From contig NZ_CANLNH010000014.1 of NCBI RefSeq assembly GCF_947492535.1, forward strand, positions 1 through 64,000: a DNA stretch of 64,000 bases, written 5' to 3'. The notes beneath the pieces were generated by a model. It saw nothing but the letters and a program-made list of their open reading frames with translations, did no database searches and was not told the DNA's origin. Below, piece by piece: positions 1-64,000 of this stretch (positions are counted from its first letter, which is position 1; each line of letters opens with the position of its first letter). This DNA comes from an uncultured Dokdonia sp. Lineage in GTDB: Bacteria; Bacteroidota; Bacteroidia; Flavobacteriales; Flavobacteriaceae. A program made the translations under genes and the position numbers.

Positions 1-141
1 GAGTTGATGAGTTGATGAGTTGATGAGTTGATGAGTTGATGAGTTGATGAGTTGATGAGTTGATGAGTTGATGAGTTGATGAGTTGATGAGTTGATGAGT
101 TGATGAGTTGATGAGTTGATGAGTTGATGAGTTGATGAGTT
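1..141. repeat. Tandem 8-bp repeat (GAGTTGAT)n
   Basis: About 17.6 perfect head-to-tail copies of GAGTTGAT run from the first base of the window to about 141, so the array probably continues to the left. It lies beyond the 3' end of the leftward glycosyltransferase gene. The 8-bp unit is not a multiple of three, so a protein-coding role is unlikely. Perfect identity suggests a recently active slipped-strand (VNTR-type) array. Confidence 0.95.
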
Positions 142-373
142 TTAAAAAGGGTATATAAGGTACGAAGAATAAGATTCCCTCCTTCGAGGGAATTACATAG
201 ATTATGTGAGGTGATTGAGTGATTTTCGCTTTTCGCGAAAATAGTATCGAAATTACCTATTAGAAATAGAGTAACACTCTATTGTATGTTCTAAAAAGCT
301 CCTTCCCTTGTAGCCAGAAGGTGGCTGTATCGAGGTAACGAGATACAGACGGAAGGGAGGGTGATCGAAATGA
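142..373. repeat. Intergenic stretch of hairpin-type repeats
   Basis: No gene is visible. It holds several inverted repeats: ATTCCCTC-cttc-GAGGGAAT near 172-191; a TTTCGCGAAA palindrome at 231-240 inside a longer block (about 209-253, GGTGATTGAGTG...AGTATCGAA) that recurs at about 18051-18094 and 18256-18303; and a larger imperfect inverted repeat with CCTTCCC and GGAAGGG arms (about 301-358) enclosing CTGTATC...GATACAG. It looks like an accumulation of REP-like elements. Confidence 0.6.
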
Positions 374-1387
374 CTATGCAAAAAACCAGTAATCTTCCAC
401 GGGTTTTTTAGTCCATTTTTGGAGGTGTTCTAAAATTTCTTTCTTCCCATCTGGAGAAGAAACAACAATGAGAATCTGTGGATTTTCTATGGTAGGAATG
501 GCATCAAAAGATTGCATGCGTACATCATAAATATCTTTGCCTATCTGTTTTTGATTATTAGAAACCCAATGAAAAGTATCTTTATAAGACTGTAAGATCT
601 TTGCCATATCTTTTCCATTACGACCTGCTCCCCAAAGTACCAAAGGTCTACTGTAATCACGATCGATCTCATAGAAGAAGCGCATTTTTAACTCAAAATA
701 GCGATTGTCTTTATATTCCTCCCACGTTCTGGAAATACGATTAGAACGATCTCTCCAGTGATGTAAAATAATAGCTATTCCTATAACTTTTAAACCATGA
801 CGATACATCCTAAAACAGAGATCATAATCTTCTGGATATACAATGGGATCAAAAGCACCTACCGCATCAAAATCTTCTTTATGGATAAGCCAACAATGTG
901 AAGGAATCACACATTCCTTATAAATTTGTTGGTAATGCGTGCTTGTTTTTGCGACTTCATTCAGCCAACGTTCGTAGCGTAAAAAGCCATCGCCTACTTC
1001 GCCTTCGTCTACAAAATGTTCTGTGCCTCCAGCAATGACATGACCTTTTCCGTATTTATGCCATTCGTCTACCAGCACTTGAATTTTATAATCTGGCATT
1101 TTATCGTCAGAGTCCATGCGATTGATGATTGTGCCTTTGACTTCTCGATATCCGTATTGTAAGGTTGGGATGAGTTTAGGCGTATCACTATGAAATACAC
1201 GTATTCTTGAATCTGCTTTCGCGAAAGCGTCCAAAATCTCAGGCGTAGCATCGGTACTATGATCATTTACAGCAATGAGTTCCCAGTTTTGATAGGTTTG
1301 CGCTATGATGGAATCGATACAGGCATGTAAATACGGAGCCGTATCTTTTACAGCCATGATAATAGAAACGAGGGGTTGTGAATTCAT
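374..1387 (-). CDS. Family 2 glycosyltransferase with C-terminal Rossmann-like domain
   Basis: A 337-aa cytoplasmic glycosyltransferase. Residues 1-230 show the GT-A (GT2) pattern: an N-terminal VSIIMAVKDTAPYLHACIDS strand-loop, then the metal/nucleotide-sugar DxD region (NRMDSDD) near residues 90-96, and a PEDYDLCFRMYRHG acceptor-side motif near 185. After about residue 248 a second unit (LVLWGAGRNGKDMAKIL) resembles a nucleotide-binding Rossmann fold, as seen in PglD-like sugar-modifying proteins. The role is probably surface glycan synthesis; the sugar is unknown. It carries an in-frame GCTTTCGCGAAAGC palindrome encoding AFAKA. The epimerase gene upstream is co-directional, but an 87-bp gap with another palindrome separates them. 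Confidence 0.85.
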   Translation of the reverse strand: MNSQPLVSIIMAVKDTAPYLHACIDSIIAQTYQNWELIAVNDHSTDATPEILDAFAKADSRIRVFHSDTPKLIPTLQYGYREVKGTIINRMDSDDKMPDYKIQVLVDEWHKYGKGHVIAGGTEHFVDEGEVGDGFLRYERWLNEVAKTSTHYQQIYKECVIPSHCWLIHKEDFDAVGAFDPIVYPEDYDLCFRMYRHGLKVIGIAIILHHWRDRSNRISRTWEEYKDNRYFELKMRFFYEIDRDYSRPLVLWGAGRNGKDMAKILQSYKDTFHWVSNNQKQIGKDIYDVRMQSFDAIPTIENPQILIVVSSPDGKKEILEHLQKWTKKPVEDYWFFA

Positions 1388-1474
1388 AGGTTGTTATAAT
1401 CGCTTTCGCGAAAGTAACTAAAGCTTCTAATATAGTCATAAGAAATACTCAAGATAAAAGAGAGAATTTCCACG

Positions 1475-2467
1475 CTATAACCATGACTTAGGTAGATTTT
1501 TAGTAATCTCTATGTTTTCAAATGTACTGCTTTCTCTTGCGCCATGTGTTTTGACCCAATCTACCATTTTTTGAATACCTTCTTGTAATGAGATTTCTGG
1601 TGATGGATTAAATACCGCTTTAAATTTGGAGTGATCTGAATACGCATGAACGACTTCTTCTCGTTGTTCAAGATGGTCTATGTGCACTTCTGTGTTCATT
1701 GCCGTAGCAATTTCTTGTGCCAATTCATTGACGGTAGTAGGAATATCACTTCCGATATTGAAGGTTTGATTATACGCTTTCGCGAAAGCGGAAGCCTTAG
1801 CAATATACGGAGCAACATCATCTATATAAGTAAAAGCACGACTTTGATTACCATCTCCAAAAACGGTTAACGATTCATTTTTTAGTATCTGATTCATAAA
1901 AATACCAACCACATTTCGATATTTATCTCCGATGTTTTGATGAGGTCCATATACATTATGGGGTCTAAAAATGATATAGTTTAAACCGAATAGTTTCTGA
2001 GCATTTTCTAAATCTAGCTCGACGGCATATTTGGCAATACCGTATGGATCTTCTGGTTGTGGTTTTTGCTGTTCTTTTAACGGTAATTCCTGATCGCCAT
2101 ATACAGCAATAGAAGAAGTGAAGACAAAACACTTGATGTTGTGATTTACAGCAGCATTGATGAGATTAATACTCCCAATGAGATTGTTCTGATAATTAAA
2201 CTTCCGAATAAAATGACTTAAACCCTCGGCAGCATAAGCAGCTAAATGATAAACATAATCAAAGTTGTATTCCTCAAAAAGGGCATTTACAAGATGTGTA
2301 TCTGTGATGGTACCTTCTTTAAAAATAGCTTTGGGATGTACATTTTCTTTAAATCCTCCTGAGAGATCATCTAAGACAATCACTTTATGATTTGCTTGTA
2401 TAAGGTGATTAACTACATGAGAACCTATAAAACCTGCGCCTCCAGTAACTAAAGAAGTGTTTTGCAT
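1475..2467 (-). CDS. NAD-dependent epimerase/dehydratase (UDP-sugar epimerase-like)
   Basis: A 330-aa short-chain dehydrogenase of the extended (GalE/WbpP-like) type. The N-terminal NAD-binding signature VTGGAGFIGSHV is at residues 7-18, and the catalytic Tyr-x3-Lys is present as YGIAKYAVE. It likely interconverts a nucleotide sugar such as UDP-glucose/UDP-galactose or an N-acetyl form; the sequence does not settle which. Its position next to the family 2 glycosyltransferase suggests a shared surface-polysaccharide role. An in-frame palindrome encodes the AFAKA peptide around residue 229 (SAFAKAYNQ). Confidence 0.85.
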   Translation of the reverse strand: MQNTSLVTGGAGFIGSHVVNHLIQANHKVIVLDDLSGGFKENVHPKAIFKEGTITDTHLVNALFEEYNFDYVYHLAAYAAEGLSHFIRKFNYQNNLIGSINLINAAVNHNIKCFVFTSSIAVYGDQELPLKEQQKPQPEDPYGIAKYAVELDLENAQKLFGLNYIIFRPHNVYGPHQNIGDKYRNVVGIFMNQILKNESLTVFGDGNQSRAFTYIDDVAPYIAKASAFAKAYNQTFNIGSDIPTTVNELAQEIATAMNTEVHIDHLEQREEVVHAYSDHSKFKAVFNPSPEISLQEGIQKMVDWVKTHGARESSTFENIEITKNLPKSWL

Positions 2468-2534
2468 ATCACAAACTTACGAATAAGGAATAGGCTTAGG
2501 AAATCTATAGGTAGGACTATAAAGAAATAGGTAC

Positions 2535-3005
2535 TTATTTTTTAACCTGAGCTTTTGCTTGCTTAAAGTATTTGATAGGAGGGAATAGCATCCCAAAAGA
2601 TTCTCCGTCGTGTTTTCCTAAATGTTTATGGTGCATTTTGTGTGCACGTCTTAAAGCTTTTCCATACCAGCCATCCGCATTTCTAAATAATTTAAAGCGC
2701 TGGTGAATGAAGATATCGTGTACCATAAAGTAGGCAACACCATAAGCAAATATTCCTAAACCAATAGGTAATCCAGCCCAAAAGCCTTCATAACGCCATA
2801 ATAAGAAACAACCAATACTAATAAGTGCATAGAAGATAAAAAATAGGTCATTACGTTCCCACCAAGAATCATGTTTTTTATGATGATGATCTTTATGTAC
2901 TGACCACATAAAACCATGCATTACATATTTATGGGTGAACCAAGCCATAAATTCCATGATACAAAAAGTAATTAAAAAAATTGAAATCCAAAGAAAGGTT
3001 TGCAT
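2535..3005 (-). CDS. crtZ: Beta-carotene hydroxylase CrtZ
   Basis: A 156-aa membrane protein of the fatty-acid-hydroxylase-like diiron family; it hydroxylates beta-carotene rings to give zeaxanthin. The histidine clusters are all present: HKYVMH (about 25-30), HKDHHH (about 37-42), HDIFIHQR (about 96-103) and HKMHHKH (about 122-128). Three or four hydrophobic helices are visible. It is the last gene of the MerR-crtI-crtB-crtZ operon, 8 nt after crtB. Length is normal for the bacterial family. No lycopene cyclase (crtY) is present in this operon, so that step must be encoded elsewhere. Confidence 0.93.
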   Translation of the reverse strand: MQTFLWISIFLITFCIMEFMAWFTHKYVMHGFMWSVHKDHHHKKHDSWWERNDLFFIFYALISIGCFLLWRYEGFWAGLPIGLGIFAYGVAYFMVHDIFIHQRFKLFRNADGWYGKALRRAHKMHHKHLGKHDGESFGMLFPPIKYFKQAKAQVKK

Positions 3006-3013
3006 TGTATAAC

Positions 3014-3853
3014 TTAAATAAGATTTAAACGATATTTTACATAGCTACGTGCTAACAGACTCACTTTTACATGGTCGGGGACGCGTATTCTACTGTTTTT
3101 AATTTCTGAAGAAGGAACTCTTTTTAATTTAGTGAGCAATTTTTTATAATATCTATATGCCGCATATACACCAAATTTAGCCTCAATAGGAAGTTGGTGT
3201 ATCCCAGCTAATCCTTTTTCAAAATCTCCTTCTATCTCTTTGATGATACGTTGTTTTGATTCTTCATCAAGTTCTTGAAGATTTGTGTTAGGAAAATATG
3301 TTCTACTCAATCCTTCAAAATCAGCTTTCAAATCTCGTAAAAAATTTACTTTCTGAAAAGCAGAACCTAAACTCATTGCACTTTGTTTGAGCGCATCGTA
3401 TCGCTCTTTATCCCCTTTTACAAAAACCGTAAGACACATAAGTCCCACAACATCTGCAGACCCATAGATGTACTCTTTATATTCTTCATCCGTAAGGTAG
3501 TCAGACTTGGTAAGGTCTAATCGCATACTTTTCATAAAAGCATCGATCAAGTGCTTTTCTATTTTATATTTATGTACCGTTTCTTGAAATGCATTCAAAA
3601 TAGGGTTTAAACTTATTTTATCTACAAGAGCATGTTCTAAATCCTGTTCAAATCTTTTGAAGAGTATTGCTTTGTCATAGTCGTGAAAAGAATCTACAAT
3701 TTCATCGGCAAAACGAACAAAGCCATAAATATTATATATGTCTTGTCTAATGATAGGAGATAACATTTTTGTAGCACTTGAAAAAGAAGTACTGTATGAC
3801 TTAGTTACAGTCATTGCACACTTTCTGGATACGATGTCAAATAGTGATTTCAT
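3014..3853 (-). CDS. crtB: Phytoene synthase CrtB
   Basis: A 279-aa trans-isoprenyl diphosphate synthase that condenses two geranylgeranyl diphosphates to phytoene. Both Asp-rich Mg-diphosphate motifs are visible: DEIVD near residue 51 and the second motif FLRDLKADFEGLSRTYFP near residues 172-189. Length fits bacterial CrtB. It lies 5 nt downstream of crtI and 8 nt upstream of crtZ, so the three enzymes are evidently co-transcribed. Confidence 0.94.
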   Translation of the reverse strand: MKSLFDIVSRKCAMTVTKSYSTSFSSATKMLSPIIRQDIYNIYGFVRFADEIVDSFHDYDKAILFKRFEQDLEHALVDKISLNPILNAFQETVHKYKIEKHLIDAFMKSMRLDLTKSDYLTDEEYKEYIYGSADVVGLMCLTVFVKGDKERYDALKQSAMSLGSAFQKVNFLRDLKADFEGLSRTYFPNTNLQELDEESKQRIIKEIEGDFEKGLAGIHQLPIEAKFGVYAAYRYYKKLLTKLKRVPSSEIKNSRIRVPDHVKVSLLARSYVKYRLNLI

Positions 3854-3858
3854 GATTC

Positions 3859-5316
3859 TTAGTTGTTTTTGGCTATTAATTGTGCAGTGAGCTTTCCTGA
3901 TATTAAAGCAGGAGGCACTCCAGGTCCGGGTACAGTGAGCTGCCCTGTAAAGTACAAATTCTTAACCTTTTTGCTTTTAAGTTTAGGTCTTAGAAATGCA
4001 GTCTGCGACAATGTATTTGCCATGCCATATGCATTTCCTTTATATGAGTTGTATTCTTTGACAAAATCATTTACACAAAATGATTCTTTAAATAAGATAT
4101 GATTTTTAAAATCCTGTCCAGAAAGTCGCTCTAAGCGTTCCATGATGATATCAAAATATTGATTCCGTAACGCTTCAGTATCTTCTACCCCAGGGGCAAT
4201 GGGTATTAGAAAGAAACCATTTTCTTTTCCTTCAGGTGCCATGGTTTCATCATTTCTTGAAGGGAAATTGGCATAAAAAAGCGGTTCTTTAGGCCACGCA
4301 AGATCATCATAAATGGTACGAGCATGCTCATCAAAGTCAGTGTCAAAAAACAGGTTGTGATGTGCTACTTTATCAAATTTGGTATCAAAGCCAACATAAA
4401 ACAATAACGAAGAAGGGGCAAATGTCTTTTTATCCCAATAAGCTTCAGAATATTGTCTGTCTTTTTCAGAAAGCAATGTTTCAGAATGATGGTAATCTGC
4501 TCCAGAGACTACGATATCTACTTTGTGAAATGTGCCATTTATTTCAAGACCTTGTATGTTTCCATTTTCTACATTTATTTTTGTAGCGGGACTGTCTGTA
4601 TGTAAGGTTACCCCTAGTGATTTTGCGAGATCAATCATTCCTTTAATCACCATATGCATGCCTCCTTTAGGATGCCAAGTACCTAATCCAAAGTCTGCAT
4701 AATTCATAAAACGATAAAATGCAGGCGTTTTATTTGGTTTTGCTCCTAGAAATAATACGGGAAATTCTAATATAGAAACAAGCTTTTCATTCTTGAATGC
4801 TTTTCGGACATCATCACTGATAGTTCTGAAAAATTGATTCACACGCACAGCGGTTTCAGGAGTCACTAATTCAAAAGGAGAAATCCCAGGTTTATTTACT
4901 ACATCATTAATCGCAATATCATAATTAACACCTGCCTTCTGTATGAATTTTTTCAGTGCTGGTGAACTTCCGGGTTCTATGCGTTCAAATTCTACAGCTA
5001 TTTTGTCTAGGGTATCACCTATGGTTACAATTTCATCCTGGAACCATACTTGGTAGGCAGGATTTAATTTTTCTAAATCATAAAAATCAGATACATCTTT
5101 GCCAAAATCTTTAAAGAATTTCTCAAAAATATCTGGCATCCAGTACCAACTCGGTCCCATGTCAAACGTAAATCCGTCTCTTTTATATTGACGCGCTCTA
5201 CCTCCTAATGTGCTGTTTTTTTCAAATATCTCTACGTTGTTGCCTTCTTTAGCGAGATAGCATGCTGCGGCAAGAGATGAAAATCCAGAACCTATGATGG
5301 CAATGTGTTTAGACAT
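3859..5316 (-). CDS. crtI: Phytoene desaturase CrtI
   Basis: A 485-aa FAD-dependent carotenoid desaturase converting phytoene to lycopene. The N-terminal dinucleotide-binding motif IAIIGSGFSSLAAACYLAKE is at residues 5-24, followed by the GGRARQYKRDGFTFDMGPSW region typical of CrtI. The C-terminal FAD signature FTGQLTVPGPGVPPALISGK is near residue 455. It overlaps the end of the MerR-type regulator by 8 nt, implying translational coupling of the enzyme to its regulator. Confidence 0.95.
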   Translation of the reverse strand: MSKHIAIIGSGFSSLAAACYLAKEGNNVEIFEKNSTLGGRARQYKRDGFTFDMGPSWYWMPDIFEKFFKDFGKDVSDFYDLEKLNPAYQVWFQDEIVTIGDTLDKIAVEFERIEPGSSPALKKFIQKAGVNYDIAINDVVNKPGISPFELVTPETAVRVNQFFRTISDDVRKAFKNEKLVSILEFPVLFLGAKPNKTPAFYRFMNYADFGLGTWHPKGGMHMVIKGMIDLAKSLGVTLHTDSPATKINVENGNIQGLEINGTFHKVDIVVSGADYHHSETLLSEKDRQYSEAYWDKKTFAPSSLLFYVGFDTKFDKVAHHNLFFDTDFDEHARTIYDDLAWPKEPLFYANFPSRNDETMAPEGKENGFFLIPIAPGVEDTEALRNQYFDIIMERLERLSGQDFKNHILFKESFCVNDFVKEYNSYKGNAYGMANTLSQTAFLRPKLKSKKVKNLYFTGQLTVPGPGVPPALISGKLTAQLIAKNN

Positions 5317-6238
5317 ACTTTGGAACAGATTTATTAATAAGATTTACAAATTCTCGAATACTCATCATAACACGAATATTCTGAGGAACCGTACTTTCAT
5401 CAATAACATTGGTCATATTTCCTAATACATATAGATGTAAATTTTGTCTTCCAAATAACGTATTAAAATCTTTAAAGTATTGAGGGATTTCTTCTTTAAC
5501 CGGTTGTACCGTAAAATAGGTGACAAATGATAAGTTAGGATGATTTATAGATAAGTACTTAAGGTTTTCTAGCATAATACTTTGACCTAAGTAAATTACT
5601 TTATATCCATGAGATACAATCTCATAATTAAGAAATAAAAGTCCCAACTCGTGAATTTCATTTTCTGGAAGATATAATGCAAATGTTCTATCATTACGCG
5701 GTATTATTTCACGCTGCTTCTTTTCAATATTGATAAGAATTTTTTGCTTTATCAAATTAAAAATAAAGTGCTCATGAGAAGGATTGATAGTATCAGTTTG
5801 CCACAATAATCCTATTTCGTGTAATAGCGGGAGAAAAGATTCATAAAAAATCTCCTCAAACGTCTTTACTTCAAGAAGCGTATTATAGGTTTTATAAAAG
5901 AGATTTTGATCAAAATTCATCATAGCAATCTTAAATGAATTGATTGCATGGTTTTGATTGCCAATACTCTTTTCTGATACAATTTGAGCTACAATAGCCG
6001 CAATTTCTGTCGAAGAGTATTGCGCTATTTTAGAAATTTTGTATCTATTTTCAGTAAGAAATACGACATTAAGTAACTTTTGTAGGTCACTTAACGCATA
6101 GGTTCTTATATTGGTAGTCGTACGTTCAGGTTGTAAAAGATTATATCTTTTTTCCCAAATACGTATTGTATGCGCTTTGATACCACTAAGACTCTCTAAG
6201 TCTTTAATGCTAAATTTTGTCTTTACTACATTATCCAT
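5309..6238 (-). CDS. MerR-family regulator with putative cobalamin-binding domain (CarH/LitR-like)
   Basis: A 309-aa regulator heading the crt operon. I chose ATG at 6236-6238; a TTG two codons upstream is also possible. Residues 6-75 form a MerR winged helix (FSIKDLESLSGIKAHTIRIW, then EKRYNLLQPERT). The C-terminal two-thirds resemble the cobalamin-binding module of CarH/LitR photoreceptors. Using the 309-aa numbering, there is W146-x9-E156-H157 and then E194-x-H196-x2-G199, corresponding to the known Wx9EH and (D/E)xHxxG signatures; H196 would be the lower axial ligand. CarH-type proteins repress carotenoid genes in the dark with adenosylcobalamin and release DNA in light. That this protein does the same is inference from motifs and operon position. 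Confidence 0.85.
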   Translation of the reverse strand: MDNVVKTKFSIKDLESLSGIKAHTIRIWEKRYNLLQPERTTTNIRTYALSDLQKLLNVVFLTENRYKISKIAQYSSTEIAAIVAQIVSEKSIGNQNHAINSFKIAMMNFDQNLFYKTYNTLLEVKTFEEIFYESFLPLLHEIGLLWQTDTINPSHEHFIFNLIKQKILINIEKKQREIIPRNDRTFALYLPENEIHELGLLFLNYEIVSHGYKVIYLGQSIMLENLKYLSINHPNLSFVTYFTVQPVKEEIPQYFKDFNTLFGRQNLHLYVLGNMTNVIDESTVPQNIRVMMSIREFVNLINKSVPKYV

Positions 6239-6244
6239 AAGCAA

Positions 6245-6611
6245 TTTTTAACATATCAAATTTAAACAATAAGTTTCTTTTGTTTAACAAAAGATAGTTA
6301 AAATTTAAACAAAACTGAAATTAAAGCTGTGTACGCTTTCGCGAAAGCGTATAAAATTAGTTATAAATTAAAATGTATATTGTTTGTTATAAGGTATTTA
6401 GATTGTGGTAAAGGCGTGTTTATATTCCTTTTTTTGGTACACAATGATTTGTTGAAGTTGTTTAATGCAAATTGGTTTTAGAATTATAGGAAATTTATTT
6501 TGCTTGGTGGAGTATCGTACAATTTATCTGTGTATATACTACTTCGACAAGCTCGGTATGATATTTCGTTAATCTGCCTCGCTGGCAGGCAGGAGCAAAT
6601 ACCTAAAAAAA
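6245..6611. other. Intergenic region with regulatory sites and dispersed repeats
   Basis: Besides the crt promoter (6257-6314), this 367-bp gap holds the 18-bp palindrome ACGCTTTCGCGAAAGCGT (6333-6350), a copy of the flavobacterial dispersed repeat CTTCGACAAGCTCGGTA (about 6541-6557, related to the copy at 36212-36232), and a CTGCCT...AGGCAG inverted repeat at about 6575-6593. No credible gene was seen. Confidence 0.6.
6257..6314 (-). promoter_or_regulatory. crt operon promoter with three phased operator boxes
   Basis: On the minus strand a perfect Bacteroidetes -7 box TAAATTTG (6257-6264) is preceded 23 nt upstream by TTTG (6288-6291) as a -33 element. Three similar boxes, TTTAAACAA at 6261, TTTAACAAA at 6283 and TTTAAACAA at 6304 (plus-strand reading), have their shared AAC cores spaced 21 and 22 bp apart, two helical turns. 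The first overlaps the -7 box and the second the -33 box. This suits cooperative, autoregulatory repression by the adjacent MerR protein. The operator role is inferred. Confidence 0.55.
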
Positions 6612-7523
6612 CTAGCGTCTTCCCCCGTATCCACTTCCAGCACGATAGCTTAACGAAAACCCTTGCGAACTTCCCAACGGGGAATTGTTTAAAGCAATAT
6701 TATAGGTGTAGTTTAAACGTACATTACTAAAGATGTAACACCCCACAAGCATATTCACAAGCGAGTTGGTACGATACCCAATACCTGCTTCTAGTTTGCT
6801 TTTATAATTTAGAAATACATTCATATCTACTTGCGTAGGTGCACCATTAGATACGATGACAAGTGCGTTTGGTTTTAGTAAAAATTCCTCTTGGTTTCCA
6901 AAATACAGTTTATAAGCCCCATACGCATAATAAGGAACTACTAGTTCTACATTCTTTTCTGAAGAGAGAAGGTCGCCTACGATATTAGGTGCAGCAATTC
7001 CTACATAAAAATTACGCTCGTTGTATAAAAATCCAGCACCTATCGTTGGAATAGAGGTGTTGATATTTTGCGCAAAATTGATGTCGTTTGTAATATTTAA
7101 GTCTAGTAAGTCTTCTGCATATTGTAACACACCAGCAGAGATACCAAATGACATGACATGTGGATTCCCATTGTGCCAACGAGGTACGTTTGAATCTTGT
7201 GACAAGAAAATCTTATACGCATACGAAGCAAAAAAATGTGTCGTAGTGGTTACACCAATTTCATCGCGTAAAATACCGCCTCCAAAACCGGAATAATCTC
7301 TAGGAATACTTGCCGAAAGCGAAAGGTATTTTGGCGTACCATCAAAGGCATCTACGAGTCCGCGATTGGTAAAAGCAATTTCTGTTTCTTCGTTTAGGCC
7401 TGTATGTGCCGGATTTATAATAATGGTATTGTAATTATAATCAGAAAATACAGGCGTTTGTTGTGCAAATGCATGCACACTATACAATACTAAGCCAACT
7501 ATAGTAAATAGATACTGTCTCAT
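6612..7523 (-). CDS. PorP/SprF family outer-membrane protein (T9SS-associated)
   Basis: A 303-aa protein with a signal peptide (MRQYLFTIVGLVLYSVHAFA) followed by QQTPVFSDYNYNTIIINPAHTGL, the characteristic start of the PorP/SprF family, and amphipathic strands typical of a small outer-membrane beta-barrel. Family members serve T9SS and gliding and are usually encoded next to very large adhesins with a type B sorting domain. Here it directly follows such a gene (7526-15757) with a 2-nt gap. The inferred role is export or anchoring of that surface protein. Confidence 0.9.
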   Translation of the reverse strand: MRQYLFTIVGLVLYSVHAFAQQTPVFSDYNYNTIIINPAHTGLNEETEIAFTNRGLVDAFDGTPKYLSLSASIPRDYSGFGGGILRDEIGVTTTTHFFASYAYKIFLSQDSNVPRWHNGNPHVMSFGISAGVLQYAEDLLDLNITNDINFAQNINTSIPTIGAGFLYNERNFYVGIAAPNIVGDLLSSEKNVELVVPYYAYGAYKLYFGNQEEFLLKPNALVIVSNGAPTQVDMNVFLNYKSKLEAGIGYRTNSLVNMLVGCYIFSNVRLNYTYNIALNNSPLGSSQGFSLSYRAGSGYGGRR

Positions 7524-7525
7524 AG

Positions 7526-10500
7526 TTATCGTTTTAAGACTACGTAGCCTTTTGTTTTAAGGTTATGAGGTACAGGAATTTCAATAGTGAAAAAATAGGT
7601 GCCTTCAGGTAATTTTCCTGCACCACGCCCTGTGGATTTATTAGCGTCTCCGCGAAAAGCGTTCCCTGCGTTGTTATATCCTTCTATTTGAAATACGAGA
7701 TCTCCCCAACGGTTATAAATAGAAACGACATTATCTGGATACCTCCGAATTCCTTTAATTTCCCAAAACTCGTTGATACCATCTCCGTCAGGAGAGAAAC
7801 CAAATTTTTGACTGTTATCGACTTCAATAGTGTTGTCTTCTGTGGTAAATGATTCTTCTTGACAAGATTCATTAATACCACCTAGATTATATGGATGTAT
7901 AATAACATAAATTGTTGAATTATCGGGTAATTCTTCAGCAAGAGCTATTTCAGTTACATTGCCTACATCTGTTGTTGCAATAATATCATCGCCTCCAGAA
8001 AATGTTCCTATGGTAATAAAATAGCCATCAGCATCTGAAATAGGATTCCATGAGATTTCTGTATTTACAGGAACATTCAAGCTTTCATTTGATGGTGCAA
8101 GAAGTGTTGTACAGAGTGGTGGTAGTATCTCTGTAATAAAAGATACTTCTGTACAACCTTCTGCACTCCCCCCTATATTGTATGCTATTACAGTAATAAA
8201 TAATTCTGTTTGTTGTGGCAGATCATTTGGCGGATCGTAGGTGGTTGTGTTACCTACATCAATACTATTTGCAATATCCGTACCTCCAGATGTTGTACCA
8301 ATATTAATAAGATACCCTGTAGATTCAGTAACTTCTTCCCAGCTAATCGTTGTTGTTACAGGTACATCTGTAGCATCTTGTAACGGATTAATAATCGTCG
8401 TACAAGGCGGCGGAAATGTTTGTGTAGTAAAACTCTCTTCAGCACAATCTTGTGCATTTCCAGTAGCATTATACGGGATGATAGTAACAAAAATATCTGA
8501 TTGATCCGGTAGATCTGTTGGTACATCATAGGTAGTAATATTTCCAACATCTAGGTTATTTACAATATCAGTACCTCCAGAAGTAGTTCCTACATTCAAT
8601 AGATACCCCTCTGCTGTAGAGGCTGTTGTCCAAGATAGATTGGTGCCAATTAGTACTCCCGTTGCTCCATTTAGTGGATCTGTGAGTGTGACACAATCAG
8701 GAACAAAAAGTTCTGTAGTAAATGATTCTTCGGTACATGCTGTTGCATTTCCAGTAGCATTGTATGGAATGATGGTCACGAAGATTTCTGTAAACTCAGG
8801 TAAATCAGTGGGTAAATCAAAAGTAGTGACATTGCCTACATCTTGGTTGTTGAGAATATCCGTTCCTCCAGTTGTGGTTCCTACATTAAGGATATATCCA
8901 TCTGCTGTAGCGGAAGCATTCCAAGAAAGATTAGTTCCTACAAGTACATCTATAGCACCATTCATCGGATCTGTAAGGGTAACACAATCAGGAACAAAAA
9001 GTTGTGTGGTAAATGATTCTTCGATGCATCCAGTAGCATTTCCAGTAGCATTGTATGGAATTATGGTTACAAAGATTTCTGTAAATTCAGGTAAATCTGC
9101 AGGAAGATCAAACGTAGTAACATTGCTTACGTCTTGATTATTTATAATATCAGTACCTCCAGAAGTAGTACCTACATTCAATAGATATCCAGCTGCTGTG
9201 GAAGCTGTTGTCCAAGAAAGATCTGTGCCGATTAGTACTCCCGTTGCTCCATTTAGTGGATCTGTGAGTGTGACACAATCAGGAACAAAAAGTTCTGTAG
9301 TAAATGATTCTTCTACACATCCTGTTGCATTTCCAGTAGCATTGTATGGAATAATGGTCACGAAGATTTCTGTAAATTCAGGTAAATCAGCGGGTAAATC
9401 AAAAGTAGTGACATTGCCTACATCTTGGTTGTTGAGAATATCAGTTCCTCCAGTTGTGGTTCCTACGTTAAGGGTATATCCATCTGCTGTAGTAGAGGCA
9501 TTCCAAGAAAGATCAGTTCCCACGAGTACATCTATAGCACCATTCATCGGATCTGTGAGGGAGACACAATCAGGAACAAAAAGTTGTGTTGTAAACGACT
9601 CTTCAGTACATCCCATTGCGTTGCCCGTTGCATTGTATGGAATGATGGTTACGAAGATTTCTGTAAACTCAGGCAAATCTGCAGGAAGGTCAAACGTAGT
9701 AACGTTACCTACGTCTTGATTATTTATAATATCAGTACCTCCAGAAGTAGTTCCTACATTCAATAGATATCCAGCGGCTGTCGGAGCTGTTGTCCAAGAT
9801 AGATTGGTGCCGATTAATACTCCCGTTGCTCCATTTAGTGGATCGGTAAGTGTGACACAATCAGGAACAAAAAGTTGTGTAGTAAATGATTCTTCGGTAC
9901 ATACTGTTGCATTTCCAGTAGCATTGTATGGAACGATGGTCACGAAGATTTCTGTAAATTCAGGTAAATCTGTAGGAAGGTCAAATGTAGTAACATTGCC
10001 TACGTCTTGATTATTTATAATATCGGTTCCTCCAGTTGTGGTTCCTACGTTAAGGATATATCCATCTGCTGTAGCAGAGGTGTTCCACGAAAGATCAGTT
10101 CCTACAAGTACATCTATAGCACCATTCAACGGATCAGTAAGAGTAACGCATTCAGGAACTAGTAATTCCGTAGTAAACGATTCTTCGGTACATCCTGTTG
10201 CATTTCCAGTATCGTTATAAGGTATAATAGTAACAAATACTTCTGTTAGTTCAGGTAAATCTGCAGGAAGATCAAACGTAGTAACATTCCCTACGTCTTG
10301 GTTATTTATAATGTCAGTTCCTCCAGAAGTTGTCCCTACATTCAATAGATATCCAGCGGCTGTCGAAGCTGTAGTCCAAGAAAGATCGGTGCCTACTAAT
10401 ACTCCCGTCGCTCCATTTAATGGATCGGTAAGTGTGACACAGTCAGGAATAAATAATTGTGTGGTAAATGACTCTTCAGAACATCCTTCTGCATTTCCAC

Positions 10501-13500
10501 TATCATTATAAGGGATTATGGTGACAAAAATTTCTGTAAACTCTGGTAAATCAGCGGGTAAATCAAAAGTAGTAACATTTCCTACATCTTGGTTGTTGAG
10601 AATATCCGTTCCACCAGAAGTGGTACCCACACTCAATAAATAACCCATTGCCATGGACGAAGCTTCCCAACTCAAATCTGTTCCCACCAAAACATTGATA
10701 CTACCATCGAGTGGATCTGTTAAAGAAGTACAGTCTGGAAAAAGTTCAATGGTTTCTGTTGTAAATGACTCTATTATACAACCTGTTGCATCACCAACAT
10801 TATTATAAGGTGTTATAATAACGTAATATGTCTCATCTTCGTCCAAGTCTGTTACAAAATCAAATGTTGTAGTGTTATTCACATCTACCTCATTTAAAAT
10901 TTCATTACCTCCTGGTGTAGTTCCTACTGTTAGCAAATAACCAGTTGCATCAGCGACAGCATCCCAGATTAGGTTCGTTGTAATATCTACATCAATAGCA
11001 CCATCTATGGGTAGCGAAAGATTTGTACATCCCGGTGGTACAGGGATAAACTCTGTTGTAAAGCTTTCTTCAGCGCATCCTAAAGCATCACCAACATCAT
11101 TTGTAGGTATTATAGTTACATAAATAAGGGTGTTTTCAGGCAAGTCATTTATTAAATCATAGGTCGTAACATTTCCTACATTTACACTGTCTAAAATATC
11201 GACACCCCCAGGAGTTGTTCCTACTGAAATAATATAACTATCTGCATTACTTATAGGATCCCATGATAGGTCTGTATTTACTACAACATCTACGGCTCCA
11301 TTTAATGGATTGGAAAGTGATGTACAATCTGGAATAGTTGGATTAGGGTCTGAAATAATTGTAAATGTTTCTAAACCACATCCCATTGCATTTCCTTCGT
11401 CATTATAAGGAACAATAGTTACACTTACTACCTCGCCACCCGCAAAATCATTTGCAAAATTATAGGTAGTATCATTAATGATATCAATGTTAGTTACATT
11501 GTTTGGATTTGCAGGTACTGAAGTTACTGTAAGCGTGTATCCTCTAGCAAACTGAGCTGGCTCCCACGTAATATTTGTATTTACTGGGACATCTATGTCT
11601 CCATTTAATGGTGAAATTAATGTGGTACATGCCGGAAGAGGGCAGTCAAGTATGTCACCTACTATATTCCATCCAAAATCTAAAATTATAGAAGCGCGTT
11701 CTTCAAAAGCATCACAATATGGAACGTTAAGTGCTCCTAGTGTTAAACCAGGTGGTAATTGTTGTTGTGACCAATCTATTAATGTGGTGTCATAACTATC
11801 CCTAGACATTCCTGAATTATCTAGCATATTACTCAAATTGGTTACTTGAGACATATTCCAGTCTCCTAAAACTTGATCATATGCTGTGGCTCCATTAAAC
11901 ATGCTATTCATTGAAACTTGCCCTAAATCCCAGTCATTTAATGGTTGATTAAAAGAAGAAGCATTTTGAAACATACTGTCCATATTAACAACTCCTTCCA
12001 CGCGCCAATTATTTAAAGGAGCGTCAAAAGCTATCGCATCCTCAAACATTTCTTCCATAGTGGTAACATCTCTTGTATTCCAAGGATCTATATTTTGATT
12101 AAATAAAGAAGCCCCACTAAACATACGACTCATAGTGGTTACTGAAGCGGTGTTCCAGTTCTCCATAGGTTGGTCGTACATTGTTGCGTCTTGAAACATA
12201 GCATCCATAGTGGTTACAAAAGAGGTATTCCACGTATTTATATTTTGGTTAAATACAGCAGCTTCTTTGAACATGGCAGCCATATTTTGTGCTTCATTGG
12301 TTTCCCAAGCATCCAATGGTGTGTTAAATTGTTGAGCACTTTCAAACATGGAAGTAAAAAAGGTAACATTAACAACATCCCAATCATTAATATTTTGATT
12401 AAACACCTGTGCGTTTTCAAACATAGAACTCATACTGGTTACCGAACTCGTGTCCCAGGTTGTTAAAGGTTGATCAAATAGCTGTGCATTTTTAAACATA
12501 GAAGCCATAGTTGCAACTGCACTAACATCCCAACTACCAATAGGCTGATTAAATACTTGTGCATTTTCAAACATAGACTCCATGTTTACCACAGAATTTA
12601 CATCCCAAGGGGCGAGCGCTTGGTCAAAAAGTACAGCACTTCTAAACATACCTCTCATTGTAGTAACTTGAGATACATTCCAGTTGCTTATATCTTGATC
12701 AAATACACTGGTGCCATTAAACATAAATGACATATTGGTAACCGTCTCTACTTGCCAATTATTTAATGGTTGGTTAAATGCAATAGACCCTGAAAACATA
12801 GATCCCATGGTAATACAAGATAGGGTGTCCCAATCATTCAATGGTTGATTGAAAACGTTAGTATTACTAAACATAGAATCCATATTAACAACGTTTTCCA
12901 CATTCCAAGTATTTAAATTTTGGTTAAATACATCTGCATTAGAGAACATGGAGGCCATAGTGGTTACATTACTCACATTCCAATTTGAAATATTACCGTT
13001 GAATGCTTCAGCACTATCAAACATTCTTTCCATAGATATTACATTTGATACATCCCACATATCTAATGGTTGGTTGAAATTTTCTGTAAATCGAAACATC
13101 CAACCCATGTCTTGAACATTTGATACGTCCCAGTTATTTAATGGTTGGTTAAAAGCCGATGCTGACCCATTAGCATCAAACATTCTAAACATGTTTGTTA
13201 CATTGCTTACATCCCAGTTGTCTATAGGCTGATTGAATGCTCGTGCCACAAGAAACATGCCTCCCATGGTAGTTACATTACTTACATCCCAAGTGTCTAG
13301 AGGACTATTAAATACAAATGCCGCAGCAAACGTATTCGACATATTTGTCACATTACTAACATCCCAATTATTAATATCTGTATCAAATAAAAAACAACCA
13401 AAAAACATACTTCTCATATTTTCTACTTGAGATAAATCAGGAACATCCGTAGCATTATATGTCATGTTTTGACAGTTAAGAAATGCTTGGTCCATACTTT

Positions 13501-15757
13501 GCCATTGTTGGGTTCCCCACTGATCAATAGTCAAGAGTTTGAAATAATCTGTGTTTGAAAAGCTAAAGTAATGCGCTGGGTAATCTCCAATAATAGAAAT
13601 AGTATAAGTTCCAGGTGTATCATAGGTATGCGTTATATCTCCTGATACATTATTATCAAATTGATTATCTCCCCAGTCTATAGAATAATTATAAGTGAAG
13701 CCATTATTTCTAGAAATTTTCAATTGATTGGCAGGAGTACTATCACCATTTGTTAAAGTAGTATTGTACGTTAGTTTAAAAGCTGCTGGACTATTCACCC
13801 AAGAATCAATAATAGTATAGGTTTCAATTACACAATTTTCAGCAGGACCCTCAGCATTAAATGGAACTACTTGTGCCGTCACAATATCACCAGCAACAAA
13901 ATCTACTACAAAGTCCCAAGAGGTAACATTGCCTACATCAAAATTGTCTAAAATGGTAGTAACTACACCTCCTGTATCTTTGGTAACCGTGACCCTATAA
14001 CCTGTAGCATTAGGTGTTGCTTCCCAAACTAAATCAAAATTACCAGGAACATTTATATCGCCATCAACAGGGGTAATGATGTCAGTACAAAAAACAAAGC
14101 TACAGTTTACAATATCATCATTTATAGTCCAGTTACTATTCGTAATTAAATTTTCTCTAGCAAAACGCCCATCACAGTATAATAGATTGGCAGCTCCAAG
14201 AATTACATTGTCATTAACGGTTTGCGCTTCCCATCCTATTAAAGTATTGTTGTAGTTTGTTTCTGAAAGCCCAGAATCATCTAGCATATTGGCCATTAGT
14301 GTGACATTTGAAATATCCCAAACACCCAAGTTTTGATCAAAGGCAGTTGCATTTGAGAACATAGAACGCATGTCACTTACGCTAGTTGTTACCCATAAAT
14401 CAATAGGTTGATTAAATAAAGAGGCACCAGTAAACATTGAGTTCATGCTGTTTACATTGCTTACATTCCAATTATTGAGTAATTGATTAAAACTTGTAGC
14501 ATTAAAAAACATGCCACTTGTATCAGTCAAAGAATTTAGCGTCCAGCCATTTAAAGGTTGATTAAAATCTGGAGCTCTGCGAAACATACCTGACATACTA
14601 GTAACATTAGTTACATCCCAACCTTCAATAGGTTGATTAAACCGCGAAGATTCAAACATCTCACGCATATTAGTCACATTAGAGGTAACCCACAAATCCA
14701 GGGGTTGGTTAAAAGTGGTAATTGCAGAATTAATCCCAGCAAACATATTTGACATATCTGTGACGTTACTCACATTCCAATTGTTTAAAGGTTGGTTGAA
14801 CGCATAATTACGTTCAAACATTCCGCCCATATTCAAAACATTGCCTACTTGCCAGTTATTTATATTTTGATTGAAAGGAGTATCTCTAAACATCTCAAAC
14901 ATATCAGTCACATTATCCACTTCCCATTGATCAAGGGGTTGATTAAAGGGAGTAGATCTAAACATCCTAGCCATCGTGGTTACTTGAAGTACATCCCAAT
15001 TGTTTAAAGGGAATGCCATATCTGATGCGCTAAACATATCACTCATATCTGTAACTTGCGATGTATTCCAACCATTAATATTCTGATTGAAATCATTAGC
15101 AGATATAAACATTCTCGCCATAGTGGTAACGGAGCCTGTATTCCAATTATCTAATGGTTCATTAAAATTATTAGCTCCGTTGAAAGTATCAGACATGTCA
15201 GTAATATTCCCAGTATTCCATCCATCCAATGGCCTATTAAAAGTATCGCAATCTTGAAACATTCCAGAAATATCTGTGATGCCGCTTACATTCCACGAAT
15301 TCAAAATTCCATTGAAAATATTTGCCCTTCTAAACATATTCTTTAAGCTAGTGACTTGGCTTAAATCTGGTGGTGAAATGGCGTCAAAATTCAAATTTCT
15401 ACACCCGTAAAAAGCATTCTCCATAGACTGCCATTGGATGTTTCCCCAAGAAGTAATCTCAATAATTTTATCCCTATCACCAGTATTATTAAAATAAATA
15501 GCAGGAAAATTTCCGCTAATACGAATAGTGTAATTCCCAGGCGTAGCGTAGGTGTGTGTTATATTGCCAGTTACTCCCGTGTCGGTATTACTATCTCCCC
15601 AATCTACTGTATAGTCATAGATGAATCCTGGGTTTGTGGGTATGGTTATTTGATTGTTGGGAGTAGATAAGTTAGTGTTCCAAACGGATGTAAAGTCCTG
15701 ACCATAGGAATTTATACAGGTACAAAGAAATATAGTTATGAGAAGTAAAAACTTCAT
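7526..15757 (-). CDS. Giant T9SS type B surface protein with DUF285 (BspA-like) and Ig/FN3-like repeats
   Basis: I placed the start at 15757 (2,743 aa) because MKFLLLITIFLCTCINSYGQ is a clear signal peptide; an upstream ATG would put 20 extra residues before it. Domains in order: a PKD-like segment (WGDSNTDTG...HTYATPGNYTI, about 50-90); a first block of about 25-residue DUF285 repeats (FNQPLNNWNVSNVTDMSNMF pattern, about 100-550); one Ig/FN3-like repeat; a second PKD-like segment and DUF285 block (about 680-1350); about 13 Ig/FN3-like repeats of about 97 residues (about 1400-2640), each with two cysteines; and a C-terminal gliding-motility domain (FGFSPDGDGINEFWEI...) that serves as the T9SS type B signal. 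Probably a cell-surface adhesin. It forms an operon with the PorP/SprF gene. Confidence 0.92.
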   Translation of the reverse strand: MKFLLLITIFLCTCINSYGQDFTSVWNTNLSTPNNQITIPTNPGFIYDYTVDWGDSNTDTGVTGNITHTYATPGNYTIRISGNFPAIYFNNTGDRDKIIEITSWGNIQWQSMENAFYGCRNLNFDAISPPDLSQVTSLKNMFRRANIFNGILNSWNVSGITDISGMFQDCDTFNRPLDGWNTGNITDMSDTFNGANNFNEPLDNWNTGSVTTMARMFISANDFNQNINGWNTSQVTDMSDMFSASDMAFPLNNWDVLQVTTMARMFRSTPFNQPLDQWEVDNVTDMFEMFRDTPFNQNINNWQVGNVLNMGGMFERNYAFNQPLNNWNVSNVTDMSNMFAGINSAITTFNQPLDLWVTSNVTNMREMFESSRFNQPIEGWDVTNVTSMSGMFRRAPDFNQPLNGWTLNSLTDTSGMFFNATSFNQLLNNWNVSNVNSMNSMFTGASLFNQPIDLWVTTSVSDMRSMFSNATAFDQNLGVWDISNVTLMANMLDDSGLSETNYNNTLIGWEAQTVNDNVILGAANLLYCDGRFARENLITNSNWTINDDIVNCSFVFCTDIITPVDGDINVPGNFDLVWEATPNATGYRVTVTKDTGGVVTTILDNFDVGNVTSWDFVVDFVAGDIVTAQVVPFNAEGPAENCVIETYTIIDSWVNSPAAFKLTYNTTLTNGDSTPANQLKISRNNGFTYNYSIDWGDNQFDNNVSGDITHTYDTPGTYTISIIGDYPAHYFSFSNTDYFKLLTIDQWGTQQWQSMDQAFLNCQNMTYNATDVPDLSQVENMRSMFFGCFLFDTDINNWDVSNVTNMSNTFAAAFVFNSPLDTWDVSNVTTMGGMFLVARAFNQPIDNWDVSNVTNMFRMFDANGSASAFNQPLNNWDVSNVQDMGWMFRFTENFNQPLDMWDVSNVISMERMFDSAEAFNGNISNWNVSNVTTMASMFSNADVFNQNLNTWNVENVVNMDSMFSNTNVFNQPLNDWDTLSCITMGSMFSGSIAFNQPLNNWQVETVTNMSFMFNGTSVFDQDISNWNVSQVTTMRGMFRSAVLFDQALAPWDVNSVVNMESMFENAQVFNQPIGSWDVSAVATMASMFKNAQLFDQPLTTWDTSSVTSMSSMFENAQVFNQNINDWDVVNVTFFTSMFESAQQFNTPLDAWETNEAQNMAAMFKEAAVFNQNINTWNTSFVTTMDAMFQDATMYDQPMENWNTASVTTMSRMFSGASLFNQNIDPWNTRDVTTMEEMFEDAIAFDAPLNNWRVEGVVNMDSMFQNASSFNQPLNDWDLGQVSMNSMFNGATAYDQVLGDWNMSQVTNLSNMLDNSGMSRDSYDTTLIDWSQQQLPPGLTLGALNVPYCDAFEERASIILDFGWNIVGDILDCPLPACTTLISPLNGDIDVPVNTNITWEPAQFARGYTLTVTSVPANPNNVTNIDIINDTTYNFANDFAGGEVVSVTIVPYNDEGNAMGCGLETFTIISDPNPTIPDCTSLSNPLNGAVDVVVNTDLSWDPISNADSYIISVGTTPGGVDILDSVNVGNVTTYDLINDLPENTLIYVTIIPTNDVGDALGCAEESFTTEFIPVPPGCTNLSLPIDGAIDVDITTNLIWDAVADATGYLLTVGTTPGGNEILNEVDVNNTTTFDFVTDLDEDETYYVIITPYNNVGDATGCIIESFTTETIELFPDCTSLTDPLDGSINVLVGTDLSWEASSMAMGYLLSVGTTSGGTDILNNQDVGNVTTFDLPADLPEFTEIFVTIIPYNDSGNAEGCSEESFTTQLFIPDCVTLTDPLNGATGVLVGTDLSWTTASTAAGYLLNVGTTSGGTDIINNQDVGNVTTFDLPADLPELTEVFVTIIPYNDTGNATGCTEESFTTELLVPECVTLTDPLNGAIDVLVGTDLSWNTSATADGYILNVGTTTGGTDIINNQDVGNVTTFDLPTDLPEFTEIFVTIVPYNATGNATVCTEESFTTQLFVPDCVTLTDPLNGATGVLIGTNLSWTTAPTAAGYLLNVGTTSGGTDIINNQDVGNVTTFDLPADLPEFTEIFVTIIPYNATGNAMGCTEESFTTQLFVPDCVSLTDPMNGAIDVLVGTDLSWNASTTADGYTLNVGTTTGGTDILNNQDVGNVTTFDLPADLPEFTEIFVTIIPYNATGNATGCVEESFTTELFVPDCVTLTDPLNGATGVLIGTDLSWTTASTAAGYLLNVGTTSGGTDIINNQDVSNVTTFDLPADLPEFTEIFVTIIPYNATGNATGCIEESFTTQLFVPDCVTLTDPMNGAIDVLVGTNLSWNASATADGYILNVGTTTGGTDILNNQDVGNVTTFDLPTDLPEFTEIFVTIIPYNATGNATACTEESFTTELFVPDCVTLTDPLNGATGVLIGTNLSWTTASTAEGYLLNVGTTSGGTDIVNNLDVGNITTYDVPTDLPDQSDIFVTIIPYNATGNAQDCAEESFTTQTFPPPCTTIINPLQDATDVPVTTTISWEEVTESTGYLINIGTTSGGTDIANSIDVGNTTTYDPPNDLPQQTELFITVIAYNIGGSAEGCTEVSFITEILPPLCTTLLAPSNESLNVPVNTEISWNPISDADGYFITIGTFSGGDDIIATTDVGNVTEIALAEELPDNSTIYVIIHPYNLGGINESCQEESFTTEDNTIEVDNSQKFGFSPDGDGINEFWEIKGIRRYPDNVVSIYNRWGDLVFQIEGYNNAGNAFRGDANKSTGRGAGKLPEGTYFFTIEIPVPHNLKTKGYVVLKR
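8640..10700 (-). repeat. Tandem ~291-bp repeats in alternating A/B types inside the giant gene
   Basis: Coding repeats encode about 97-residue units. Seven consecutive units alternate strictly: type A (ATGVL...LSWTTA...GYLLNVGTTSGG) and type B (AIDVLVGT...LSWN...ADGY.LNVGTTTGG). Their matching linker segments begin near 8650, 8940, 9230, 9525, 9812, 10105 and 10395 (A, B, A, B, A, B, A). The pattern implies amplification of an A-B dimer of about 582 bp. Flanking units are more divergent. Confidence 0.8.
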
Positions 15758-16053
15758 TCTAGGCAATACTATCATAAAACATACATTTTGATACTTATAC
15801 AAGTGAACTATATACACTAACTTTTTTCTGATTGCGTTGCATAAAAAAGATGTATTATTAATGAAGTTCTATTACCATCAGGTCATATTTAAAATCGATT
15901 TTTATAAATAGGCATGACTAAAGAATCTCATATGAAAGTATCAATTATTTTTAGGTAAATTTCATTATTTATATTTAAAGTTCTGACCTTATATAATCAA
16001 AAGAGGTTCCATTCAATGGAATGGAACCTCTTTTGATAGGAAAACACTACTAC
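15758..16053. other. Intergenic region, no gene
   Basis: AT-rich gap of about 300 bp that must contain the promoter of the giant surface-protein gene. I found no clear TAnnTTTG box there. The only distinct structure is the perfect hairpin at 15996-16037, described separately. Confidence 0.5.
15996..16037 (-). terminator. Rho-independent-type terminator of the TPR-AraC gene
   Basis: A perfect 19-bp stem (arm ATCAAAAGAGGTTCCATTC) with a 4-nt loop lies 16 nt past the stop codon of the AraC-family gene. The arm ends are A/T-rich, giving TTTT on either strand. Confidence 0.85.
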
Positions 16054-17676
16054 TTATAAGGTTTTTCTATATTCTGAAGGCGTTTGTCCAGTATAATTTT
16101 TAAATACTCTATTAAATGTAGTTTTACTTTTAAACCCAGAATCAAATGCAATAGCAATAATTTTTGCAGTTTTATATTGTGGTTGTTTCATTAATTCTTG
16201 TGCTTCTAAAACACGATAAAAATTAATAAAATTATAGAAGTTTTCTTTAAAGGAATAATGTAAAACCTCCGAAAAATGCGAAGTGCTCATTTCTAATTTT
16301 GAAGCCAATTCACCCAATCTCAAATTAGGATCTAAATAGGGCTTTTCAGTTTTCATTAATGTGATAATACGTTCTTTATATCTTTCTCTATCAGCAGTTG
16401 TTAACGAAGAGTTTTTATAAGGCTGTTCTTCTGTTATTGAAGTTGTTTTTTCTATAGGAATTTCAGATGTTGTTTGTTTTTCTTTTATTGCTTGTTTTAA
16501 TATGGCATATTTCTCTTGAAGATCATTTTTCTCTACTTCAATACGCTTTTTCTTTTTGATATAAAAAAACAATGTAATAAGTAGAAATAATACAGTAAGA
16601 CTTCCAACGAAGATTAATTGTTTTTTATTCTCTGCTGCAGAAACTACTGCCTTTTCAGTGGCTTCTACTATTTCTTCATTTTTAGAAATATCTTTAGAAA
16701 GATCTACAATGGTTGCTTCTTGATTATCACCTTGTATCAAATCTCTGATGCGTGTATACTCCTTTTGAGCTTCGTAAGAAGCTTTAAAGTTTTTTTTCTT
16801 TTCATATACTTTAGCTAAATATTCATAACTGTACATTGCAATCTCATTGAGATTTTTGTTTTCAGCTAGTGTTAATGACTCTTTAAAACGTTGCAATGAA
16901 AGATCGATATTAGATAAATGGTAATTTGCGACCCCGTTATTAAATAGGAGCCAAGCCCGTTTTTTAGTAGGCTTCTGTATATGTGGTAATTGTAGTCCTT
17001 TTTCGGTAGTTTCTAGAGCACTTTTATAATCTTTAAGGCTTATATAAATATCACTTATATTATTTAAAGAAGTAGCAACTACTTCTTCATCTTTCATATA
17101 TTCCCCTAAAGCAATAGCGCGCTCAGCAAACCGTAGTCCTTTTTCATATTCATTAAGCTCTATGTAATTTGTAGATTGGCCTACTAAAGCAGCCGCTTTT
17201 ATTCTTGAAAAACTTCGGATGGTATCTGTAACTACCAATAATTCATCCATTGCTTTGATAGACTTCTCATAAGCACCAATATCGGTGTAGAGATTCCCCA
17301 TATTAACAAGAATCATAGCCTTTGGACCTTGATTATTAGCAACCAATTCACATTTTTCTAATGCTTGATGGTAAATCTCAATAGCTTTTTGCCGATTACT
17401 TCTGTTCTTATAATAAATCGCCTGACTATTAAGTGCCAAAATACCCATGTCATTAATTCCATATAATTCTGAAATTAATAATAAGGAGTCGCTATATACT
17501 TTATGTAATTCGTAGTCGCCATTTTTATAGTATTCCTGTAATAATCTAGAGTATCTAGCCGCTTCTTCCTGACCATTAGTAGGAGAGGAGAGATCTATTT
17601 TACTGTCATTTACTTGTGCATTTATGTAAAAGGGCGTGCATAAAAGTAAAATACAAAAAACAACTACTTTATTCAT
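16054..17676 (-). CDS. TPR-containing membrane-anchored AraC-family regulator
   Basis: A 540-aa protein. I chose ATG 17676 because MNKVVVFCILLLCTPFYINA is a good signal peptide or anchor. Residues about 30-335 are tetratricopeptide-like helical repeats; a single transmembrane helix (QLIFVGSLTVLFLLITLFFYI) lies near 360, then a coiled-coil linker. The C-terminal about 100 residues form an AraC helix-turn-helix pair (LRLGELASKLEMSTSHFSEV ... KIIAIAFDSGFKSKTTFNRV, FKNYTGQTPSEYR). The layout resembles flavobacterial one-component sensors with an outer TPR sensor and a cytoplasmic DNA-binding domain. The signal and targets are unknown. It stands alone with its own terminator. Confidence 0.88.
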   Translation of the reverse strand: MNKVVVFCILLLCTPFYINAQVNDSKIDLSSPTNGQEEAARYSRLLQEYYKNGDYELHKVYSDSLLLISELYGINDMGILALNSQAIYYKNRSNRQKAIEIYHQALEKCELVANNQGPKAMILVNMGNLYTDIGAYEKSIKAMDELLVVTDTIRSFSRIKAAALVGQSTNYIELNEYEKGLRFAERAIALGEYMKDEEVVATSLNNISDIYISLKDYKSALETTEKGLQLPHIQKPTKKRAWLLFNNGVANYHLSNIDLSLQRFKESLTLAENKNLNEIAMYSYEYLAKVYEKKKNFKASYEAQKEYTRIRDLIQGDNQEATIVDLSKDISKNEEIVEATEKAVVSAAENKKQLIFVGSLTVLFLLITLFFYIKKKKRIEVEKNDLQEKYAILKQAIKEKQTTSEIPIEKTTSITEEQPYKNSSLTTADRERYKERIITLMKTEKPYLDPNLRLGELASKLEMSTSHFSEVLHYSFKENFYNFINFYRVLEAQELMKQPQYKTAKIIAIAFDSGFKSKTTFNRVFKNYTGQTPSEYRKTL

Positions 17677-18389
17677 TTTAGGGGGACCTGCATATATGAA
17701 TAACAAAAGTAACTTTTTTATTTTTTAAAAAGATGGGTACGCTTTCGCGAAAGCGTATAATGATACATTAAAATTTTAATAGTAATACTGTTTTAAGAAA
17801 AAGATACATAAACAGCACTGCTTTGTGTCGATGTCATAACAAAATAGAATTGAACAAAATGTACAGATGAAAACTTCTCAATTTTGGAGATTAGAAGTAC
17901 TATTCTAATTATATCTAGTGGTTTGTTATGTTTTTAGGAAGTAAAAAATGACCAATCATATATTGATTAGCCATTAGTGGTGCCCGAGATGGGACTTTTG
18001 GGAGTCGTGACAGGGTGTTTGAAAAATCTATTTATTAAAATGATACAGTAAGGTGACTGAGTGTTTTTCGCTTCAAGCGAAAAAAGTATCGAAGTATCGA
18101 TTATTTTAAACCACCCTAACTAATACTAGTTGCTTATTTTAGGAAATAAAAAATGACCAACCATATACTGATTAGTCATTAGTGGTACCCGAGATGGGAC
18201 TTTTGGGAGTCGTGACAGGGTGTTTGAAAAATCTATTTATTAAAATGATACAGTAAGGTGACTGAGTGTTTTTTTGCTTTAAAGCTAAAAAAGTACCGAA
18301 GTCTCGATTATTTTAAACCACCCTAACTAATACTAGTTGCTTATTTCAGGAAATAAAAAATGACCAACCATATATTGATTAGCCATTAG
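17677..18389. repeat. Two-and-a-half copies of a ~205-bp repeat containing tRNA-Leu 3'-end fragments
   Basis: No protein gene. After a palindrome at 17739-17756 the region has repeated blocks beginning with AGGAAATAAAAAATGACCAA (about 17934, 18139 and 18346; spacing 205 and 207 bp). Each block runs into TGGTACCCGAGATGGGACTT, the last 20 nt of the tRNA-Leu gene including CCA. Copies at 17978-17997 (one mismatch) and 18183-18202 (perfect) then diverge into TTGGGAGTCGTGACAGGGTG. The third leads into the intact tRNA at 18390. The first two blocks also carry the GGTGACTGAGTG...GTATCGAAG hairpin repeat. This looks like tandem duplication at a tRNA 3' end or remnants of att-site recombination. Confidence 0.8.
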
Positions 18390-18475
18390 TGGTACCCGAG
18401 ATGGGACTTGAACCCACACGCAACTAGTGCACACGGCCCTCAACCGTGCCTGTCTACCAATTCCAGCACTCGGGT
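18390..18475 (-). tRNA. tRNA-Leu (GAG anticodon)
   Basis: On the minus strand the sequence folds as a class II tRNA: acceptor ACCCGAG/CTCGGGT with discriminator A and an encoded CCA (18390-18392), an anticodon stem CACGG/CCGTG with loop TTGAGGG giving anticodon GAG, a variable arm, and a TTCAAGT T-loop. Length is 83 nt plus CCA. It is read after tRNA-Lys. Its last 20 nt are duplicated twice downstream. Confidence 0.93.
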
Positions 18476-18494
18476 AGGTAGGTGTATAAAAGTA

Positions 18495-18524
18495 AAAAAG
18501 TCGTGCATTATGCGACGACTTTTT
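18495..18524. terminator. Hairpin between tRNA-Lys and tRNA-Leu
   Basis: A perfect 10-bp stem AAAAAGTCGT/ACGACTTTTT with a 10-nt loop lies between the two co-oriented tRNA genes. It could act as a terminator after tRNA-Lys or as a processing hairpin. Confidence 0.55.
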
Positions 18525-18525
18525 G

Positions 18526-18598
18526 TGACCTGGCTGGGGCTCGAACCCAGGACCCTCTCCTTAAAAGGGAGATGCTCTACCAACTGAGCTACCAGGTC
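18526..18598 (-). tRNA. tRNA-Lys (TTT anticodon)
   Basis: On the minus strand a 73-nt cloverleaf is visible: acceptor GACCTGG/CCAGGTC with discriminator A, D-arm GCTCAGTTGGTAGAGC, anticodon stem TCTCC/GGAGA with loop CTTTTAA (anticodon TTT), and T-arm CTGGGTTCGAGCCCCAG. CCA is not encoded. Confidence 0.95.
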
Positions 18599-18691
18599 TT
18601 TTCCTGAATGCGGGTGCAAATATACAGCCAATTAATTTATATATCAAAGCCTTTTTAAAATAAATTTTACATTTTTTTCATCTTTTGACAA

Positions 18692-18699
18692 TACCTTTG
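18692..18699 (+). promoter_or_regulatory. Bacteroidetes -7 box upstream of aroK
   Basis: TACCTTTG matches the TAnnTTTG -7 consensus, 23 nt before the aroK start codon. No convincing -33 TTTG at the usual spacing was seen. Confidence 0.4.
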
Positions 18700-18722
18700 C
18701 ATCTCAATACAAAAAATAGCAC

Positions 18723-19244
18723 ATGGATATATATTTGATGGGATATATGGGGTCGGGAAAAACCACTATAGGTCAGCAATTAGCAAAACATATAGGATAT
18801 GATTTTGTAGATTATGATCAATTTATTACCGAAAGAGAAAAGATGTCTATCTCAGAAATTTTTGAATCTAAAGGCGAAATTTACTTCAGAAAAAAAGAAG
18901 CACTATATCTAAAAGAGATATTACAAGAAACCAATACTAAAAAAATAGTCGCCTTAGGAGGCGGAACCCCTTGTTACGGAAGTAACTTACAGGAGATAAA
19001 AGAGAGTGGTGTAACGTCTATCTATTTAAATGTACCCGTATCACAACTCACAGATAGATTGTGGGAAGCAAAATCAGAACGACCTGTCATTGCAGGGCAA
19101 CAATCTAAAGAAGAACTAGAAGAGTTTGTAAGGAAACATCTTTTTGAAAGAGGATTCTATTACAATCAAGCCTCTAAAGTGATTAAAGTACAAGAACAAA
19201 CAGAAGCAGCAATTGTAGAAGAAATTGTAGCGACCTTATTCTAA
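18723..19244 (+). CDS. aroK: Shikimate kinase
   Basis: A 173-aa P-loop kinase phosphorylating shikimate at the 3-hydroxyl in the chorismate pathway, which feeds the trp operon in this window. The Walker A motif GYMGSGKTTIG is at residues 7-17, the DYDQFI shikimate-binding segment (variant of D-x-D) near 31, the GGGTPCYG motif near 79-86, and an adenine-loop Arg in KSERPVIAG near 115. It converges with the phosphoribosyltransferase gene, overlapping it by 9 nt. Confidence 0.93.
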   Translation: MDIYLMGYMGSGKTTIGQQLAKHIGYDFVDYDQFITEREKMSISEIFESKGEIYFRKKEALYLKEILQETNTKKIVALGGGTPCYGSNLQEIKESGVTSIYLNVPVSQLTDRLWEAKSERPVIAGQQSKEELEEFVRKHLFERGFYYNQASKVIKVQEQTEAAIVEEIVATLF

Positions 19245-19739
19245 GACAGCCATATCATTTCCTTTCCTAAACATCACCTTTACAGATTCATTAAGGGAAG
19301 TGCTTAATGAGATTCCTTTAAAATCAGCTTTTACGGGATACTTCTTATGATTTCTGTTTACAAGCACAGCTGTTTTAAAGCGTTTTAGAGGCACATTTAA
19401 AAAATGTTGCACTCCATAGATAAGAGTTGTGCCAGAGTTCAACACATCGTCTATAAGGACAATAGATTTATGTGCGTATTCTTCTTTTGTAAGGCTTGTC
19501 TTAACAGTGCCTAATGGATCTTGCTTATTCATGGTAACTTTACATAAAATGGTTTTAAAGCTTGCAATTTCTTCAAGAGTAACCTGAAGACGTTCGGCAA
19601 ACTTATACCCATTGTCAGCAATACCTGCTAAAATGATTTCTTCTTCGTTTACATTACTTTCATATATCTGATATGCAATACGGCGTATTTTATGTTGAAT
19701 AGCTTTATGATCTAGTATTTTGTCAAGTTTTACTTTCAT
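19236..19739 (-). CDS. Type I phosphoribosyltransferase (PyrR/Hpt-like)
   Basis: A 167-aa PRTase-fold protein. The PRPP-binding loop SIVLIDDVLNSGTTLIYGV is near residues 92-110, and the N-terminal part (EEIILAGIADNGYKFAERL) fits the hypoxanthine/PyrR-like group. The substrate cannot be assigned from sequence; options are a purine or uracil salvage enzyme or a PyrR-like bifunctional protein. It lies 29 nt downstream of an S4-domain gene on the same strand. Confidence 0.8.
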   Translation of the reverse strand: MKVKLDKILDHKAIQHKIRRIAYQIYESNVNEEEIILAGIADNGYKFAERLQVTLEEIASFKTILCKVTMNKQDPLGTVKTSLTKEEYAHKSIVLIDDVLNSGTTLIYGVQHFLNVPLKRFKTAVLVNRNHKKYPVKADFKGISLSTSLNESVKVMFRKGNDMAVLE

Positions 19740-19768
19740 AATTGTTTTATTAGTACATTCCTAAAACA

Positions 19769-20173
19769 TTATTCTTCTTCACCATCACTAATATCGGTGA
19801 AAAAATCATCATTCTCATAGATTTCGTCTATATCTCTACGATCTTTTTTCGTAGGACGTCCAGTACCTTTTTTTCTGTAGTAATCCTTAGAATATTTTAA
19901 TAAATCTAATTTCTCTAAATTTTCTTTAGGTGTTGTATCCTTTCTGTAGATGTCAACCAATTTAGCTCCAAGTCTGCTTGTGGGTAGGTCTAATACTTCT
20001 AACATGTAGACTACTTGATTCTTACGCACGCTAATCGTATCAGTAGGATAGACATCTCTAGAAGGTTTTACAACCTTGTCATTTACCTTTACTTGTCCTT
20101 TTTTACAGGCATTGGTAGCAATAGATCGTGTCTTAAAATAACGGATACACCATAAATATTTATCGACTCTCAT
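19769..20173 (-). CDS. S4-domain RNA-binding protein (HslR/Hsp15-like)
   Basis: A 134-aa protein. The N-terminal S4 domain (MRVDKYLWCIRYFKTRSIAT ... GQVKVNDKVVKPSRDV) matches the Hsp15 (HslR) family, which binds stalled 50S subunits carrying peptidyl-tRNA. The C-terminus is acidic and the middle is basic (YYRKKGTGRPTKKDRRD). Likely ribosome rescue or RNA binding. It is co-directional with the phosphoribosyltransferase gene. Confidence 0.85.
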   Translation of the reverse strand: MRVDKYLWCIRYFKTRSIATNACKKGQVKVNDKVVKPSRDVYPTDTISVRKNQVVYMLEVLDLPTSRLGAKLVDIYRKDTTPKENLEKLDLLKYSKDYYRKKGTGRPTKKDRRDIDEIYENDDFFTDISDGEEE

Positions 20174-20262
20174 ATAAAAATGCTTAAAAGCACGTTAATC
20201 TATGTAATTATATGGTCAAAAATACGTCAAAATTGTATCTTGCACCCTCGAAAAAGAATTTT

Positions 20263-21294
20263 ATGACTTTTAAAAATTATCTAAGCGTACTAGCGGTATT
20301 GGTTTTATTTATTTCCTGTGGAGAAGATGACAATACACCAGAAGCGATCCCTTTTAGAGATAGGGGAGAACAATCTATAACAGACGATGCTTTTATTAGA
20401 GAATATCTAGAAACGCATTTTTACAATTATGAAGAGTTTGCAAACCCACCAGAAAATTTCGATTATGAAATTCGTTTTGATACCATAGCTGGTAATAATG
20501 CAGATAAAACACCTCTTATACAACAAGTAGAATCCAAAACATATGATCGTTTTGAAGCCAGTAATACCTTATACATTTTAACAGCTAGAGAAGGAACAGG
20601 GGCTCCTACCTCACAAGTAGATTCTACATTTGTGACTTACAGAGGAGAAAACATTGGAAGTAATGTATTTGATGGTGCTACCAATCCTATATGGTTTAAT
20701 CTTCCTGCGACTATTGATGGTTTTGCAAATGGAATAGAAGGTGCTAGAGGAAGTGCTTCAGGACCTACTGTTCAAGATGATGGTTCTGTTGAATACATAG
20801 ATGAAGACGGAGTGCCTGATTATGGTGTAGGTGCTGTATTTATTCCCAGCGGATTAGGATATTTTGCGCAACCACCAAATAGTGATATTGGTATATATTC
20901 ATCCCTTGTATTTACATTTTCTTTATATGCCAGTATCGTGACCGATCATGATGGTGATGGTATCCTTACAATAGACGAAGATATAGATGGGAATGGATTC
21001 TTATTTGACGATATAGATAATACAGACGGTGATGTACAAGCAAACTTTAATGATCCAGACGATGATAATGATGGGGTGACGACGCGTTTAGAAACTATGC
21101 GTGATGATGAAGGAAACTTCTTAGGCCTTATTGATACAGATAATGATGGTACATTTGATCATTTAGATACAGATGATGATGGTGATGGTATTGATACAGT
21201 AGATGAGATCACTATTAATTTTAATACAGGCGAAATTACCTATCCAGATACAGATGGTGATGGTACACCTGATTATTTAGATTCGGATAGTTAA
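20263..21294 (+). CDS. FKBP-type peptidyl-prolyl isomerase lipoprotein with Asp-rich Ca-binding tail
   Basis: I set the start at ATG 20263 (343 aa), since it gives a clean lipoprotein signal (LSVLAVLVLFISCGEDD, lipobox FISC). Residues about 105-240 look like an FKBP domain (VTYRGENIGSNVFDGA ... GFANGIEGARG ... AVFIPSGLGYFAQPPNSDIG ... LVFTFSLYA). The last about 100 residues are calcium-binding DxDxDG-type repeats (DHDGDGILTIDED, DTDNDGTFDHLDTDDDGDGI, DTDGDGTPDYLDSDS), like thrombospondin type 3 repeats. Probably an envelope-anchored folding factor. The fusion with a TSP3-like tail is the notable point. Confidence 0.82.
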   Translation: MTFKNYLSVLAVLVLFISCGEDDNTPEAIPFRDRGEQSITDDAFIREYLETHFYNYEEFANPPENFDYEIRFDTIAGNNADKTPLIQQVESKTYDRFEASNTLYILTAREGTGAPTSQVDSTFVTYRGENIGSNVFDGATNPIWFNLPATIDGFANGIEGARGSASGPTVQDDGSVEYIDEDGVPDYGVGAVFIPSGLGYFAQPPNSDIGIYSSLVFTFSLYASIVTDHDGDGILTIDEDIDGNGFLFDDIDNTDGDVQANFNDPDDDNDGVTTRLETMRDDEGNFLGLIDTDNDGTFDHLDTDDDGDGIDTVDEITINFNTGEITYPDTDGDGTPDYLDSDS

Positions 21295-21330
21295 TAGCCC
21301 GCTTTCGCGAAAGCGTATATGTATAAAAAC

Positions 21331-21361
21331 AAAAATGGCAACTCACTGAGTTGCCATTTTT
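21331..21361. terminator. Bidirectional terminator between convergent genes
   Basis: AAAAATGGCAACTCA and its exact reverse complement are separated by a single base, giving a strong stem flanked by A and T runs. It serves the FKBP gene (+) and the beta-barrel gene (-). A CGCTTTCGCGAAAGCG palindrome sits just before it at 21300-21315. Confidence 0.9.
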
Positions 21362-21390
21362 TTTATATGGTTATGATGAAAGAAATATAT

Positions 21391-22017
21391 TTACTTCTTA
21401 TCTCCGTTACCTTTTAGTTGATAAGATAGACTTAAAATCCACTGAGAAGGTCTGGAATCTATGACAAATCCAAAGTCTTGAACATTTGCATCTGAAACCG
21501 CATCGTTATCTTGAAAAGCGCCCTCATAACGCAAATCAATGCCAAGCCTTCCTAATTGAACTCCAGCTCCTAATTGATATCCTATAGTAAATGAGTTTTC
21601 AGGATCTTCTATAGCTACTCCTAATCCATCTAGATCATTATTAAGGACTAATTGAAATGAAGGACCTGCTTTAATATTTAATGGACCTGCAATATCAAGA
21701 CCCACTAATAAAGGAATGTCTATTTTAGAAAAGTTATAATCAGCACTCGTTCCGTTTTGACTATATTCAGTATTTAAACGTGTATATACGATTTCTGGTT
21801 GTACAAAAATTCCTAGAAGTTTAAATTTAGAGTACAATCCTAAATGGAAACCTACTTTATCATCTCCATCTATCGAAAAGCCATCTGCAAATGCGGAGAA
21901 AGTGTCTAATCCTCCAGTAGATCCATAGTTAAGTCCTCCTTTGAGTCCAAATTGCGCACTTTGCCCAAAAGCAGTTACGGATGATACAAACAGTATCAGA
22001 ATCATTAGTTTTTTCAT
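21391..22017 (-). CDS. Outer-membrane beta-barrel protein (porin family / PorT-like)
   Basis: A 208-aa secreted protein with signal peptide MKKLMILILFVSSVTAFGQ, then alternating amphipathic strands (AQFGLKGGLNYGSTGG, GFHLGLYSKFKLLGIFVQPE, LNIKAGPSFQLVLN, FTIGYQLGAGVQLGRLGIDL) ending in an aromatic strand, WILSLSYQLKGN. This is the typical flavobacterial OMP_b-brl pattern. Function is unknown; probably a small outer-membrane barrel. Confidence 0.82.
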   Translation of the reverse strand: MKKLMILILFVSSVTAFGQSAQFGLKGGLNYGSTGGLDTFSAFADGFSIDGDDKVGFHLGLYSKFKLLGIFVQPEIVYTRLNTEYSQNGTSADYNFSKIDIPLLVGLDIAGPLNIKAGPSFQLVLNNDLDGLGVAIEDPENSFTIGYQLGAGVQLGRLGIDLRYEGAFQDNDAVSDANVQDFGFVIDSRPSQWILSLSYQLKGNGDKK

Positions 22018-22052
22018 AATTGAGTTTTAGTGTTTGAATGAATGACAAAAAT

Positions 22053-22079
22053 AAAGGCAGAATGTTACACTCTGCCTTA
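22053..22079 (-). terminator. Terminator of the transketolase operon
   Basis: An inverted repeat AAGGCAGA/TCTGCCTT with a T-rich run after it on the minus strand (TTTATTTTTG), 33 nt past the transketolase C-subunit stop codon. Confidence 0.7.
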
Positions 22080-22111
22080 CAATATATTACAAAAACGTAA
22101 AAGTACGATCT

Positions 22112-23065
22112 TTATTTTCTTGTGATTACTTTCTTTGAAGCTTTTACAATAGCAGCGGCATTAAGTCCGTACTTCTCCATAAGCTGGGCAGGTGTTCCAC
22201 TTTCTCCAAAGGTATCTTGTGTCGCAACAAACTCTTGTGGCGTTGGATGTGACGTTGCTAGTGTTCTTGCAACACTTTCTCCCAATCCTCCTAAGAAATT
22301 ATGCTCTTCGGCAGTGACAACACAGCCTGTCTTTTTTACAGATGCAATAATGGCTTCATCATCTAACGGCTTTATGGTATGTATATTAATAACTTCGGCA
22401 GAGATTCCTGCTTCATGTAATTCTTTTGCAGCTTCTAGTGCTTCCCATACGAGATGTCCCGTTGCAACGATAGTTACATCACTTCCTTCTTGTAAGTGTA
22501 CTGCTTTTCCAATTTGAAAACTTTGATCTTCTGGAGTGAAGTTTGCTACTTTTGGACGTCCAAAACGTAAATATACAGGGCCATTATGTGCAGCAATAGC
22601 AATAGTAGCTGCCTTGGTCTGGTTATAATCACAGGTGTTTATCACCGTCATACCTGGAAGCATTTTCATAAGTCCTACATCTTCTAAAATCTGATGTGTA
22701 GCACCATCTTCTCCAAGCGTTAATCCTGCGTGAGAAGCACAGATTTTCACATTCTTTCCAGAATAGGCAACACTTTGACGTATTTGATCATAGACACGAC
22801 CTGTTGAAAAGTTGGCAAAAGTTCCTGTAAAAGGAATTTTACCTCCTATCGTCATTCCAGCAGCAAGCCCAATCATATTTGCTTCGGCAATACCTACTTG
22901 AAAGAAACGTTCTGGATGATTTGCTTTAAAGGCATCCATTTTTAGAGATCCTGTAAGATCTGCGCAAAGAGCTACTACATCTTCATTGGTTTTTCCTAGT
23001 ACTTCTAGACCTGCACCAAATCCTGATCGGGTATCCTTATTTCCTGTGTTTTCGTATGTTTTCAT
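22112..23065 (-). CDS. Transketolase, C-terminal subunit
   Basis: A 317-aa protein covering the pyrimidine-binding and C-terminal domains of transketolase. ALCADLTGSLKMDAFKANHP and the PERFFQVGIAEANMIGLAAG segment contain the catalytic Glu of the TPP pyrimidine site. HAGLTLGEDGATHQILEDVG is also typical. It works with the N-terminal subunit at 23784-24629 in the non-oxidative pentose phosphate pathway. Its start overlaps the stop of the intervening gene by 4 nt. Confidence 0.92.
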   Translation of the reverse strand: MKTYENTGNKDTRSGFGAGLEVLGKTNEDVVALCADLTGSLKMDAFKANHPERFFQVGIAEANMIGLAAGMTIGGKIPFTGTFANFSTGRVYDQIRQSVAYSGKNVKICASHAGLTLGEDGATHQILEDVGLMKMLPGMTVINTCDYNQTKAATIAIAAHNGPVYLRFGRPKVANFTPEDQSFQIGKAVHLQEGSDVTIVATGHLVWEALEAAKELHEAGISAEVINIHTIKPLDDEAIIASVKKTGCVVTAEEHNFLGGLGESVARTLATSHPTPQEFVATQDTFGESGTPAQLMEKYGLNAAAIVKASKKVITRK

Positions 23066-23781
23066 TCTGATATTTTAAAGCTGTTATTTAGGCTTATTTT
23101 TCGAGGTTTTGTATCTACATCAATGGCTTCAAGTAAAGGACGTTTATCACTATCCATAATTGCTAGGATGATCCCTTCTGGTAATTCTCCTTGTATATCT
23201 CCAGAGCTATCTGTAGCAGAAATCATTAATTGAATAAAACTCATAAGTAAGGCTGAGTTATTCATTTCTTTAGATTCATCTACAGCAAATGTCATTGCAC
23301 TATCTGGTTCTACATCTGCATATACTTCATATGTGGGATACTTCCCGCCATTAAAGCTAAACATGTTTGAAGTTTGCCTAGATTCTAATACTATTTTTTC
23401 ATTAAACTTATCATCTTCTGAAAAGGTTCCTTGCATAGCTATAGCAATATCCATATCCATCATCATATTAAGAGGACCTAGAAATACAGCCATGTAGAAT
23501 TTATTACTTTCACTTGCATACACAAAATTAGAAGCACCTTCCGGAATAGAACCAAGCCCAGGCATAACCTCAGAAGCAAACTCTGCTGCTAATCCTTTGT
23601 AATTAGACCAGATATATTTTCCATTTTTTTCAAATCCAATGGTAATCGTATCTTTAACTCCTTTTTTTGCATTGTCTATGTGATACTTAACAGTATAGTC
23701 CATAGTGAATTCATGACTTTGAGATTGCCCCCAAAGTGTTATAGAGAAAAGAAAGCCTATTACTAAATATAGTGATCTCAT
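23062..23781 (-). CDS. Secreted protein of unknown function between transketolase subunits
   Basis: A 239-aa protein with a signal peptide (MRSLYLVIGFLFSITLWGQS). It resembles the broad group of flavobacterial exported proteins that start FTMDYTVKYHIDNAKKGVKD (DUF4412- or GLPGLI-like), but I cannot name a family with certainty. It is coupled tightly on both sides: 2 nt after the transketolase N-subunit and overlapping the C-subunit start by 4 nt. A secreted protein here is unexpected for a cytoplasmic enzyme operon. Confidence 0.75.
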   Translation of the reverse strand: MRSLYLVIGFLFSITLWGQSQSHEFTMDYTVKYHIDNAKKGVKDTITIGFEKNGKYIWSNYKGLAAEFASEVMPGLGSIPEGASNFVYASESNKFYMAVFLGPLNMMMDMDIAIAMQGTFSEDDKFNEKIVLESRQTSNMFSFNGGKYPTYEVYADVEPDSAMTFAVDESKEMNNSALLMSFIQLMISATDSSGDIQGELPEGIILAIMDSDKRPLLEAIDVDTKPRKISLNNSFKISE

Positions 23782-23783
23782 GA

Positions 23784-24629
23784 TTAGTAATCTCCTAAAG
23801 TTTCTGCATTTTGAGCAAGACCTGTAGCTAGTTGCTCATCATTAGGTGCTTTTCCATGCCAAGCATGTGTATGCATCATAAAATCAACTCCGTTCCCCAT
23901 AATGGTATGCATCAAAACACATACAGGTTTTCCTTGACCACTAAGACTCTTTGCTTCTTGTAATCCTTTCACTACAGAAGCCATATCATTTCCTTTTTCG
24001 ATATCTAGTACGGTCCATCCAAAAGCTTCAAACTTTGCACGCATACTACCTAAAGCAAGGACATCATCTGTACTTCCATCTATTTGTTGCCCGTTAAGAT
24101 CTACAGTAGCAATCACATTGTCTATCTTATTTGCCGCAGCATACATAATAGCTTCCCAGTTTTGCCCTTCTTGTAATTCTCCATCTCCCATTAAAGCATA
24201 TACCTTATGACCACAGCCATTTAGTTTTTTTGCTTCGGCAGCTCCAAGAGCAACACTAAGTCCTTGTCCTAAAGATCCAGATGCCATTCTAATACCTGGA
24301 AGCCCTTCATGTGTAGTAGGATGTCCTTGTAAACGAGAGTTTAATAATCTAAATGTATTAAGCTCTTCTACAGGAAAATATCCTGATCGTGCTAAAACAC
24401 TATAAAAAACAGGAGAGATATGACCGTTAGATAAGAAGAAGAGATCTTCTCCTAATCCGTTCATATCAAATCCTTCTTTGCGATCCATAATCTCTTGATA
24501 TAGGGCTACAAAGAATTCTGCACAACCTAAAGACCCTCCTGGATGACCAGAGTTTACTTTATGTACTTGTCTTAAAATATCTCTACGTACTTGAGTTACC
24601 AGTGCTTCGAGCTTTTGAATATCTGCCAT
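23784..24629 (-). CDS. Transketolase, N-terminal subunit
   Basis: A 281-aa protein equal to the TPP diphosphate-binding half of transketolase. Landmarks are VNSGHPGGSLGCAEFFVALY, GHPTTHEGLPGIRMASGSLG, and the GDG-x-N TPP/Mg motif YALMGDGELQEGQNWEAIMY continuing to ATVDLNGQQIDG. HAWHGKAPND is near the C-terminus. It is the first gene of the split transketolase operon. Confidence 0.93.
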   Translation of the reverse strand: MADIQKLEALVTQVRRDILRQVHKVNSGHPGGSLGCAEFFVALYQEIMDRKEGFDMNGLGEDLFFLSNGHISPVFYSVLARSGYFPVEELNTFRLLNSRLQGHPTTHEGLPGIRMASGSLGQGLSVALGAAEAKKLNGCGHKVYALMGDGELQEGQNWEAIMYAAANKIDNVIATVDLNGQQIDGSTDDVLALGSMRAKFEAFGWTVLDIEKGNDMASVVKGLQEAKSLSGQGKPVCVLMHTIMGNGVDFMMHTHAWHGKAPNDEQLATGLAQNAETLGDY

Positions 24630-24742
24630 TAGAATGTTATATTATTTTGATGTTCAAAAATACTTTATTTGCCTCCGACAGCCTATACAGATACTGGGAG
24701 GTTATCAACTAAAATCAATAAATAGTAAACAATTTAGATGCT

Positions 24743-25138
24743 TTATTGACCAATACGGTCCATATTTGTAGCTAAGGTTTCAATAAATTTTGTGATAGGT
24801 CCTTTGATCATCATAGACATCATTGGATTAAAATCTCCTTCAAAATGTAATTGAACTTCACTCTTCGTATCTTCAATCTGAGTAATATTTCCCGTAAGGG
24901 TAAAAGGCAATTTATCACTTGCAGCACCCAGAACTACTTTAGAATGTGGAACCCCCTCTTTAAGGTCTAGTACAATTTCGGGCATTCCTTTTAATGCAAA
25001 AAGAAAACGGGTGTCGTTAATCTTTTCAAATTTTGTGTTTTCTGGCATAAGTGTTTCAAAATTTTCAACGTTCATTAAAAATTGATATACTTCTTCGGCA
25101 GATTTGTCAACTACTTTTGTTGGACTTTCTAAATTCAT
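24743..25138 (-). CDS. SRPBCC (START-like) domain protein
   Basis: A 131-aa cytosolic protein with the SRPBCC/polyketide cyclase-like profile: SPTKVVDKSAEEVYQFLMNV at the start, a central beta-sheet (VQLHFEGDFNPM), and a C-terminal helix (FIETLATNMDRIGQ). It likely binds a hydrophobic ligand; no specific role can be assigned. It follows pyrE by 21 nt in the same direction. Confidence 0.8.
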   Translation of the reverse strand: MNLESPTKVVDKSAEEVYQFLMNVENFETLMPENTKFEKINDTRFLFALKGMPEIVLDLKEGVPHSKVVLGAASDKLPFTLTGNITQIEDTKSEVQLHFEGDFNPMMSMMIKGPITKFIETLATNMDRIGQ

Positions 25139-25159
25139 TTGGCTTTTTTTAATTAGGTG

Positions 25160-25798
25160 TTACCCCCAGTTTGCTGGATCTTTACGCCAGTTTTCTAATG
25201 TGGTTTGTTCTTCTTCTGTGATATATTTTGTGTCTGCAGCTTGCTCTAATAGGTGTGAATAATCACTAAGTGTATGTAGCGTTACGTTTGCTTCTTTAAA
25301 AGCAGCAACACTTTTTTCAAACCCATAAGTAAAAATGGCAAGCATCCCTTTTACATTTGCTCCCGCTTCTTTTAACGCATCTACTGCTTTAAGGCTACTC
25401 ATGCCAGTACTGATTAAATCTTCTATAACCACTACAGAGCTACCAGATTCTAAATGCCCTTCTATTTTGTTTTGACGTCCATGTTTTTTTGCTTCAGGAC
25501 GAATGTATACAAAGGGAAGGTTTAGATAATCTGCAACAAGCATACCAATACCAATGGCTCCTGTAGCTACACCAGCTATTGCGTCTGGTTTGCCATAGAT
25601 TTCTTCAACTTGTTTTGCCATCTCTTGATGTAAATAGTTTCGTATAGCAGGATATGATAGCGTAATTCTATTATCACAATAAATAGGAGATTTCCATCCA
25701 GATGCCCAAGTAAAAGGGTCTTGTGGTTGTAATTTTATTGCATTAATTTGCAATAATAATTCGGCAGTTTTTTTTGCCGTTTCTTTGTCTAAAATCAT
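25160..25798 (-). CDS. pyrE: Orotate phosphoribosyltransferase
   Basis: A 212-aa PRTase converting orotate and PRPP to OMP in pyrimidine synthesis. The PRPP loop VVVIEDLISTGMSSLKAVDA is near residues 119-138; the flexible loop RPEAKKHGRQNKIEG and the N-terminal PFTWASGWKSPIYCDNR are diagnostic. It is divergent from the Nudix gene, with only 7 nt between start codons, so the two genes share a compact promoter region. Confidence 0.95.
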   Translation of the reverse strand: MILDKETAKKTAELLLQINAIKLQPQDPFTWASGWKSPIYCDNRITLSYPAIRNYLHQEMAKQVEEIYGKPDAIAGVATGAIGIGMLVADYLNLPFVYIRPEAKKHGRQNKIEGHLESGSSVVVIEDLISTGMSSLKAVDALKEAGANVKGMLAIFTYGFEKSVAAFKEANVTLHTLSDYSHLLEQAADTKYITEEEQTTLENWRKDPANWG

Positions 25799-25805
25799 AC
25801 TGCAA

Positions 25806-26429
25806 ATGTATAAAGTTTTTGTGAATGATATTCCTATAATTCTATCAACAGAAAAAGAGATTGGGAATAATTATAAATCGATTCCGCTTAAGAAGGTAAA
25901 GCTGAAGAGAATTATAAAGAAGATGATTAAAGGAGAACTCATTTATGTGAATCTTTATCATAAAAATGAAGAAAAACTTCTTAAGTTTTTAAAAAAGAAA
26001 TTGCCTGTAATCGTTGCTGGTGGCGGACTCGTATATAATTCCAAAAAAGAAATCCTATTTATTTATAGAAATGGAAAATGGGATTTACCAAAAGGGAAGA
26101 TTGAAAAAGGAGAAGATATCAAAACGTGTGCTGTACGAGAAGTTGAAGAAGAAACTGGAGTTTCTGGTGTTATAATCAAAAAGTTTATCACAAAAACATA
26201 TCACGTCTTTAAGCGCAATGGCAAGTTTAGACTCAAAGAAACATATTGGTACGAAATGTATACCGATTATGATGGCGAATTAATTCCTCAAGAAAATGAA
26301 GGTATTAAAAAAGTAAAATGGAAAGGCTTTCAAAAAACACAACAGGCATTAGAAAAATCCTATAATAATATCAAACTTCTTTTTCCAGCAGCATATCTAA
26401 CGAAGCATCCTAACGATCGGATATCGTAA
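25806..26429 (+). CDS. Nudix hydrolase
   Basis: A 207-aa protein. I chose ATG 25806 rather than 25785, because the latter would lie inside pyrE. After an N-terminal part of about 70 residues, a Nudix box is clear: GKIEKGEDIKTCAVREVEEE, then TG, at about residues 95-116 (GX5EX7REVxEETGV). It hydrolyses a nucleoside diphosphate linked to another moiety; the substrate is unknown. The start is very near the pyrE start, so they are divergent. The 3' end overlaps the M14 peptidase gene by 33 nt. Confidence 0.85.
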   Translation: MYKVFVNDIPIILSTEKEIGNNYKSIPLKKVKLKRIIKKMIKGELIYVNLYHKNEEKLLKFLKKKLPVIVAGGGLVYNSKKEILFIYRNGKWDLPKGKIEKGEDIKTCAVREVEEETGVSGVIIKKFITKTYHVFKRNGKFRLKETYWYEMYTDYDGELIPQENEGIKKVKWKGFQKTQQALEKSYNNIKLLFPAAYLTKHPNDRIS

Positions 26430-28151
26430 GTGCGCTTTTTCATAATTAGGTGATTTTTTATGAATCCAACTTAGTTGTGCATACCAGTTTTGTGCAAAGG
26501 AAGGTTCTGCGGCTTTTTTAGCTTCAAATTCTGCTTTGATAGCTGGATTTTGATTTAAAAACTCCAAAGCTTTATCTTCCCATACATAGGGTGAGAATCC
26601 TTCTTTTTGTTGGAGAATGGTGTCAAAAAAGTTCCAGTTAAAAAAGCTATCATTGGCTTCTGGTTCTAAGGTTTCTAGTAAATAGCGTAGTCCTTTTTTA
26701 TTTTTTTCTAAGAGTATCATATATCCATCTCTTGGAATGGTCACTTCTTCTTGTGTCTTTCTTACTTGAGTTCCATAATGTGGATAATGACCTTCATACG
26801 CATTTCTATAGGTTTGATAGGAGTCTATATGATATACCTCTGCCATAAATGTAGTATCCTTTTTTAACTGCTTAAATCGGATTTTATTTTCGCGTAATTT
26901 TAGAACAATATCTCGATATCCTCTCGGAATGAAATACGCTTTTGGAATACTTACTTCATTGGTAGGTTTGAAGTAGTTATAATACGTGACGTCTTTAGTA
27001 AAGGGTTTTTCACGATTGTATTTTAAACGTTGACTTCCTGTGATTTCACTGGGTATCATTTCGCCTTCGTATCCTAAAAATTGTAAGGTAGATGTTTGTG
27101 TGCTATCTATGCTGTGTGCTAGTGGGTAGGTATCCGCTTTCGCGAAAGCGTTAAAAGCATCTTTACGCAAAGCTTTGATCTTCTCTCCCTCCTGAGCCGT
27201 TACTTTCAATGCACTTTTCATCAACTCATAGGTGCCTTCTACGCGAGGTTTATACGGTTTAAGCATATGCGTTTCTACCATGAGTCCAATAGTATTCCAT
27301 AAGGTTGTGTACCCCGTAGAATATCTCGGATGATCCATAAACTGACTAAACCCCTTTTCTGGTGTGCTATTAAAAACATTAACATAGGGCGTAATGTCCC
27401 AGTCTTTTGATTTTAAATCTTGTTCTAATTTTGGTTGAAAATCTTGATACGTATACTCACCTAATACACCTCCTAATTTGTTGTGCTGTGTAAATAAATG
27501 GGTAAGTGTGTACTGATAATCAGCACCATTACTTACGTGATTGTCTATAAATACATCAGGTTCTACAAGATGAAAAATCTCTGTAAATGCTTGTGAATTT
27601 TTCGTGTCATTTTTTATAAAATCACGGTTGAGGTCATAATTTTTTGCATTCCCTCTAAAGCCATAGCTCTCAGGACCATTTTGATTGGTTCTTGAGGTAC
27701 TATTTCTGTTAAGTGCGCCTCCTATATTATACACAGCGATAGCGCCAACCCATGTGTTTTTAGGAGCCTCTATAGTTCCTTGTGCTAAATCACGCATAAG
27801 CATCATTGTAGCATCAATACCATCAGATTCTCCTGGGTGAATACCGTTATTAATAAGAACACGACGTACATCTTGATCTTCTGAAAATTCACTTTCTAAT
27901 GTGCGATTCGGATTAAAAGTGATCAGTGTTAGAGGTTTTCCTATGTCGGTTGTTCCTACTTCATACGTTTTTATAGAAACATAGGCCTTGTCTAAATCTT
28001 GATAAAACTGTATGACCTCATCATAGGTAGGAGTTTGTGTACCGTTGCTTTTTTCAAAAATTGTAGTAAAGTCAATATTATCAGGATTATCTACAGACTT
28101 TGAACAAGAGAATAGTACTGCTATAGATAGAAGGTAAAATATGTATTTCAT
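26397..28151 (-). CDS. M14-family zinc carboxypeptidase lipoprotein
   Basis: I set the start at ATG 28151 (584 aa), giving the lipoprotein signal MKYIFYLLSIAVLFSCSKS (lipobox LFSC). The zinc motif HPGESDG (HxxE) is near residue 93 and a third zinc-binding His lies in DNHVSNGADYQYT near 194. The NYDLNRDFIK substrate-binding Arg and a later catalytic Glu (VETHMLKPYK) are visible. Such proteins trim peptides or cell-wall fragments in the envelope; the substrate is unknown. An in-frame palindrome encodes AFAKA. Confidence 0.85.
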   Translation of the reverse strand: MKYIFYLLSIAVLFSCSKSVDNPDNIDFTTIFEKSNGTQTPTYDEVIQFYQDLDKAYVSIKTYEVGTTDIGKPLTLITFNPNRTLESEFSEDQDVRRVLINNGIHPGESDGIDATMMLMRDLAQGTIEAPKNTWVGAIAVYNIGGALNRNSTSRTNQNGPESYGFRGNAKNYDLNRDFIKNDTKNSQAFTEIFHLVEPDVFIDNHVSNGADYQYTLTHLFTQHNKLGGVLGEYTYQDFQPKLEQDLKSKDWDITPYVNVFNSTPEKGFSQFMDHPRYSTGYTTLWNTIGLMVETHMLKPYKPRVEGTYELMKSALKVTAQEGEKIKALRKDAFNAFAKADTYPLAHSIDSTQTSTLQFLGYEGEMIPSEITGSQRLKYNREKPFTKDVTYYNYFKPTNEVSIPKAYFIPRGYRDIVLKLRENKIRFKQLKKDTTFMAEVYHIDSYQTYRNAYEGHYPHYGTQVRKTQEEVTIPRDGYMILLEKNKKGLRYLLETLEPEANDSFFNWNFFDTILQQKEGFSPYVWEDKALEFLNQNPAIKAEFEAKKAAEPSFAQNWYAQLSWIHKKSPNYEKAHLRYPIVRMLR

Positions 28152-28247
28152 AAATGGTTGATTGATCTTGTGAAGATACGGAATGTGTATAATTATTTCT
28201 AAGAATTTAACGTTGCTGCCTGTAATAAGATTTAGAATAATCGCATA

Positions 28248-28279
28248 AAAAATCCCAAGCAATGACACTTGGGATTTTT
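28248..28279 (-). terminator. Terminator of the P-domain T9SS protein gene
   Basis: A perfect 12-bp stem AAAAATCCCAAG/CTTGGGATTTTT with an 8-nt loop, 20 nt after the stop codon of the gene at 28299-30602. Confidence 0.9.
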
Positions 28280-28298
28280 AGATAAAAGAAGTATTCCT

Positions 28299-30602
28299 TT
28301 ATTGCTTTATAATACGTTTTACAGCACTCGCTGTAGCAGTCTCAATTTGAACAAAATAAACGCCAGTGGCATAGGTCGAAATATTGATTTGTCTCTCAGA
28401 GATACTGTTGTTAGAAATAGATTGAATCACACGTCCATTTATATCAACAATCGTAATTTGAGTAATAGGTTCATTGCCCGTATTGGTAAGAGTAATTACA
28501 TCTCTAGCTGGATTTGGGTAAATACTAATAGCATCATTTAACGTTTCGTCATCTATACCTAAAGACGACAATACCGTAATGTCAAATGTACATATAGCTG
28601 TATTTCCAGAAGCATCTGTTGCTGTCATGGTAACAGTTTGAACCGTATTTTGATCCAAAATAGTTCCTCCTATAGGGTCTTGAGTAATTGTTATAGATTC
28701 ACTACAATTATCGCTAGCTATTATAGATACTGTGAAATCTTCAAGTGTTACCGTTGCATTTCCTTCTTGGTTCACTTCAAAGTCATCAAGACATCCTATA
28801 AAGAATGGTTGTGTTTCATCTACAACAGTAACATCAAATGAACAACTTAAAATAGAACCATCATTTCCTGCTACTTCATAGGTGTTGGTTGTAGTTCCAG
28901 CGGGATATACAGCACCACTTTCTAAACCTCCAGTTTGTATAGGTGCATTGGGTGTTCCTGTAGCGGTCGGGAAATCAAACATAACAATAGCATCACAAGA
29001 AGTGCCTACAAAGGCAATTTCTGCAAATCCTGTATCATCATCTCCATGATTACTCAGTACTTCTAAGCGTATAAAAGCAGCTTCTGTATCGATAAAACCA
29101 AATTGTTCAGGACCTACTGGGCCATTTTCAACTACTTGGTCAACTGTAACAGGAAAATCAGGAATAACGGTATAATTTACACCATCCGATGAAGCCGATA
29201 AGATAATTTCATTAATACCTTCTTCTCCACCACCGCCTGGACCACCTGCATTTTGATTCCATATGGCTACACCGTTAAGTATAAAGGTACCGCCTAAATC
29301 AAAATCAAAACTTCCAGTAATTTCATTATCACTTACAAAAGAGTTATTTGGTGAAGTGTCATCATGTGTTGCATTTACATCAGGGAATTCAGAAAGACCA
29401 GAACCATCTATAAGTGCTTCAGGTACTGTATTAAAACCAGGAGTGAATGTTGTGGTTACTGCAACAGGTACGATCGTAGGGTTATTAACCACTTCAATGT
29501 CTTCAGGACATAAAATAGCAAAAGAAACAAACGTCATACAGAAGTTATCTAGCGTTCCCATATCACTACTACTAAACACATCTATGATTGTTAAGGTCCA
29601 ATCACCATTGATTTCTTCTCCCATAAAGGTATCTGCAAAGGTTCCTCCTTGTGGTTCAAAAGTTCCTGTAAAAGGGGGGGAAGTCGCATTGATTGGATCT
29701 CCGCCATCTTGAAAAACAGTATCAGTATAATTATTTCCGCTACCGCCATTTTCATTAGATAATATTAAAGTAGTTCCTTGAGGGGATGTTAAATTAAGAT
29801 CTAAATCTCCCACAAAATCGTGTGTAATAGATAGCATTAAGCTTTCTATTGAAAATTCATTGCCTATGGTTCCGTTTTCTGCAACGGTTATGATAGAAGT
29901 CACCGTATCTCCATCATTGGATGCATCTGGATCAATTACCTGTCCTGTTGGACCACATACTGTAAACGTTTCATTAGCTAGTGAATAACGTATAGCACTT
30001 ATTCCATCTAACGGTACGGGATCGTTAAATGCATATTGATATACGGTAGTTTCACTCACAACACCGATGGTTGCACTTTGTCCGTTATCAAAATCTGGGT
30101 CATCAAAAAGAACATCTTCATATACAAAAAGGATATCATTTGTTGTTTCAAAGAGAACTACTTGAAATGTAGCAGGGTCAATTTCTGTTTGGCCTGGAAA
30201 ATGAGGTCTGTCTTCCCATTGGATAATCACACGTCTTGCAGGTTCTGTACCTCGTACTTCCCAATAAACATCTCCAGTTTCATCATCAAAATCATCCCAA
30301 AAAGGAACAATTCTAGGAGACTGCCCATCTAATGGTAAATTGCCAGCAAATAGGTCACCTTCGGTAACACCATATAAGATGCCTCCGTTATTTCCAATTC
30401 TTAGATCTGAAGATACTTGTCCATCTAGATTAAATTCAAAAGGAATGACAATGTTTTCTTCTCCATCATCTGTAAGGCCAAGGGCAGTACCCGTAGCGCT
30501 AATATCTTCAAAAGGAGTGGTGTCTGTATCATCTACCATAAGTTGGCCGTAGGAAGCAACATATGAGCATAACACAAAAACAAGTAGGGTAATTTTTTTC
30601 AT
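28299..30602 (-). CDS. T9SS type A secreted protein with P-domain, discoidin-like and HYR-like modules
   Basis: A 767-aa secreted protein. A signal peptide MKKITLLVFVLCSYVASYGQ is followed by a beta-rich region (about 30-230). A proprotein-convertase P-domain spans about 245-360 (LMLSITHDFVGDLDLNLTSP ... GDWTLTIIDVFSSSDMGTLD). A discoidin/F5-8C-like region lies at about 380-530 and HYR/Ig-like segments at about 540-690 (VTMTATDASGNTAICTFDIT). A C-terminal T9SS type A tail follows (ISIYPNPARDVITLTNTGNE to ending KRIIKQ). No enzyme domain is obvious. Probably a surface or secreted adhesion protein. Confidence 0.87.
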   Translation of the reverse strand: MKKITLLVFVLCSYVASYGQLMVDDTDTTPFEDISATGTALGLTDDGEENIVIPFEFNLDGQVSSDLRIGNNGGILYGVTEGDLFAGNLPLDGQSPRIVPFWDDFDDETGDVYWEVRGTEPARRVIIQWEDRPHFPGQTEIDPATFQVVLFETTNDILFVYEDVLFDDPDFDNGQSATIGVVSETTVYQYAFNDPVPLDGISAIRYSLANETFTVCGPTGQVIDPDASNDGDTVTSIITVAENGTIGNEFSIESLMLSITHDFVGDLDLNLTSPQGTTLILSNENGGSGNNYTDTVFQDGGDPINATSPPFTGTFEPQGGTFADTFMGEEINGDWTLTIIDVFSSSDMGTLDNFCMTFVSFAILCPEDIEVVNNPTIVPVAVTTTFTPGFNTVPEALIDGSGLSEFPDVNATHDDTSPNNSFVSDNEITGSFDFDLGGTFILNGVAIWNQNAGGPGGGGEEGINEIILSASSDGVNYTVIPDFPVTVDQVVENGPVGPEQFGFIDTEAAFIRLEVLSNHGDDDTGFAEIAFVGTSCDAIVMFDFPTATGTPNAPIQTGGLESGAVYPAGTTTNTYEVAGNDGSILSCSFDVTVVDETQPFFIGCLDDFEVNQEGNATVTLEDFTVSIIASDNCSESITITQDPIGGTILDQNTVQTVTMTATDASGNTAICTFDITVLSSLGIDDETLNDAISIYPNPARDVITLTNTGNEPITQITIVDINGRVIQSISNNSISERQINISTYATGVYFVQIETATASAVKRIIKQ

Positions 30603-30729
30603 AATATATAATAGATTTAGGTAGGATAAAACTACTGAATATTTTTAAATATGTGATATACAGTAGTACGGAAGTACTTGTTTAAGACTAAAAAAGGACT
30701 ATTTGACAATAAAAATGAACAAAAGCGTA

Positions 30730-31389
30730 TTAAAAAAAAGGGGTGTATTGTAGTACTCTAAAATCGATAGTCGTAAAGGCAGGATTTTCATTTTTTAGCT
30801 TTTTGTAAAGTGCTAGACTTCCCACAGCTCTATTAGCGGCCCCAGAAGGTGCGGTAAGAGATACTGTTTTAATCGTGCGACCAGCCCAAGCAAATGAATG
30901 AATACGAGGTACTTCGTTTGAGATGATATCTAGTTTTATGTTTTGCTCTTTTGCCTTTCGGCGAAAAAAGTATTCGGGGCCATTCTTGCTATTTCCTCCA
31001 GTGAATAATAAGGTGTCGATGTTAGGATGTTTAGCTAAGTATCCAAAAATATCCCGCAATTGAACGTTTTGCATCCCAATATCTGAGGCATCTATTTTGA
31101 TTCTTTCTGAGGAAGCAACGATATCACACACGCCTATTTTTCGCGAAAGCAAAAAATGTTTACGTTGTTCAATAGCGTGATGTGTATTTTCATACACCAA
31201 TCCAAGATTAAATATCTTATCTAAAATAGGCCATAACTGCCCATTACTACTTCCGTAGCAAAAGTCAACATCTTTATCGTTTAAATCACCTGTTGTAAAT
31301 CTAGGCGGAGGTAAGGTGCCTACAATAATTTTAGTAGCGCCTTCTAAATTATAAGGTTCGTAGGGATGTGTATGGAGAAAAACAGACAT
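30730..31389 (-). CDS. Uracil-DNA glycosylase superfamily protein
   Basis: A 219-aa protein. The IIVGTLPPPR motif near residue 21 and the FCYGSSNGQLWPILDKIF segment match the uracil-DNA glycosylase-like superfamily (mismatch-specific or UDG-like groups in Bacteroidetes). A later conserved stretch, LTAPSGAANRAVGS, replaces the canonical HPSP motif. Likely base excision repair, but activity is unproven. An in-frame TTTCGCGAAA palindrome encodes LSRKIG. It is followed upstream (5 nt) by the TPR gene in the same direction. Confidence 0.75.
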   Translation of the reverse strand: MSVFLHTHPYEPYNLEGATKIIVGTLPPPRFTTGDLNDKDVDFCYGSSNGQLWPILDKIFNLGLVYENTHHAIEQRKHFLLSRKIGVCDIVASSERIKIDASDIGMQNVQLRDIFGYLAKHPNIDTLLFTGGNSKNGPEYFFRRKAKEQNIKLDIISNEVPRIHSFAWAGRTIKTVSLTAPSGAANRAVGSLALYKKLKNENPAFTTIDFRVLQYTPFF

Positions 31390-31394
31390 CTATC

Positions 31395-32123
31395 TTAGGT
31401 ACTAAGGGTATCGTATAACTTCTGAATCTCCACAAACGTGGTTTTATACAATTGTTTGTTGGGTTTGGTCATATAATCCCCTTCTGCAATTAATTCTTCA
31501 AGCAATTCTTTTGCTTCCTCTATTTTCTGAGTGTTTTTATAAAACTGAGCTAGCATAAGGCGTTCTTCATAATTTGAATAGCGCTTGTCGACTTTTTTTA
31601 GAATGATTTCGGCCTCCTCATCTCTTTTTAGTTTTGATAGCGAAAGACCATATAAAAATTGTGCTTTAGAAGTTTCAAAATCAGATTTGCCTTTAATAAT
31701 TTGCGCTGTAGTAACCACATCTTCATAGGCTTCTGTATGATAATAGGCGTTTAGTAACTGTGCAGTACCATAGTAATCTTGGCTATGACTTCCCGATAGG
31801 GCATTTTTGTAATGAAGGATGGCATCTTCAAAATTGCTAAGCTCAGCGTAGGCATCGGCGAGGTCTACTCTGTTCTGAAAGGTGTCAGCAAACGCGACTT
31901 TTGCTTCTAGGTCTTTTACTTTCTTGGTGGGATTAATAACGGCTGTAATTTCTTTCTGGACAACAGCTACATCTTTCTGGGTAAATACTTGGGTGATCAA
32001 ATAGACAGCAGATCCTAGGCCAGGCGCTAAAAGAATGATAAAGTACCAATAGATTTTATTGCGTGTGGTATAAGCATGATATAGGCAATATATCTGAATT
32101 CCAATAATAAGATAGTATAACAT
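31395..32123 (-). CDS. Membrane protein with PLDc_N-like segment and TPR repeats
   Basis: A 242-aa protein. Residues 1-50 hold two hydrophobic helices (MLYYLIIGIQIYCLYHAYTT, then WYFIILLAPGLGSAVYLITQ), resembling the PLDc_N membrane segment. From about 75 on there are tetratricopeptide-like repeats (VDLADAYAELSNFEDAILHY, AQFLYGLSLSKLKRDEEAEI). Likely a membrane-tethered scaffold; function unknown. It is co-directional with, and 5 nt upstream of, the glycosylase gene. Confidence 0.75.
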   Translation of the reverse strand: MLYYLIIGIQIYCLYHAYTTRNKIYWYFIILLAPGLGSAVYLITQVFTQKDVAVVQKEITAVINPTKKVKDLEAKVAFADTFQNRVDLADAYAELSNFEDAILHYKNALSGSHSQDYYGTAQLLNAYYHTEAYEDVVTTAQIIKGKSDFETSKAQFLYGLSLSKLKRDEEAEIILKKVDKRYSNYEERLMLAQFYKNTQKIEEAKELLEELIAEGDYMTKPNKQLYKTTFVEIQKLYDTLST

Positions 32124-32220
32124 ACTCCAAAAGTAGGGAAAGGGTAGCGAACTATCGTTGAATTCTTGTTACTTCTTTAAGAAGAGTAATTTCTTTTGAT
32201 TTTTTTTAAAGGTAGGGTAA

Positions 32221-32985
32221 CTATCTAATAAAAACCAACTCATTTTTATCTAAGTCAGAATGCTCTTCACTAAAGCCGTAGCCTTCATAATCAAAACCTT
32301 TTAAACCTTCTAAGGTAGTAATGTCTTTATCTATGATATAGCGTACCATCATACCTCTTGCTTTTTTAGCAAAGAATGAAATCACTTTGAGCTTATCGTT
32401 TTTGAAATCCTTAAAAATAGGCGTAATCACAGGTACTTTTAAGTTTTTAGGTTGTATGGCTTTAAAGTATTCGTTACTAGCTAGATTAATGAATAATTCA
32501 TCATCTTCCAGCTCATCATTCAGATGATTGGTAAGGGTATCTCCCCAGTATTTATATAAATTGTCTTTACGCCCTACTTTTAGTTTTGTACCCATTTCCA
32601 AGCGGTAGGCTTGCATCAAATCTAAGGGTTTTAAAATCCCATACATTCCTGAGAGAATACGTAGGGTATTTTGAAGTGTATCTAATTTTTCTTCAGGTAA
32701 GCTATAAGCATTAAGACCTGTATACACATCACCATCAAAAGTATACACCGCAGGTCTTGCGTTTTCTGATGTAAAGGGCGTCGTAAAGTCAAGTGTACGT
32801 TGTTTGTTCAATTCAGCAAGTTTATCACTGATATGCATGAGCTCTCCAATGGCCTTTTTTGATTTTCGCGAAAGCGCACCATTCAACGTACTTGCATGCT
32901 CTAAAAATGCAGGTTGTGTCGCGCGTGTTGTTGGAATTTCTGATTCGAGATTTAGGGATTTGGCAGGAGAGACAACAATTTTCAT
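32221..32985 (-). CDS. yaaA: Peroxide stress protein YaaA (DUF328)
   Basis: A 254-aa cytoplasmic protein starting [16 protein letters not shown], a diagnostic YaaA pattern. Further signatures are [42 protein letters not shown] and a C-terminal [12 protein letters not shown]. The family lowers free iron under peroxide stress and binds DNA in E. coli. It carries an in-frame TTTCGCGAAA palindrome (ALSRKSKK, about residues 36-43). Confidence 0.93.
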
Positions 32986-33301
32986 CTATTCAATTTTTTT
33001 AGTAAAACTTAGCTTTGAAAAGTCTGAAAGACGCATTCAAAACAATGAGTTGAGCTAATCCCGCTTTTTGTGCGGGATCTCATAGTCAACTACTATTGAT
33101 TTTTCTTCCTTTCAAAAATAAGAAATCTCAGCTTGAAAATAGACGATATTGTATAGATTGTATGTAGGTTGGTATAGAGGTAAGCTATAGATTTATGAAT
33201 CGGTAATTTCGGTACACTTCCGCAGAAAAAGCAAAAGCACTCAATCAGGAGAGAAACACATATAAATAAAATCTATTCTCTTTTCTATATTCTTTTAGAG
33301 A
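32986..33301. other. Intergenic region with one REP-like hairpin
   Basis: No gene. An inverted repeat ATCCCGC-tttttgt-GCGGGAT lies near 33057-33077 inside a block (GTTGAGCTAAT...GCGGGATCT) that recurs around 36357-36390 in a decayed form. The rest is AT-rich and presumably holds the promoter of yaaA. Confidence 0.5.
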
Positions 33302-34339
33302 TTACTGCTGATGCGTAGCATACCCTTTCCATTTAGCAATACACGCAGTCATATCTTCTGGAATAGGTGCTTCAAAACGCATCAATTCTCCCGTAGTCGG
33401 ATGAACAAAACCTAAGGTTTTTGCATGTAATGCCTGACGAGGTAATATCTTGAAACAATTATCTACAAACTGTTTGTATTTTGAAAAAGAGGTTCCTTTT
33501 AAAATAGCATTTCCTCCATAACGCTCATCATTAAATAGCGTATGACCAATGTATTTCATATGTACTCTAATTTGATGTGTACGTCCTGTTTCTAATTTAC
33601 AAGCCACAAGAGTTACATAGCCCAAACGTTCTATAACTTTATAATGTGTAACCGCATGTTTTCCAAGACCTTCATCATCATCTTTGTAGACCGTATTCTG
33701 TAATCTGTTTTTTGGATGACGTCCTATATTACCTTCAATCGTACCTTCATCTTCTTCTACATTACCCCACACGATAGCTACATATTCACGTTCGGTAGAC
33801 TTGTCAAAAAACTGTTTAGACAGATGTGTCATGGCATGCTCTGTCTTAGCAATTACTAAGAGTCCGCTGGTGTCTTTATCGATACGATGCACAAGTCCTG
33901 GGCGATCACTACTATTATTTGGTAAGTTATCAAAATGATAAATAAGTGCATTGATTAATGTTCCCGAATAATTACCATGCCCCGGATGCACCACCATACC
34001 AGCAGCTTTATTGACTACCAATACAGCATCATCTTCATATACAATATCTAGCGGAAGATCTTCTGGTGTTAATAAATACTCATACGGCGGATGCTCAAAA
34101 AGCACTCGCACCACATCATTTCCTTTGACTTTATAATTCTGTTTTACAACCTTTCCATTTACCTGAATGCTTCCATTTTTGGCTGCTTTCTGGATTTTGT
34201 TTCGTGTGGCATTCTCCACAAAATTCATTAAGAATTTATCTACACGTAATGGTTCTTGCCCTTCACTAGCTGTAAAACTATAATGCTCATACAACTCATC
34301 ATCTTGTGGTTCAGGTCCTATAGGACTAGTTTCCTCCAT
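33302..34339 (-). CDS. Ribosomal large-subunit pseudouridine synthase (RluD-like)
   Basis: A 345-aa RluA-family enzyme. I chose the ATG at 34339 over the upstream one, as MEETSPIGPEPQDDELYEHY fits family N-termini. An S4 domain (LRVDKFLMNFVENATRNKIQ) spans about 25-85, followed by the catalytic domain with HRIDKDTSGLLVIAK, whose Asp is the catalytic residue. RTHQIRVHMKYIGHTLFNDE is also typical. Likely modifies 23S rRNA helix 69. Its start overlaps the end of the PASTA-domain gene by 14 nt, implying coupled translation. Confidence 0.92.
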   Translation of the reverse strand: MEETSPIGPEPQDDELYEHYSFTASEGQEPLRVDKFLMNFVENATRNKIQKAAKNGSIQVNGKVVKQNYKVKGNDVVRVLFEHPPYEYLLTPEDLPLDIVYEDDAVLVVNKAAGMVVHPGHGNYSGTLINALIYHFDNLPNNSSDRPGLVHRIDKDTSGLLVIAKTEHAMTHLSKQFFDKSTEREYVAIVWGNVEEDEGTIEGNIGRHPKNRLQNTVYKDDDEGLGKHAVTHYKVIERLGYVTLVACKLETGRTHQIRVHMKYIGHTLFNDERYGGNAILKGTSFSKYKQFVDNCFKILPRQALHAKTLGFVHPTTGELMRFEAPIPEDMTACIAKWKGYATHQQ

Positions 34340-34940
34340 CGGTATCGTTATTTTGAGAGTCGTTATCGTCACTTTGACTTGATCTATACGAACCTTTTCC
34401 GTTTCCTAATACAAGATCTATGGTAGACGTTTTTTCAAGCTGATCACCTGGCTGAATACGTTTTCCTTTGTGGTACATTTCACGTAATTCATTTTCACCG
34501 ATATAATCCACAAACGTAATCTTCCCTATTTTAAAACCAAGTGATTTTAAGGTAGGTTCTGCCTGTCTACGTGTTTTACTAATCACGTTAGGAATAGTGA
34601 TTTTACGATATCCCGATGGATTTAATACCAGATAAATCTGCCTGTTTTCTTTTACAAATTTATCTGCCGCCGGACTTTGCTCTATCACAGAATACTTAGG
34701 GTACTTAGGATTAAAGTTAGCACTGTCCATAATAAAATAGCGTAAATCTGCATTACTTAATTCCTGCTCTACCACATCAAGTGTCATTCCTTTAAGATCA
34801 GGTACTGCAATACGTTGGTCATGATTTGTAGTGCCACCTAACCACCATTTTACAATAAAGATAAAGGCAACAAGAATCAATACCGCAAGACCTAGTTGTT
34901 TTAAGAAAGTCTTACTAAACAGAAAACGAAATATACTCAT
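34326..34940 (-). CDS. PASTA-domain membrane protein
   Basis: A 204-aa protein with one N-terminal transmembrane helix (LGLAVLILVAFIFIVKWWLG, about 16-35) and two or three PASTA repeats (IAVPDLKGMTLDVVEQELSN, ITIPNVISKTRRQAEPTLKS). A Ser/Asp/Asn-rich tail follows. PASTA domains bind muropeptides, so a cell-wall-sensing role is plausible. There is no kinase domain. It is operon-linked with the RluD-type gene, a pairing common in Bacteroidetes. Confidence 0.87.
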   Translation of the reverse strand: MSIFRFLFSKTFLKQLGLAVLILVAFIFIVKWWLGGTTNHDQRIAVPDLKGMTLDVVEQELSNADLRYFIMDSANFNPKYPKYSVIEQSPAADKFVKENRQIYLVLNPSGYRKITIPNVISKTRRQAEPTLKSLGFKIGKITFVDYIGENELREMYHKGKRIQPGDQLEKTSTIDLVLGNGKGSYRSSQSDDNDSQNNDTDGGN

Positions 34941-35130
34941 AAGGTTATTAGGTTAGTTTGGCAAAGATATAAAATTGACTGCCTTTTGATAGCCCACTTT
35001 GTATCTAGTATTTTTGATATTCAAAATAAGAACGTAAATAACTGAATTTTCTTTTAACACGTCTCTATAAATTATACTATTTTTAGGTTATCATTTTATA
35101 TACGTGTAAAATAGTATAAACTCTTCTTTT

Positions 35131-36111
35131 ATGTCAAAAAATGTTGCCGTCCTCATGGGAGGATATAGCACTGAGTATGAAATCTCTATTCAGAGTGGTA
35201 CGACTGTGATGAATGCTTTGGATACTCAAAAATATACACCTTATGCCGTACATATCTTAAAAGATAAATGGGTATGTATCTATGAAAACGAAGAGTTTTA
35301 TATGGATATGGGTGAGTTTAGTGTATTACTCCCTTTCGGGAAAGTATATTTTGATGTATGTTATAATACCATTCATGGCACACCTGGAGAAGATGGAGAA
35401 ATCCAAGCCTACCTTAAAATTATGGGCATCCCACAAACCAGTTGTGATTTCTATCAAAGCGCATTGACATTTAATAAAAGAGATACCCTAAGTGTACTTC
35501 GTCCATACGGGATTGATATGGCGCAATCGGTGTATGTCAATAAAGGAGATGTGGTGGATGACGCTTTCGCGAAAGCAATAAAAGAACGTATCCAATTTCC
35601 TTGTTTCGTAAAACCTAACCGAGCAGGATCTAGCTTCGGAATTAGCAAAATTTATAATGAAAAAGGATTTGTGCCCGCCTTAGAGAAAGCCTTTGCCGAA
35701 GACAACGAAGTCCTTATCGAATCTTTCTTAAGTGGCACTGAAGTCTCTGTAGGTGTATGTACCTATCAAGGAAAAACCAAAGTATTACCCGTATGCGAAA
35801 TCGTGTCAGAAAATGACTTCTTTGATTACCAAGCCAAATACGAAGGCAAATCTCAAGAAATCGTTCCCGCACGGTTAAGTGACAATCAAACGCAAAGTGT
35901 ACAATCCTTAACGGGAGCTATTTATGAAGTATTAAAACTGAAAGGTATCTGCCGTATAGACTTTATCTTCCATAATGGAAAACCACATTTTGTAGAAGTC
36001 AATTCCAACCCAGGACTCTCTCCAGAAAGTATCATCCCAAGACAAGCCAAAGCCGCAGGTATTTCCTTGACAGATTTGTTAGGAAGTGCTATTGAGTCGG
36101 CGATGGGATAG
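35131..36111 (+). CDS. ddl: D-alanine--D-alanine ligase
   Basis: A 326-aa ATP-grasp ligase making D-Ala-D-Ala for peptidoglycan. MGGYSTEYEISIQSG (about 9-23) matches the Ddl N-terminal signature, FVKPNRAGSSFGISKIYN the ATP-grasp lid, and LKGICRIDFIFHNGKPHFVE with EVNSNPGLSPESIIPRQ the Mg/C-terminal motif. It carries an in-frame palindrome (DAFAKAIKER) at about residue 147. It is divergently placed from the PASTA gene. Confidence 0.95.
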   Translation: MSKNVAVLMGGYSTEYEISIQSGTTVMNALDTQKYTPYAVHILKDKWVCIYENEEFYMDMGEFSVLLPFGKVYFDVCYNTIHGTPGEDGEIQAYLKIMGIPQTSCDFYQSALTFNKRDTLSVLRPYGIDMAQSVYVNKGDVVDDAFAKAIKERIQFPCFVKPNRAGSSFGISKIYNEKGFVPALEKAFAEDNEVLIESFLSGTEVSVGVCTYQGKTKVLPVCEIVSENDFFDYQAKYEGKSQEIVPARLSDNQTQSVQSLTGAIYEVLKLKGICRIDFIFHNGKPHFVEVNSNPGLSPESIIPRQAKAAGISLTDLLGSAIESAMG

Positions 36112-36633
36112 TCTTTAGTTTTTAGTCGGTAACTATTAGTCGGCGATCGGTTGTGTCATTGATATAGGTTGCTTTTAATGCTTACAGGAAGCATTCCTTC
36201 CTAAGAAGGCGTTGTGCTGAGCTTGTCGAAGTAAGGGTTAGGGAGGTGTGAAAACTCCTCGTTGATTACTTTAACTATCAAAAAAGTGCTTACTCAACTT
36301 TAACACACCTCTTACTCCTCTCTCTAGAGGGGAAACTCAATTCTTTACTTCAATAAGTTGAGCTAATTCTACTTTTCAGCGGGATCTTGGTTTAATACCT
36401 CGACCCGTGGGTCGATTCCTTTTATTGGGTCTAGGGCTTACTCTGGAGTTTAATACCTTTCATTTAAGTGATTTAGATAATTGTGTGTAGTAATTTAGAT
36501 GTTAGAAAACTTTTAAGAAAAAATATACCTAAATAATCTACTAGGAATAATTACAGTTTTGCGCTTTTATTGAAACATTTTTTATACTAGAATAATAAAT
36601 AAATACCATTCCTAAAATTCGTATTTTTAAGGC
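36112..36633. repeat. Repeat-rich intergenic region between ddl and coaD
   Basis: No gene in 522 bp. It holds several degraded REP-like blocks: CTGAGCTTGTCGAAGTA (about 36214-36230, same family as 6541), a CTCTC/GAGGG hairpin near 36318-36335, GTTGAGCTAATTC...GCGGGATCT (about 36357-36390, similar to 33046-33080), and CGACCCGTGGGTCG near 36400-36415. The last about 130 bp is AT-rich and should contain the coaD promoter. Confidence 0.6.
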
Positions 36634-37125
36634 ATGAGAAGAGCAGTATTTCCAGGGTCTTTTGATCCCATTACAATGGGACATTATGATATTATAGAAC
36701 GTGGTGTCACATTATTTGATGAAGTGATCTTAGCCATAGGCGTGAATTCCGCAAAAAAGTATATGTTTTCATTAGAACAGCGTTTAAAATTTCTAGAAGA
36801 AACATTTAAAGATGAGCCTAAAATCAAAGTGATGAGTTACAAAGGACTTACGGTTGATTTTTGTAAACAACAAGATTCAGAGTTTATCTTACGCGGTCTT
36901 CGTAATCCTGGAGATTTTGAGTTTGAAAAAGCGATCGCGCATACCAACAGAAAGCTCTCAGGAATTGAAACGGTCTTCTTACTGACGTCTTCTGGTAAAA
37001 GCTATATATCTTCTTCTATTGTACGAGACGTTATTCGTAATGGTGGAGATTGCTCAGATTTAGTACCTGCGATTGTTCGTCCTTGTGCCAATGATATTTG
37101 GGTGAAAGAACATCAAGGGAAGTAG
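36634..37125 (+). CDS. coaD: Phosphopantetheine adenylyltransferase
   Basis: A 163-aa nucleotidyltransferase that forms dephospho-CoA from 4'-phosphopantetheine in coenzyme A synthesis. The N-terminal FPGSFDPITMGHYDII contains the nucleotide-binding T/HxGH-type signature (here MGH), and the C-terminal YISSSIVRDV is the (K/I)SSxxVR motif. Length matches CoaD. It ends 25 nt before a bidirectional terminator. Confidence 0.95.
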   Translation: MRRAVFPGSFDPITMGHYDIIERGVTLFDEVILAIGVNSAKKYMFSLEQRLKFLEETFKDEPKIKVMSYKGLTVDFCKQQDSEFILRGLRNPGDFEFEKAIAHTNRKLSGIETVFLLTSSGKSYISSSIVRDVIRNGGDCSDLVPAIVRPCANDIWVKEHQGK

Positions 37126-37149
37126 TAAAATAAATAGATAAGACATTAT

Positions 37150-37184
37150 AAAAGTCCTGATGAATACTATTCATCAGGACTTTT
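37150..37184. terminator. Bidirectional terminator between coaD and the anti-sigma-like gene
   Basis: AAAAGTCCTGATGAA, a 5-nt loop, and its exact complement give a 15-bp stem flanked by A and T runs. It serves both converging genes. Confidence 0.92.
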
Positions 37185-37197
37185 TAATAAGGTGTGC

Positions 37198-39243
37198 TTA
37201 AAATAATGAATTCAATTTCTTCAATTCATTTTGTAAATCTTTAATAGTATATTTCTTAAACTCTAAATCTAACTCCTCTAAACGATCAGTGGTTACATTT
37301 TTGATAGCCAATTGATATTGATTATCTACAATTTTTATAGCAATAAGTGCTACTTCTTCTCCTTTAGGAACATCTCCAAAACTAAAACCATCTTGAGTGG
37401 GAAGACCTGATAAAATGGAACGCATACTTTTGAAGACTATTTTTACATCGGTACCATCACTATCTTTAATTTTGATCTTGTATTTAATTTTAGGAGCAGT
37501 ACTTCGTATAAAACGATCACAGTTAATCCAACCCAACCGAGAAGCGTTAAATAAATAATTGGTTGCTCCAGCTTGTCTAGGGACTAATCGTGCAAATTGT
37601 CTATCTGGAATTTGAGTTTCATCCCATCGTTTCCGAATCACATTACCACCTCTTGTAATAGAATCAGTAGGTAATATCGTAAACCCTGAAGCTGGATCTT
37701 CTATTACAGCTTTACGTATAAAAACATAACGTTCTCCTTTTATTCTTCGCTCTTGAATCAGTCGTTTCTTTTTATAGTTTTCATATCGGTCTATAAAAGC
37801 CGTATCAACTTTTGCATTCTTGTTATGTAGTATTTCTTTGATATCTTCTATCACTGTGCGAACACCATAAAATACAGTGTCATTAACAACAGAAGATACC
37901 AATACGTTACTTATCGTATCCATAGTACGAGTACCTCTTCTACGATTAGTTGCTGACCCTTCAAATTTGGCAAAGATAGGTAAGGAATAGAGTGTGTTTA
38001 CAGGGATACCTCTTTGTTTTCCGGGAGATAATCTAGGAACCAATTCTAATACTCTTTCTACTTCTTCTTGAATACCTGGGAAAGCAGGTCTGGAACTAAT
38101 ATTAGTAATGTCTCCGTTGGTATTGATCGTAAATGAAGTGAAGATTCGAAGTACATTATTTACACTTAATTGTTCAAAATTATCAGCATTAAAATTTTTC
38201 TGTACTATACGTTGAAATATGTTGGATACACATTCTTTTGTCTCTTCTTTAGATCTATTTTGGCATTCAGGAAATGAAGGAATTTGTTGAATAATGGCAA
38301 AAGGAACATTTACAATTTCTTCTAGTAATTCATCCACTTCAACAACTTCTGAAGGGGTATCCAGCAACCAATTAATACCTTGTTCTGTTTCTTGACCAAT
38401 GAATAACTGCATGTCGTCTTTTTTGTTCTCCGTAGGGATTTCTATAGCGATATCTTTATCGAGTTCTAATACTTGTTCTCCAGAACGAGCTTCTAAAAAT
38501 AGCATACCTCCAGTCTCTAATAATTGGTCATTAGATGTTGTCGTAAGATTTGCTAAGAGGATATCTGATACTTGGTAGTATTCTGTTACTTCTAATTTGA
38601 TGGTTCCTGTAGCAAGTTGATCCGTTCCAAGATAGATAAAGGAATTGGCTTTAACCCTTAATTTTGTTCCTTCTTTACATATGATAATAGTATCTCTCTG
38701 TGTATTTATAGTATGTATTTCAGGATTTTTCTTTGATACTGTATATAATGAATTAAAACGCTTAGTTTCCTTAGTATACAATGATGTATCTATGCTTTTT
38801 TGATCAATAATAGAACTATCGTTAGTTTCTATGTTCTTTGTATCGGTAGTAAGATCACTACTTTGAACACGTATTCCAGTGGTAGATTTCTCTTCTTCTT
38901 GGATGTTATATTGTCCTTGAATTGTTGTGGTTGGCGTTGAGGTTTGTGTCGTATCTTCTTTAGAAATCAAACTATAAATCCCTATAGAAAGACCAATAAC
39001 TCCTACAGTAATTGCCAGATATTTGATCCACTTTGTTTGAAGATATCCTTTATAAGCTGCTTGAATTTCTTGTTTTAATTCAATGCGTTCTATACCTCCT
39101 AAAAAGGTTAAGTGCTCATCGTACAAGGCTTTAAATTCAAGGTCAGTTTCTAATTGCTGCTCAAACGCTTGTATTTCCTCTTTAGATAAGGTACCGTTTA
39201 TATATTGATTAATGCGTTCTATGTTTTGTATGTACTTTTCCAT
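37198..39243 (-). CDS. Large membrane protein with anti-sigma-like N-terminus and TonB-like C-terminal segment
   Basis: A 681-aa protein. An N-terminal cytosolic part (about 1-70, MEKYIQNIERINQYINGTLS) is like the anti-sigma helical region of FecR/RskA-type proteins, followed by one transmembrane helix (YLAITVGVIGLSIGIYSLIS, about 75-94). The long outer part has a low-complexity Thr-rich stretch. A region near 350-420 (FTINTNGDITNISSRPAFPG ... PVNTLYSLPIFAKF) resembles the TonB C-terminal domain. The gene is 11 nt downstream of the sigma factor gene, so it probably restrains that sigma factor. The TonB-like assignment is by eye only. Confidence 0.7.
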   Translation of the reverse strand: MEKYIQNIERINQYINGTLSKEEIQAFEQQLETDLEFKALYDEHLTFLGGIERIELKQEIQAAYKGYLQTKWIKYLAITVGVIGLSIGIYSLISKEDTTQTSTPTTTIQGQYNIQEEEKSTTGIRVQSSDLTTDTKNIETNDSSIIDQKSIDTSLYTKETKRFNSLYTVSKKNPEIHTINTQRDTIIICKEGTKLRVKANSFIYLGTDQLATGTIKLEVTEYYQVSDILLANLTTTSNDQLLETGGMLFLEARSGEQVLELDKDIAIEIPTENKKDDMQLFIGQETEQGINWLLDTPSEVVEVDELLEEIVNVPFAIIQQIPSFPECQNRSKEETKECVSNIFQRIVQKNFNADNFEQLSVNNVLRIFTSFTINTNGDITNISSRPAFPGIQEEVERVLELVPRLSPGKQRGIPVNTLYSLPIFAKFEGSATNRRRGTRTMDTISNVLVSSVVNDTVFYGVRTVIEDIKEILHNKNAKVDTAFIDRYENYKKKRLIQERRIKGERYVFIRKAVIEDPASGFTILPTDSITRGGNVIRKRWDETQIPDRQFARLVPRQAGATNYLFNASRLGWINCDRFIRSTAPKIKYKIKIKDSDGTDVKIVFKSMRSILSGLPTQDGFSFGDVPKGEEVALIAIKIVDNQYQLAIKNVTTDRLEELDLEFKKYTIKDLQNELKKLNSLF

Positions 39244-39254
39244 GATGCTACGAA

Positions 39255-39797
39255 TTAAGATTGAACCGTTTTGTAGTTGGTTTTAAAGATGTCTTTTGCT
39301 TTTTGTAAGCATTTATACTTCTGGTTTTTTGCAATTTTTTCAGATTTAAATTGCATCATTTGAGCAATGACCTTAAAGGATACAGCTCTGTGATAAAACA
39401 GTTGTAATAATTCTTGACATCGTTCTCCTAATTCGAGAAACGCTTTTTCTGCATATTGAAACTTTTTCTCTTCCAATATGCTGTGGAATGTATCCACTTC
39501 TTCAGGTTTTAATACGTGTAATTCTTGTTTTGAATATTGTTTTTGAGTATCCTTCCAGATAAATCGAGATACAGCATAGATATAGGTGTAAAAAGAAGAC
39601 GTTAGTTTAAAATCAGATTTCTCTAGATTCTTACTAAGAATAATTAATGCCTCTTGAAATACATCTTGCGCATCGTTTTTAGACCCACCCTTAGAAAGCA
39701 CTAACTTCTCAATTCTTGGGTAGAGACTATATAATTTTTGAAATGCCTTATCTCGCTGACCATTTTTAAAAAGCATCATTATTTTTTGATCACTCAT
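39255..39797 (-). CDS. ECF-type RNA polymerase sigma factor
   Basis: A 180-aa protein. Region 2 is visible at about 20-85 (FQKLYSLYPRIEKLVLSKGG ... NDAQDVFQEALIILSKNLEK), ending in YAVSRFIWKDTQKQ. Region 4 follows at about 115-165 (CQELLQLFYHRAVSFKVIAQ MMQFKSEKIAKNQKYKCLQK). It is cotranscribed with the downstream anti-sigma-like gene. Typical of alternative sigma factors whose activity is controlled by a membrane partner; the stimulus is unknown. Confidence 0.88.
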   Translation of the reverse strand: MSDQKIMMLFKNGQRDKAFQKLYSLYPRIEKLVLSKGGSKNDAQDVFQEALIILSKNLEKSDFKLTSSFYTYIYAVSRFIWKDTQKQYSKQELHVLKPEEVDTFHSILEEKKFQYAEKAFLELGERCQELLQLFYHRAVSFKVIAQMMQFKSEKIAKNQKYKCLQKAKDIFKTNYKTVQS

Positions 39798-39896
39798 AAA
39801 AGTATGTTTTACTTATTAATGGTCATTTTGTGAAAAGGTCTCCTCAATTTTATGAATTATTTTTAAAAATAGTTGATTAACAATAGTCATACCTAT

Positions 39897-40607
39897 TTAT
39901 TCGTCAAAATCAATACTAACAGGACTATGATCACTGAGTGCCGTCCAATCTTGATGATCTCCTACATATACATTTTGTAATTTCTTGAGGAGATTTTGAG
40001 AAACAAAACAATAATCTAGATGATAGGGACGCCCTATTTGTTTATAAAGATAAAAGGTAGGGTCTTTTTCTTTGCCTTGTAATTGATTATGAAAATGATG
40101 ATAGGTACTTTCTATTCCTAATCGAGAAAGATAAGCGACTACATTTGAGTGATTAGATGCTCGGTTGGGTTTATCCCAAAAGGTATTGCTATTAAAATCT
40201 CCAACAAGAAGTAAGTTATCTAATGATAGTAGATCTGTATAATAGTTGATGGCTTTCCAAATATGAATGCCATAATTGTCATTAGAATTTGGTTTTTGCG
40301 CCCAAATAGCAAGCAATGTATACGTGTTTTTAGTATTAGAAATTTGTAGAGGAACTACAAAGCGAAAATCTGTATTATGGTCAGGAAGTGATGATATCGT
40401 ATAATCTCCATAGGTAAAAACGCCTAATCCTTTGTGGGGATTATCTCCAAACCAAAAAGAGTCATTCGGTTTCTGTATTTCGTCTTTAAAGATTAATTTA
40501 TCAAGCCGTTCACATTCTTGAATAATGACTATATCAGGATTTTTGGAAAGTAAGGCGTGTGCCTTTTTTCGATATGCCATATTACAATTCCAAGTACTAA
40601 TTTTCAC
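39897..40607 (-). CDS. Endonuclease/exonuclease/phosphatase family protein
   Basis: A 236-aa member of the EEP superfamily. It begins MKISTWNCNMAYRKK, the N-terminal metal-binding Asn/Trp motif, and continues with PDIVIIQECERLD (Glu metal ligand), LLVGDFNSN near 140 (GDFN motif), and SDHSPVSIDFDE near the C-terminus (catalytic His). No signal peptide. A DNA, RNA or phosphoester substrate cannot be chosen. It is 2 nt downstream of the alpha/beta hydrolase gene. Confidence 0.87.
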   Translation of the reverse strand: MKISTWNCNMAYRKKAHALLSKNPDIVIIQECERLDKLIFKDEIQKPNDSFWFGDNPHKGLGVFTYGDYTISSLPDHNTDFRFVVPLQISNTKNTYTLLAIWAQKPNSNDNYGIHIWKAINYYTDLLSLDNLLLVGDFNSNTFWDKPNRASNHSNVVAYLSRLGIESTYHHFHNQLQGKEKDPTFYLYKQIGRPYHLDYCFVSQNLLKKLQNVYVGDHQDWTALSDHSPVSIDFDE

Positions 40608-40609
40608 AC

Positions 40610-41551
40610 CTATGGATTAAAACGATCAATAAAATCAGTAAAGGATTTGATGAAATGAAGGCGTGGTGTTTCCAAGAATGCAGCATGATCTCCTCCAGAA
40701 ATGACAACCCAGCTTTTATCTTTTGTTTTTAATTGCGTAAAAAGGGTTGCTTGTTTATTTGTTGGACCAATAGGGTCTTCGGCTCCTTGTACTACTAATA
40801 CAGGTATATTGATAACTGCAGGATCAATCTGGTTATACTCATTTTGTTGTTTCCAATCTACTCGAATCGGATCTGCTTCTAGCGCCATTTTCACGTAAGT
40901 GTCCACAGCATTTTTACTGATAGATCCAGGAATGATAAAATCACTGGCAGCAGCTTCGGCAGTATTAACTCTTTTTTCTAATGCAATATCAGTAGGGTCT
41001 TCTGGAATTACAGTATTAATATCTAACCAAAAGCCAAATAGAGTCAAACTCGCAATATGCGTATCGTCTTTTTGAGTCGCTAGTAACGAAAGGGTAGAAC
41101 CCATAGACCAGCCAAATAAATGTACTTTTTGATTCTTGTTTTGAGTAGAAATCCATTGTAATACAGTATTGATGTCTTGGGCTGCTTTGAGAGGTGTATT
41201 CCATTCACTAGCATCTCTTGGTGTTGCTCCATATCCGCGTAAGTCAATAGCATAGGTGGTATATCCTTGTTCGATCATTCCATCCATTAAGGAAAGATCT
41301 TCGCCCTCTACTTGTAAATCAAAATCAGGAACCCCGCTCCAAGTACGCCCATGAACAAAAAGAATAACGCCTTTAGAATCGGGCGCTTTTTTCTCCCATA
41401 CAGTCATTGGGTGTCCTTCTGAAGGAACAGTGTGTTGTATAAGCTGGTTTTTTACAATAGTCGTTGTTGTATTTGTAGGGGTTACTTCTTTTTTACAAGA
41501 AATAATAACTAGCGTACAAATAAGAAAAATGATTTTAAGGATGGTTTTCAT
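40610..41551 (-). CDS. Alpha/beta hydrolase lipoprotein
   Basis: A 313-aa lipoprotein (LIFLICTLVIISCKKEV, lipobox IISC) with the alpha/beta hydrolase fold. VILFVHGRTWSGVP is the oxyanion-hole region, GWSMGSTLSLL the nucleophile elbow (Ser), and VLVVQGAEDPIGP with ISGGDHAAFLE give the acid and His. Likely an envelope esterase or lipase-like enzyme with unknown substrate. It is co-directional with the EEP gene and the aminotransferase gene. Confidence 0.85.
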   Translation of the reverse strand: MKTILKIIFLICTLVIISCKKEVTPTNTTTTIVKNQLIQHTVPSEGHPMTVWEKKAPDSKGVILFVHGRTWSGVPDFDLQVEGEDLSLMDGMIEQGYTTYAIDLRGYGATPRDASEWNTPLKAAQDINTVLQWISTQNKNQKVHLFGWSMGSTLSLLATQKDDTHIASLTLFGFWLDINTVIPEDPTDIALEKRVNTAEAAASDFIIPGSISKNAVDTYVKMALEADPIRVDWKQQNEYNQIDPAVINIPVLVVQGAEDPIGPTNKQATLFTQLKTKDKSWVVISGGDHAAFLETPRLHFIKSFTDFIDRFNP

Positions 41552-41571
41552 ATATAATGTATTTTTAACTG

Positions 41572-42852
41572 TTATCCAGCAATTTCTTCCAGTGCTTTTA
41601 CTAAATAATCAATGTCTTTCTTGGTAATAAAAATGGCAAAAGAAATCCGAACGCCATTTAAACCAAATGTACTCATTGGGCGTGTATCTATGCCATATTT
41701 TTCTGAAAGTTGTTTTTTAACATCTTGCACATTCGTACTCACAATTTCTACCGTTTGTATAGCACAAGATAAATTATCATGTGCAGGAGTTCTAAATTTG
41801 AAAGCAGGATTGTCTTTCAGTTTGTTTTTAAAATAATGTTTTAGTTCATACGATCGTTGTGTGATTTTTTCTTTACCAATGTTCGTATGGAAATCTATGG
41901 CAGCACCAAGTCCTAAGTATTCAGGTAAATTCCGTGTATTATAATTCTCAAGACGTCGTATGCTGGTATCATCGTGTCCATAAGCAACTACGAGTGGTTT
42001 TAAATATTGCTGGCTTTCTTGTTTTGCGTAAAATACACTTATGCCTTTCGGCGAAAAAAGCCACTTGTGGGCACTTGCTGTATAAAAATCACATCCTAAG
42101 TCGTGAAGGTCTATCGAAAACATACCCGAGCCTTGCGCTCCGTCTACAGCGACTAGAATTCCTCTTTTATGTGCCATTTCTGAAATCTCCTTTACTGGTA
42201 AAATCATACCATTTGTATTTACAATATGACACATAGAGATTACTTTCGTTTTAGGAGTAATCGCATTTCTATACACAGCAACAATATCCTCAACAGTTTC
42301 TGGAAGTATAGGAAGTACAGGACGTACTAATTGAACTCCTTTAGATTCTTGCCATACTTTCCAAGGAATCGTGCCGCTATGATGTTCATGATCGGCAAGG
42401 ATGACCTCATCTCCAAGCTGCAAATCAAAACTACGGGCAATAAGATTCATTCCTTCTGTTGTGTTATGCGTAATGGCAATTTCTTCTTTTGATACAGAAA
42501 ACAAATCAGCTACTTTTTGGCGAACGACTTCTTTTTTATCACTCCATCCGCCCCACATATATTTAGAAGGGAATGCATCTAAAGTTGCCCTAAATGTATT
42601 GGTAGCTTCTTGTACTGGAATAGGAGAAGGACCTAAAGAGGCATTGTTAAAATAATGAAGTCCGTCCGCAAAGACAAACTGTTTTTTGACCGTTTCCCAG
42701 AAAACTTCCGAATCATCAGAATGATCTAATGAAGGAACTGCGTTTTTATCGTTAGAATTAGAAGCCGTTGCCGTATATGAAGGCAATAAAGTAACTCCCG
42801 TAATTCCAGCAACTAATTGTTTTACAAAAGACCGACGACGATTATTTTTCAT
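41572..42852 (-). CDS. Class V aminotransferase with twin-arginine signal
   Basis: A 426-aa PLP enzyme (cysteine desulfurase / isopenicillin N epimerase-like group). The N-terminus MKNNRRRSFVKQLVAGITGV has a Tat-type RRxFVK motif followed by a hydrophobic stretch and a small-residue cleavage region, so it is probably exported folded with PLP bound. FYTASAHKWLFSPKGISVFY, near residue 230, contains the PLP Lys; AVDGAQGSGMFSIDLHDLGC contains the PLP-binding Asp. The reaction is unknown. An exported PLP enzyme is unusual. Confidence 0.82.
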   Translation of the reverse strand: MKNNRRRSFVKQLVAGITGVTLLPSYTATASNSNDKNAVPSLDHSDDSEVFWETVKKQFVFADGLHYFNNASLGPSPIPVQEATNTFRATLDAFPSKYMWGGWSDKKEVVRQKVADLFSVSKEEIAITHNTTEGMNLIARSFDLQLGDEVILADHEHHSGTIPWKVWQESKGVQLVRPVLPILPETVEDIVAVYRNAITPKTKVISMCHIVNTNGMILPVKEISEMAHKRGILVAVDGAQGSGMFSIDLHDLGCDFYTASAHKWLFSPKGISVFYAKQESQQYLKPLVVAYGHDDTSIRRLENYNTRNLPEYLGLGAAIDFHTNIGKEKITQRSYELKHYFKNKLKDNPAFKFRTPAHDNLSCAIQTVEIVSTNVQDVKKQLSEKYGIDTRPMSTFGLNGVRISFAIFITKKDIDYLVKALEEIAG

Positions 42853-42868
42853 AAAAGATTGATTTGTC

Positions 42869-43042
42869 TAACCTGGATTATGCAATAGAACTTCGTTATG
42901 AGGGTTGAAACAGCAATAAAATATAGCGTTTTCTAGGTTTTAGCATAGCATCGCTATGGTTAAACTTAAAAATGTAGCGCAGCGATATATTTTACAGCAG
43001 TTTCAAGACGGAATAGATTTTCTATTGCATAATGCAGGTTTA
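42869..43042. mobile_element. Long-hairpin element (MITE-like), non-coding
   Basis: A 174-bp imperfect inverted repeat fills most of the 294-bp gap. The arm TAACCTGGATTATGCAATAG at 42869 matches the complement of the right end, which reads CTATTGCATAATGCAGGTTTA (43022-43042). Inner arms also pair (left GGGTTGAAACAGCAATAAAA with right TTTTACAGCAGTTTCAAGAC), closing at GCATAGC-atc-GCTATGG near 42943-42959. The full arms are about 80-90 bp. TA flanks both ends. No ORF is inside. It looks like a miniature transposable element without its transposase. Confidence 0.7.
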
Positions 43043-43084
43043 AGTATTTATACTAAGATAGCACCCTCGATACTAATAACGTAT

Positions 43085-43102
43085 ACGCTTTCGCGAAAGC
43101 GT
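43085..43102. repeat. 18-bp palindrome ACGCTTTCGCGAAAGCGT, intergenic copy
   Basis: A perfect copy of the window-wide palindrome, extended outward by TAT...ATA (43082-43105). It lies just after the MITE-like hairpin and 45 nt past the end of the PNGase-like gene. Confidence 0.85.
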
Positions 43103-43146
43103 ATAAAAACCAATTTCAAAGGTATGCTGTTTAGAAGGTAACTTAA

Positions 43147-44355
43147 TTATTCTATATCGTAGGTAAGATACGCAGAAACCATCCAATAATTATTTTCAGT
43201 ATCCGTAGCAACTTGCGCTTCTGGAATGGCAATACTCAAGGTATGTTTACCCGCTGTTACATTTTCTAAAGAAATGACCTCTGGTATGACATCACTTCCT
43301 GGACACCAATTAGAACGTGAGAAGTCTGAAGATGCTATCTGTTGTGTAGAAGTCTCACCTTCCATAATTTTATTTGCAGGCCACGTCGCCGAGGTTGGAT
43401 TAAAACGCCTAAAACTCGCACAATCATCTCTCCAAGGAATAAATGATTTAATCGTTGTTCCATCTAGCGAAATAACATTTTCTTTCTTTACAAATTCATC
43501 ACCGCCTCCATGACCGCCATGACCTGTGGTGATATAGTGCAGTTTTATATTTTTAAACGACGCATCTATCGAAAAGTCTACGGTAAGTGTGTTTTTAGAA
43601 AAGGCATCAAATAATCGTTGCCCTGAGGCATATTTGGTTGTATTGACTAGTGGTAAAACCTCTTGTTTTTTTGCAATGTGATTGGGAAAATCACTTTCGT
43701 CAAAATCTAAAGAAACTGAGATGTTATACCCTTCTTTTGTCCATGTATCAATGTATACGCCTATATACACCTCATCTTGTAAAAGAGGTAAGAGATGTGA
43801 TATATCTTCTGACCAAGAAACTTCTTCCTCCCAATGTGGAATATAAATAGGCTTACGATCTTTTACACGTTCGCTATCTGTAAAATGCCCAACACCAAAA
43901 GGTGTCATAAATCGTAGTAACTCTACATTAGGTCTGTATTTTGTACTGTCTTTTGTGAAAGCAGTAACGGCAGGATATGTTTCTTAAAGTTGAGAGAGCT
44001 CATAATTACTATTCTCAAAATCTAATAAAGAAATATCTGTATCTGTTGGAATAACAAACAAAGAACCTGATTTATCCCAAGGATCTCCATGAGAAGTTAA
44101 GGACACATTCACGGTAGCTTTTGTGTGTAGTACATAGCTTGGAACGGTTACTTTTTTAAGAATAACACGTCCTGCATCCAAGCGTAAAATGCTATCCTGT
44201 ATAGGTGATGGTCCAGACTTAAAAGCCATATCAAAATATAGATTCGTATCCTCAAATACATGTATTGTTCTATCTCCTAATGGTTCGGTATTAGCTTGCT
44301 TACAGGAAAAGAATACGAAGAATAAAGCCATGCTTAGAAGGAATTGTGTTTTCAT
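43147..44355 (-). pseudogene. PNGase F-like peptide N-glycosidase lipoprotein interrupted by an in-frame TAA
   Basis: N-terminal segment 43984-44355 (123 aa) has a lipoprotein signal (LLSMALFFVFFSCKQA) and the start of the PNGase F N-terminal domain, including HGDPWDKSGSLFV. It ends at TAA 43984-43986. In the same frame the sequence continues ETYPAVTAFTKDSTKYRPNV ELLRFMTPFGVGHF into segment 43147-43908, which starts at an internal ATG. That part has YIDTWTKEGYN, LHYITTGHGGHGGGDEF, FIPWRDDCASFRRFNP and SRSNWCPG, the PNGase F family landmarks. A single stop codon thus splits an otherwise intact gene of about 402 codons. By my alignment the Asp equivalent to catalytic Asp60 of PNGase F lies before the stop, so the downstream fragment alone should be inactive. 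Readthrough or sequencing error are alternatives. Confidence 0.85.
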
Positions 44356-44364
44356 ATAGTGTAT

Positions 44365-44922
44365 TTAGCGATTTGTTTGTATTTGATTTCTCCAACCTCT
44401 TTTTTCGAGATTTCGTACATTATGAAGATCTTTAAGAGATTTAAGATATGTTGAAAGTAATTGCAATTCTTGATCATCTTGATTTCCTTCAAATGGATTG
44501 ATATATATAGCATTGCCAAAATTATCTCTTGTTTTTTCAGGAGAATCATCTACAATAAGCATGCGTTCTATTGCATATCCTTGCTTCTTTACTTTCTTAA
44601 GACGCTTTTCGTGAACATAGGTGTCTAAGTTATAATCTCTTCTTGTTGTGCAACGTGATCTTCCCCAAACGAATGTGAAATCTACAAATGGAGGTTTTAT
44701 TCTAGCAACAATTTCTTCTACATATCTATCATCTGCAGATGACCATATAGCTATATCAAAATCGGTGCTAATTGCCCTTAGAAATTCTTCTAAGTAAGGT
44801 CTTTTATATATAAAATAGTCGGCATACCTAAAACTGTACGGAATCTCCAAGGGAGTTTCTGTGGCATGTATTAAAGTCTCATCGAGATCTAATATGAGTA
44901 CTATGTTATTTGAAGTTTTCAG
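44365..44922 (-). CDS. HAD-superfamily FCP1/NIF-like phosphatase with no standard start codon
   Basis: The reading frame from 44365 can be followed upstream through IVLILDLDETLIHATETPLE, which contains the catalytic DLDET motif, to a TAA at 44926-44928. Calling TTG 44850 as the start would remove that motif. No ATG, GTG or TTG lies between the stop and DLDET. The best candidate is CTG at 44920-44922 (giving MKTSNNIVLILDLDETL; 185 aa). IWSSADDRYVEEI and MLIVDDSPEKTRDNFGNAIY are further HAD motifs. It may have lost its ATG or use CTG. It is 9 nt upstream of the PNGase-like gene. Confidence 0.8.
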   Translation of the reverse strand: MKTSNNIVLILDLDETLIHATETPLEIPYSFRYADYFIYKRPYLEEFLRAISTDFDIAIWSSADDRYVEEIVARIKPPFVDFTFVWGRSRCTTRRDYNLDTYVHEKRLKKVKKQGYAIERMLIVDDSPEKTRDNFGNAIYINPFEGNQDDQELQLLSTYLKSLKDLHNVRNLEKRGWRNQIQTNR

Positions 44923-44956
44923 GAATTAACAAGCTACTAATTGTTTTTGAGGAAAA

Positions 44957-45100
44957 TTAAGAATAATAATCTTGATCTTCCTCTTTATTTTTTCCAAAAA
45001 GAGTTTCAGCATTAATACCAAATATCTTGATTCCTTTTGGAAAGAAATATGCAAGTACACACAGCCCAATACATATAAGTATCATTATAAAAGTTCTCAT
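44957..45100 (-). CDS. Small membrane protein (47 aa)
   Basis: ATG at 45098-45100 opens a 47-codon frame ending at TAA 44957-44959. The protein is MRTFIMILICIGLCVLAYFF, one strongly hydrophobic helix, followed by a positively charged turn PKGIKIFGINAE and a charged acidic tail GKNKEEDQDYYS. It is 34 nt upstream of the HAD phosphatase frame on the same strand, so probably the first gene of that operon. No family is recognised. Confidence 0.6.
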   Translation of the reverse strand: MRTFIMILICIGLCVLAYFFPKGIKIFGINAETLFGKNKEEDQDYYS

Positions 45101-45287
45101 GTATGATTGGTATATAATAGTATAGAAATGTTACATAGAGGTTCTGACTTGATTTAAAAACAAAACGTGTCTATGTGATTTGGATTTAGTTCAAAAAATA
45201 AAAACAGAGACACTTGGGGAGATATCTCTGTTCTTACTATCGATTAGGGGTAAAATAATCTAGGGTATGGGGTGAAAGCTGTTGTAA

Positions 45288-45836
45288 TTAATATATAATT
45301 GCAAGCGTATTTTTTGTATCCGTTTTTAGACCTGTTGCATACATACGGATACGTCTTAAATTGGGTAATAGGCTAATTTTAGTAGGTAAAAATCCTGTGA
45401 AGTCATTTGAATATACATATAAATATTCAAGACTTTCTATGTTTGATATTTCTTTAGGAATGTTTCCTTCTAATGTGTTTAGAGAAACATTAAGTTTTTT
45501 CAATTGAATTAAATTTCCAATAGTAGCAGGCAACGTTCCTGTTATTGTATTGTTGTGGAGGTTTAAAACTTTTAAATGTGTTAAGTTTCCTATAGATACA
45601 GGAAGTTCTCCATTGAGGTTATTATTTGTAAGTTGTAATGCAACTACTCTATGATCTATAATAGTAACTCCTTTCCAATTTTCTACAGGAGTTGTTAAGT
45701 CCCAAGATTCTGTCCAACGATCACCATTTGTAGCATGATATAAATCAATGAGTGCTTGTTTTTCAAAAGAAGGTACTGTAGTAGCTGTCGCTGTAAATGA
45801 AAAAAATGATAGCACTAAAATAATAACGATTTTCAT
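45288..45836 (-). CDS. Leucine-rich repeat secreted protein
   Basis: A 182-aa protein with signal peptide MKIVIILVLSFFSFTATAT. After an N-cap typical of plant-type LRR proteins (EKQALIDLYHATNGDRWTES WDLTTPVENWKGVTI), four or five leucine-rich repeats follow (LQLTNNNLNGELPVSIGNLT, LNLHNNTITGTLPATIGNLI, LNVSLNTLEGNIPKEISNIE). No T9SS tail is present. Probably protein-binding and envelope-associated. Upstream are two direct AATCATCGATGAA repeats (45900-45912 and 45929-45941). Confidence 0.87.
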   Translation of the reverse strand: MKIVIILVLSFFSFTATATTVPSFEKQALIDLYHATNGDRWTESWDLTTPVENWKGVTIIDHRVVALQLTNNNLNGELPVSIGNLTHLKVLNLHNNTITGTLPATIGNLIQLKKLNVSLNTLEGNIPKEISNIESLEYLYVYSNDFTGFLPTKISLLPNLRRIRMYATGLKTDTKNTLAIIY

Positions 45837-45899
45837 ATTCTTGAGTTCTGTGATTACAAAAATATGAGGAGTTTAGCTTATCAACTTTTTTGACATTGA

Positions 45900-45941
45900 A
45901 ATCATCGATGAATCGTTGAAATGTTTAAAATCATCGATGAA
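45900..45941 (-). promoter_or_regulatory. Direct repeats AATCATCGATGAA upstream of the LRR gene
   Basis: Two perfect 13-bp copies, 29 bp apart, in the 149-bp gap between trpA and the LRR gene. They are placed where a regulator of the LRR gene could bind. No known binding family was recognised. Confidence 0.35.
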
Positions 45942-45985
45942 ACACTCAAAATAAATACAATTTAATATTCTTGTATGATTTTTGA

Positions 45986-46747
45986 CTACCGAATTGTCTT
46001 CACAAAATCTGCAACACTATTTGCTCCATGAGCAGAGATATGTTTTATAAATGCACTTCCGATGATGGCACCTTTCGCGAAAGCGGTAGCCGCCTGAAAC
46101 GTATCTGAATTACTAATGCCAAAACCAACAATTTGAGGATTCGTAAGATTCATAGCATCAATACGTTTAAAATAGTCAGATTGTGTGTTGCCAAAACCAC
46201 TTTGTGCTCCTGTTGTACTCGCACTACTCACCATGTATATAAATCCATTACTAGCAGCATCGATCTGTCTGATACGTTCATCACTGGTTTGAGGTGTGAT
46301 TAAAAACACATTTATCAATCCATGTTTTTCAAAAATCGTTTTGTATTCTGCTTCATATTCGGCGAGAGGGAGATCTGGCATAATAATACCGTCAATTCCA
46401 ATTGCTGCACAGGTAGCACAAAACTTCTCCACTCCATATTGCAGCATAGGATTAAAATATCCCATCACAATAAGTGGAATATCAATAGTTTTTCTGACAT
46501 CTTTCAATTGATCAAAAAGTAATTGTGTGGTCATTCCGTTTTTTAAGGCAGCCGTGCTGCTTTCTTGAATCGTTGGACCATCTGCTAATGGGTCTGAAAA
46601 AGGAAGTCCTATTTCTACCATGTCAACCCCACTATCTTGTAATTGCTGTAGAATAGACATCGTGTCATTAATAGCTGGATACCCAGCTGTAAAATAGAGA
46701 CTGAGTAATTTTTTATTTTCTTGGAGTTTTTGTTGTATTCTGTTCAT
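45986..46747 (-). CDS. trpA: Tryptophan synthase alpha chain
   Basis: A 253-aa TIM-barrel enzyme cleaving indole-3-glycerol phosphate to indole. LSLYFTAGYPAINDTMSILQ and MVEIGLPFSDPLADGPTIQE (catalytic Glu and Asp) and the phosphate-binding YMVSSASTTGAQSG and VGFGISN loops are visible. It is the last gene of the trp operon. Near its C-terminus an in-frame palindrome (TTTCGCGAAA, 46073-46082) encodes AFAKGAIIGSAF. A GIY-YIG element separates it from trpB. Confidence 0.95.
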   Translation of the reverse strand: MNRIQQKLQENKKLLSLYFTAGYPAINDTMSILQQLQDSGVDMVEIGLPFSDPLADGPTIQESSTAALKNGMTTQLLFDQLKDVRKTIDIPLIVMGYFNPMLQYGVEKFCATCAAIGIDGIIMPDLPLAEYEAEYKTIFEKHGLINVFLITPQTSDERIRQIDAASNGFIYMVSSASTTGAQSGFGNTQSDYFKRIDAMNLTNPQIVGFGISNSDTFQAATAFAKGAIIGSAFIKHISAHGANSVADFVKTIR

Positions 46748-46757
46748 GTATTACTAT

Positions 46758-47211
46758 TTTTTCATTTCCGCGAAGGCGGAAATCTTATTCTGTTTTACGC
46801 TTTCTTATGTTTTCGAGAAAACAGGAATTTATCTCTTTGTCTGGAAAAAATAAATTTTTCTCCTAATTCATTCTATCATCCAACTCAAATCATTCCAATC
46901 TGGATTCATAGTGTTAATTAAATTTTCTTTCCACTCACGATTCCATTTCTTAATTTGTTTTTCTCGTTTTATAGCATTATTTACATATTGGTTAGTTTCA
47001 AACCAAACCAGTTTAGTGACATTATATTTTTTAGAAAAACCTTTTGAACTTGTATATGTATGTTGCTTTAATCGTTGTTTTAAATTATTAGTGAAACCAA
47101 TATATAAAACAGTATGTCCTTTATTTGTGAGGATATATGTGTAAAATGTATCAGTTTCCATACACTTTTAAGTGTGGTTGTTTGGATTTCCGCCTTCGCG
47201 GAAATGAAAAA
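46758..47211. mobile_element. GIY-YIG gene bounded by perfect inverted hairpin repeats
   Basis: ATTTCCGCGAAGGCGGAAAT at 46764-46783 and its exact complement ATTTCCGCCTTCGCGGAAAT at 47186-47205 bound the GIY-YIG gene. The two copies are reverse complements over about 27 nt including flanking A/T. The unit of about 454 bp fills almost the whole gap between the trpB stop (47222) and the trpA start (46747). Each end is itself a near-palindrome (a REP-like hairpin). A second hairpin-like stretch (TTTTCGAGAAAA) lies near 46814. Confidence 0.7.
46868..47161 (-). CDS. GIY-YIG nuclease-domain protein, copy 1 (between trpB and trpA)
   Basis: A 97-aa protein that is only a GIY-YIG domain. Motifs: YTYILTNKGHTVLYIGFT (GIY-YIG tyrosines), NLKQRLKQH (catalytic Arg) and AIKREKQIKKWNREWKENLI (Glu and Asn). 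Single-domain members (UPF0213/YhbQ-like) are common in Bacteroidetes with no assigned role. It sits between trpB and trpA inside inverted REP-like hairpins. It is about half identical to copy 2 at 48594-48893, with an almost invariant C-terminal segment (KKWNREWKENLI). Confidence 0.88.
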   Translation of the reverse strand: METDTFYTYILTNKGHTVLYIGFTNNLKQRLKQHTYTSSKGFSKKYNVTKLVWFETNQYVNNAIKREKQIKKWNREWKENLINTMNPDWNDLSWMIE

Positions 47212-47221
47212 GTTTTAAATA

Positions 47222-48421
47222 TTACAATTTAAAATACTCGATATATGTATTCAAATCCTTATCTCCACGTCCTGACAGATTAATCACAATAACATCATCG
47301 GGTTTAAACTTTCGCTCTTCAAATATAGCGAGTGCATGACTCGTCTCTATGGCAGGAATAATCCCTTCTAGTTTACTTAATTCAAGACCTGCTTGCATAG
47401 CATCATCATCAGTTATGGAGATAAACTCTCCGCGACCTGTTCTAAATAAATTTGCATGCATAGGACCAACGCCTGGATAATCCAATCCTGCCGAAATAGA
47501 ATACGGTTCTGTAATCTGTCCGTCGGGTGTTTGCATTAAGAGCGTTTTACTTCCGTGTATGATCCCTTCGCGACCTAACGCCGAGGTAGCTGCACTTTCG
47601 CCTGTATCAATTCCTTTTCCAGCAGCTTCTACTGCAATAATACCTACTTCTGGCTGATCTAAATAATGATAAAAAAGACCCGCAGCATTACTTCCGCCTC
47701 CTACGCAAGCCACTACATAATCAGGATTTTCACGTCCTTCAACTTCCTGTAATTGTTTTTTTGTCTCTTCAGAAATCACCGATTGAAAACGAGCCACCAT
47801 ATCTGGATACGGATGTGGTCCTACGACAGATCCTATAATATAGTGTGTGTCTACTGGATTATTAATCCAATCGCGTATCGCTTCGTTTGTGGCATCTTTA
47901 AGCGTTCTACTTCCAGACATAGCAGGACGTACAGTAGCGCCAAGCATTTTCATACGCGCTACATTGGGTGCTTGTCGTTCTATATCAATAGCGCCCATAT
48001 ATACAATACATTCTAATCCCATTAAAGCACAAACCGTTGCTGTAGCCACACCATGTTGTCCGGCGCCTGTTTCTGCAATGATTCGGTTTTTTCCTAATCG
48101 TTTGGCCATTAATATTTGACCAATCGTATTATTTACTTTATGAGCTCCCGTATGACATAAATCTTCTCTTTTTAAATAGATTTTTGTATTGTACTTTTTA
48201 CTGAAGCGTTCTGCATAATAGAGTGGCGTAGGGCGTCCTACATAATCCTTTAGTAGTTGATTAAACTCCTTTTGGAAAGAAGGTTCTTGCATGATTTGCA
48301 CATACTGAGAACGTAATTCTTCTACATTTGGATAGAGCATTTCAGGAATGAAAGCCCCTCCAAAATCACCGTAATATCCTCGGTCATCTGCTTGGTAGTT
48401 AGTTTGTGGTTCTGTAATCAT
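47222..48421 (-). CDS. trpB: Tryptophan synthase beta chain
   Basis: A 399-aa PLP enzyme joining indole and serine to tryptophan. [20 protein letters not shown] is the start; the PLP lysine lies in [20 protein letters not shown] (about residues 87-106). [20 protein letters not shown] is the phosphate-binding loop, and [14 protein letters not shown] the C-terminal signature. Length is normal. Gaps on both sides are filled by REP-like hairpins and GIY-YIG genes. Confidence 0.96.
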
Positions 48422-48433
48422 AATTTCATTTTT

Positions 48434-48540
48434 ATTTCCGCGAAGGCGGAAATCTTACCCACCTTAACGTTATGTTAGTTTCTCGTCCTTGCCTGCCTGC
48501 AGGGACACGAGAAATGTCTTGAATTGCGAAGGCGGAAATC
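48434..48540. repeat. Tandem REP-like hairpin modules downstream of GIY-YIG copy 2
   Basis: ATTTCCGCGAAGGCGGAAAT (48434-48453) is followed by CTTACCCACCTTAACGTTAT and a second hairpin (TTCTCGTCC...GGACACGAGAA, about 48479-48512). A second partial copy GCGAAGGCGGAAATC (48526-48540) is followed by the same CCTTAACGTTATGTTAGTTT segment. The module thus has an internal structure of hairpin, conserved linker and second hairpin, like a BIME. Confidence 0.75.
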
Positions 48541-48593
48541 TTATCTACCTTAACGTTATGTTAGTTTCCCGTTTTCACAGGAAATGTTTGTTT

Positions 48594-48893
48594 TTAGAGC
48601 ATCCAACTCAAATCATCCCAATTTGGATTCTTATCATTGATTAGGTTTTCTTTCCATTCTCGATTCCATTTTTTAACTTGACGTTCTCTTATTCTAGAAT
48701 CTTTTACGGTTTTAAATGTTTCAAAATAGATTAATTTATCAAGGTTATATCTACTCGAAAAACTTTTTTTATAAACTTTGTCTTTATGTTCTTTTATGCG
48801 TTTTTTCAAATTGACAGTAAAGCCAATATATAAAACTTTGTTGTACGTATTTGTCATCATATAAAAGTAAAATTGTTCTTCTACGAATTCCAT
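48594..48893 (-). CDS. GIY-YIG nuclease-domain protein, copy 2 (between trpF and trpB)
   Basis: A 99-aa single-domain GIY-YIG protein: YFYMMTNTYNKVLYIGFTVN, NLKKRIKEHKD and RERQVKKWNREWKENLI keep all catalytic positions. It is clearly homologous to the copy at 46868-47161. It lies 5 nt from the trpF stop codon and is flanked on the left by two REP-like modules and on the right by a REP-like hairpin that is inside the trpF reading frame. Confidence 0.88.
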   Translation of the reverse strand: MEFVEEQFYFYMMTNTYNKVLYIGFTVNLKKRIKEHKDKVYKKSFSSRYNLDKLIYFETFKTVKDSRIRERQVKKWNREWKENLINDKNPNWDDLSWML

Positions 48894-48898
48894 TTTAC

Positions 48899-49630
48899 TT
48901 ACACTTTTTCATTGATGAGTCTTCCGCCTTCGCGGAAGTGGTTTTGAAATTCTTGTAGCGCTGCTACATTTTTCTGTCCAGGCGTATCTTCAAACTTGCT
49001 ATTTACATCGAGTGCAAGAATAGGAAGATCGGTTGCTAGGATTTCTTTTATGTTGTCTATCTCTTCCAATCCAATACCACCACTTAAAATAAAAGGGGTT
49101 TTAGATGGGTATTTTTTTAAAACACTCCAATCAAAGGTATATCCGTTACCACCTTTTTCTTTTCCTTTGGTATCAAATAAAAAGGCATTTACAGTTCCTT
49201 CATAAGGTGTAAGTCTATCAAAATCAAAAGTGTCTTTAATGGAGAATACTTTCCATACTTCAACCCCTTCCGTCTTCACTTCCTGTGAAGACACCTTCCC
49301 CTGTTTAGGGGAAGGAGCTAAAAGTTCTTGTATATATTCAGGAGATTCGCTTCCGTGTAATTGGATGATGTCTAAATTGTATTTTTCAATGTGCGCTTTC
49401 GCGAAAGCAATATCAGCATCTACAAATACGCCTACTTTTTTTATATTTTCTGGAAGCGTTACTATCTCTCCATCATAATTACGCGGACTCTTCTCATAAA
49501 ATATAAACCCAAGATAGTCTGGTTGCAATGCAGCGACTTCTTGTGTGTTGTATTTCATTCCGCATACTTTGAGTCTCACGGAAGTAGGAGTCTCATGCTC
49601 CTGAGTTGTATGTTTATGATTTTTTGACAT
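48899..49630 (-). CDS. trpF: Phosphoribosylanthranilate isomerase with palindromic insertions
   Basis: A 243-aa TIM-barrel isomerase, longer than the usual about 200-210. RLKVCGMKYNTQEVAALQPD (catalytic Cys), YLGFIFYEKSPRN, LDIIQLHGSESPEYI and FILSGGIGLEEIDN, then LALDVNSKFED, are the standard motifs, so function is likely retained. The extra length coincides with palindromic DNA: AFAKA (49393-49408); a segment of about 22 residues in the middle (49272-49315, two adjacent hairpins); and a C-terminal HFREGGRLINEKV encoded by a REP-like hairpin (48921-48938). It overlaps the upstream PH-like gene by 17 nt. Confidence 0.92.
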   Translation of the reverse strand: MSKNHKHTTQEHETPTSVRLKVCGMKYNTQEVAALQPDYLGFIFYEKSPRNYDGEIVTLPENIKKVGVFVDADIAFAKAHIEKYNLDIIQLHGSESPEYIQELLAPSPKQGKVSSQEVKTEGVEVWKVFSIKDTFDFDRLTPYEGTVNAFLFDTKGKEKGGNGYTFDWSVLKKYPSKTPFILSGGIGLEEIDNIKEILATDLPILALDVNSKFEDTPGQKNVAALQEFQNHFREGGRLINEKV

Positions 49631-50036
49631 GTACTCTTTCTGCTAATTCTTTAATGATATCATGATCATCTGGAGTAAAACTTACTTTACGTAAGATGAT
49701 TTTTTTATTTTCCCCATAAAATGTATAATCGCCTGCATATTCATCGATATGCTCAATCTGATCAAATGGGAGTTGTTTAGTATATAGTATATAATTTTGA
49801 GTGATACTCTTTTCATCAATGATGATATACGAATTGAGTTTGTACACTAGCCAGCATAGTAAGTGTATGCCTCCTAAGGATAATAATATTTTCCAAAAGG
49901 GAATAGATGATAATAGGAATCCAAAACCTCGTTCAAAAATTAATTGAATAACACCCAACATTGTCCAAGCTACCCCCATTTGTAAAAAGTAGCGTAGTCG
50001 TTTATAACTAAAAGGAAGGCGTTGTTCTGAGATCAT
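49614..50036 (-). CDS. Small membrane protein with PH-like C-terminal half, inside the trp operon
   Basis: A 140-aa protein with two hydrophobic helices (FLQMGVAWTMLGVIQLIFER and FWKILLSLGGIHLLCWLVYK, about 15-65) and a C-terminal beta-rich half (IIDEKSITQNYILYTKQLPF DQIEHIDEYAGDYTF), reminiscent of bacterial PH-domain membrane proteins. Not a Trp enzyme. It overlaps trpC's stop by 4 nt and trpF's start by 17 nt, so it is translationally coupled. Confidence 0.75.
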   Translation of the reverse strand: MISEQRLPFSYKRLRYFLQMGVAWTMLGVIQLIFERGFGFLLSSIPFWKILLSLGGIHLLCWLVYKLNSYIIIDEKSITQNYILYTKQLPFDQIEHIDEYAGDYTFYGENKKIILRKVSFTPDDHDIIKELAERVHVKKS

Positions 50037-50809
50037 AATTGGTTTATAAATGTAGTAGCACTTGCTCCTGGATTATCGGTTTTCATAAAATTTTCTCCTA
50101 TTAAAAAGCCTTCAAATCCATACGGTTGTAATTCTTTAATAGCATTTACACTACTAATCCCACTTTCCGACACTTTTACAAAATCATCTGGGATTAATGT
50201 GACCAAGTCCTTACTTGTTTGAATACTTACGTCAAAGGTCTTTAAATTTCTATTATTAATCCCTAACATATCTACGGTAGGAACAATAGATTTGAGGAGT
50301 TCTTCTTTATTGTGGGATTCACAAAGGACATCGAGGTGTAACGCTTTCGCGAAAGCGGAAAAAGAAACAATCTCTTCTTTGGTGAGTGATGCAGCTATCA
50401 AAAGAATTGCATCTGCACCATGTGCTTTGGCTTCCAGAATTTGATATTCATCTACAATAAATTCTTTACGTAATAGCGGAAACTGAGTGCTTGCTCTAGC
50501 GAGTATTAAATCGTCTAGGGAGCCTCCAAAATATTTTCCGTCTGTCAGTACAGACATACCACTAGCGCCTGCATTTTCATATCCTTGTGCGACATCTTGC
50601 ACACTCAAACTATGATTGATTACAGATTTACTAGGCGACCTACGTTTGTGTTCTGCAATAATGCCAGACCCCTGTCGTAATGCATTTGCAAGCGAACTCG
50701 TCGCACGATCAAAAAGCGGGTACTGCTCTAATTGACTTGTTGAGATCAATTGCTTTTTAAGAGCGACCTCTTTATGTTTATCGGCTATTATTTTGTCTAA
50801 TATTGTCAT
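50033..50809 (-). CDS. trpC: Indole-3-glycerol phosphate synthase
   Basis: A 258-aa TIM-barrel enzyme. MTILDKIIADKHKEVALKKQ, IIAEHKRRSPSKSVINHSLS (KxSPS catalytic Lys), SVLTDGKYFGGSLDDLILAR, PLLRKEFIVDEYQILEAKAH (catalytic Lys), DMLGINNRNLKTF and VSESGISSVN are visible. An in-frame palindrome encodes FSAFAKALHL. The gap of 168 nt to trpD is filled by REP-like hairpins (50813-50832 and followers). Confidence 0.95.
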   Translation of the reverse strand: MTILDKIIADKHKEVALKKQLISTSQLEQYPLFDRATSSLANALRQGSGIIAEHKRRSPSKSVINHSLSVQDVAQGYENAGASGMSVLTDGKYFGGSLDDLILARASTQFPLLRKEFIVDEYQILEAKAHGADAILLIAASLTKEEIVSFSAFAKALHLDVLCESHNKEELLKSIVPTVDMLGINNRNLKTFDVSIQTSKDLVTLIPDDFVKVSESGISSVNAIKELQPYGFEGFLIGENFMKTDNPGASATTFINQL

Positions 50810-50812
50810 TTT

Positions 50813-50967
50813 ATTCCCGCGAAGGCGGGAATCTCATCCCGCTTTCTATTTGATTTTTATAAAACGGGAATCTCATCCCGCTTTTCTATTTTATTCCCGT
50901 TTTCACGAGAATCTGTTAAATTTTATATTTTTTCACCTCACCCTAGCCCTCTCCTCAAGGAGAGGGA
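50813..50967. repeat. REP-like hairpin cluster between trpD and trpC
   Basis: ATTCCCGCGAAGGCGGGAAT (50813-50832) is a variant of the trp-operon hairpin. It is followed by two GGGAATCTCATCCCGCTTT copies (about 50827-50845 and 50864-50884), a TTCCCGTTTTCACGAGAATC module, and a different palindrome CCCTCTCCTCAAGGAGAGGG (50947-50966). No gene. Confidence 0.8.
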
Positions 50968-50977
50968 ATTAGTATTT

Positions 50978-51970
50978 TTATTTACTTAATTCTTGTAATT
51001 TCTTTAATTTCTCAGCAGCTTTTCCTGATAATAAACTTTCTTTTGCTTGTTCAAACCCTTCTTTTGGAGTGAGGCCTTTTACGGTAGCAATGGCCATTCC
51101 TGCATTGGCACATACTACATTGTTTTGTGGAGTTGTTCCTTTACCAGAAATGACATCAACAAATATCTTTGCAGATGCTTCTACACTATCACCACCATAA
51201 ATATCTTGTTGTGTATGTGCTATTACTCCAAAGTCTGATGGGGTAAGCATGGTTTCTGTTTGATTTGTAATGGTTTTTGTTGAACCTGTTAATGAGATTT
51301 CATCATATCCATCTAGGGCATGTAAAATGGTAAAGTTTTTAGTTCCCTTTTGATAGAGATATCCATACATTCTAGCCAATTCCAAATTAAAAACACCTAC
51401 CAATTGATTTTTAGGAAATGCAGGATTTACCATAGGTCCTAACATGTTAAAAAATGTTTTGACTCCTAATTCTCTACGTATGGGAGCTACATTTTTCATA
51501 GCAGGGTGGAAGAGAGGCGCATGTAATACACACATACCAACCTCATCCATAGAACGCTTCAAGAAATCTTTGTCATTACTGAATTTTATCCCTAGATATT
51601 CCATGACATTACTACTTCCACTTACGGAAGATACGCCATAGTTTCCATGTTTGGTTACATGTACACCTGCACCTGCCGTTACAAAACTAGATAAGGTAGA
51701 GATATTAAAAGTATCTTTTCCATCACCTCCAGTACCACATAAATCTATCGTATTATAATCAGAAAAATCTACAGAAAGACATAAGTCTAGTAATGCATCT
51801 CTAAATCCTTCTAATTCTTCTACGGTAATGCTACGCATCATATATACAGTAAGGAAAGAAGCAATTTGACTTGGGTTGTATTTTCCTTCTGATATGTTGA
51901 CTAGAATCTCACGTGATTCTTGTTTTGAAAGAATATCGTGTTGTATAAGTCTGTTAAGTATCTTTTTCAT
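50978..51970 (-). CDS. trpD: Anthranilate phosphoribosyltransferase
   Basis: A 330-aa enzyme transferring phosphoribose to anthranilate. DLCGTGGDGKDTFNISTLSS (PRPP site GTGGD, about residues 78-97), VTKHGNYGVSSVSGSSNVME, LFHPAMKNVAPIRRELGVKT and FNMLGPMVNP are diagnostic. It is separated from trpC by repeat DNA. Confidence 0.96.
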   Translation of the reverse strand: MKKILNRLIQHDILSKQESREILVNISEGKYNPSQIASFLTVYMMRSITVEELEGFRDALLDLCLSVDFSDYNTIDLCGTGGDGKDTFNISTLSSFVTAGAGVHVTKHGNYGVSSVSGSSNVMEYLGIKFSNDKDFLKRSMDEVGMCVLHAPLFHPAMKNVAPIRRELGVKTFFNMLGPMVNPAFPKNQLVGVFNLELARMYGYLYQKGTKNFTILHALDGYDEISLTGSTKTITNQTETMLTPSDFGVIAHTQQDIYGGDSVEASAKIFVDVISGKGTTPQNNVVCANAGMAIATVKGLTPKEGFEQAKESLLSGKAAEKLKKLQELSK

Positions 51971-51976
51971 ATTAAT

Positions 51977-51994
51977 TTTCCGTGAAGACGGAAA
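51977..51994. repeat. REP-like hairpin upstream of trpD
   Basis: TTTCCGTGAAGACGGAAA, a variant of the TTTCCGCGAAGGCGGAAA hairpin with paired CG-to-TA-type changes, followed by the same TCTTA. It lies 6 nt from the trpD start codon, so it could affect translation initiation. Confidence 0.7.
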
Positions 51995-52020
51995 TCTTAT
52001 TTTAGTTATTCTGTAATCCC

Positions 52021-52623
52021 TTATTCTTTTGGTCTATTGATATAAATAATCTCTAACTCTTTTGCATCTATTGCTAGATTATTTTTTCCTTTCTTAAGTA
52101 TGTTTTCTTGTTTTGGAATTCCTTTTCCAAAAACATTTCTATCTATATAATTATAAATTCCAGTATTCGTAGAGGCGATCCATCCTTTTGCAAAAGAGGA
52201 CTTGGTAATTGTTACGGCACCGCCTTTATAGTTTGATAATAGTTTTTTAGCAGCTCTTCTAGCATCTTTTTCTGCTGTATTATTTGGGAAAACCATATAG
52301 GTGCCATTTTTAAAAAGCACCCAGTTTTTTCTATCTGGATTTACACCAAGCTGTACATTAAAAATAAGAGATTTATAGTCTTCTCTTTTTTTATTTACGA
52401 TTTCTGTTTTCTTCTTTTTTACTACCTTTTTTTTAACTTCTTTTGCTTGTACTGGTGGTGTAGGAGGTTCTAGTTCTGGTATAGAATCTTCTACAGGGGT
52501 TTGTGGTGGTTCTGGAGCTTCAATAACCTTAGGTGGCGCAGGAGGTTCAGGTTTTTTAGGTTGATCTTTTGCGCAAGAGAACAGTAAACTGCTTAGTAGT
52601 ACATAGAAAAAGAGACGTCTCAT
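52021..52623 (-). CDS. Pro-rich lipoprotein of unknown function, inside the trp operon
   Basis: A 200-aa lipoprotein (MRRLFFYVLLSSLLFSCAKD, lipobox LFSC). Residues about 23-60 are a proline/glutamate spacer (KPEPPAPPKVIEAPEPPQTP), then a Lys-rich stretch (KEVKKKVVKKKKTEIV), then a globular C-terminal part. I do not recognise a family. It sits between trpG and trpD with 14 and 50 nt gaps and is not a Trp enzyme. Confidence 0.75.
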   Translation of the reverse strand: MRRLFFYVLLSSLLFSCAKDQPKKPEPPAPPKVIEAPEPPQTPVEDSIPELEPPTPPVQAKEVKKKVVKKKKTEIVNKKREDYKSLIFNVQLGVNPDRKNWVLFKNGTYMVFPNNTAEKDARRAAKKLLSNYKGGAVTITKSSFAKGWIASTNTGIYNYIDRNVFGKGIPKQENILKKGKNNLAIDAKELEIIYINRPKE

Positions 52624-52637
52624 TATTTTGGCTTTAA

Positions 52638-53207
52638 TTAGTTGTTAACCCAGTTTTTAATCATTGATTTTCCATCTGGAGTCAATACGCTCTCTGGATG
52701 AAATTGTACACCACGTACATCATATTCTCGGTGGCGTAATCCCATAATTTGTCCTGTACTATCTACTGCAGTGATTTCTAAGCTTTCTGGAAATCCCTCT
52801 TGTGCAACTACCCATGAATGGTATCTTCCAACATCTATCTGACTGTCTAGTCCTTTAAAAAGAACAGTGTCTTCTTGTGTGATGTTAATTTGAGTAGCAA
52901 CTCCATGAAACACTTCATCTAAATTAATAAGTGATCCGCCAAAAACTTCTCCTATAGCCTGTTGTCCTAAGCATACCCCTAAAATACTTTTGGTAGGGGC
53001 ATATTTTTGAATTACTTCTTTCAATAATCCTGCTTCTTCAGGAATGCCTGGTCCAGGAGATAATAAAATCTTATCATAGTCTTCGCAATCATCAATATGA
53101 AATTGATCATTACGCCTCACTATTACAGTACAGTCTAACTCTTCCAAATAGTGGACGAGATTATATACGAAACTATCATAGTTATCTATAACGAGTACTT
53201 TTTTCAT
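52638..53207 (-). CDS. trpG: Anthranilate synthase component II (glutamine amidotransferase)
   Basis: A 189-aa class I glutamine amidotransferase supplying ammonia to TrpE. VIDNYDSFVYNLVHYLEEL is the N-terminal signature. The catalytic triad is visible as ILGVCLGQQAIG (Cys) and GVQFHPESVLTPDG (His and Glu). It may also serve folate synthesis (PabA), since no other copy is visible here. It follows trpE by 34 nt. Confidence 0.94.
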   Translation of the reverse strand: MKKVLVIDNYDSFVYNLVHYLEELDCTVIVRRNDQFHIDDCEDYDKILLSPGPGIPEEAGLLKEVIQKYAPTKSILGVCLGQQAIGEVFGGSLINLDEVFHGVATQINITQEDTVLFKGLDSQIDVGRYHSWVVAQEGFPESLEITAVDSTGQIMGLRHREYDVRGVQFHPESVLTPDGKSMIKNWVNN

Positions 53208-53241
53208 CTATTTTATTTTTAGTTTATATACTGAGAATATA

Positions 53242-54639
53242 TTATATCTCTTCAGCAAGTTGTAGTGCTTTTGTTAAGGCACCTAATTTATTGTATACTT
53301 CTTGTAATTCCTTTTCAGGATCACTGCCTGAGACAATTCCAGCCCCAGCTTGGTAATGTAATGAATGATTCTTACTTAAAAATGACCTGATAATAATAGC
53401 ATGATTAAAATTACCATTAAAGTCCATAAAACCGATAGCGCCTCCGTAAAATGTGCGATTTCGATTTTCGTATTTTTCTAAGAGTTGCATCGCCATATGT
53501 TTGGGAGCTCCACTGAGCGTCCCTGCAGGAAATGTGTCTGCGACAACTTGTAATGTACTTGAAGACGTATGTTTCTGAGCCGTTACTTTACTTACAAGAT
53601 GTATCACATGTGAGAAAAATTGAACTTCTCGATAAGTTTCTACTTGAACACCATGACCATTTCTAGAAAGGTCATTACGAGCAAGATCTACAAGCATTAC
53701 GTGTTCACTATTTTCTTTTTCATCTACGGCAAGTTGCTTTGCAAGTTCTGCATCCTGTTCATCATTTCCAGTACGTTTAAAGGTTCCTGCGATAGGGTGA
53801 ATTTCTGCTTTTCCATCACTAACGATAAGTTGTGCTTCTGGAGAAGATCCAAATATTTTAAAATCTCCATAATCAAAATAGAATAGGTACGGAGATGGAT
53901 TTACACTTCGTAAGGCTCTATAGACATTAAATTCATCGCCTTTAAATTGTTGTGAGAATCGTTTACTGGGTACAATTTGAAAAACATCTCCACGCTGACA
54001 ATGTTTTTTACAGGTTTCTACTAGGTTTTTGAACTCTTGGTCAGAAATATTTGTATCCGGAGATCCTTCTCTATTAAAATTATATTCAGCAAAGTTTTTA
54101 ACTTTTAGTAGCTGCTCTATTTGTGCAATGTTATTTTGTTCTTCTGTGGTATGGCAAAAGATATAGGCTTCGTTATTAAAATGATTAATTGCAATGATAT
54201 TTTGATACACGGCATAATACATATCTGGAATCGCTAAATCCTGCTCCTTTTTTGTGATTTCTATATCTTCAAAAAAGTGAACAGCATCATAGGATAGGTA
54301 TCCAAATAGACCGTTATTTATGAATTTAAAATCGGATGATTCTGTTGAGAACGCTTTCGCGAAAGCGTCCAAAACCCCAACAACATCAGTTTCTGAAGTA
54401 ATTTTTTGTGTTGTTGTATTGCCATCAGGAAATTGCTGTATAATCTCATCTCTATCTATTTTTATAGAAGCTATAGGGTTACAACAGATGTAGCTAAAAC
54501 TGTTGTCGTTTGCATGGTAGTCACTACTTTCCAGTAGTAAACTATTAGGAAAACGATCTCGCAAACGTAAATATACAGACACAGGGGTAATAGTATCTGC
54601 GAGAAGTTTTTTTGAGTATGTTTTTAATATGTATGTCAT
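53242..54639 (-). CDS. trpE: Anthranilate synthase component I
   Basis: A 465-aa chorismate-utilising enzyme that makes anthranilate. The N-terminal region near 34-44 (NSLLLESSDYH) is the tryptophan feedback-site LLES-x motif, suggesting allosteric inhibition by Trp. FQIVPSKRFSQQF, HPIAGTFKRTGN, DLARNDLSRNG, FPAGTLSGAPKHMAMQLLE and GGAIGFMDF are the catalytic-domain motifs. An in-frame palindrome encodes DAFAKAFSTE near residue 91. It is the first structural gene after the trp leader. Confidence 0.96.
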   Translation of the reverse strand: MTYILKTYSKKLLADTITPVSVYLRLRDRFPNSLLLESSDYHANDNSFSYICCNPIASIKIDRDEIIQQFPDGNTTTQKITSETDVVGVLDAFAKAFSTESSDFKFINNGLFGYLSYDAVHFFEDIEITKKEQDLAIPDMYYAVYQNIIAINHFNNEAYIFCHTTEEQNNIAQIEQLLKVKNFAEYNFNREGSPDTNISDQEFKNLVETCKKHCQRGDVFQIVPSKRFSQQFKGDEFNVYRALRSVNPSPYLFYFDYGDFKIFGSSPEAQLIVSDGKAEIHPIAGTFKRTGNDEQDAELAKQLAVDEKENSEHVMLVDLARNDLSRNGHGVQVETYREVQFFSHVIHLVSKVTAQKHTSSSTLQVVADTFPAGTLSGAPKHMAMQLLEKYENRNRTFYGGAIGFMDFNGNFNHAIIIRSFLSKNHSLHYQAGAGIVSGSDPEKELQEVYNKLGALTKALQLAEEI

Positions 54640-54662
54640 TGCATATACTTTTATAAAAATGA

Positions 54663-54688
54663 AAAAGCCTGTCGTAAGACAGGCTTTT
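54663..54688 (-). terminator. trp attenuator terminator hairpin
   Basis: AAAAGCCTGTC and GACAGGCTTTT form a perfect 11-bp stem around the 4-base GTAA loop, with a T run on the minus strand, 23 nt before trpE. The 9 nt CTTACGACA in the terminator are exactly complementary to TGTCGTAAG in the leader-peptide 3' end (54714-54722), the predicted antiterminator. Confidence 0.9.
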
Positions 54689-54715
54689 AATATATTTTAA
54701 ATACATAGGAGCTTC

Positions 54716-54772
54716 TTACGACAACGTTTGTTTCGTATTCCACCACCAAGTATGTACTGTATTATTTCTCAT
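54716..54772 (-). CDS. trpL: trp operon leader peptide (18 aa, three consecutive Trp codons)
   Basis: ATG at 54770-54772 opens MRNNTVHTWWWNTKQTLS, ending TAA at 54716-54718. Codons 9-11 are TGG TGG TGG. The stop region (TTG TCG TAA G) contains the 9-nt antiterminator strand. If the ribosome stalls at the Trp codons when charged tRNA-Trp is scarce, this strand is left free and can pair with the terminator's CTTACGACA. If translation reaches the stop, the ribosome covers it and the terminator at 54663-54688 can form. This fits classical ribosome-mediated attenuation. A weak TATATTTAC promoter-like motif is just upstream. Confidence 0.88.
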   Translation of the reverse strand: MRNNTVHTWWWNTKQTLS

Positions 54773-54874
54773 TTAGAGTGTAAATATAGGAAGCTGTTTT
54801 AAATAAAAAAAACCTTGATCCTAAATTTTGAAAAATAGTCTCAAGGTATATACTATCCTTACAATAAAAATTAA

Positions 54875-55441
54875 TTAAAATTTTAAACTTACTGCAAGTT
54901 CAAAGTTGTCATTAATTGCTTTGTCTTTTAAATTGTCAAAGAAACTTCCAGAACCGTATGTAATTCCATATTTAGTGCGATCTACAGTAAGTTTTGTAGA
55001 AGCTGTATTCCCATTTATATTCATGAGAACCTTCATGGTTTGTGTGATCCCTTTAATGGTCATGTTTCCTGATACATTATATCCATTACCACTTTTAGTA
55101 ACTTCAGTGATTACAAATGTTGCTGTAGGGAAATTATTTACACCAAAAAATTCATCGGTTTTTAAATGTCCTTCTAATTTTTCTTTTCCTTTTCCTGCTT
55201 CTAGATCTGTTACTTGAATAGAAGTCATGTTTACGGTAAAATTTCCTCCTACGAGTTCATTTCCTTCCATAATAAGAGTTCCTTCTTGTAACTCAATAGT
55301 ACCTGTATGTGATCCTGTTACTTTTTTTCCAGTCCAAGTGATCGTACCTTCTTTTACTTTTACTTCTTTTTTTATTGGGTTAGAAGCAAAAGCTCCTGTT
55401 ACGATAAGTGCTAAAATTGCTGTAAATAGTTTAGTTTTCAT
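54875..55441 (-). CDS. YceI family protein
   Basis: A 188-aa secreted lipocalin-like protein. I chose ATG 55441 for the signal peptide MKTKLFTAILALIVTGAFAS. TITWTGKKVTGSHTGTIELQ, LEAGKGKEKLEGHLKTDEFF and TKYGITYGSGSF match YceI-domain patterns; family members bind isoprenoid-like ligands in the periplasm. The ligand is unknown. It lies 16 nt downstream of the MarR gene, which probably regulates it. Confidence 0.92.
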   Translation of the reverse strand: MKTKLFTAILALIVTGAFASNPIKKEVKVKEGTITWTGKKVTGSHTGTIELQEGTLIMEGNELVGGNFTVNMTSIQVTDLEAGKGKEKLEGHLKTDEFFGVNNFPTATFVITEVTKSGNGYNVSGNMTIKGITQTMKVLMNINGNTASTKLTVDRTKYGITYGSGSFFDNLKDKAINDNFELAVSLKF

Positions 55442-55457
55442 TTTGTTTGTTTTAAAG

Positions 55458-55907
55458 TTATTGTCTGAGTTTGTTGAGTAGTTTATTGAGTGTCTCAAGC
55501 TCATTGTCGTTTAATTGTTGTGTAACTTTCTTTTCTGCGGTAGTTACGATAGGGTTTATAATGTCTAGAAGTTTCAATCCTTTTTCTGTGATAGTAATTT
55601 CTACTTTTCTCCTATTTGTTGGACAAATAGTACGTTCTGTATATCCTTTGGCAATTAACTTATCTACGAGTCGAGTGGTGTTACTGGTCTTTGCTACCAT
55701 ACGAGAATTAATCGTAGAGAGATTTGCAGGTTTACTTTTTTGTCCTTTTAAAATACGTAATACATTAAATTGCTGTAGTGATATGTCAAAAGGTTTTATA
55801 GCTTCTGTAATAATATCATTAGCCCAATTTGCTGAATATAAAAGGTTAATCGTTAGCTTTCGCGAAAGCGATAACGTCTTAGTTTGAATCACTTCTTCTA
55901 TTGTCAT
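55458..55907 (-). CDS. MarR-family transcriptional regulator
   Basis: A 149-aa regulator starting at ATG 55907. The winged-helix segment LQQFNVLRILKGQKSKPANL STINSRMVAKTSNTTRLVDK LIAKGYTERTICPTNRRKVE contains the recognition helix and the beta wing. It forms an operon with the YceI gene. An in-frame palindrome (55858-55867) encodes LSRKLTI here rather than AFAKA, because it is read in another frame. Confidence 0.9.
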   Translation of the reverse strand: MTIEEVIQTKTLSLSRKLTINLLYSANWANDIITEAIKPFDISLQQFNVLRILKGQKSKPANLSTINSRMVAKTSNTTRLVDKLIAKGYTERTICPTNRRKVEITITEKGLKLLDIINPIVTTAEKKVTQQLNDNELETLNKLLNKLRQ

Positions 55908-56039
55908 TACAATTGTTGTGTATACAAATGTAATAAAACTCTTCTTTCTGTTTGGAATATTTAACAATTTTTTAAAAATTTGGAGTATTAGAGAAATCAA
56001 TACAACAAATATTTAACGTATAATTCCCAAAGTTTGTTA

Positions 56040-56076
56040 ATAGTACATAGAGAATACAAATCGTACTATACTTTTG
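56040..56076 (+). promoter_or_regulatory. Divergent promoter region with inverted repeat ATAGTAC/GTACTAT
   Basis: ATAGTAC at 56040-56046 and GTACTAT at 56063-56069 form a 7-bp inverted repeat with a 16-bp spacer, followed by a perfect -7 box TACTTTTG (56069-56076) just before the TlpA-like start at 56082. It could be an operator of the divergent MarR regulator. No -33 TTTG was found at normal spacing. Confidence 0.35.
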
Positions 56077-56081
56077 TACTA

Positions 56082-56588
56082 ATGAAATTTTATGCATTCA
56101 TAGGATTATTGCTTTTGATAAGTTGTAAGGGAGGGAACCAAGAGATTGTATCTTTTACAGATTTAGAGGAGGATATGCCTTTTGTAACGGTAGATTATGA
56201 AGGGTTGGAGTCATATCTAGAAGCTTCTGATGCAGCGGTGCATGTGGTAAATTTTTGGGCTACTTGGTGTAAGCCATGTGTCAAAGAATTACCACATTTT
56301 GAAGAATTAAGAACGACATATGGTACCGAAGGAGTAAAGGTAATTTTAGTGAGTTTAGATTTTCCTGAGCAGACAGAACGTCTCACACATTTTATAGAAA
56401 AACGGAATATTCAATCAGAAGTAGTATTTTTAGACGATGGGGATGCCAATAGTTGGATACCAAAAGTAGATGTTAGTTGGTCTGGGGCTATTCCTGCAAC
56501 CATTATATATAGTGATGAAAAACGTTCTTTTTACGAGCAATCTTTTACCTATGAAGCGCTAGAAAAAGAGCTTAAATTATTTTTATGA
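56082..56588 (+). CDS. TlpA-like thioredoxin-fold lipoprotein
   Basis: I set the start at ATG 56082 (168 aa) because MKFYAFIGLLLLISCKGGNQ is a lipoprotein signal (lipobox LISC). The thioredoxin fold has VHVVNFWATWCKPCVKELPH with the CxPC-type active site CKPC near residue 63. Likely an envelope thiol reductase. It overlaps the next gene by 4 nt (ATGA). Confidence 0.9.
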   Translation: MKFYAFIGLLLLISCKGGNQEIVSFTDLEEDMPFVTVDYEGLESYLEASDAAVHVVNFWATWCKPCVKELPHFEELRTTYGTEGVKVILVSLDFPEQTERLTHFIEKRNIQSEVVFLDDGDANSWIPKVDVSWSGAIPATIIYSDEKRSFYEQSFTYEALEKELKLFL

Positions 56589-57214
56589 AAACATTAAAGA
56601 TTTTAACTGCTATTGCTGTTGTTGTGATTTTATCGGCTTTTGTCGTAAAATCTATCAACCCAAATAAAGTAGGAGGCAACGGATATGGAGTAGGAGATGT
56701 TGCAGCAGATATTTCACTAAAGAATATTGATGGGCGGTATGTGTCCTATTCAGATTATACAGACGCAAAAGGATTTATTGTCATTTTTACCTGTAATACC
56801 TGTCCTTTTTCGGTTGCAAATGAAGATCGTATCATTGCGCTAGATGCAAAGTATAAGAATTTAGGATATCCAGTCATTGCAATTAATCCTAATAATCCAG
56901 CTGTAAAACCGGGTGATAGTTTTGATGCAATAAAGCAAAGAGCAAAAGAGAAAGGATTTACATTTCCATATCTTTTTGATGAAGGTCAAAAGGTATATCC
57001 AACCTACGGCGCTACAAAAACACCTCACGTATATTTACTTCAAAAAACGGATAAAGGGAATGTCGTAAAATATATAGGTGCTATCGATGATAATTCTAGA
57101 AATGCCAATGCCGTAAAAGAAAAGTATCTTGAAAATGCTGTAGATGCATTGCTTACAGGTAAAACAATTGAAGTTACAGAAACAAAAGCAATAGGTTGTT
57201 CGATAAAAGGATAA
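56585..57214 (+). CDS. Thioredoxin-family protein (redoxin-like)
   Basis: A 209-aa protein with an N-terminal membrane helix or signal (LKILTAIAVVVILSAFVVKS). GFIVIFTCNTCPFSVANEDR carries a CxxC motif (CNTC) in an AhpC/TSA-like fold, and TYGATKTPHVYLLQK has the cis-Pro. Function in envelope redox chemistry is likely. Transcriptionally coupled to the TlpA-like gene. Confidence 0.87.
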   Translation: MKTLKILTAIAVVVILSAFVVKSINPNKVGGNGYGVGDVAADISLKNIDGRYVSYSDYTDAKGFIVIFTCNTCPFSVANEDRIIALDAKYKNLGYPVIAINPNNPAVKPGDSFDAIKQRAKEKGFTFPYLFDEGQKVYPTYGATKTPHVYLLQKTDKGNVVKYIGAIDDNSRNANAVKEKYLENAVDALLTGKTIEVTETKAIGCSIKG

Positions 57215-57236
57215 CGAATTACGCTACTATATTTGT

Positions 57237-57268
57237 AAAAATCGAAACTTAATCAAGTTTCGATTTTT
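57237..57268 (+). terminator. Terminator after the thioredoxin genes
   Basis: A perfect 14-bp stem AAAAATCGAAACTT/AAGTTTCGATTTTT with the loop AATC, 22 nt past the stop codon. Confidence 0.9.
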
Positions 57269-57299
57269 TGTATCTCCCTATTTTATTTCCTTAAATTTG
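57267..57299 (+). promoter_or_regulatory. Promoter of the MBL/rhodanese operon
   Basis: A TTTG element (57267-57270) and the -7 box TAAATTTG (57292-57299) are 21 bp apart, within the usual Bacteroidetes spacing. The start codon is at 57319. The -33 element overlaps the T run of the preceding terminator. Confidence 0.55.
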
Positions 57300-57318
57300 C
57301 ATTAAACTATACGTGTTT

Positions 57319-58707
57319 ATGATCTTAGAACAGATGTATACAAAATGCTTAGCTCAAGGGGCTTATTTTATATGTTCCCAAGGAGAAGCTATCATTATAG
57401 ATCCTTTACGAGAGGTGCAACCATATCTTGATCTTGCTAATGATCATGATAGTACTATTAAATATATATTTCTTACGCATTTTCATGCTGATTTTGTAAG
57501 CGGACAGGTAGATCTGGCAAAGGCAACTGGAGCTACTGTAATACTTGGACCTAACGCAAAAGCTGCTTATGACTATCATGGTGCTAAAGATGGAGAAGTT
57601 TTTCAGGTTGGAGCACTTCAAATAGAAGTTATCCATACACCTGGACACACGATGGAGTCTACATGTTATTTATTAAGAGATGAAGATGGTAAAGAACAAG
57701 CGCTTTTTACAGGGGATACTTTATTTATAGGAGATGTAGGACGTCCAGATCTTGCAGCAAAATCAAATCTGACTAAAGAGGATTTAGCAGGACATCTTTA
57801 TGATAGTTTGCATAATCGTATTATGCCACTCTCTGATGATATTATAGTGTACCCAGCTCATGGAGCGGGTTCTGCTTGTGGGAAAAATATGAGTAGCCAG
57901 ACCAGTGATACATTGGGAAATCAAAAAGAAACTAATTATGCTTTTAAATTAGAAAAGCAAGATTTTATAAAAGAATTGGTCACAGGGTTAAGTGCGCCAC
58001 CTAGTTATTTTCCTGAGAACGTAGCGATGAATAAACGTGTAAACACAGATTTTGACACGATCATTAAAAGAGGGACGACACCACTTTCGGTATCTGCGTT
58101 TGAGGATTTAGCATCTCAAAATGATGTATTGGTGTTGGATACAAGAAGTGTTTCCGCTTTCGCGAAAGCATCGCTATCACAAGCCTGGTTTGTTGGATTG
58201 AGCGGGCAGTTTGCTCCTTGGGTAGGTGCAATCGTAAAGGATATTAATCAGAAAATTATCGTTATCACTGAAAAAGGAAAGGAAGAAGAGGTAGCAACAC
58301 GTCTTTCTAGAGTAGGATACGATCATAGTTTAGGATACCTTAAAGGAGGGATAGATGCTTGGATTGCTGAAGGGAAAGAAGTAGTACAAACACAAGAAAT
58401 TACAGCGCAAGAATTTATAGATGGTTTGTCAAACGGAAGTATTGCATATCCAGTAGATGTGCGTAAAGATGGAGAATTTGCAACAAGCCATATAGAGGGA
58501 ATTGCTCATAAGCCATTAGATAATGTACATACAAATAGTAAGGAATTAGATCCTGCAAAGACCTATCATGTGCATTGTGCTGGAGGGTATAGATCTTTAA
58601 TATATGCATCTATAGCTCGATCTCAGGGCGTGAATATGGTGAATGTCTTAGGAGGCTATGGGGCTATTAAGAAAACAGAATTAGGAACAATTAAAATAAC
58701 AGAATGA
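57319..58707 (+). CDS. MBL-fold hydrolase with two C-terminal rhodanese domains (persulfide dioxygenase-like)
   Basis: A 462-aa protein; ATG 57319 is preferred over GTG 57313. Residues 1-260 form a metallo-beta-lactamase fold of the ETHE1/PDO type: YIFLTHFHADFVSGQVDLAK, HTPGHTMEST, FTGDTLFIGDVGRPDL, VYPAHGAGS. The usual HxHxDH is HFHADF, with Phe instead of the last His, as in a related subgroup. Two rhodanese-like modules follow, about 270-360 (no obvious catalytic Cys) and 375-462 (HVHCAGGYRSLI, with a Cys). Likely sulfane-sulfur metabolism. It overlaps the next gene by 4 nt. In-frame palindrome: SAFAKASLSQ. Confidence 0.87.
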   Translation: MILEQMYTKCLAQGAYFICSQGEAIIIDPLREVQPYLDLANDHDSTIKYIFLTHFHADFVSGQVDLAKATGATVILGPNAKAAYDYHGAKDGEVFQVGALQIEVIHTPGHTMESTCYLLRDEDGKEQALFTGDTLFIGDVGRPDLAAKSNLTKEDLAGHLYDSLHNRIMPLSDDIIVYPAHGAGSACGKNMSSQTSDTLGNQKETNYAFKLEKQDFIKELVTGLSAPPSYFPENVAMNKRVNTDFDTIIKRGTTPLSVSAFEDLASQNDVLVLDTRSVSAFAKASLSQAWFVGLSGQFAPWVGAIVKDINQKIIVITEKGKEEEVATRLSRVGYDHSLGYLKGGIDAWIAEGKEVVQTQEITAQEFIDGLSNGSIAYPVDVRKDGEFATSHIEGIAHKPLDNVHTNSKELDPAKTYHVHCAGGYRSLIYASIARSQGVNMVNVLGGYGAIKKTELGTIKITE

Positions 58708-59009
58708 AAGATATAACAGTAGAAGAGTGGAAGTCACTCATAGCAACCGATGATAATGCAGTGATTCTAGATGTTCGTACGCAGGATGAAGTTGATGAGG
58801 GTGCATTAGAAAATGCACATCACATAGATATATTTTTAGGGCAAGGGTTTATAGATGAAGTCAAAAAATTAGATGCTGAAAAGAATTATTATATTTATTG
58901 TCGTTCTGGAAATCGTAGTGGTCAAGCATGTACTATTATGAGTCAATTAGGCTTTGAAAACACCTATAATATGATAGGTGGTTATATGGCTTGGGAAGAA
59001 GAATTATAA
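58704..59009 (+). CDS. Single-domain rhodanese
   Basis: A 101-aa cytosolic rhodanese: MKDITVEEWKSLIATDDNAV ILDVRTQDEVDEG and the active-site loop IYCRSGNRSGQA with catalytic Cys. The loop CRSGNRS fits a sulfurtransferase. It overlaps the MBL gene by 4 nt and is followed by a rhodanese lipoprotein. Confidence 0.92.
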   Translation: MKDITVEEWKSLIATDDNAVILDVRTQDEVDEGALENAHHIDIFLGQGFIDEVKKLDAEKNYYIYCRSGNRSGQACTIMSQLGFENTYNMIGGYMAWEEEL

Positions 59010-59019
59010 AATTATAACA

Positions 59020-59406
59020 ATGCGTTTTTTCTTATCTATATGTTTTTTAGTTGTGATTGTAGCTTGTAAAGAGAAAGCTACAACGCCTCGTGTCGAAATA
59101 ATTTCTGTTCAAGAAATGAAAGATGTACTTAAGGCTGAGACTGTACAATTGATAGATGTTCGTACACGTAATGAATATGCTTCTAATCATATTAAAAATG
59201 CTAAAAACATTGTATATCAAGGCGATGATTGGGAAACTCAAATAGCATCTTTAGATAAAGAAAAACCAGTATATGTATATTGTCAAAAAGGAGGCAGGAG
59301 TGCAAAATGTGCTTCTTTATTAAAGGAAGCTGGTTTTGAAAAGATATATGATTTAGAGGGAGGGATATCACAATGGATGGCTCAAGGTAATGAAGTTGAA
59401 GAGTGA
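59020..59406 (+). CDS. Rhodanese lipoprotein
   Basis: I chose ATG 59020 (128 aa), since MRFFLSICFLVVIVACKEKA is a lipoprotein signal (lipobox IVAC). The rhodanese fold is clear: VQLIDVRTRNEYASNHIKNA and the active site YVYCQKGGRSAKCASLLKEA with catalytic Cys. The envelope-side partner of the cytosolic rhodanese next to it. Confidence 0.9.
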   Translation: MRFFLSICFLVVIVACKEKATTPRVEIISVQEMKDVLKAETVQLIDVRTRNEYASNHIKNAKNIVYQGDDWETQIASLDKEKPVYVYCQKGGRSAKCASLLKEAGFEKIYDLEGGISQWMAQGNEVEE

Positions 59407-59436
59407 TATTACTTCCGGATATTAAAATAATGACAT

Positions 59437-59465
59437 AAAAAAGCGTGCTTTTAGCACGCTTTTTT
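59437..59465. terminator. Bidirectional terminator at the end of the sulfur operon
   Basis: AAAAAAGCGTGCT/AGCACGCTTTTTT with a 3-nt loop, between the rhodanese lipoprotein (+) and the FG-GAP gene (-). Confidence 0.92.
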
Positions 59466-59485
59466 GTTACAACAGTATTTCTATT

Positions 59486-61531
59486 TTACTTTTTCAAAAA
59501 TTGTTGAACATAGGTGTTGTTATCTTGTAGAATACGTATAAAATAGTTTCCAGTAGCAAGATTGCTTACATCTATTGTTTTAGTGTCATCAAGTTTAGCA
59601 TTTAATACACGCTTTCCTTCTACTGTAAATACAGAGTAGATTGCATTATTTAATTGAATAGATGTCTCTAAATTAATAATGTTGTCAGCTGGGTTTGGAT
59701 ATACTTTTAGATCGTTTCCAGTGATATCATCTATGCTTAATGCTTCACTTTCATCTATAATAAGTGTATCATTAATGTCAGGGTTTTCAACTACAGAAAT
59801 TTGCCCAGATGGCCAGTATACTGTTACTATTTCGATCTCTTCATCTTGACCAAGACCAAAATGTGTATTAAGTGAACTCATATATCTAAAGCCTTCTCCA
59901 CTTCTTACATCTCTAATTTGAGTGCCTAGCCCAGGAGACGTTATTTCTACACGAGCTCCAATACCATTTATGTTACTTTCGTCTCCTATAGTAACAATTT
60001 TAATCCAGTTGTTGTCATTCCCATTGTTTAAGAAAAGTCCATTACTGAAAATATCAAGAAATCCATCGTTGTTTGCATCTCCTATAGCCCCACTATCTGG
60101 TACTGTTTGTGTGATTGTTGTAAACGATAGTCCATCACCTCCATTTAAAAGAATTCGTCCGTTAGAGAATATATCAATATGCCCATCATTATCAAAATCG
60201 GCAGGTGCATTTTCAATTCCTAATGGTGTGTTAGAAAGGTCTACAGATCCAGAAATATCAGTAAATGTACCGTCTCCATTATTACGCACATACTTTGTAG
60301 GTCCATCTGAAGTAGAACTAGCGCCAATATACCCATCCATATCTCCATCATTATCATAATCTCCCCATGCAGAAGACCATGTCTGTAATGGGTCGGCTAA
60401 GTCTACTCCACTATCTGGAGCCACATTTGTATACGTATTATCTCCATTATTTCTATGAAGTTCATTGATTTTTGCATCTGTATTTCCTCCACGACACTTA
60501 GCAATAAAGAGATCCATATCACGATCATTATCGTAATCAATCCATACGGTACCGTAGTTACCTCCATTACTTACAAGTCCTAATCCAGAAGGAATTCCGT
60601 CTGGATCTGCTCCTTGGTAGAAGGTAAGATTTCCTTCACCATCATTTATGTAATATACATTAGGCGCAATATCATGGCATACAAATGCATCTAAATGCCC
60701 ATCATTATTAAGATCTACAAAATTGGAACGTTGTGAAAATACAAACTCTGGCCCAGAAACTTCAGTATACGCAGTACCATCTTCATTTGCCATCATAAAG
60801 GTAACACCATTACCACCTCCGTATAGAAGGTCATTATACCCATTGCCATCTATATCACCAGCAGCAAGACTCCAAGATGGTGTATAGTCTGCATTTGTAG
60901 TATTAATGTCTACAGGATTAAAACCACCTGTTTCGAGCTGATAATTGATGTTTATATTATTAGCGGTTACCGAAACTAAATCATCAAGATAATCACCATT
61001 CATGTCTACCATTGCTAATCGAGATCCACTTGTAGAAACACTTTGTGCCGTAAATGTAAGTTGCCCTGGAGGCGCCGCATCTGCTTCATTTATTTCAAAA
61101 TCGAAGCCAGCTGATGACCATCTGTTATCCCAAGCGATATAGTAAGACTCTCCTGCGTTTGCTTGAAAAGAAGCTACCGATAGAAAACCCTCTCCAATAT
61201 TCCCACCATCATCGTCTCCTACAAGACAATTTAAATTGTCACAAGTGCCAGCATATATTTGTACACGCGTATCTCCACCTGAGTTAACTTCTAAATCTGA
61301 AGTTACGGTTACATACACATCATCTCCTGCTGGGGCTGTATAGATATACCATTCTCCATTATTAGCTTGATTTGTTGTTTCTGTAGTACATACAGGAGTT
61401 GGAGCTTGTCCATCTATACCGTCTACAGTATGCGTTCCTGCTGCTACGGGAACAGCATTTGCACAGTCTTGTTGCGCATGTATTGCAATAGGCAAGCACA
61501 ACAATGTGGTGTAAAATAGTAGTTTTTTCAT
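59486..61531 (-). CDS. T9SS secreted FG-GAP repeat protein with ASPIC/UnbV domain
   Basis: A 681-aa secreted protein: signal peptide MKKLLFYTTLLCLPIAIHAQ; an N-terminal beta domain (about 20-150); FG-GAP/VCBS repeats from about 175 to 520 (LAAGDIDGNGYNDLLYGGGN, DLNNDGHLDAFVCHD, WGDYDNDGDMDGYIG, PADFDNDGHIDIFSN), with Asp-rich calcium loops; an ASPIC/UnbV-type domain (about 530-590, GIGARVEITSPGLGTQIRDV RSGEGFRYMSS); and a T9SS type A tail (DLKVYPNPADNIINLETSIQ to QFLKK). Resembles CRTAC1-type proteins. Likely a surface adhesin. Confidence 0.9.
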   Translation of the reverse strand: MKKLLFYTTLLCLPIAIHAQQDCANAVPVAAGTHTVDGIDGQAPTPVCTTETTNQANNGEWYIYTAPAGDDVYVTVTSDLEVNSGGDTRVQIYAGTCDNLNCLVGDDDGGNIGEGFLSVASFQANAGESYYIAWDNRWSSAGFDFEINEADAAPPGQLTFTAQSVSTSGSRLAMVDMNGDYLDDLVSVTANNININYQLETGGFNPVDINTTNADYTPSWSLAAGDIDGNGYNDLLYGGGNGVTFMMANEDGTAYTEVSGPEFVFSQRSNFVDLNNDGHLDAFVCHDIAPNVYYINDGEGNLTFYQGADPDGIPSGLGLVSNGGNYGTVWIDYDNDRDMDLFIAKCRGGNTDAKINELHRNNGDNTYTNVAPDSGVDLADPLQTWSSAWGDYDNDGDMDGYIGASSTSDGPTKYVRNNGDGTFTDISGSVDLSNTPLGIENAPADFDNDGHIDIFSNGRILLNGGDGLSFTTITQTVPDSGAIGDANNDGFLDIFSNGLFLNNGNDNNWIKIVTIGDESNINGIGARVEITSPGLGTQIRDVRSGEGFRYMSSLNTHFGLGQDEEIEIVTVYWPSGQISVVENPDINDTLIIDESEALSIDDITGNDLKVYPNPADNIINLETSIQLNNAIYSVFTVEGKRVLNAKLDDTKTIDVSNLATGNYFIRILQDNNTYVQQFLKK

Positions 61532-61548
61532 AATTAGTTTAGTTTAGT

Positions 61549-62697
61549 TTATTCGCATTCTGTATCTAATTCATTGATAAATTCTTCTAAGAGGGTTACT
61601 GCTTCTTCATGTATAAGTGTTCTTCCTAATAACGGCATACGTGCTTCTTCTGCGGTTGTATTTAGTCTAAAGTATAGGGTAGATCGTTGTATGTTACCAG
61701 GTCGTATAATGTGTGTAAGTCCATTGCCTAAGTCTTCATCAGGTACTACACATACTCCAATATTTTCATCTAGAAGAGATGATGTGTAATCTAAGCGTAT
61801 AGGTCTATACGAACAATGTCCGTCGTCTATATGACAGTGTGCGCAGTTAACCTCAAAATAGTTGCGAACTCTATCTTTTAATGGAGCACTGGTATCTTGC
61901 CAGTCTATAAGAGCGCTTACATCTGCAGGAACTGATTGTAAATATCCTTCTTCAATCCATTTATCTAGTTGGTTTGCTGTGCTTCCATCTGTATATGTGA
62001 AATCTCTATTGAGGTTTTGAGGTTTGGGTCCAATAGGAATAGAAGTATCTCCAGATTTATGACATGTTTGACACTCTGTTACGTTAGGTATTCTATAGTT
62101 TACAGATCTTGTTTCACCATTTAATTCCCACATAATATCTACATTACTGCCATCTAAATTGTATGTAGCTTCAGTTTGTGTTTCATTCCAGATATAGTCT
62201 GCAAATTCCCAACCATCTGCAGTATTTATAAGAAGTCGTGTCTCTAGAATTTGTCTTGCGTTTTGAGGCAGTACATTATCATAAAAGAAGTTTTTTATAA
62301 TGATGGTCCCTACAGGAAACACTAATAGTTTATCATCTGCATCATAGGAAGCACTCACTCCCTCAGGCATCCATATAAAACGTTTTTTTATAGAGTAGTC
62401 AGAAAAAAGTTTATTGATTAAAGAGTATTCTAGTACTCCTTCGTTAGGAGTAAGATTAGCTAGATTTCCATCAAAAAAACCATATTCAGATAAGGTATCA
62501 AAAGGGACAGCTGTTAAATCAATAGTCACTCCCATATCTTCATCTGTACTTCCTTCATCATCGGTACTTCCTCCGTCATCATCTGTCATCATGGGGTCAT
62601 CATCTGTTTCTCCCATAGGTGTATAGTTGTCGTCGTTTCCGCAGGATAATAATAGTGTAAATAGTATAGTCGTGAGTGTTAAGTAATACTTACTCAT
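61549..62697 (-). CDS. Cytochrome c-like lipoprotein with two CxxCH motifs
   Basis: I set the start at ATG 62697 (382 aa), giving a lipoprotein signal (LTTILFTLLLSCGNDDN, lipobox LLSC) and an Asp-rich spacer. CQTCH (about residue 213) and CAHCH (about 288) are CxxCH heme motifs. The latter is within a segment like VNCAHCHIDDGHCSYRP. Resembles the diheme, SO_2930-type family found near T9SS cargo genes. Likely an outer-membrane-attached redox protein; function unknown. It precedes the FG-GAP gene by 17 nt on the same strand, so the two are likely an operon. Confidence 0.82.
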   Translation of the reverse strand: MSKYYLTLTTILFTLLLSCGNDDNYTPMGETDDDPMMTDDDGGSTDDEGSTDEDMGVTIDLTAVPFDTLSEYGFFDGNLANLTPNEGVLEYSLINKLFSDYSIKKRFIWMPEGVSASYDADDKLLVFPVGTIIIKNFFYDNVLPQNARQILETRLLINTADGWEFADYIWNETQTEATYNLDGSNVDIMWELNGETRSVNYRIPNVTECQTCHKSGDTSIPIGPKPQNLNRDFTYTDGSTANQLDKWIEEGYLQSVPADVSALIDWQDTSAPLKDRVRNYFEVNCAHCHIDDGHCSYRPIRLDYTSSLLDENIGVCVVPDEDLGNGLTHIIRPGNIQRSTLYFRLNTTAEEARMPLLGRTLIHEEAVTLLEEFINELDTECE

Positions 62698-63100
62698 ATT
62701 TAATGTAGTTTTGAAAAATATGGTTTTTATTATAATTGGTTTAATCCCCTTTTTAATAGCAAAATAACACAAAACATGTTATTATTTTGTACGCTGTCTT
62801 GTTATGGTGTTAAAAAAGCGTTGATTTGCTATCTTCTACTAAAATAACAACTGAATGTCAAAAGTTCCTACCTAAAACTGTTAAAAAAAGATGTAGTAGT
62901 CTTAATGCTTGTTTTATAGTAGGTTCCTTTGTTTTGCATGTTCAATATTACCTATTAAAAGATTGCCTGAATTATGCGTGCTTTATACGCTTTCGCGAAA
63001 GCGTATTTAGTAAGGAATACAATTCTAAAGTAGTTTCAATAAAAAAAGGGTTGTCTTAAAACAAGACAACCCTTTTTGTAAAAGTATGTGTTATGTATTA
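62698..63100. other. Intergenic region with palindrome and terminator
   Basis: About 400 bp without a credible gene. It holds a long copy of the palindrome (TACGCTTTCGCGAAAGCGTA, 62987-63006) and the terminator at 63043-63077. The rest is AT-rich and probably contains the promoter of the cytochrome gene. Confidence 0.55.
63043..63077 (-). terminator. Terminator of the partial T9SS protein
   Basis: AAAAAGGGTTGTCTT/AAGACAACCCTTTTT, a 15-bp stem with a 5-nt loop, 24 nt past the stop codon. Confidence 0.9.
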
Positions 63101-64000
63101 TTATTTGATAATTAATTTATCAATAAATGTTTCTCCATTAGCAGTACTTGCTTTTACTAAATAGATTCCTGTGTTAAGTGTATTAACATCTACTTGTAAT
63201 TGAGAAGTTCCTGCTTGAATATCTATACTTTTCACTTTTTTACCAGTGATATCAAAGATCTCTAATTGCTCAAGGCTATTAGTAGCATCCCAATTTAATG
63301 AGAAACTTGAACTTGTAGGGTTAGGGAACATGCTTACTTGATCAGAAAGTGTGTTCTCTTCAATAGCTAATGTACAGTCAATAGTTACTGTAGCAGTACA
63401 CGTTGATGTATTTCCTGCTGTATCAGTTACTGTTATTGTTACTGTATTATTACCATCATCACTACAATCAAAAGTATCTATATCTAATGTTACTGTAGTT
63501 TCGTTTCCACAGTTATCACCAAATACTCCTTCTTCTGGAATAAAAGCAACATAATCATCTGTCGCACTCCAGCTAGCTGAATTACGTCCAGGTGTTGCTA
63601 CTCCAATTGTTCCGTCTATGTTTTCTATACCTTGTGTCGCGTTACCATCTGCAGGTATTGACGCACTGTGTATCTCTACTATGTTAGATCCTTCAAGTAA
63701 ATGTACTTGCGAAGTCACTGCATTTGTAGATCCAAAATACGGTACATTATCAAATTCCATAACAAGTGTTCTATTAGGAGCAGTACCAATTGTTTGATAG
63801 CTAATTGATCCTCCTGCAGTTGGGTTTATATCTTCCCATGCAAAAGCAATAAGATTATCTATACCATCAGTTGATGGAAGCACTGGTCCTGTACAACATC
63901 CATTATCTACTCCAGATGAGAATGTGATAAAACCATTTGATGAGATATAAAAGTTTTGATAAGTTTCTCCAAAGAATTCAAAATCAAAACCTATAGGTAA
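63101..64000 (-). CDS. T9SS type A secreted protein, 5' end beyond the window
   Basis: The frame runs open to the window end (first codon read: LPIGFDFEFFGETYQNFYIS at about 64000), so the start is missing; a GTG at 63883 is internal. It has a beta-rich N-terminal part like a nidogen-type or PA14-neighbouring segment (FYISSNGFITFSSG), an HYR-like stretch (VTITVTDTAGNTSTCTATVT) and a T9SS tail (QVSMFPNPTSSSFSLNWDAT to LIIK). Probably a surface adhesin. Only about 300 residues are visible. Confidence 0.85.
   Translation of the reverse strand, partial: LPIGFDFEFFGETYQNFYISSNGFITFSSGVDNGCCTGPVLPSTDGIDNLIAFAWEDINPTAGGSISYQTIGTAPNRTLVMEFDNVPYFGSTNAVTSQVHLLEGSNIVEIHSASIPADGNATQGIENIDGTIGVATPGRNSASWSATDDYVAFIPEEGVFGDNCGNETTVTLDIDTFDCSDDGNNTVTITVTDTAGNTSTCTATVTIDCTLAIEENTLSDQVSMFPNPTSSSFSLNWDATNSLEQLEIFDITGKKVKSIDIQAGTSQLQVDVNTLNTGIYLVKASTANGETFIDKLIIK

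Follow-up and report, generated by a model that had tools for sequence, protein, structure and literature searches.

Small GIY-YIG nuclease genes are paired with REP hairpins in a Dokdonia trp operon and in many distant bacteria

We identified a recurrent pairing of small GIY-YIG nuclease genes with repetitive extragenic palindromic (REP) hairpins. The pairing is well supported in many distant bacteria, and it suggests that a large class of bacterial hairpin repeats owes its spread to these small enzymes, a partner so far missing. A sequence-only reading had proposed a RAYT-like pairing of this kind from a single window, a 64,000-nucleotide stretch of DNA from an uncultured Dokdonia sp. That proposal is supported in part: the pairing is confirmed and reaches beyond the window to 80 loci, to the genus and to genomes of the class, and the proposed mobile or hairpin-maintaining function is an inference.

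Both GIY-YIG genes of the window lie on the minus strand among open reading frames that we take to be trpF (48899-49630), trpB (47222-48421) and trpA (45986-46747), all on the same strand and named as in the earlier reading. GIY-YIG gene 1 (46868-47161, 97 aa) lies between trpB, which served as a search query, and trpA, which is downstream of the unit. As had been claimed, perfect reverse-complement hairpins bracket this gene: ATTTCCGCGAAGGCGGAAAT occurs 3' of it at 46764-46783 on the plus strand, and its exact reverse complement occurs 5' of it at 47186-47205 on the minus strand. The unit had been given as 454 bp filling the trpB-trpA gap; measured from hairpin to hairpin it is 442 bp, in a gap of 474 bp (46748-47221). 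GIY-YIG gene 2 (48594-48893, 99 aa) lies on the other side of trpB. A third copy of ATTTCCGCGAAGGCGGAAAT is found 3' of it (48434-48453, plus strand) and a fourth hairpin, CTTCCGCCTTCGCGGAAG, 5' of it (48921-48938, minus strand). These two flanks stand as first read, but a third proposed flank at 48526-48540 (plus strand) is only a half copy, comprising the loop and right arm, which begins a repeated hairpin-spacer unit. This second unit had been placed between trpF and trpB, but its 48921-48938 copy falls within trpF itself, at the 3' end of the frame. Both hairpin pairs are inverted.

The 16-mer shared by the hairpins occurs at 11 window sites with up to three mismatches, compared with a shuffle mean of 0.13, and 0 of 100 shuffles reach 11. 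The four exact sites among them are the copies at 46764, 47186, 48434 and 48921, all of which form hairpins upon DNA folding (-8.1 to -8.4 kcal/mol, z -3.8 to -5.0). The first three consist of an 8-bp stem, ATTTCCGC, and a 4-base loop, GAAG; the stem of the 48921 copy is 7 bp long. The tags of the four copies are TTTC, TTTC, TTTT and AACC. A CCA tail is present in one, the 47186-47205 copy, where it faces gene 1; the others end in CTT (46764-46783), CTT and CTC. Two of the four (46764 and 48921) also score as terminator-like, on the plus strand, opposite to the trp transcript. We rejected a terminator-only reading of the hairpins. The claim that the hairpins occur only in the trp operon holds within the window but not for the genome, which has 15 sites at up to one mismatch, 11 of them away from GIY-YIG matches. 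Most hairpins in the genus genomes are likewise far from any GIY-YIG gene. REPIN-like dimers are present in genome G043, whose 48 sites include 14 dimers in (+,-) orientation.

Both REP-type proteins consist of a single GIY-YIG domain (Pfam PF01541, E 3.9e-16 for gene 1 and 2.6e-14 for gene 2), and the product of gene 1 ends in the C-terminal motif W.REWK..LI..NPxWxDL. The Tyr, Tyr, Arg, His and Glu columns, which presumably include the catalytic residues, are invariant in alignments of 11 and 42 sequences, and by these alignments the active site is intact. An AlphaFold model of the gene 1 product has a mean pLDDT of 89.3. By fold, the enzyme comes closest to UPF0213 proteins and to structure-specific nucleases of the Slx1 type. 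Foldseek ranks UPF0213 (1zg2) first and Slx1 next, the latter with a weak E of 0.013 and a probability of 1.00.

Across the genus we examined 57 small GIY-YIG genes, of which 4 without a flank were left out. A repeat common to the 5' and 3' flanks was found for 31 of the remaining 53, whereas among 524 control ORFs only 12 had one (P 2e-27). A further 80 loci were picked by protein similarity alone, and 75 of these have usable flanks. A strict detector, which demanded a perfect stem directly after GTC and missed mismatched outer pairs and long loops, found hairpins on any side of 65 of the 75 loci and on both sides of 39. For the 322 controls the corresponding counts were 35 and 6; among small-ORF controls in the same DNA, only 1 of 80 had hairpins on both sides. 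A relaxed detector (a GTC-tagged hairpin within 350 bp) was tuned after reading the flanks that the strict one had missed. It found a hairpin at 71/75 loci, on both sides at 53/75, compared with 68/311 and 6/311 control ORFs, which come from the same DNA and are not matched for gap length. The enrichment of GIY-YIG genes near hairpins, set beforehand as a test, is thus present.

With the relaxed detector on any side (n=75), GTC gave 71 loci, CGT 54, CTG 46, TCG 27, TTG 24, GCT 18, CAG 12, TGC 8, AAC 8 and GAC 7, and the control ORFs ranged from 34 to 68 of 311 over all ten tags. The CGT and CTG matches are presumably the same hairpins shifted one base out of register. When both strands are read, GTC is also the commonest triplet before the hairpins of the 80 loci (149/440; TAG, 18), and canonical copies of the YGTCA...TCCA type occur at many of these loci.

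Other GIY-YIG frames in the same genomes, YhbQ-like ones included, have a hairpin in 3 of 18 cases, none of the 3 a canonical REP, which is chance level. The association was found in 23 of 31 cases in class genomes drawn evenly, against 0 of 40 controls. These associations rest on other palindromes, as none of 70 class genomes contained the strict CGTC-1 pattern. The pairing also has exceptions: in a set of 22 genomes, 10 of the 45 full-length genes have no GTC-tagged hairpin by the relaxed detector, and for 6 of 23 NPxW-class genes of the genus the 250 bp around the gene contain no simple GC-rich hairpin. Another class of small GIY-YIG genes adjoins tRNA genes. The YazA-like gene at locus L149 is within a row of housekeeping genes, with no REPs there.

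The same hairpin variety flanks a locus on both sides, even in genomes that hold several varieties. The two sides differ by a mean of 1.05 mismatches within a locus compared with 6.5 when permuted (0/20000). Within single genomes (15 loci, 5 genomes) the values are 1.6 within a locus and 8.7 between loci (1/20000 permutations). CCA tails point toward the gene in 26 of 40 hairpin pairs. The Mantel correlation between protein and REP is 0.33, uncorrected for phylogeny.

On balance we favor the reading that these units are REP-plus-nuclease elements, a RAYT-like partnership of a REP with its own nuclease, an enzyme of the Slx1/homing type, that is probably spread by cutting and host copy-repair; the cutting and the mobility are both inferred. 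Besides the pairing itself, the empty and filled trpB-trpA sites, the distribution of trp-type genes between hairpin-bearing and hairpin-free genus genomes and the GIY-YIG dN/dS value, all given below, also speak for this reading. The GIY-YIG enzyme would cut its cognate hairpins once these are extruded or single-stranded, and host repair from another REP copy would then spread the hairpins, and sometimes the gene too, in a homing-like manner. The enzyme would thereby be for CGTC-type REPs what RAYT is for GTAG REPs, by a cut-and-host-repair route instead of Y1 transesterification. Whether REP-type GIY-YIG proteins are more generally the missing dedicated enzymes of the CGTC superfamily, neisserial dRS3 included, acting by homing-like cut-and-copy in many phyla as a second system of REP mobility beside RAYT and independent of it, we consider an even question.

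A less likely explanation is that the GIY-YIG genes are freestanding homing genes that landed on pre-existing REPs, which were spread by something else. Comparison of empty and filled trpB-trpA gaps, as the earlier reading had suggested, yielded such a pair: the gene is present in G000 and absent from the closest relative, G011, whose empty site already has both hairpin positions, one of them decayed. By reading, trp-type genes are present in 6 of the 10 genus genomes that have hairpins and in none of the 8 that lack them; REPs thus occur without the gene in 4 of 10 (G011, G015, G017 and the fragmentary G007), a patchiness that could also come from repeated loss. A co-conversion tract was sought around filled trp sites, and the pattern is mosaic. 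The small GIY-YIG class at tRNA genes shows that structured sites can be colonized by the superfamily, and targeting of REPs by IS elements is reported in PMC1525189. However, each GIY-YIG locus has its own REP variety beside others in the same genome, the flanks are a matched and usually inverted pair rather than one split REP, and Di Nocera et al. (2013, PMC3733652) report no transposase linked to CGTC REPs.

We think it improbable that the enzyme has a housekeeping role, trimming or resolving REP cruciforms as a structure-specific nuclease kept beside its substrate. The branched-DNA nuclease Slx1 is among the nearest solved folds, at the weak E value given above, and one pair of orthologs shows purifying selection (G009 vs G016, dN/dS 0.20). 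The patchy presence and the empty site at the same trp locus count against this function, and the different REP variety of each gene in one genome argues instead for co-evolving pairs. In the same two genomes the GIY-YIG dS is 0.22 and that of trpB 0.68, which hints at transfer, although 96 codons are few. Very improbable, and rejected, is mere background adjacency of REPs and small genes gathering in intergenic gaps: REPs are mostly intergenic and 68/311 gap-unmatched control ORFs lie near relaxed-detector hairpins, but the small ORFs and other GIY-YIG frames in the same DNA lack the pattern and REPs are rare (74 exact sites in ~21 Mb, five genomes counted).

If the partnership of REP and nuclease is real, many small genes annotated merely as 'GIY-YIG nuclease family' (at least 571 confirmed stretches in one scan) would gain a function. 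The partnership would also be a natural nuclease-target pair of minimal size. It also offers a testable candidate enzyme of about 95 residues for each CGTC REP variety, and the cognate pairs inside single genomes are material for specificity tests.

Di Nocera et al. (2013, PMC3733652) describe the CGTC REPs as a palindrome superfamily that occurs in five phyla, and found no dedicated transposase for it; the present hairpins differ in being paired with a GIY-YIG gene. Three of the four window copies have the CGTC-type stem of 8-9 bp, A-T first pair and loop of 4-5 bases. The window copies lack the CGTC tag (or TGTC/CCTC), whereas G009 and G016 have, at the orthologous trp site, a hairpin with a TGTC tag and CC tail, and CGTC-type tags occur at many of the 80 loci. 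Inverted dimers predominate among CGTC REPs, as in both window pairs and the (+,-) dimers of G043. Among the listed titles and abstract openings of open-licence PMC literature we found nothing joining GIY-YIG with bacterial REPs, and no such papers for GIY-YIG with dRS3 or with 'repetitive extragenic palindromic'.

UPF0213 proteins (YhbQ, YazA) have the same domain and fold (1zg2) but neither the C-terminal NPxWxDL extension nor the REP association. Freestanding GIY-YIG homing endonucleases, such as the phage Seg proteins, resemble the present enzymes in their GIY-YIG domain, intact active site and intergenic location, and in that the same site can be empty or filled (G011/G000, trpB-trpA). 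However, they have one fixed target, whereas here the putative targets would be dispersed REPs. RAYT (TnpA_REP) is an HUH Y1 transposase associated with GTAG REPs, while the enzyme here is a PF01541 GIY-YIG protein and the tag is not GTAG; GIY-YIG chemistry would entail hydrolysis and host repair. Nevertheless, the two systems share a small enzyme gene between its own inverted REPs, and in both, non-coding REP dimers are also found at other genomic positions, as in the REPINs of RAYT and the dimers of G043.

Both small GIY-YIG genes lie on the minus strand of the operon that we take to be trp, the gene names being those of the sequence-only reading and of recall, with gene 1 (46868-47161) in the trpB-trpA gap and gene 2 (48594-48893) in the trpF-trpB gap. 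As the sequence-only reading had described, each gene is placed between inverted hairpin copies. Gene 1 has them at 47186-47205 and 46764-46783 and gene 2 at 48921-48938 and 48434-48453, and a half copy is present at 48526-48540. Folding of each window copy gives an isolated hairpin. The hairpin occurs at 15 genomic sites with at most one mismatch, and PF01541 has ten matches in the same genome, eight of them in short frames, including the two trp genes. In stem and loop the hairpin agrees with the CGTC REPs of Di Nocera et al. (PMC3733652), who reported no dedicated transposase for them. The tag is absent from the window copies; hairpin copies at the orthologous site of two relatives (G009 and G016) carry TGTC...CC.

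Several other features of these regions were observed. The C-terminus of the window TrpF is formed by a REP, and at two loci, L114 (G010) and L117 (G001), trpF and a GIY-YIG gene are fused in one open frame of 315 and 322 aa, respectively; the joint in G010 appears by eye to include REP-derived codons. Window positions 48434-48593 form a two-hairpin unit similar to those of locus L018 (~1501-1716), an array of ~101-bp units in which the window hairpin is followed by a second hairpin (GTTTCCCGTCTTTACAGGAAC). A palindrome unlike the window hairpin, TTTCGCGAAAGCGG, is found at 1778, 27132, 46073, 50345 and 58152, inside long ORFs at 46073 and 50345. The trpB-trpA gaps of relatives contain GCTTTCGCGAAAGC.

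A TrpB search of 18 genus genomes yielded 14 with a full trpB locus, all of which were read; three had no or weak TrpB matches, and G007, with a partial locus, was left out. The sequence-only reading had proposed comparing empty and filled trpB-trpA gaps, and both states are present. The gap contains a GIY-YIG gene in 4 of the 14 (G000, G009, G016 and G012, the last below a length cut-off and labelled '-', and counted as filled since its GIY-YIG ORF was found). A hairpin immediately precedes the gene in all four; that of G016, TTTCCACGAAGGTGGAAA, has a compensated stem change. The nearest neighbour of every filled genome in the trpB tree is empty. Alignment of G000 with G011 (TrpB 98% identical) demonstrates, at the sequence level, an empty site: the left and right hairpin positions are common to both, with the GIY-YIG ORF between them in G000 and only a short spacer, beside a decayed left hairpin, in G011. 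For the genes of G009 and G016, dN/dS is 0.045/0.223 (trpB dS, 0.683), and selection on the protein is evident from the sequences of this pair.

We examined the DNA around 57 small GIY-YIG genes of the genus and found many differing palindromes, or tRNA genes. The set comprises frames of at most 165 aa and the two trpF fusions; longer frames, which are presumably of UvrC and exonuclease type, were left out. For the 53 genes with flanking sequence, 5' and 3' flanks were compared by their best local match, which reached 20 or more in 31 genes; among the control ORFs of the same DNA, 12 of 524 did so, as did 3 of the 103 short ones. Within 250 bp, simple GC-rich hairpins accompany 17 of 23 NPxW-class genes (both sides in 8), 15 of 30 other GIY-YIG genes (6) and 79 of 521 controls (6). 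Genes of the trp-unit type, assigned by reading, occur in 6 of 10 genus genomes that carry the TYCCGCGAAGGCGGRA hairpin; the 8 genomes without this hairpin have none. Several of these genomes are incomplete. By ARAGORN, a tRNA lies within 300 bp of 15 of the 57 genes: none of the 22 with a C-terminal NPxWxDL and 15 of the 35 without it.

The genus also contains small GIY-YIG genes of a second class, without the NPxWxDL tail, at tRNA genes (L086, L087, L088, L096, L097, L104, L108, L118, L119, L120, L121, L124, L128, L130 and L133); the opposite side is often a partial tRNA copy by eye, sometimes in tandem. A third group (..WSR.KKEAL..; L090, L093, L099, L112 and L123) has long direct copies of large palindromes on both sides, with flank matches of 49 to 107.5.

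REP-type genes recur across bacteria. A tblastn search of plasmid records returned 35, of which 16 were read. By eye, CGTC-type palindromes lie on both sides of the gene in 12 (among them Sinorhizobium meliloti, Azospirillum lipoferum, Shinella and the off-consensus variants L135 and L147) and on one side in a Photobacterium record; L138 and L144 have a palindrome of another kind, and a Radiobacillus record, whose gene is YazA-like, has no flanking palindrome by eye. A protein-only search with A1, an alignment of 11 genes from loci whose flanks were already known, was itself blind to flanks and gave at least 571 confirmed loci. The best 80, many of them in metagenome bins, were kept, and 75 with flanks were scored. 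A strict detector (GTC, perfect stem of at least 7, loop of 3-7, within 350 bp) found a REP on any side in 65 and on both in 39, compared with 35 and 6 among 322 control ORFs; a relaxed detector found 71 and 53 (controls, 68 and 6 of 311). The three bases preceding hairpins on both strands of the best 80 are GTC in 149 of 440 cases; in 125 they are TGG, which represents the CCA tail.

GIY-REP units also occupy conserved operons of unrelated bacteria (L145, L146, L369, L302, L296, L297, L301): sufB-sufC in L145, L146 and L369 (one annotated, two from flank reading), and sucC-sucD, odhB-lpdA and hisH-hisA as labelled from flanks. On a Planktothrix plasmid (L134), a REP-type gene has an MmeI-like restriction gene on one side and drmA of a DISARM system on the other.

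A control set of 22 named genomes was chosen so that the index locus carried a strict REP in 14 and none in 8. In these genomes A1 gave 45 full-length matches (E <1e-25) and 22 others, two of these without flank. The strict detector was positive for 23 of the 45 (both sides, 13) and 1 of 20 others, and the relaxed detector for 35 (26) compared with 25 (1) of 132 control ORFs, and for 5 of 20 others compared with 12 of 59 controls. Among the 23 non-index full-length genes, one of which (L267) also belongs to the best 80, 15 had a REP on any side and 11 on both. The other matches are a mix of YhbQ-like genes and longer frames, together with three truncated pieces of REP-type genes (L309, L323 and L319, the last without flank), to which canonical REPs are confined; the remaining 18 with flank have three detector matches and no canonical REP. 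Five genomes, chosen because their index locus has a strict REP, contain 74 exact REPs in ~21 Mb; for 5 of their 8 full-length genes, such a REP is no more than 350 bp away. In an evenly drawn class sample of 70 genomes including G000, the strict pattern was absent from all 70, and the gene was found at E 1e-20 or better in 22. Of 32 class loci examined outside G000, 31 have flanks, and these are shared in 23, compared with 0 of 40 controls; two of the loci represent a tandem duplicate at a single place.

At the level of sequence, both the pairing of gene and REP and its specificity are demonstrated. In 40 loci from the best 80 of at least 571, the REPs on the two sides differ by at most two mismatches in 36; REPs differ from locus to locus, and the within-locus match was reached by 0 of 20000 permutations. 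In five genomes with at least two loci (15 loci), the mean mismatch is 1.6 within and 8.7 between loci (1 of 20000 permutations); genome background does not by itself account for the matching of sides. The commonest layout, in 26 of the 40 nearest pairs, is a forward 5' REP and a reversed 3' REP with CCA tails toward the gene; the window units share its orientation, with a CCA tail on one of their four copies (47186-47205).

The catalytic columns are invariant in alignments of REP-type proteins. An AlphaFold model of the gene 1 product is confident (pLDDT 89.3, pTM 0.83), and among solved structures it is closest to UPF0213 1zg2 (E 1.8e-4) and to the branched-DNA nuclease Slx1 of Slx1-Slx4 (E 0.013, probability 1.00); sequence-based searching gave 1zg2, 1ywl and UvrC. 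No NCBIfam model reached cut-off for the four proteins tested.

We propose that the nuclease may cut its cognate REPs selectively by structure and sequence, and that spread would then follow by host repair copying from another REP. The chief rival to such cleavage and repair is that the gene is of the homing kind and inserts into REPs spread by something else. GIY-YIG enzymes hydrolyse DNA and do not rejoin it, making strand transfer of the RAYT kind unlikely for these enzymes. No link between GIY-YIG proteins and bacterial REPs was found among the papers listed in searches of the open-access PMC literature. Of the 48 exact REPs in a Nitrospinae bin (G043), 28 pair up as 14 inverted dimers with 98-127 bp between partners; the spacers look related by eye, and the GIY-YIG gene lies between one such dimer and a further REP. 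These inverted dimers are arranged like the REPINs of RAYT systems.
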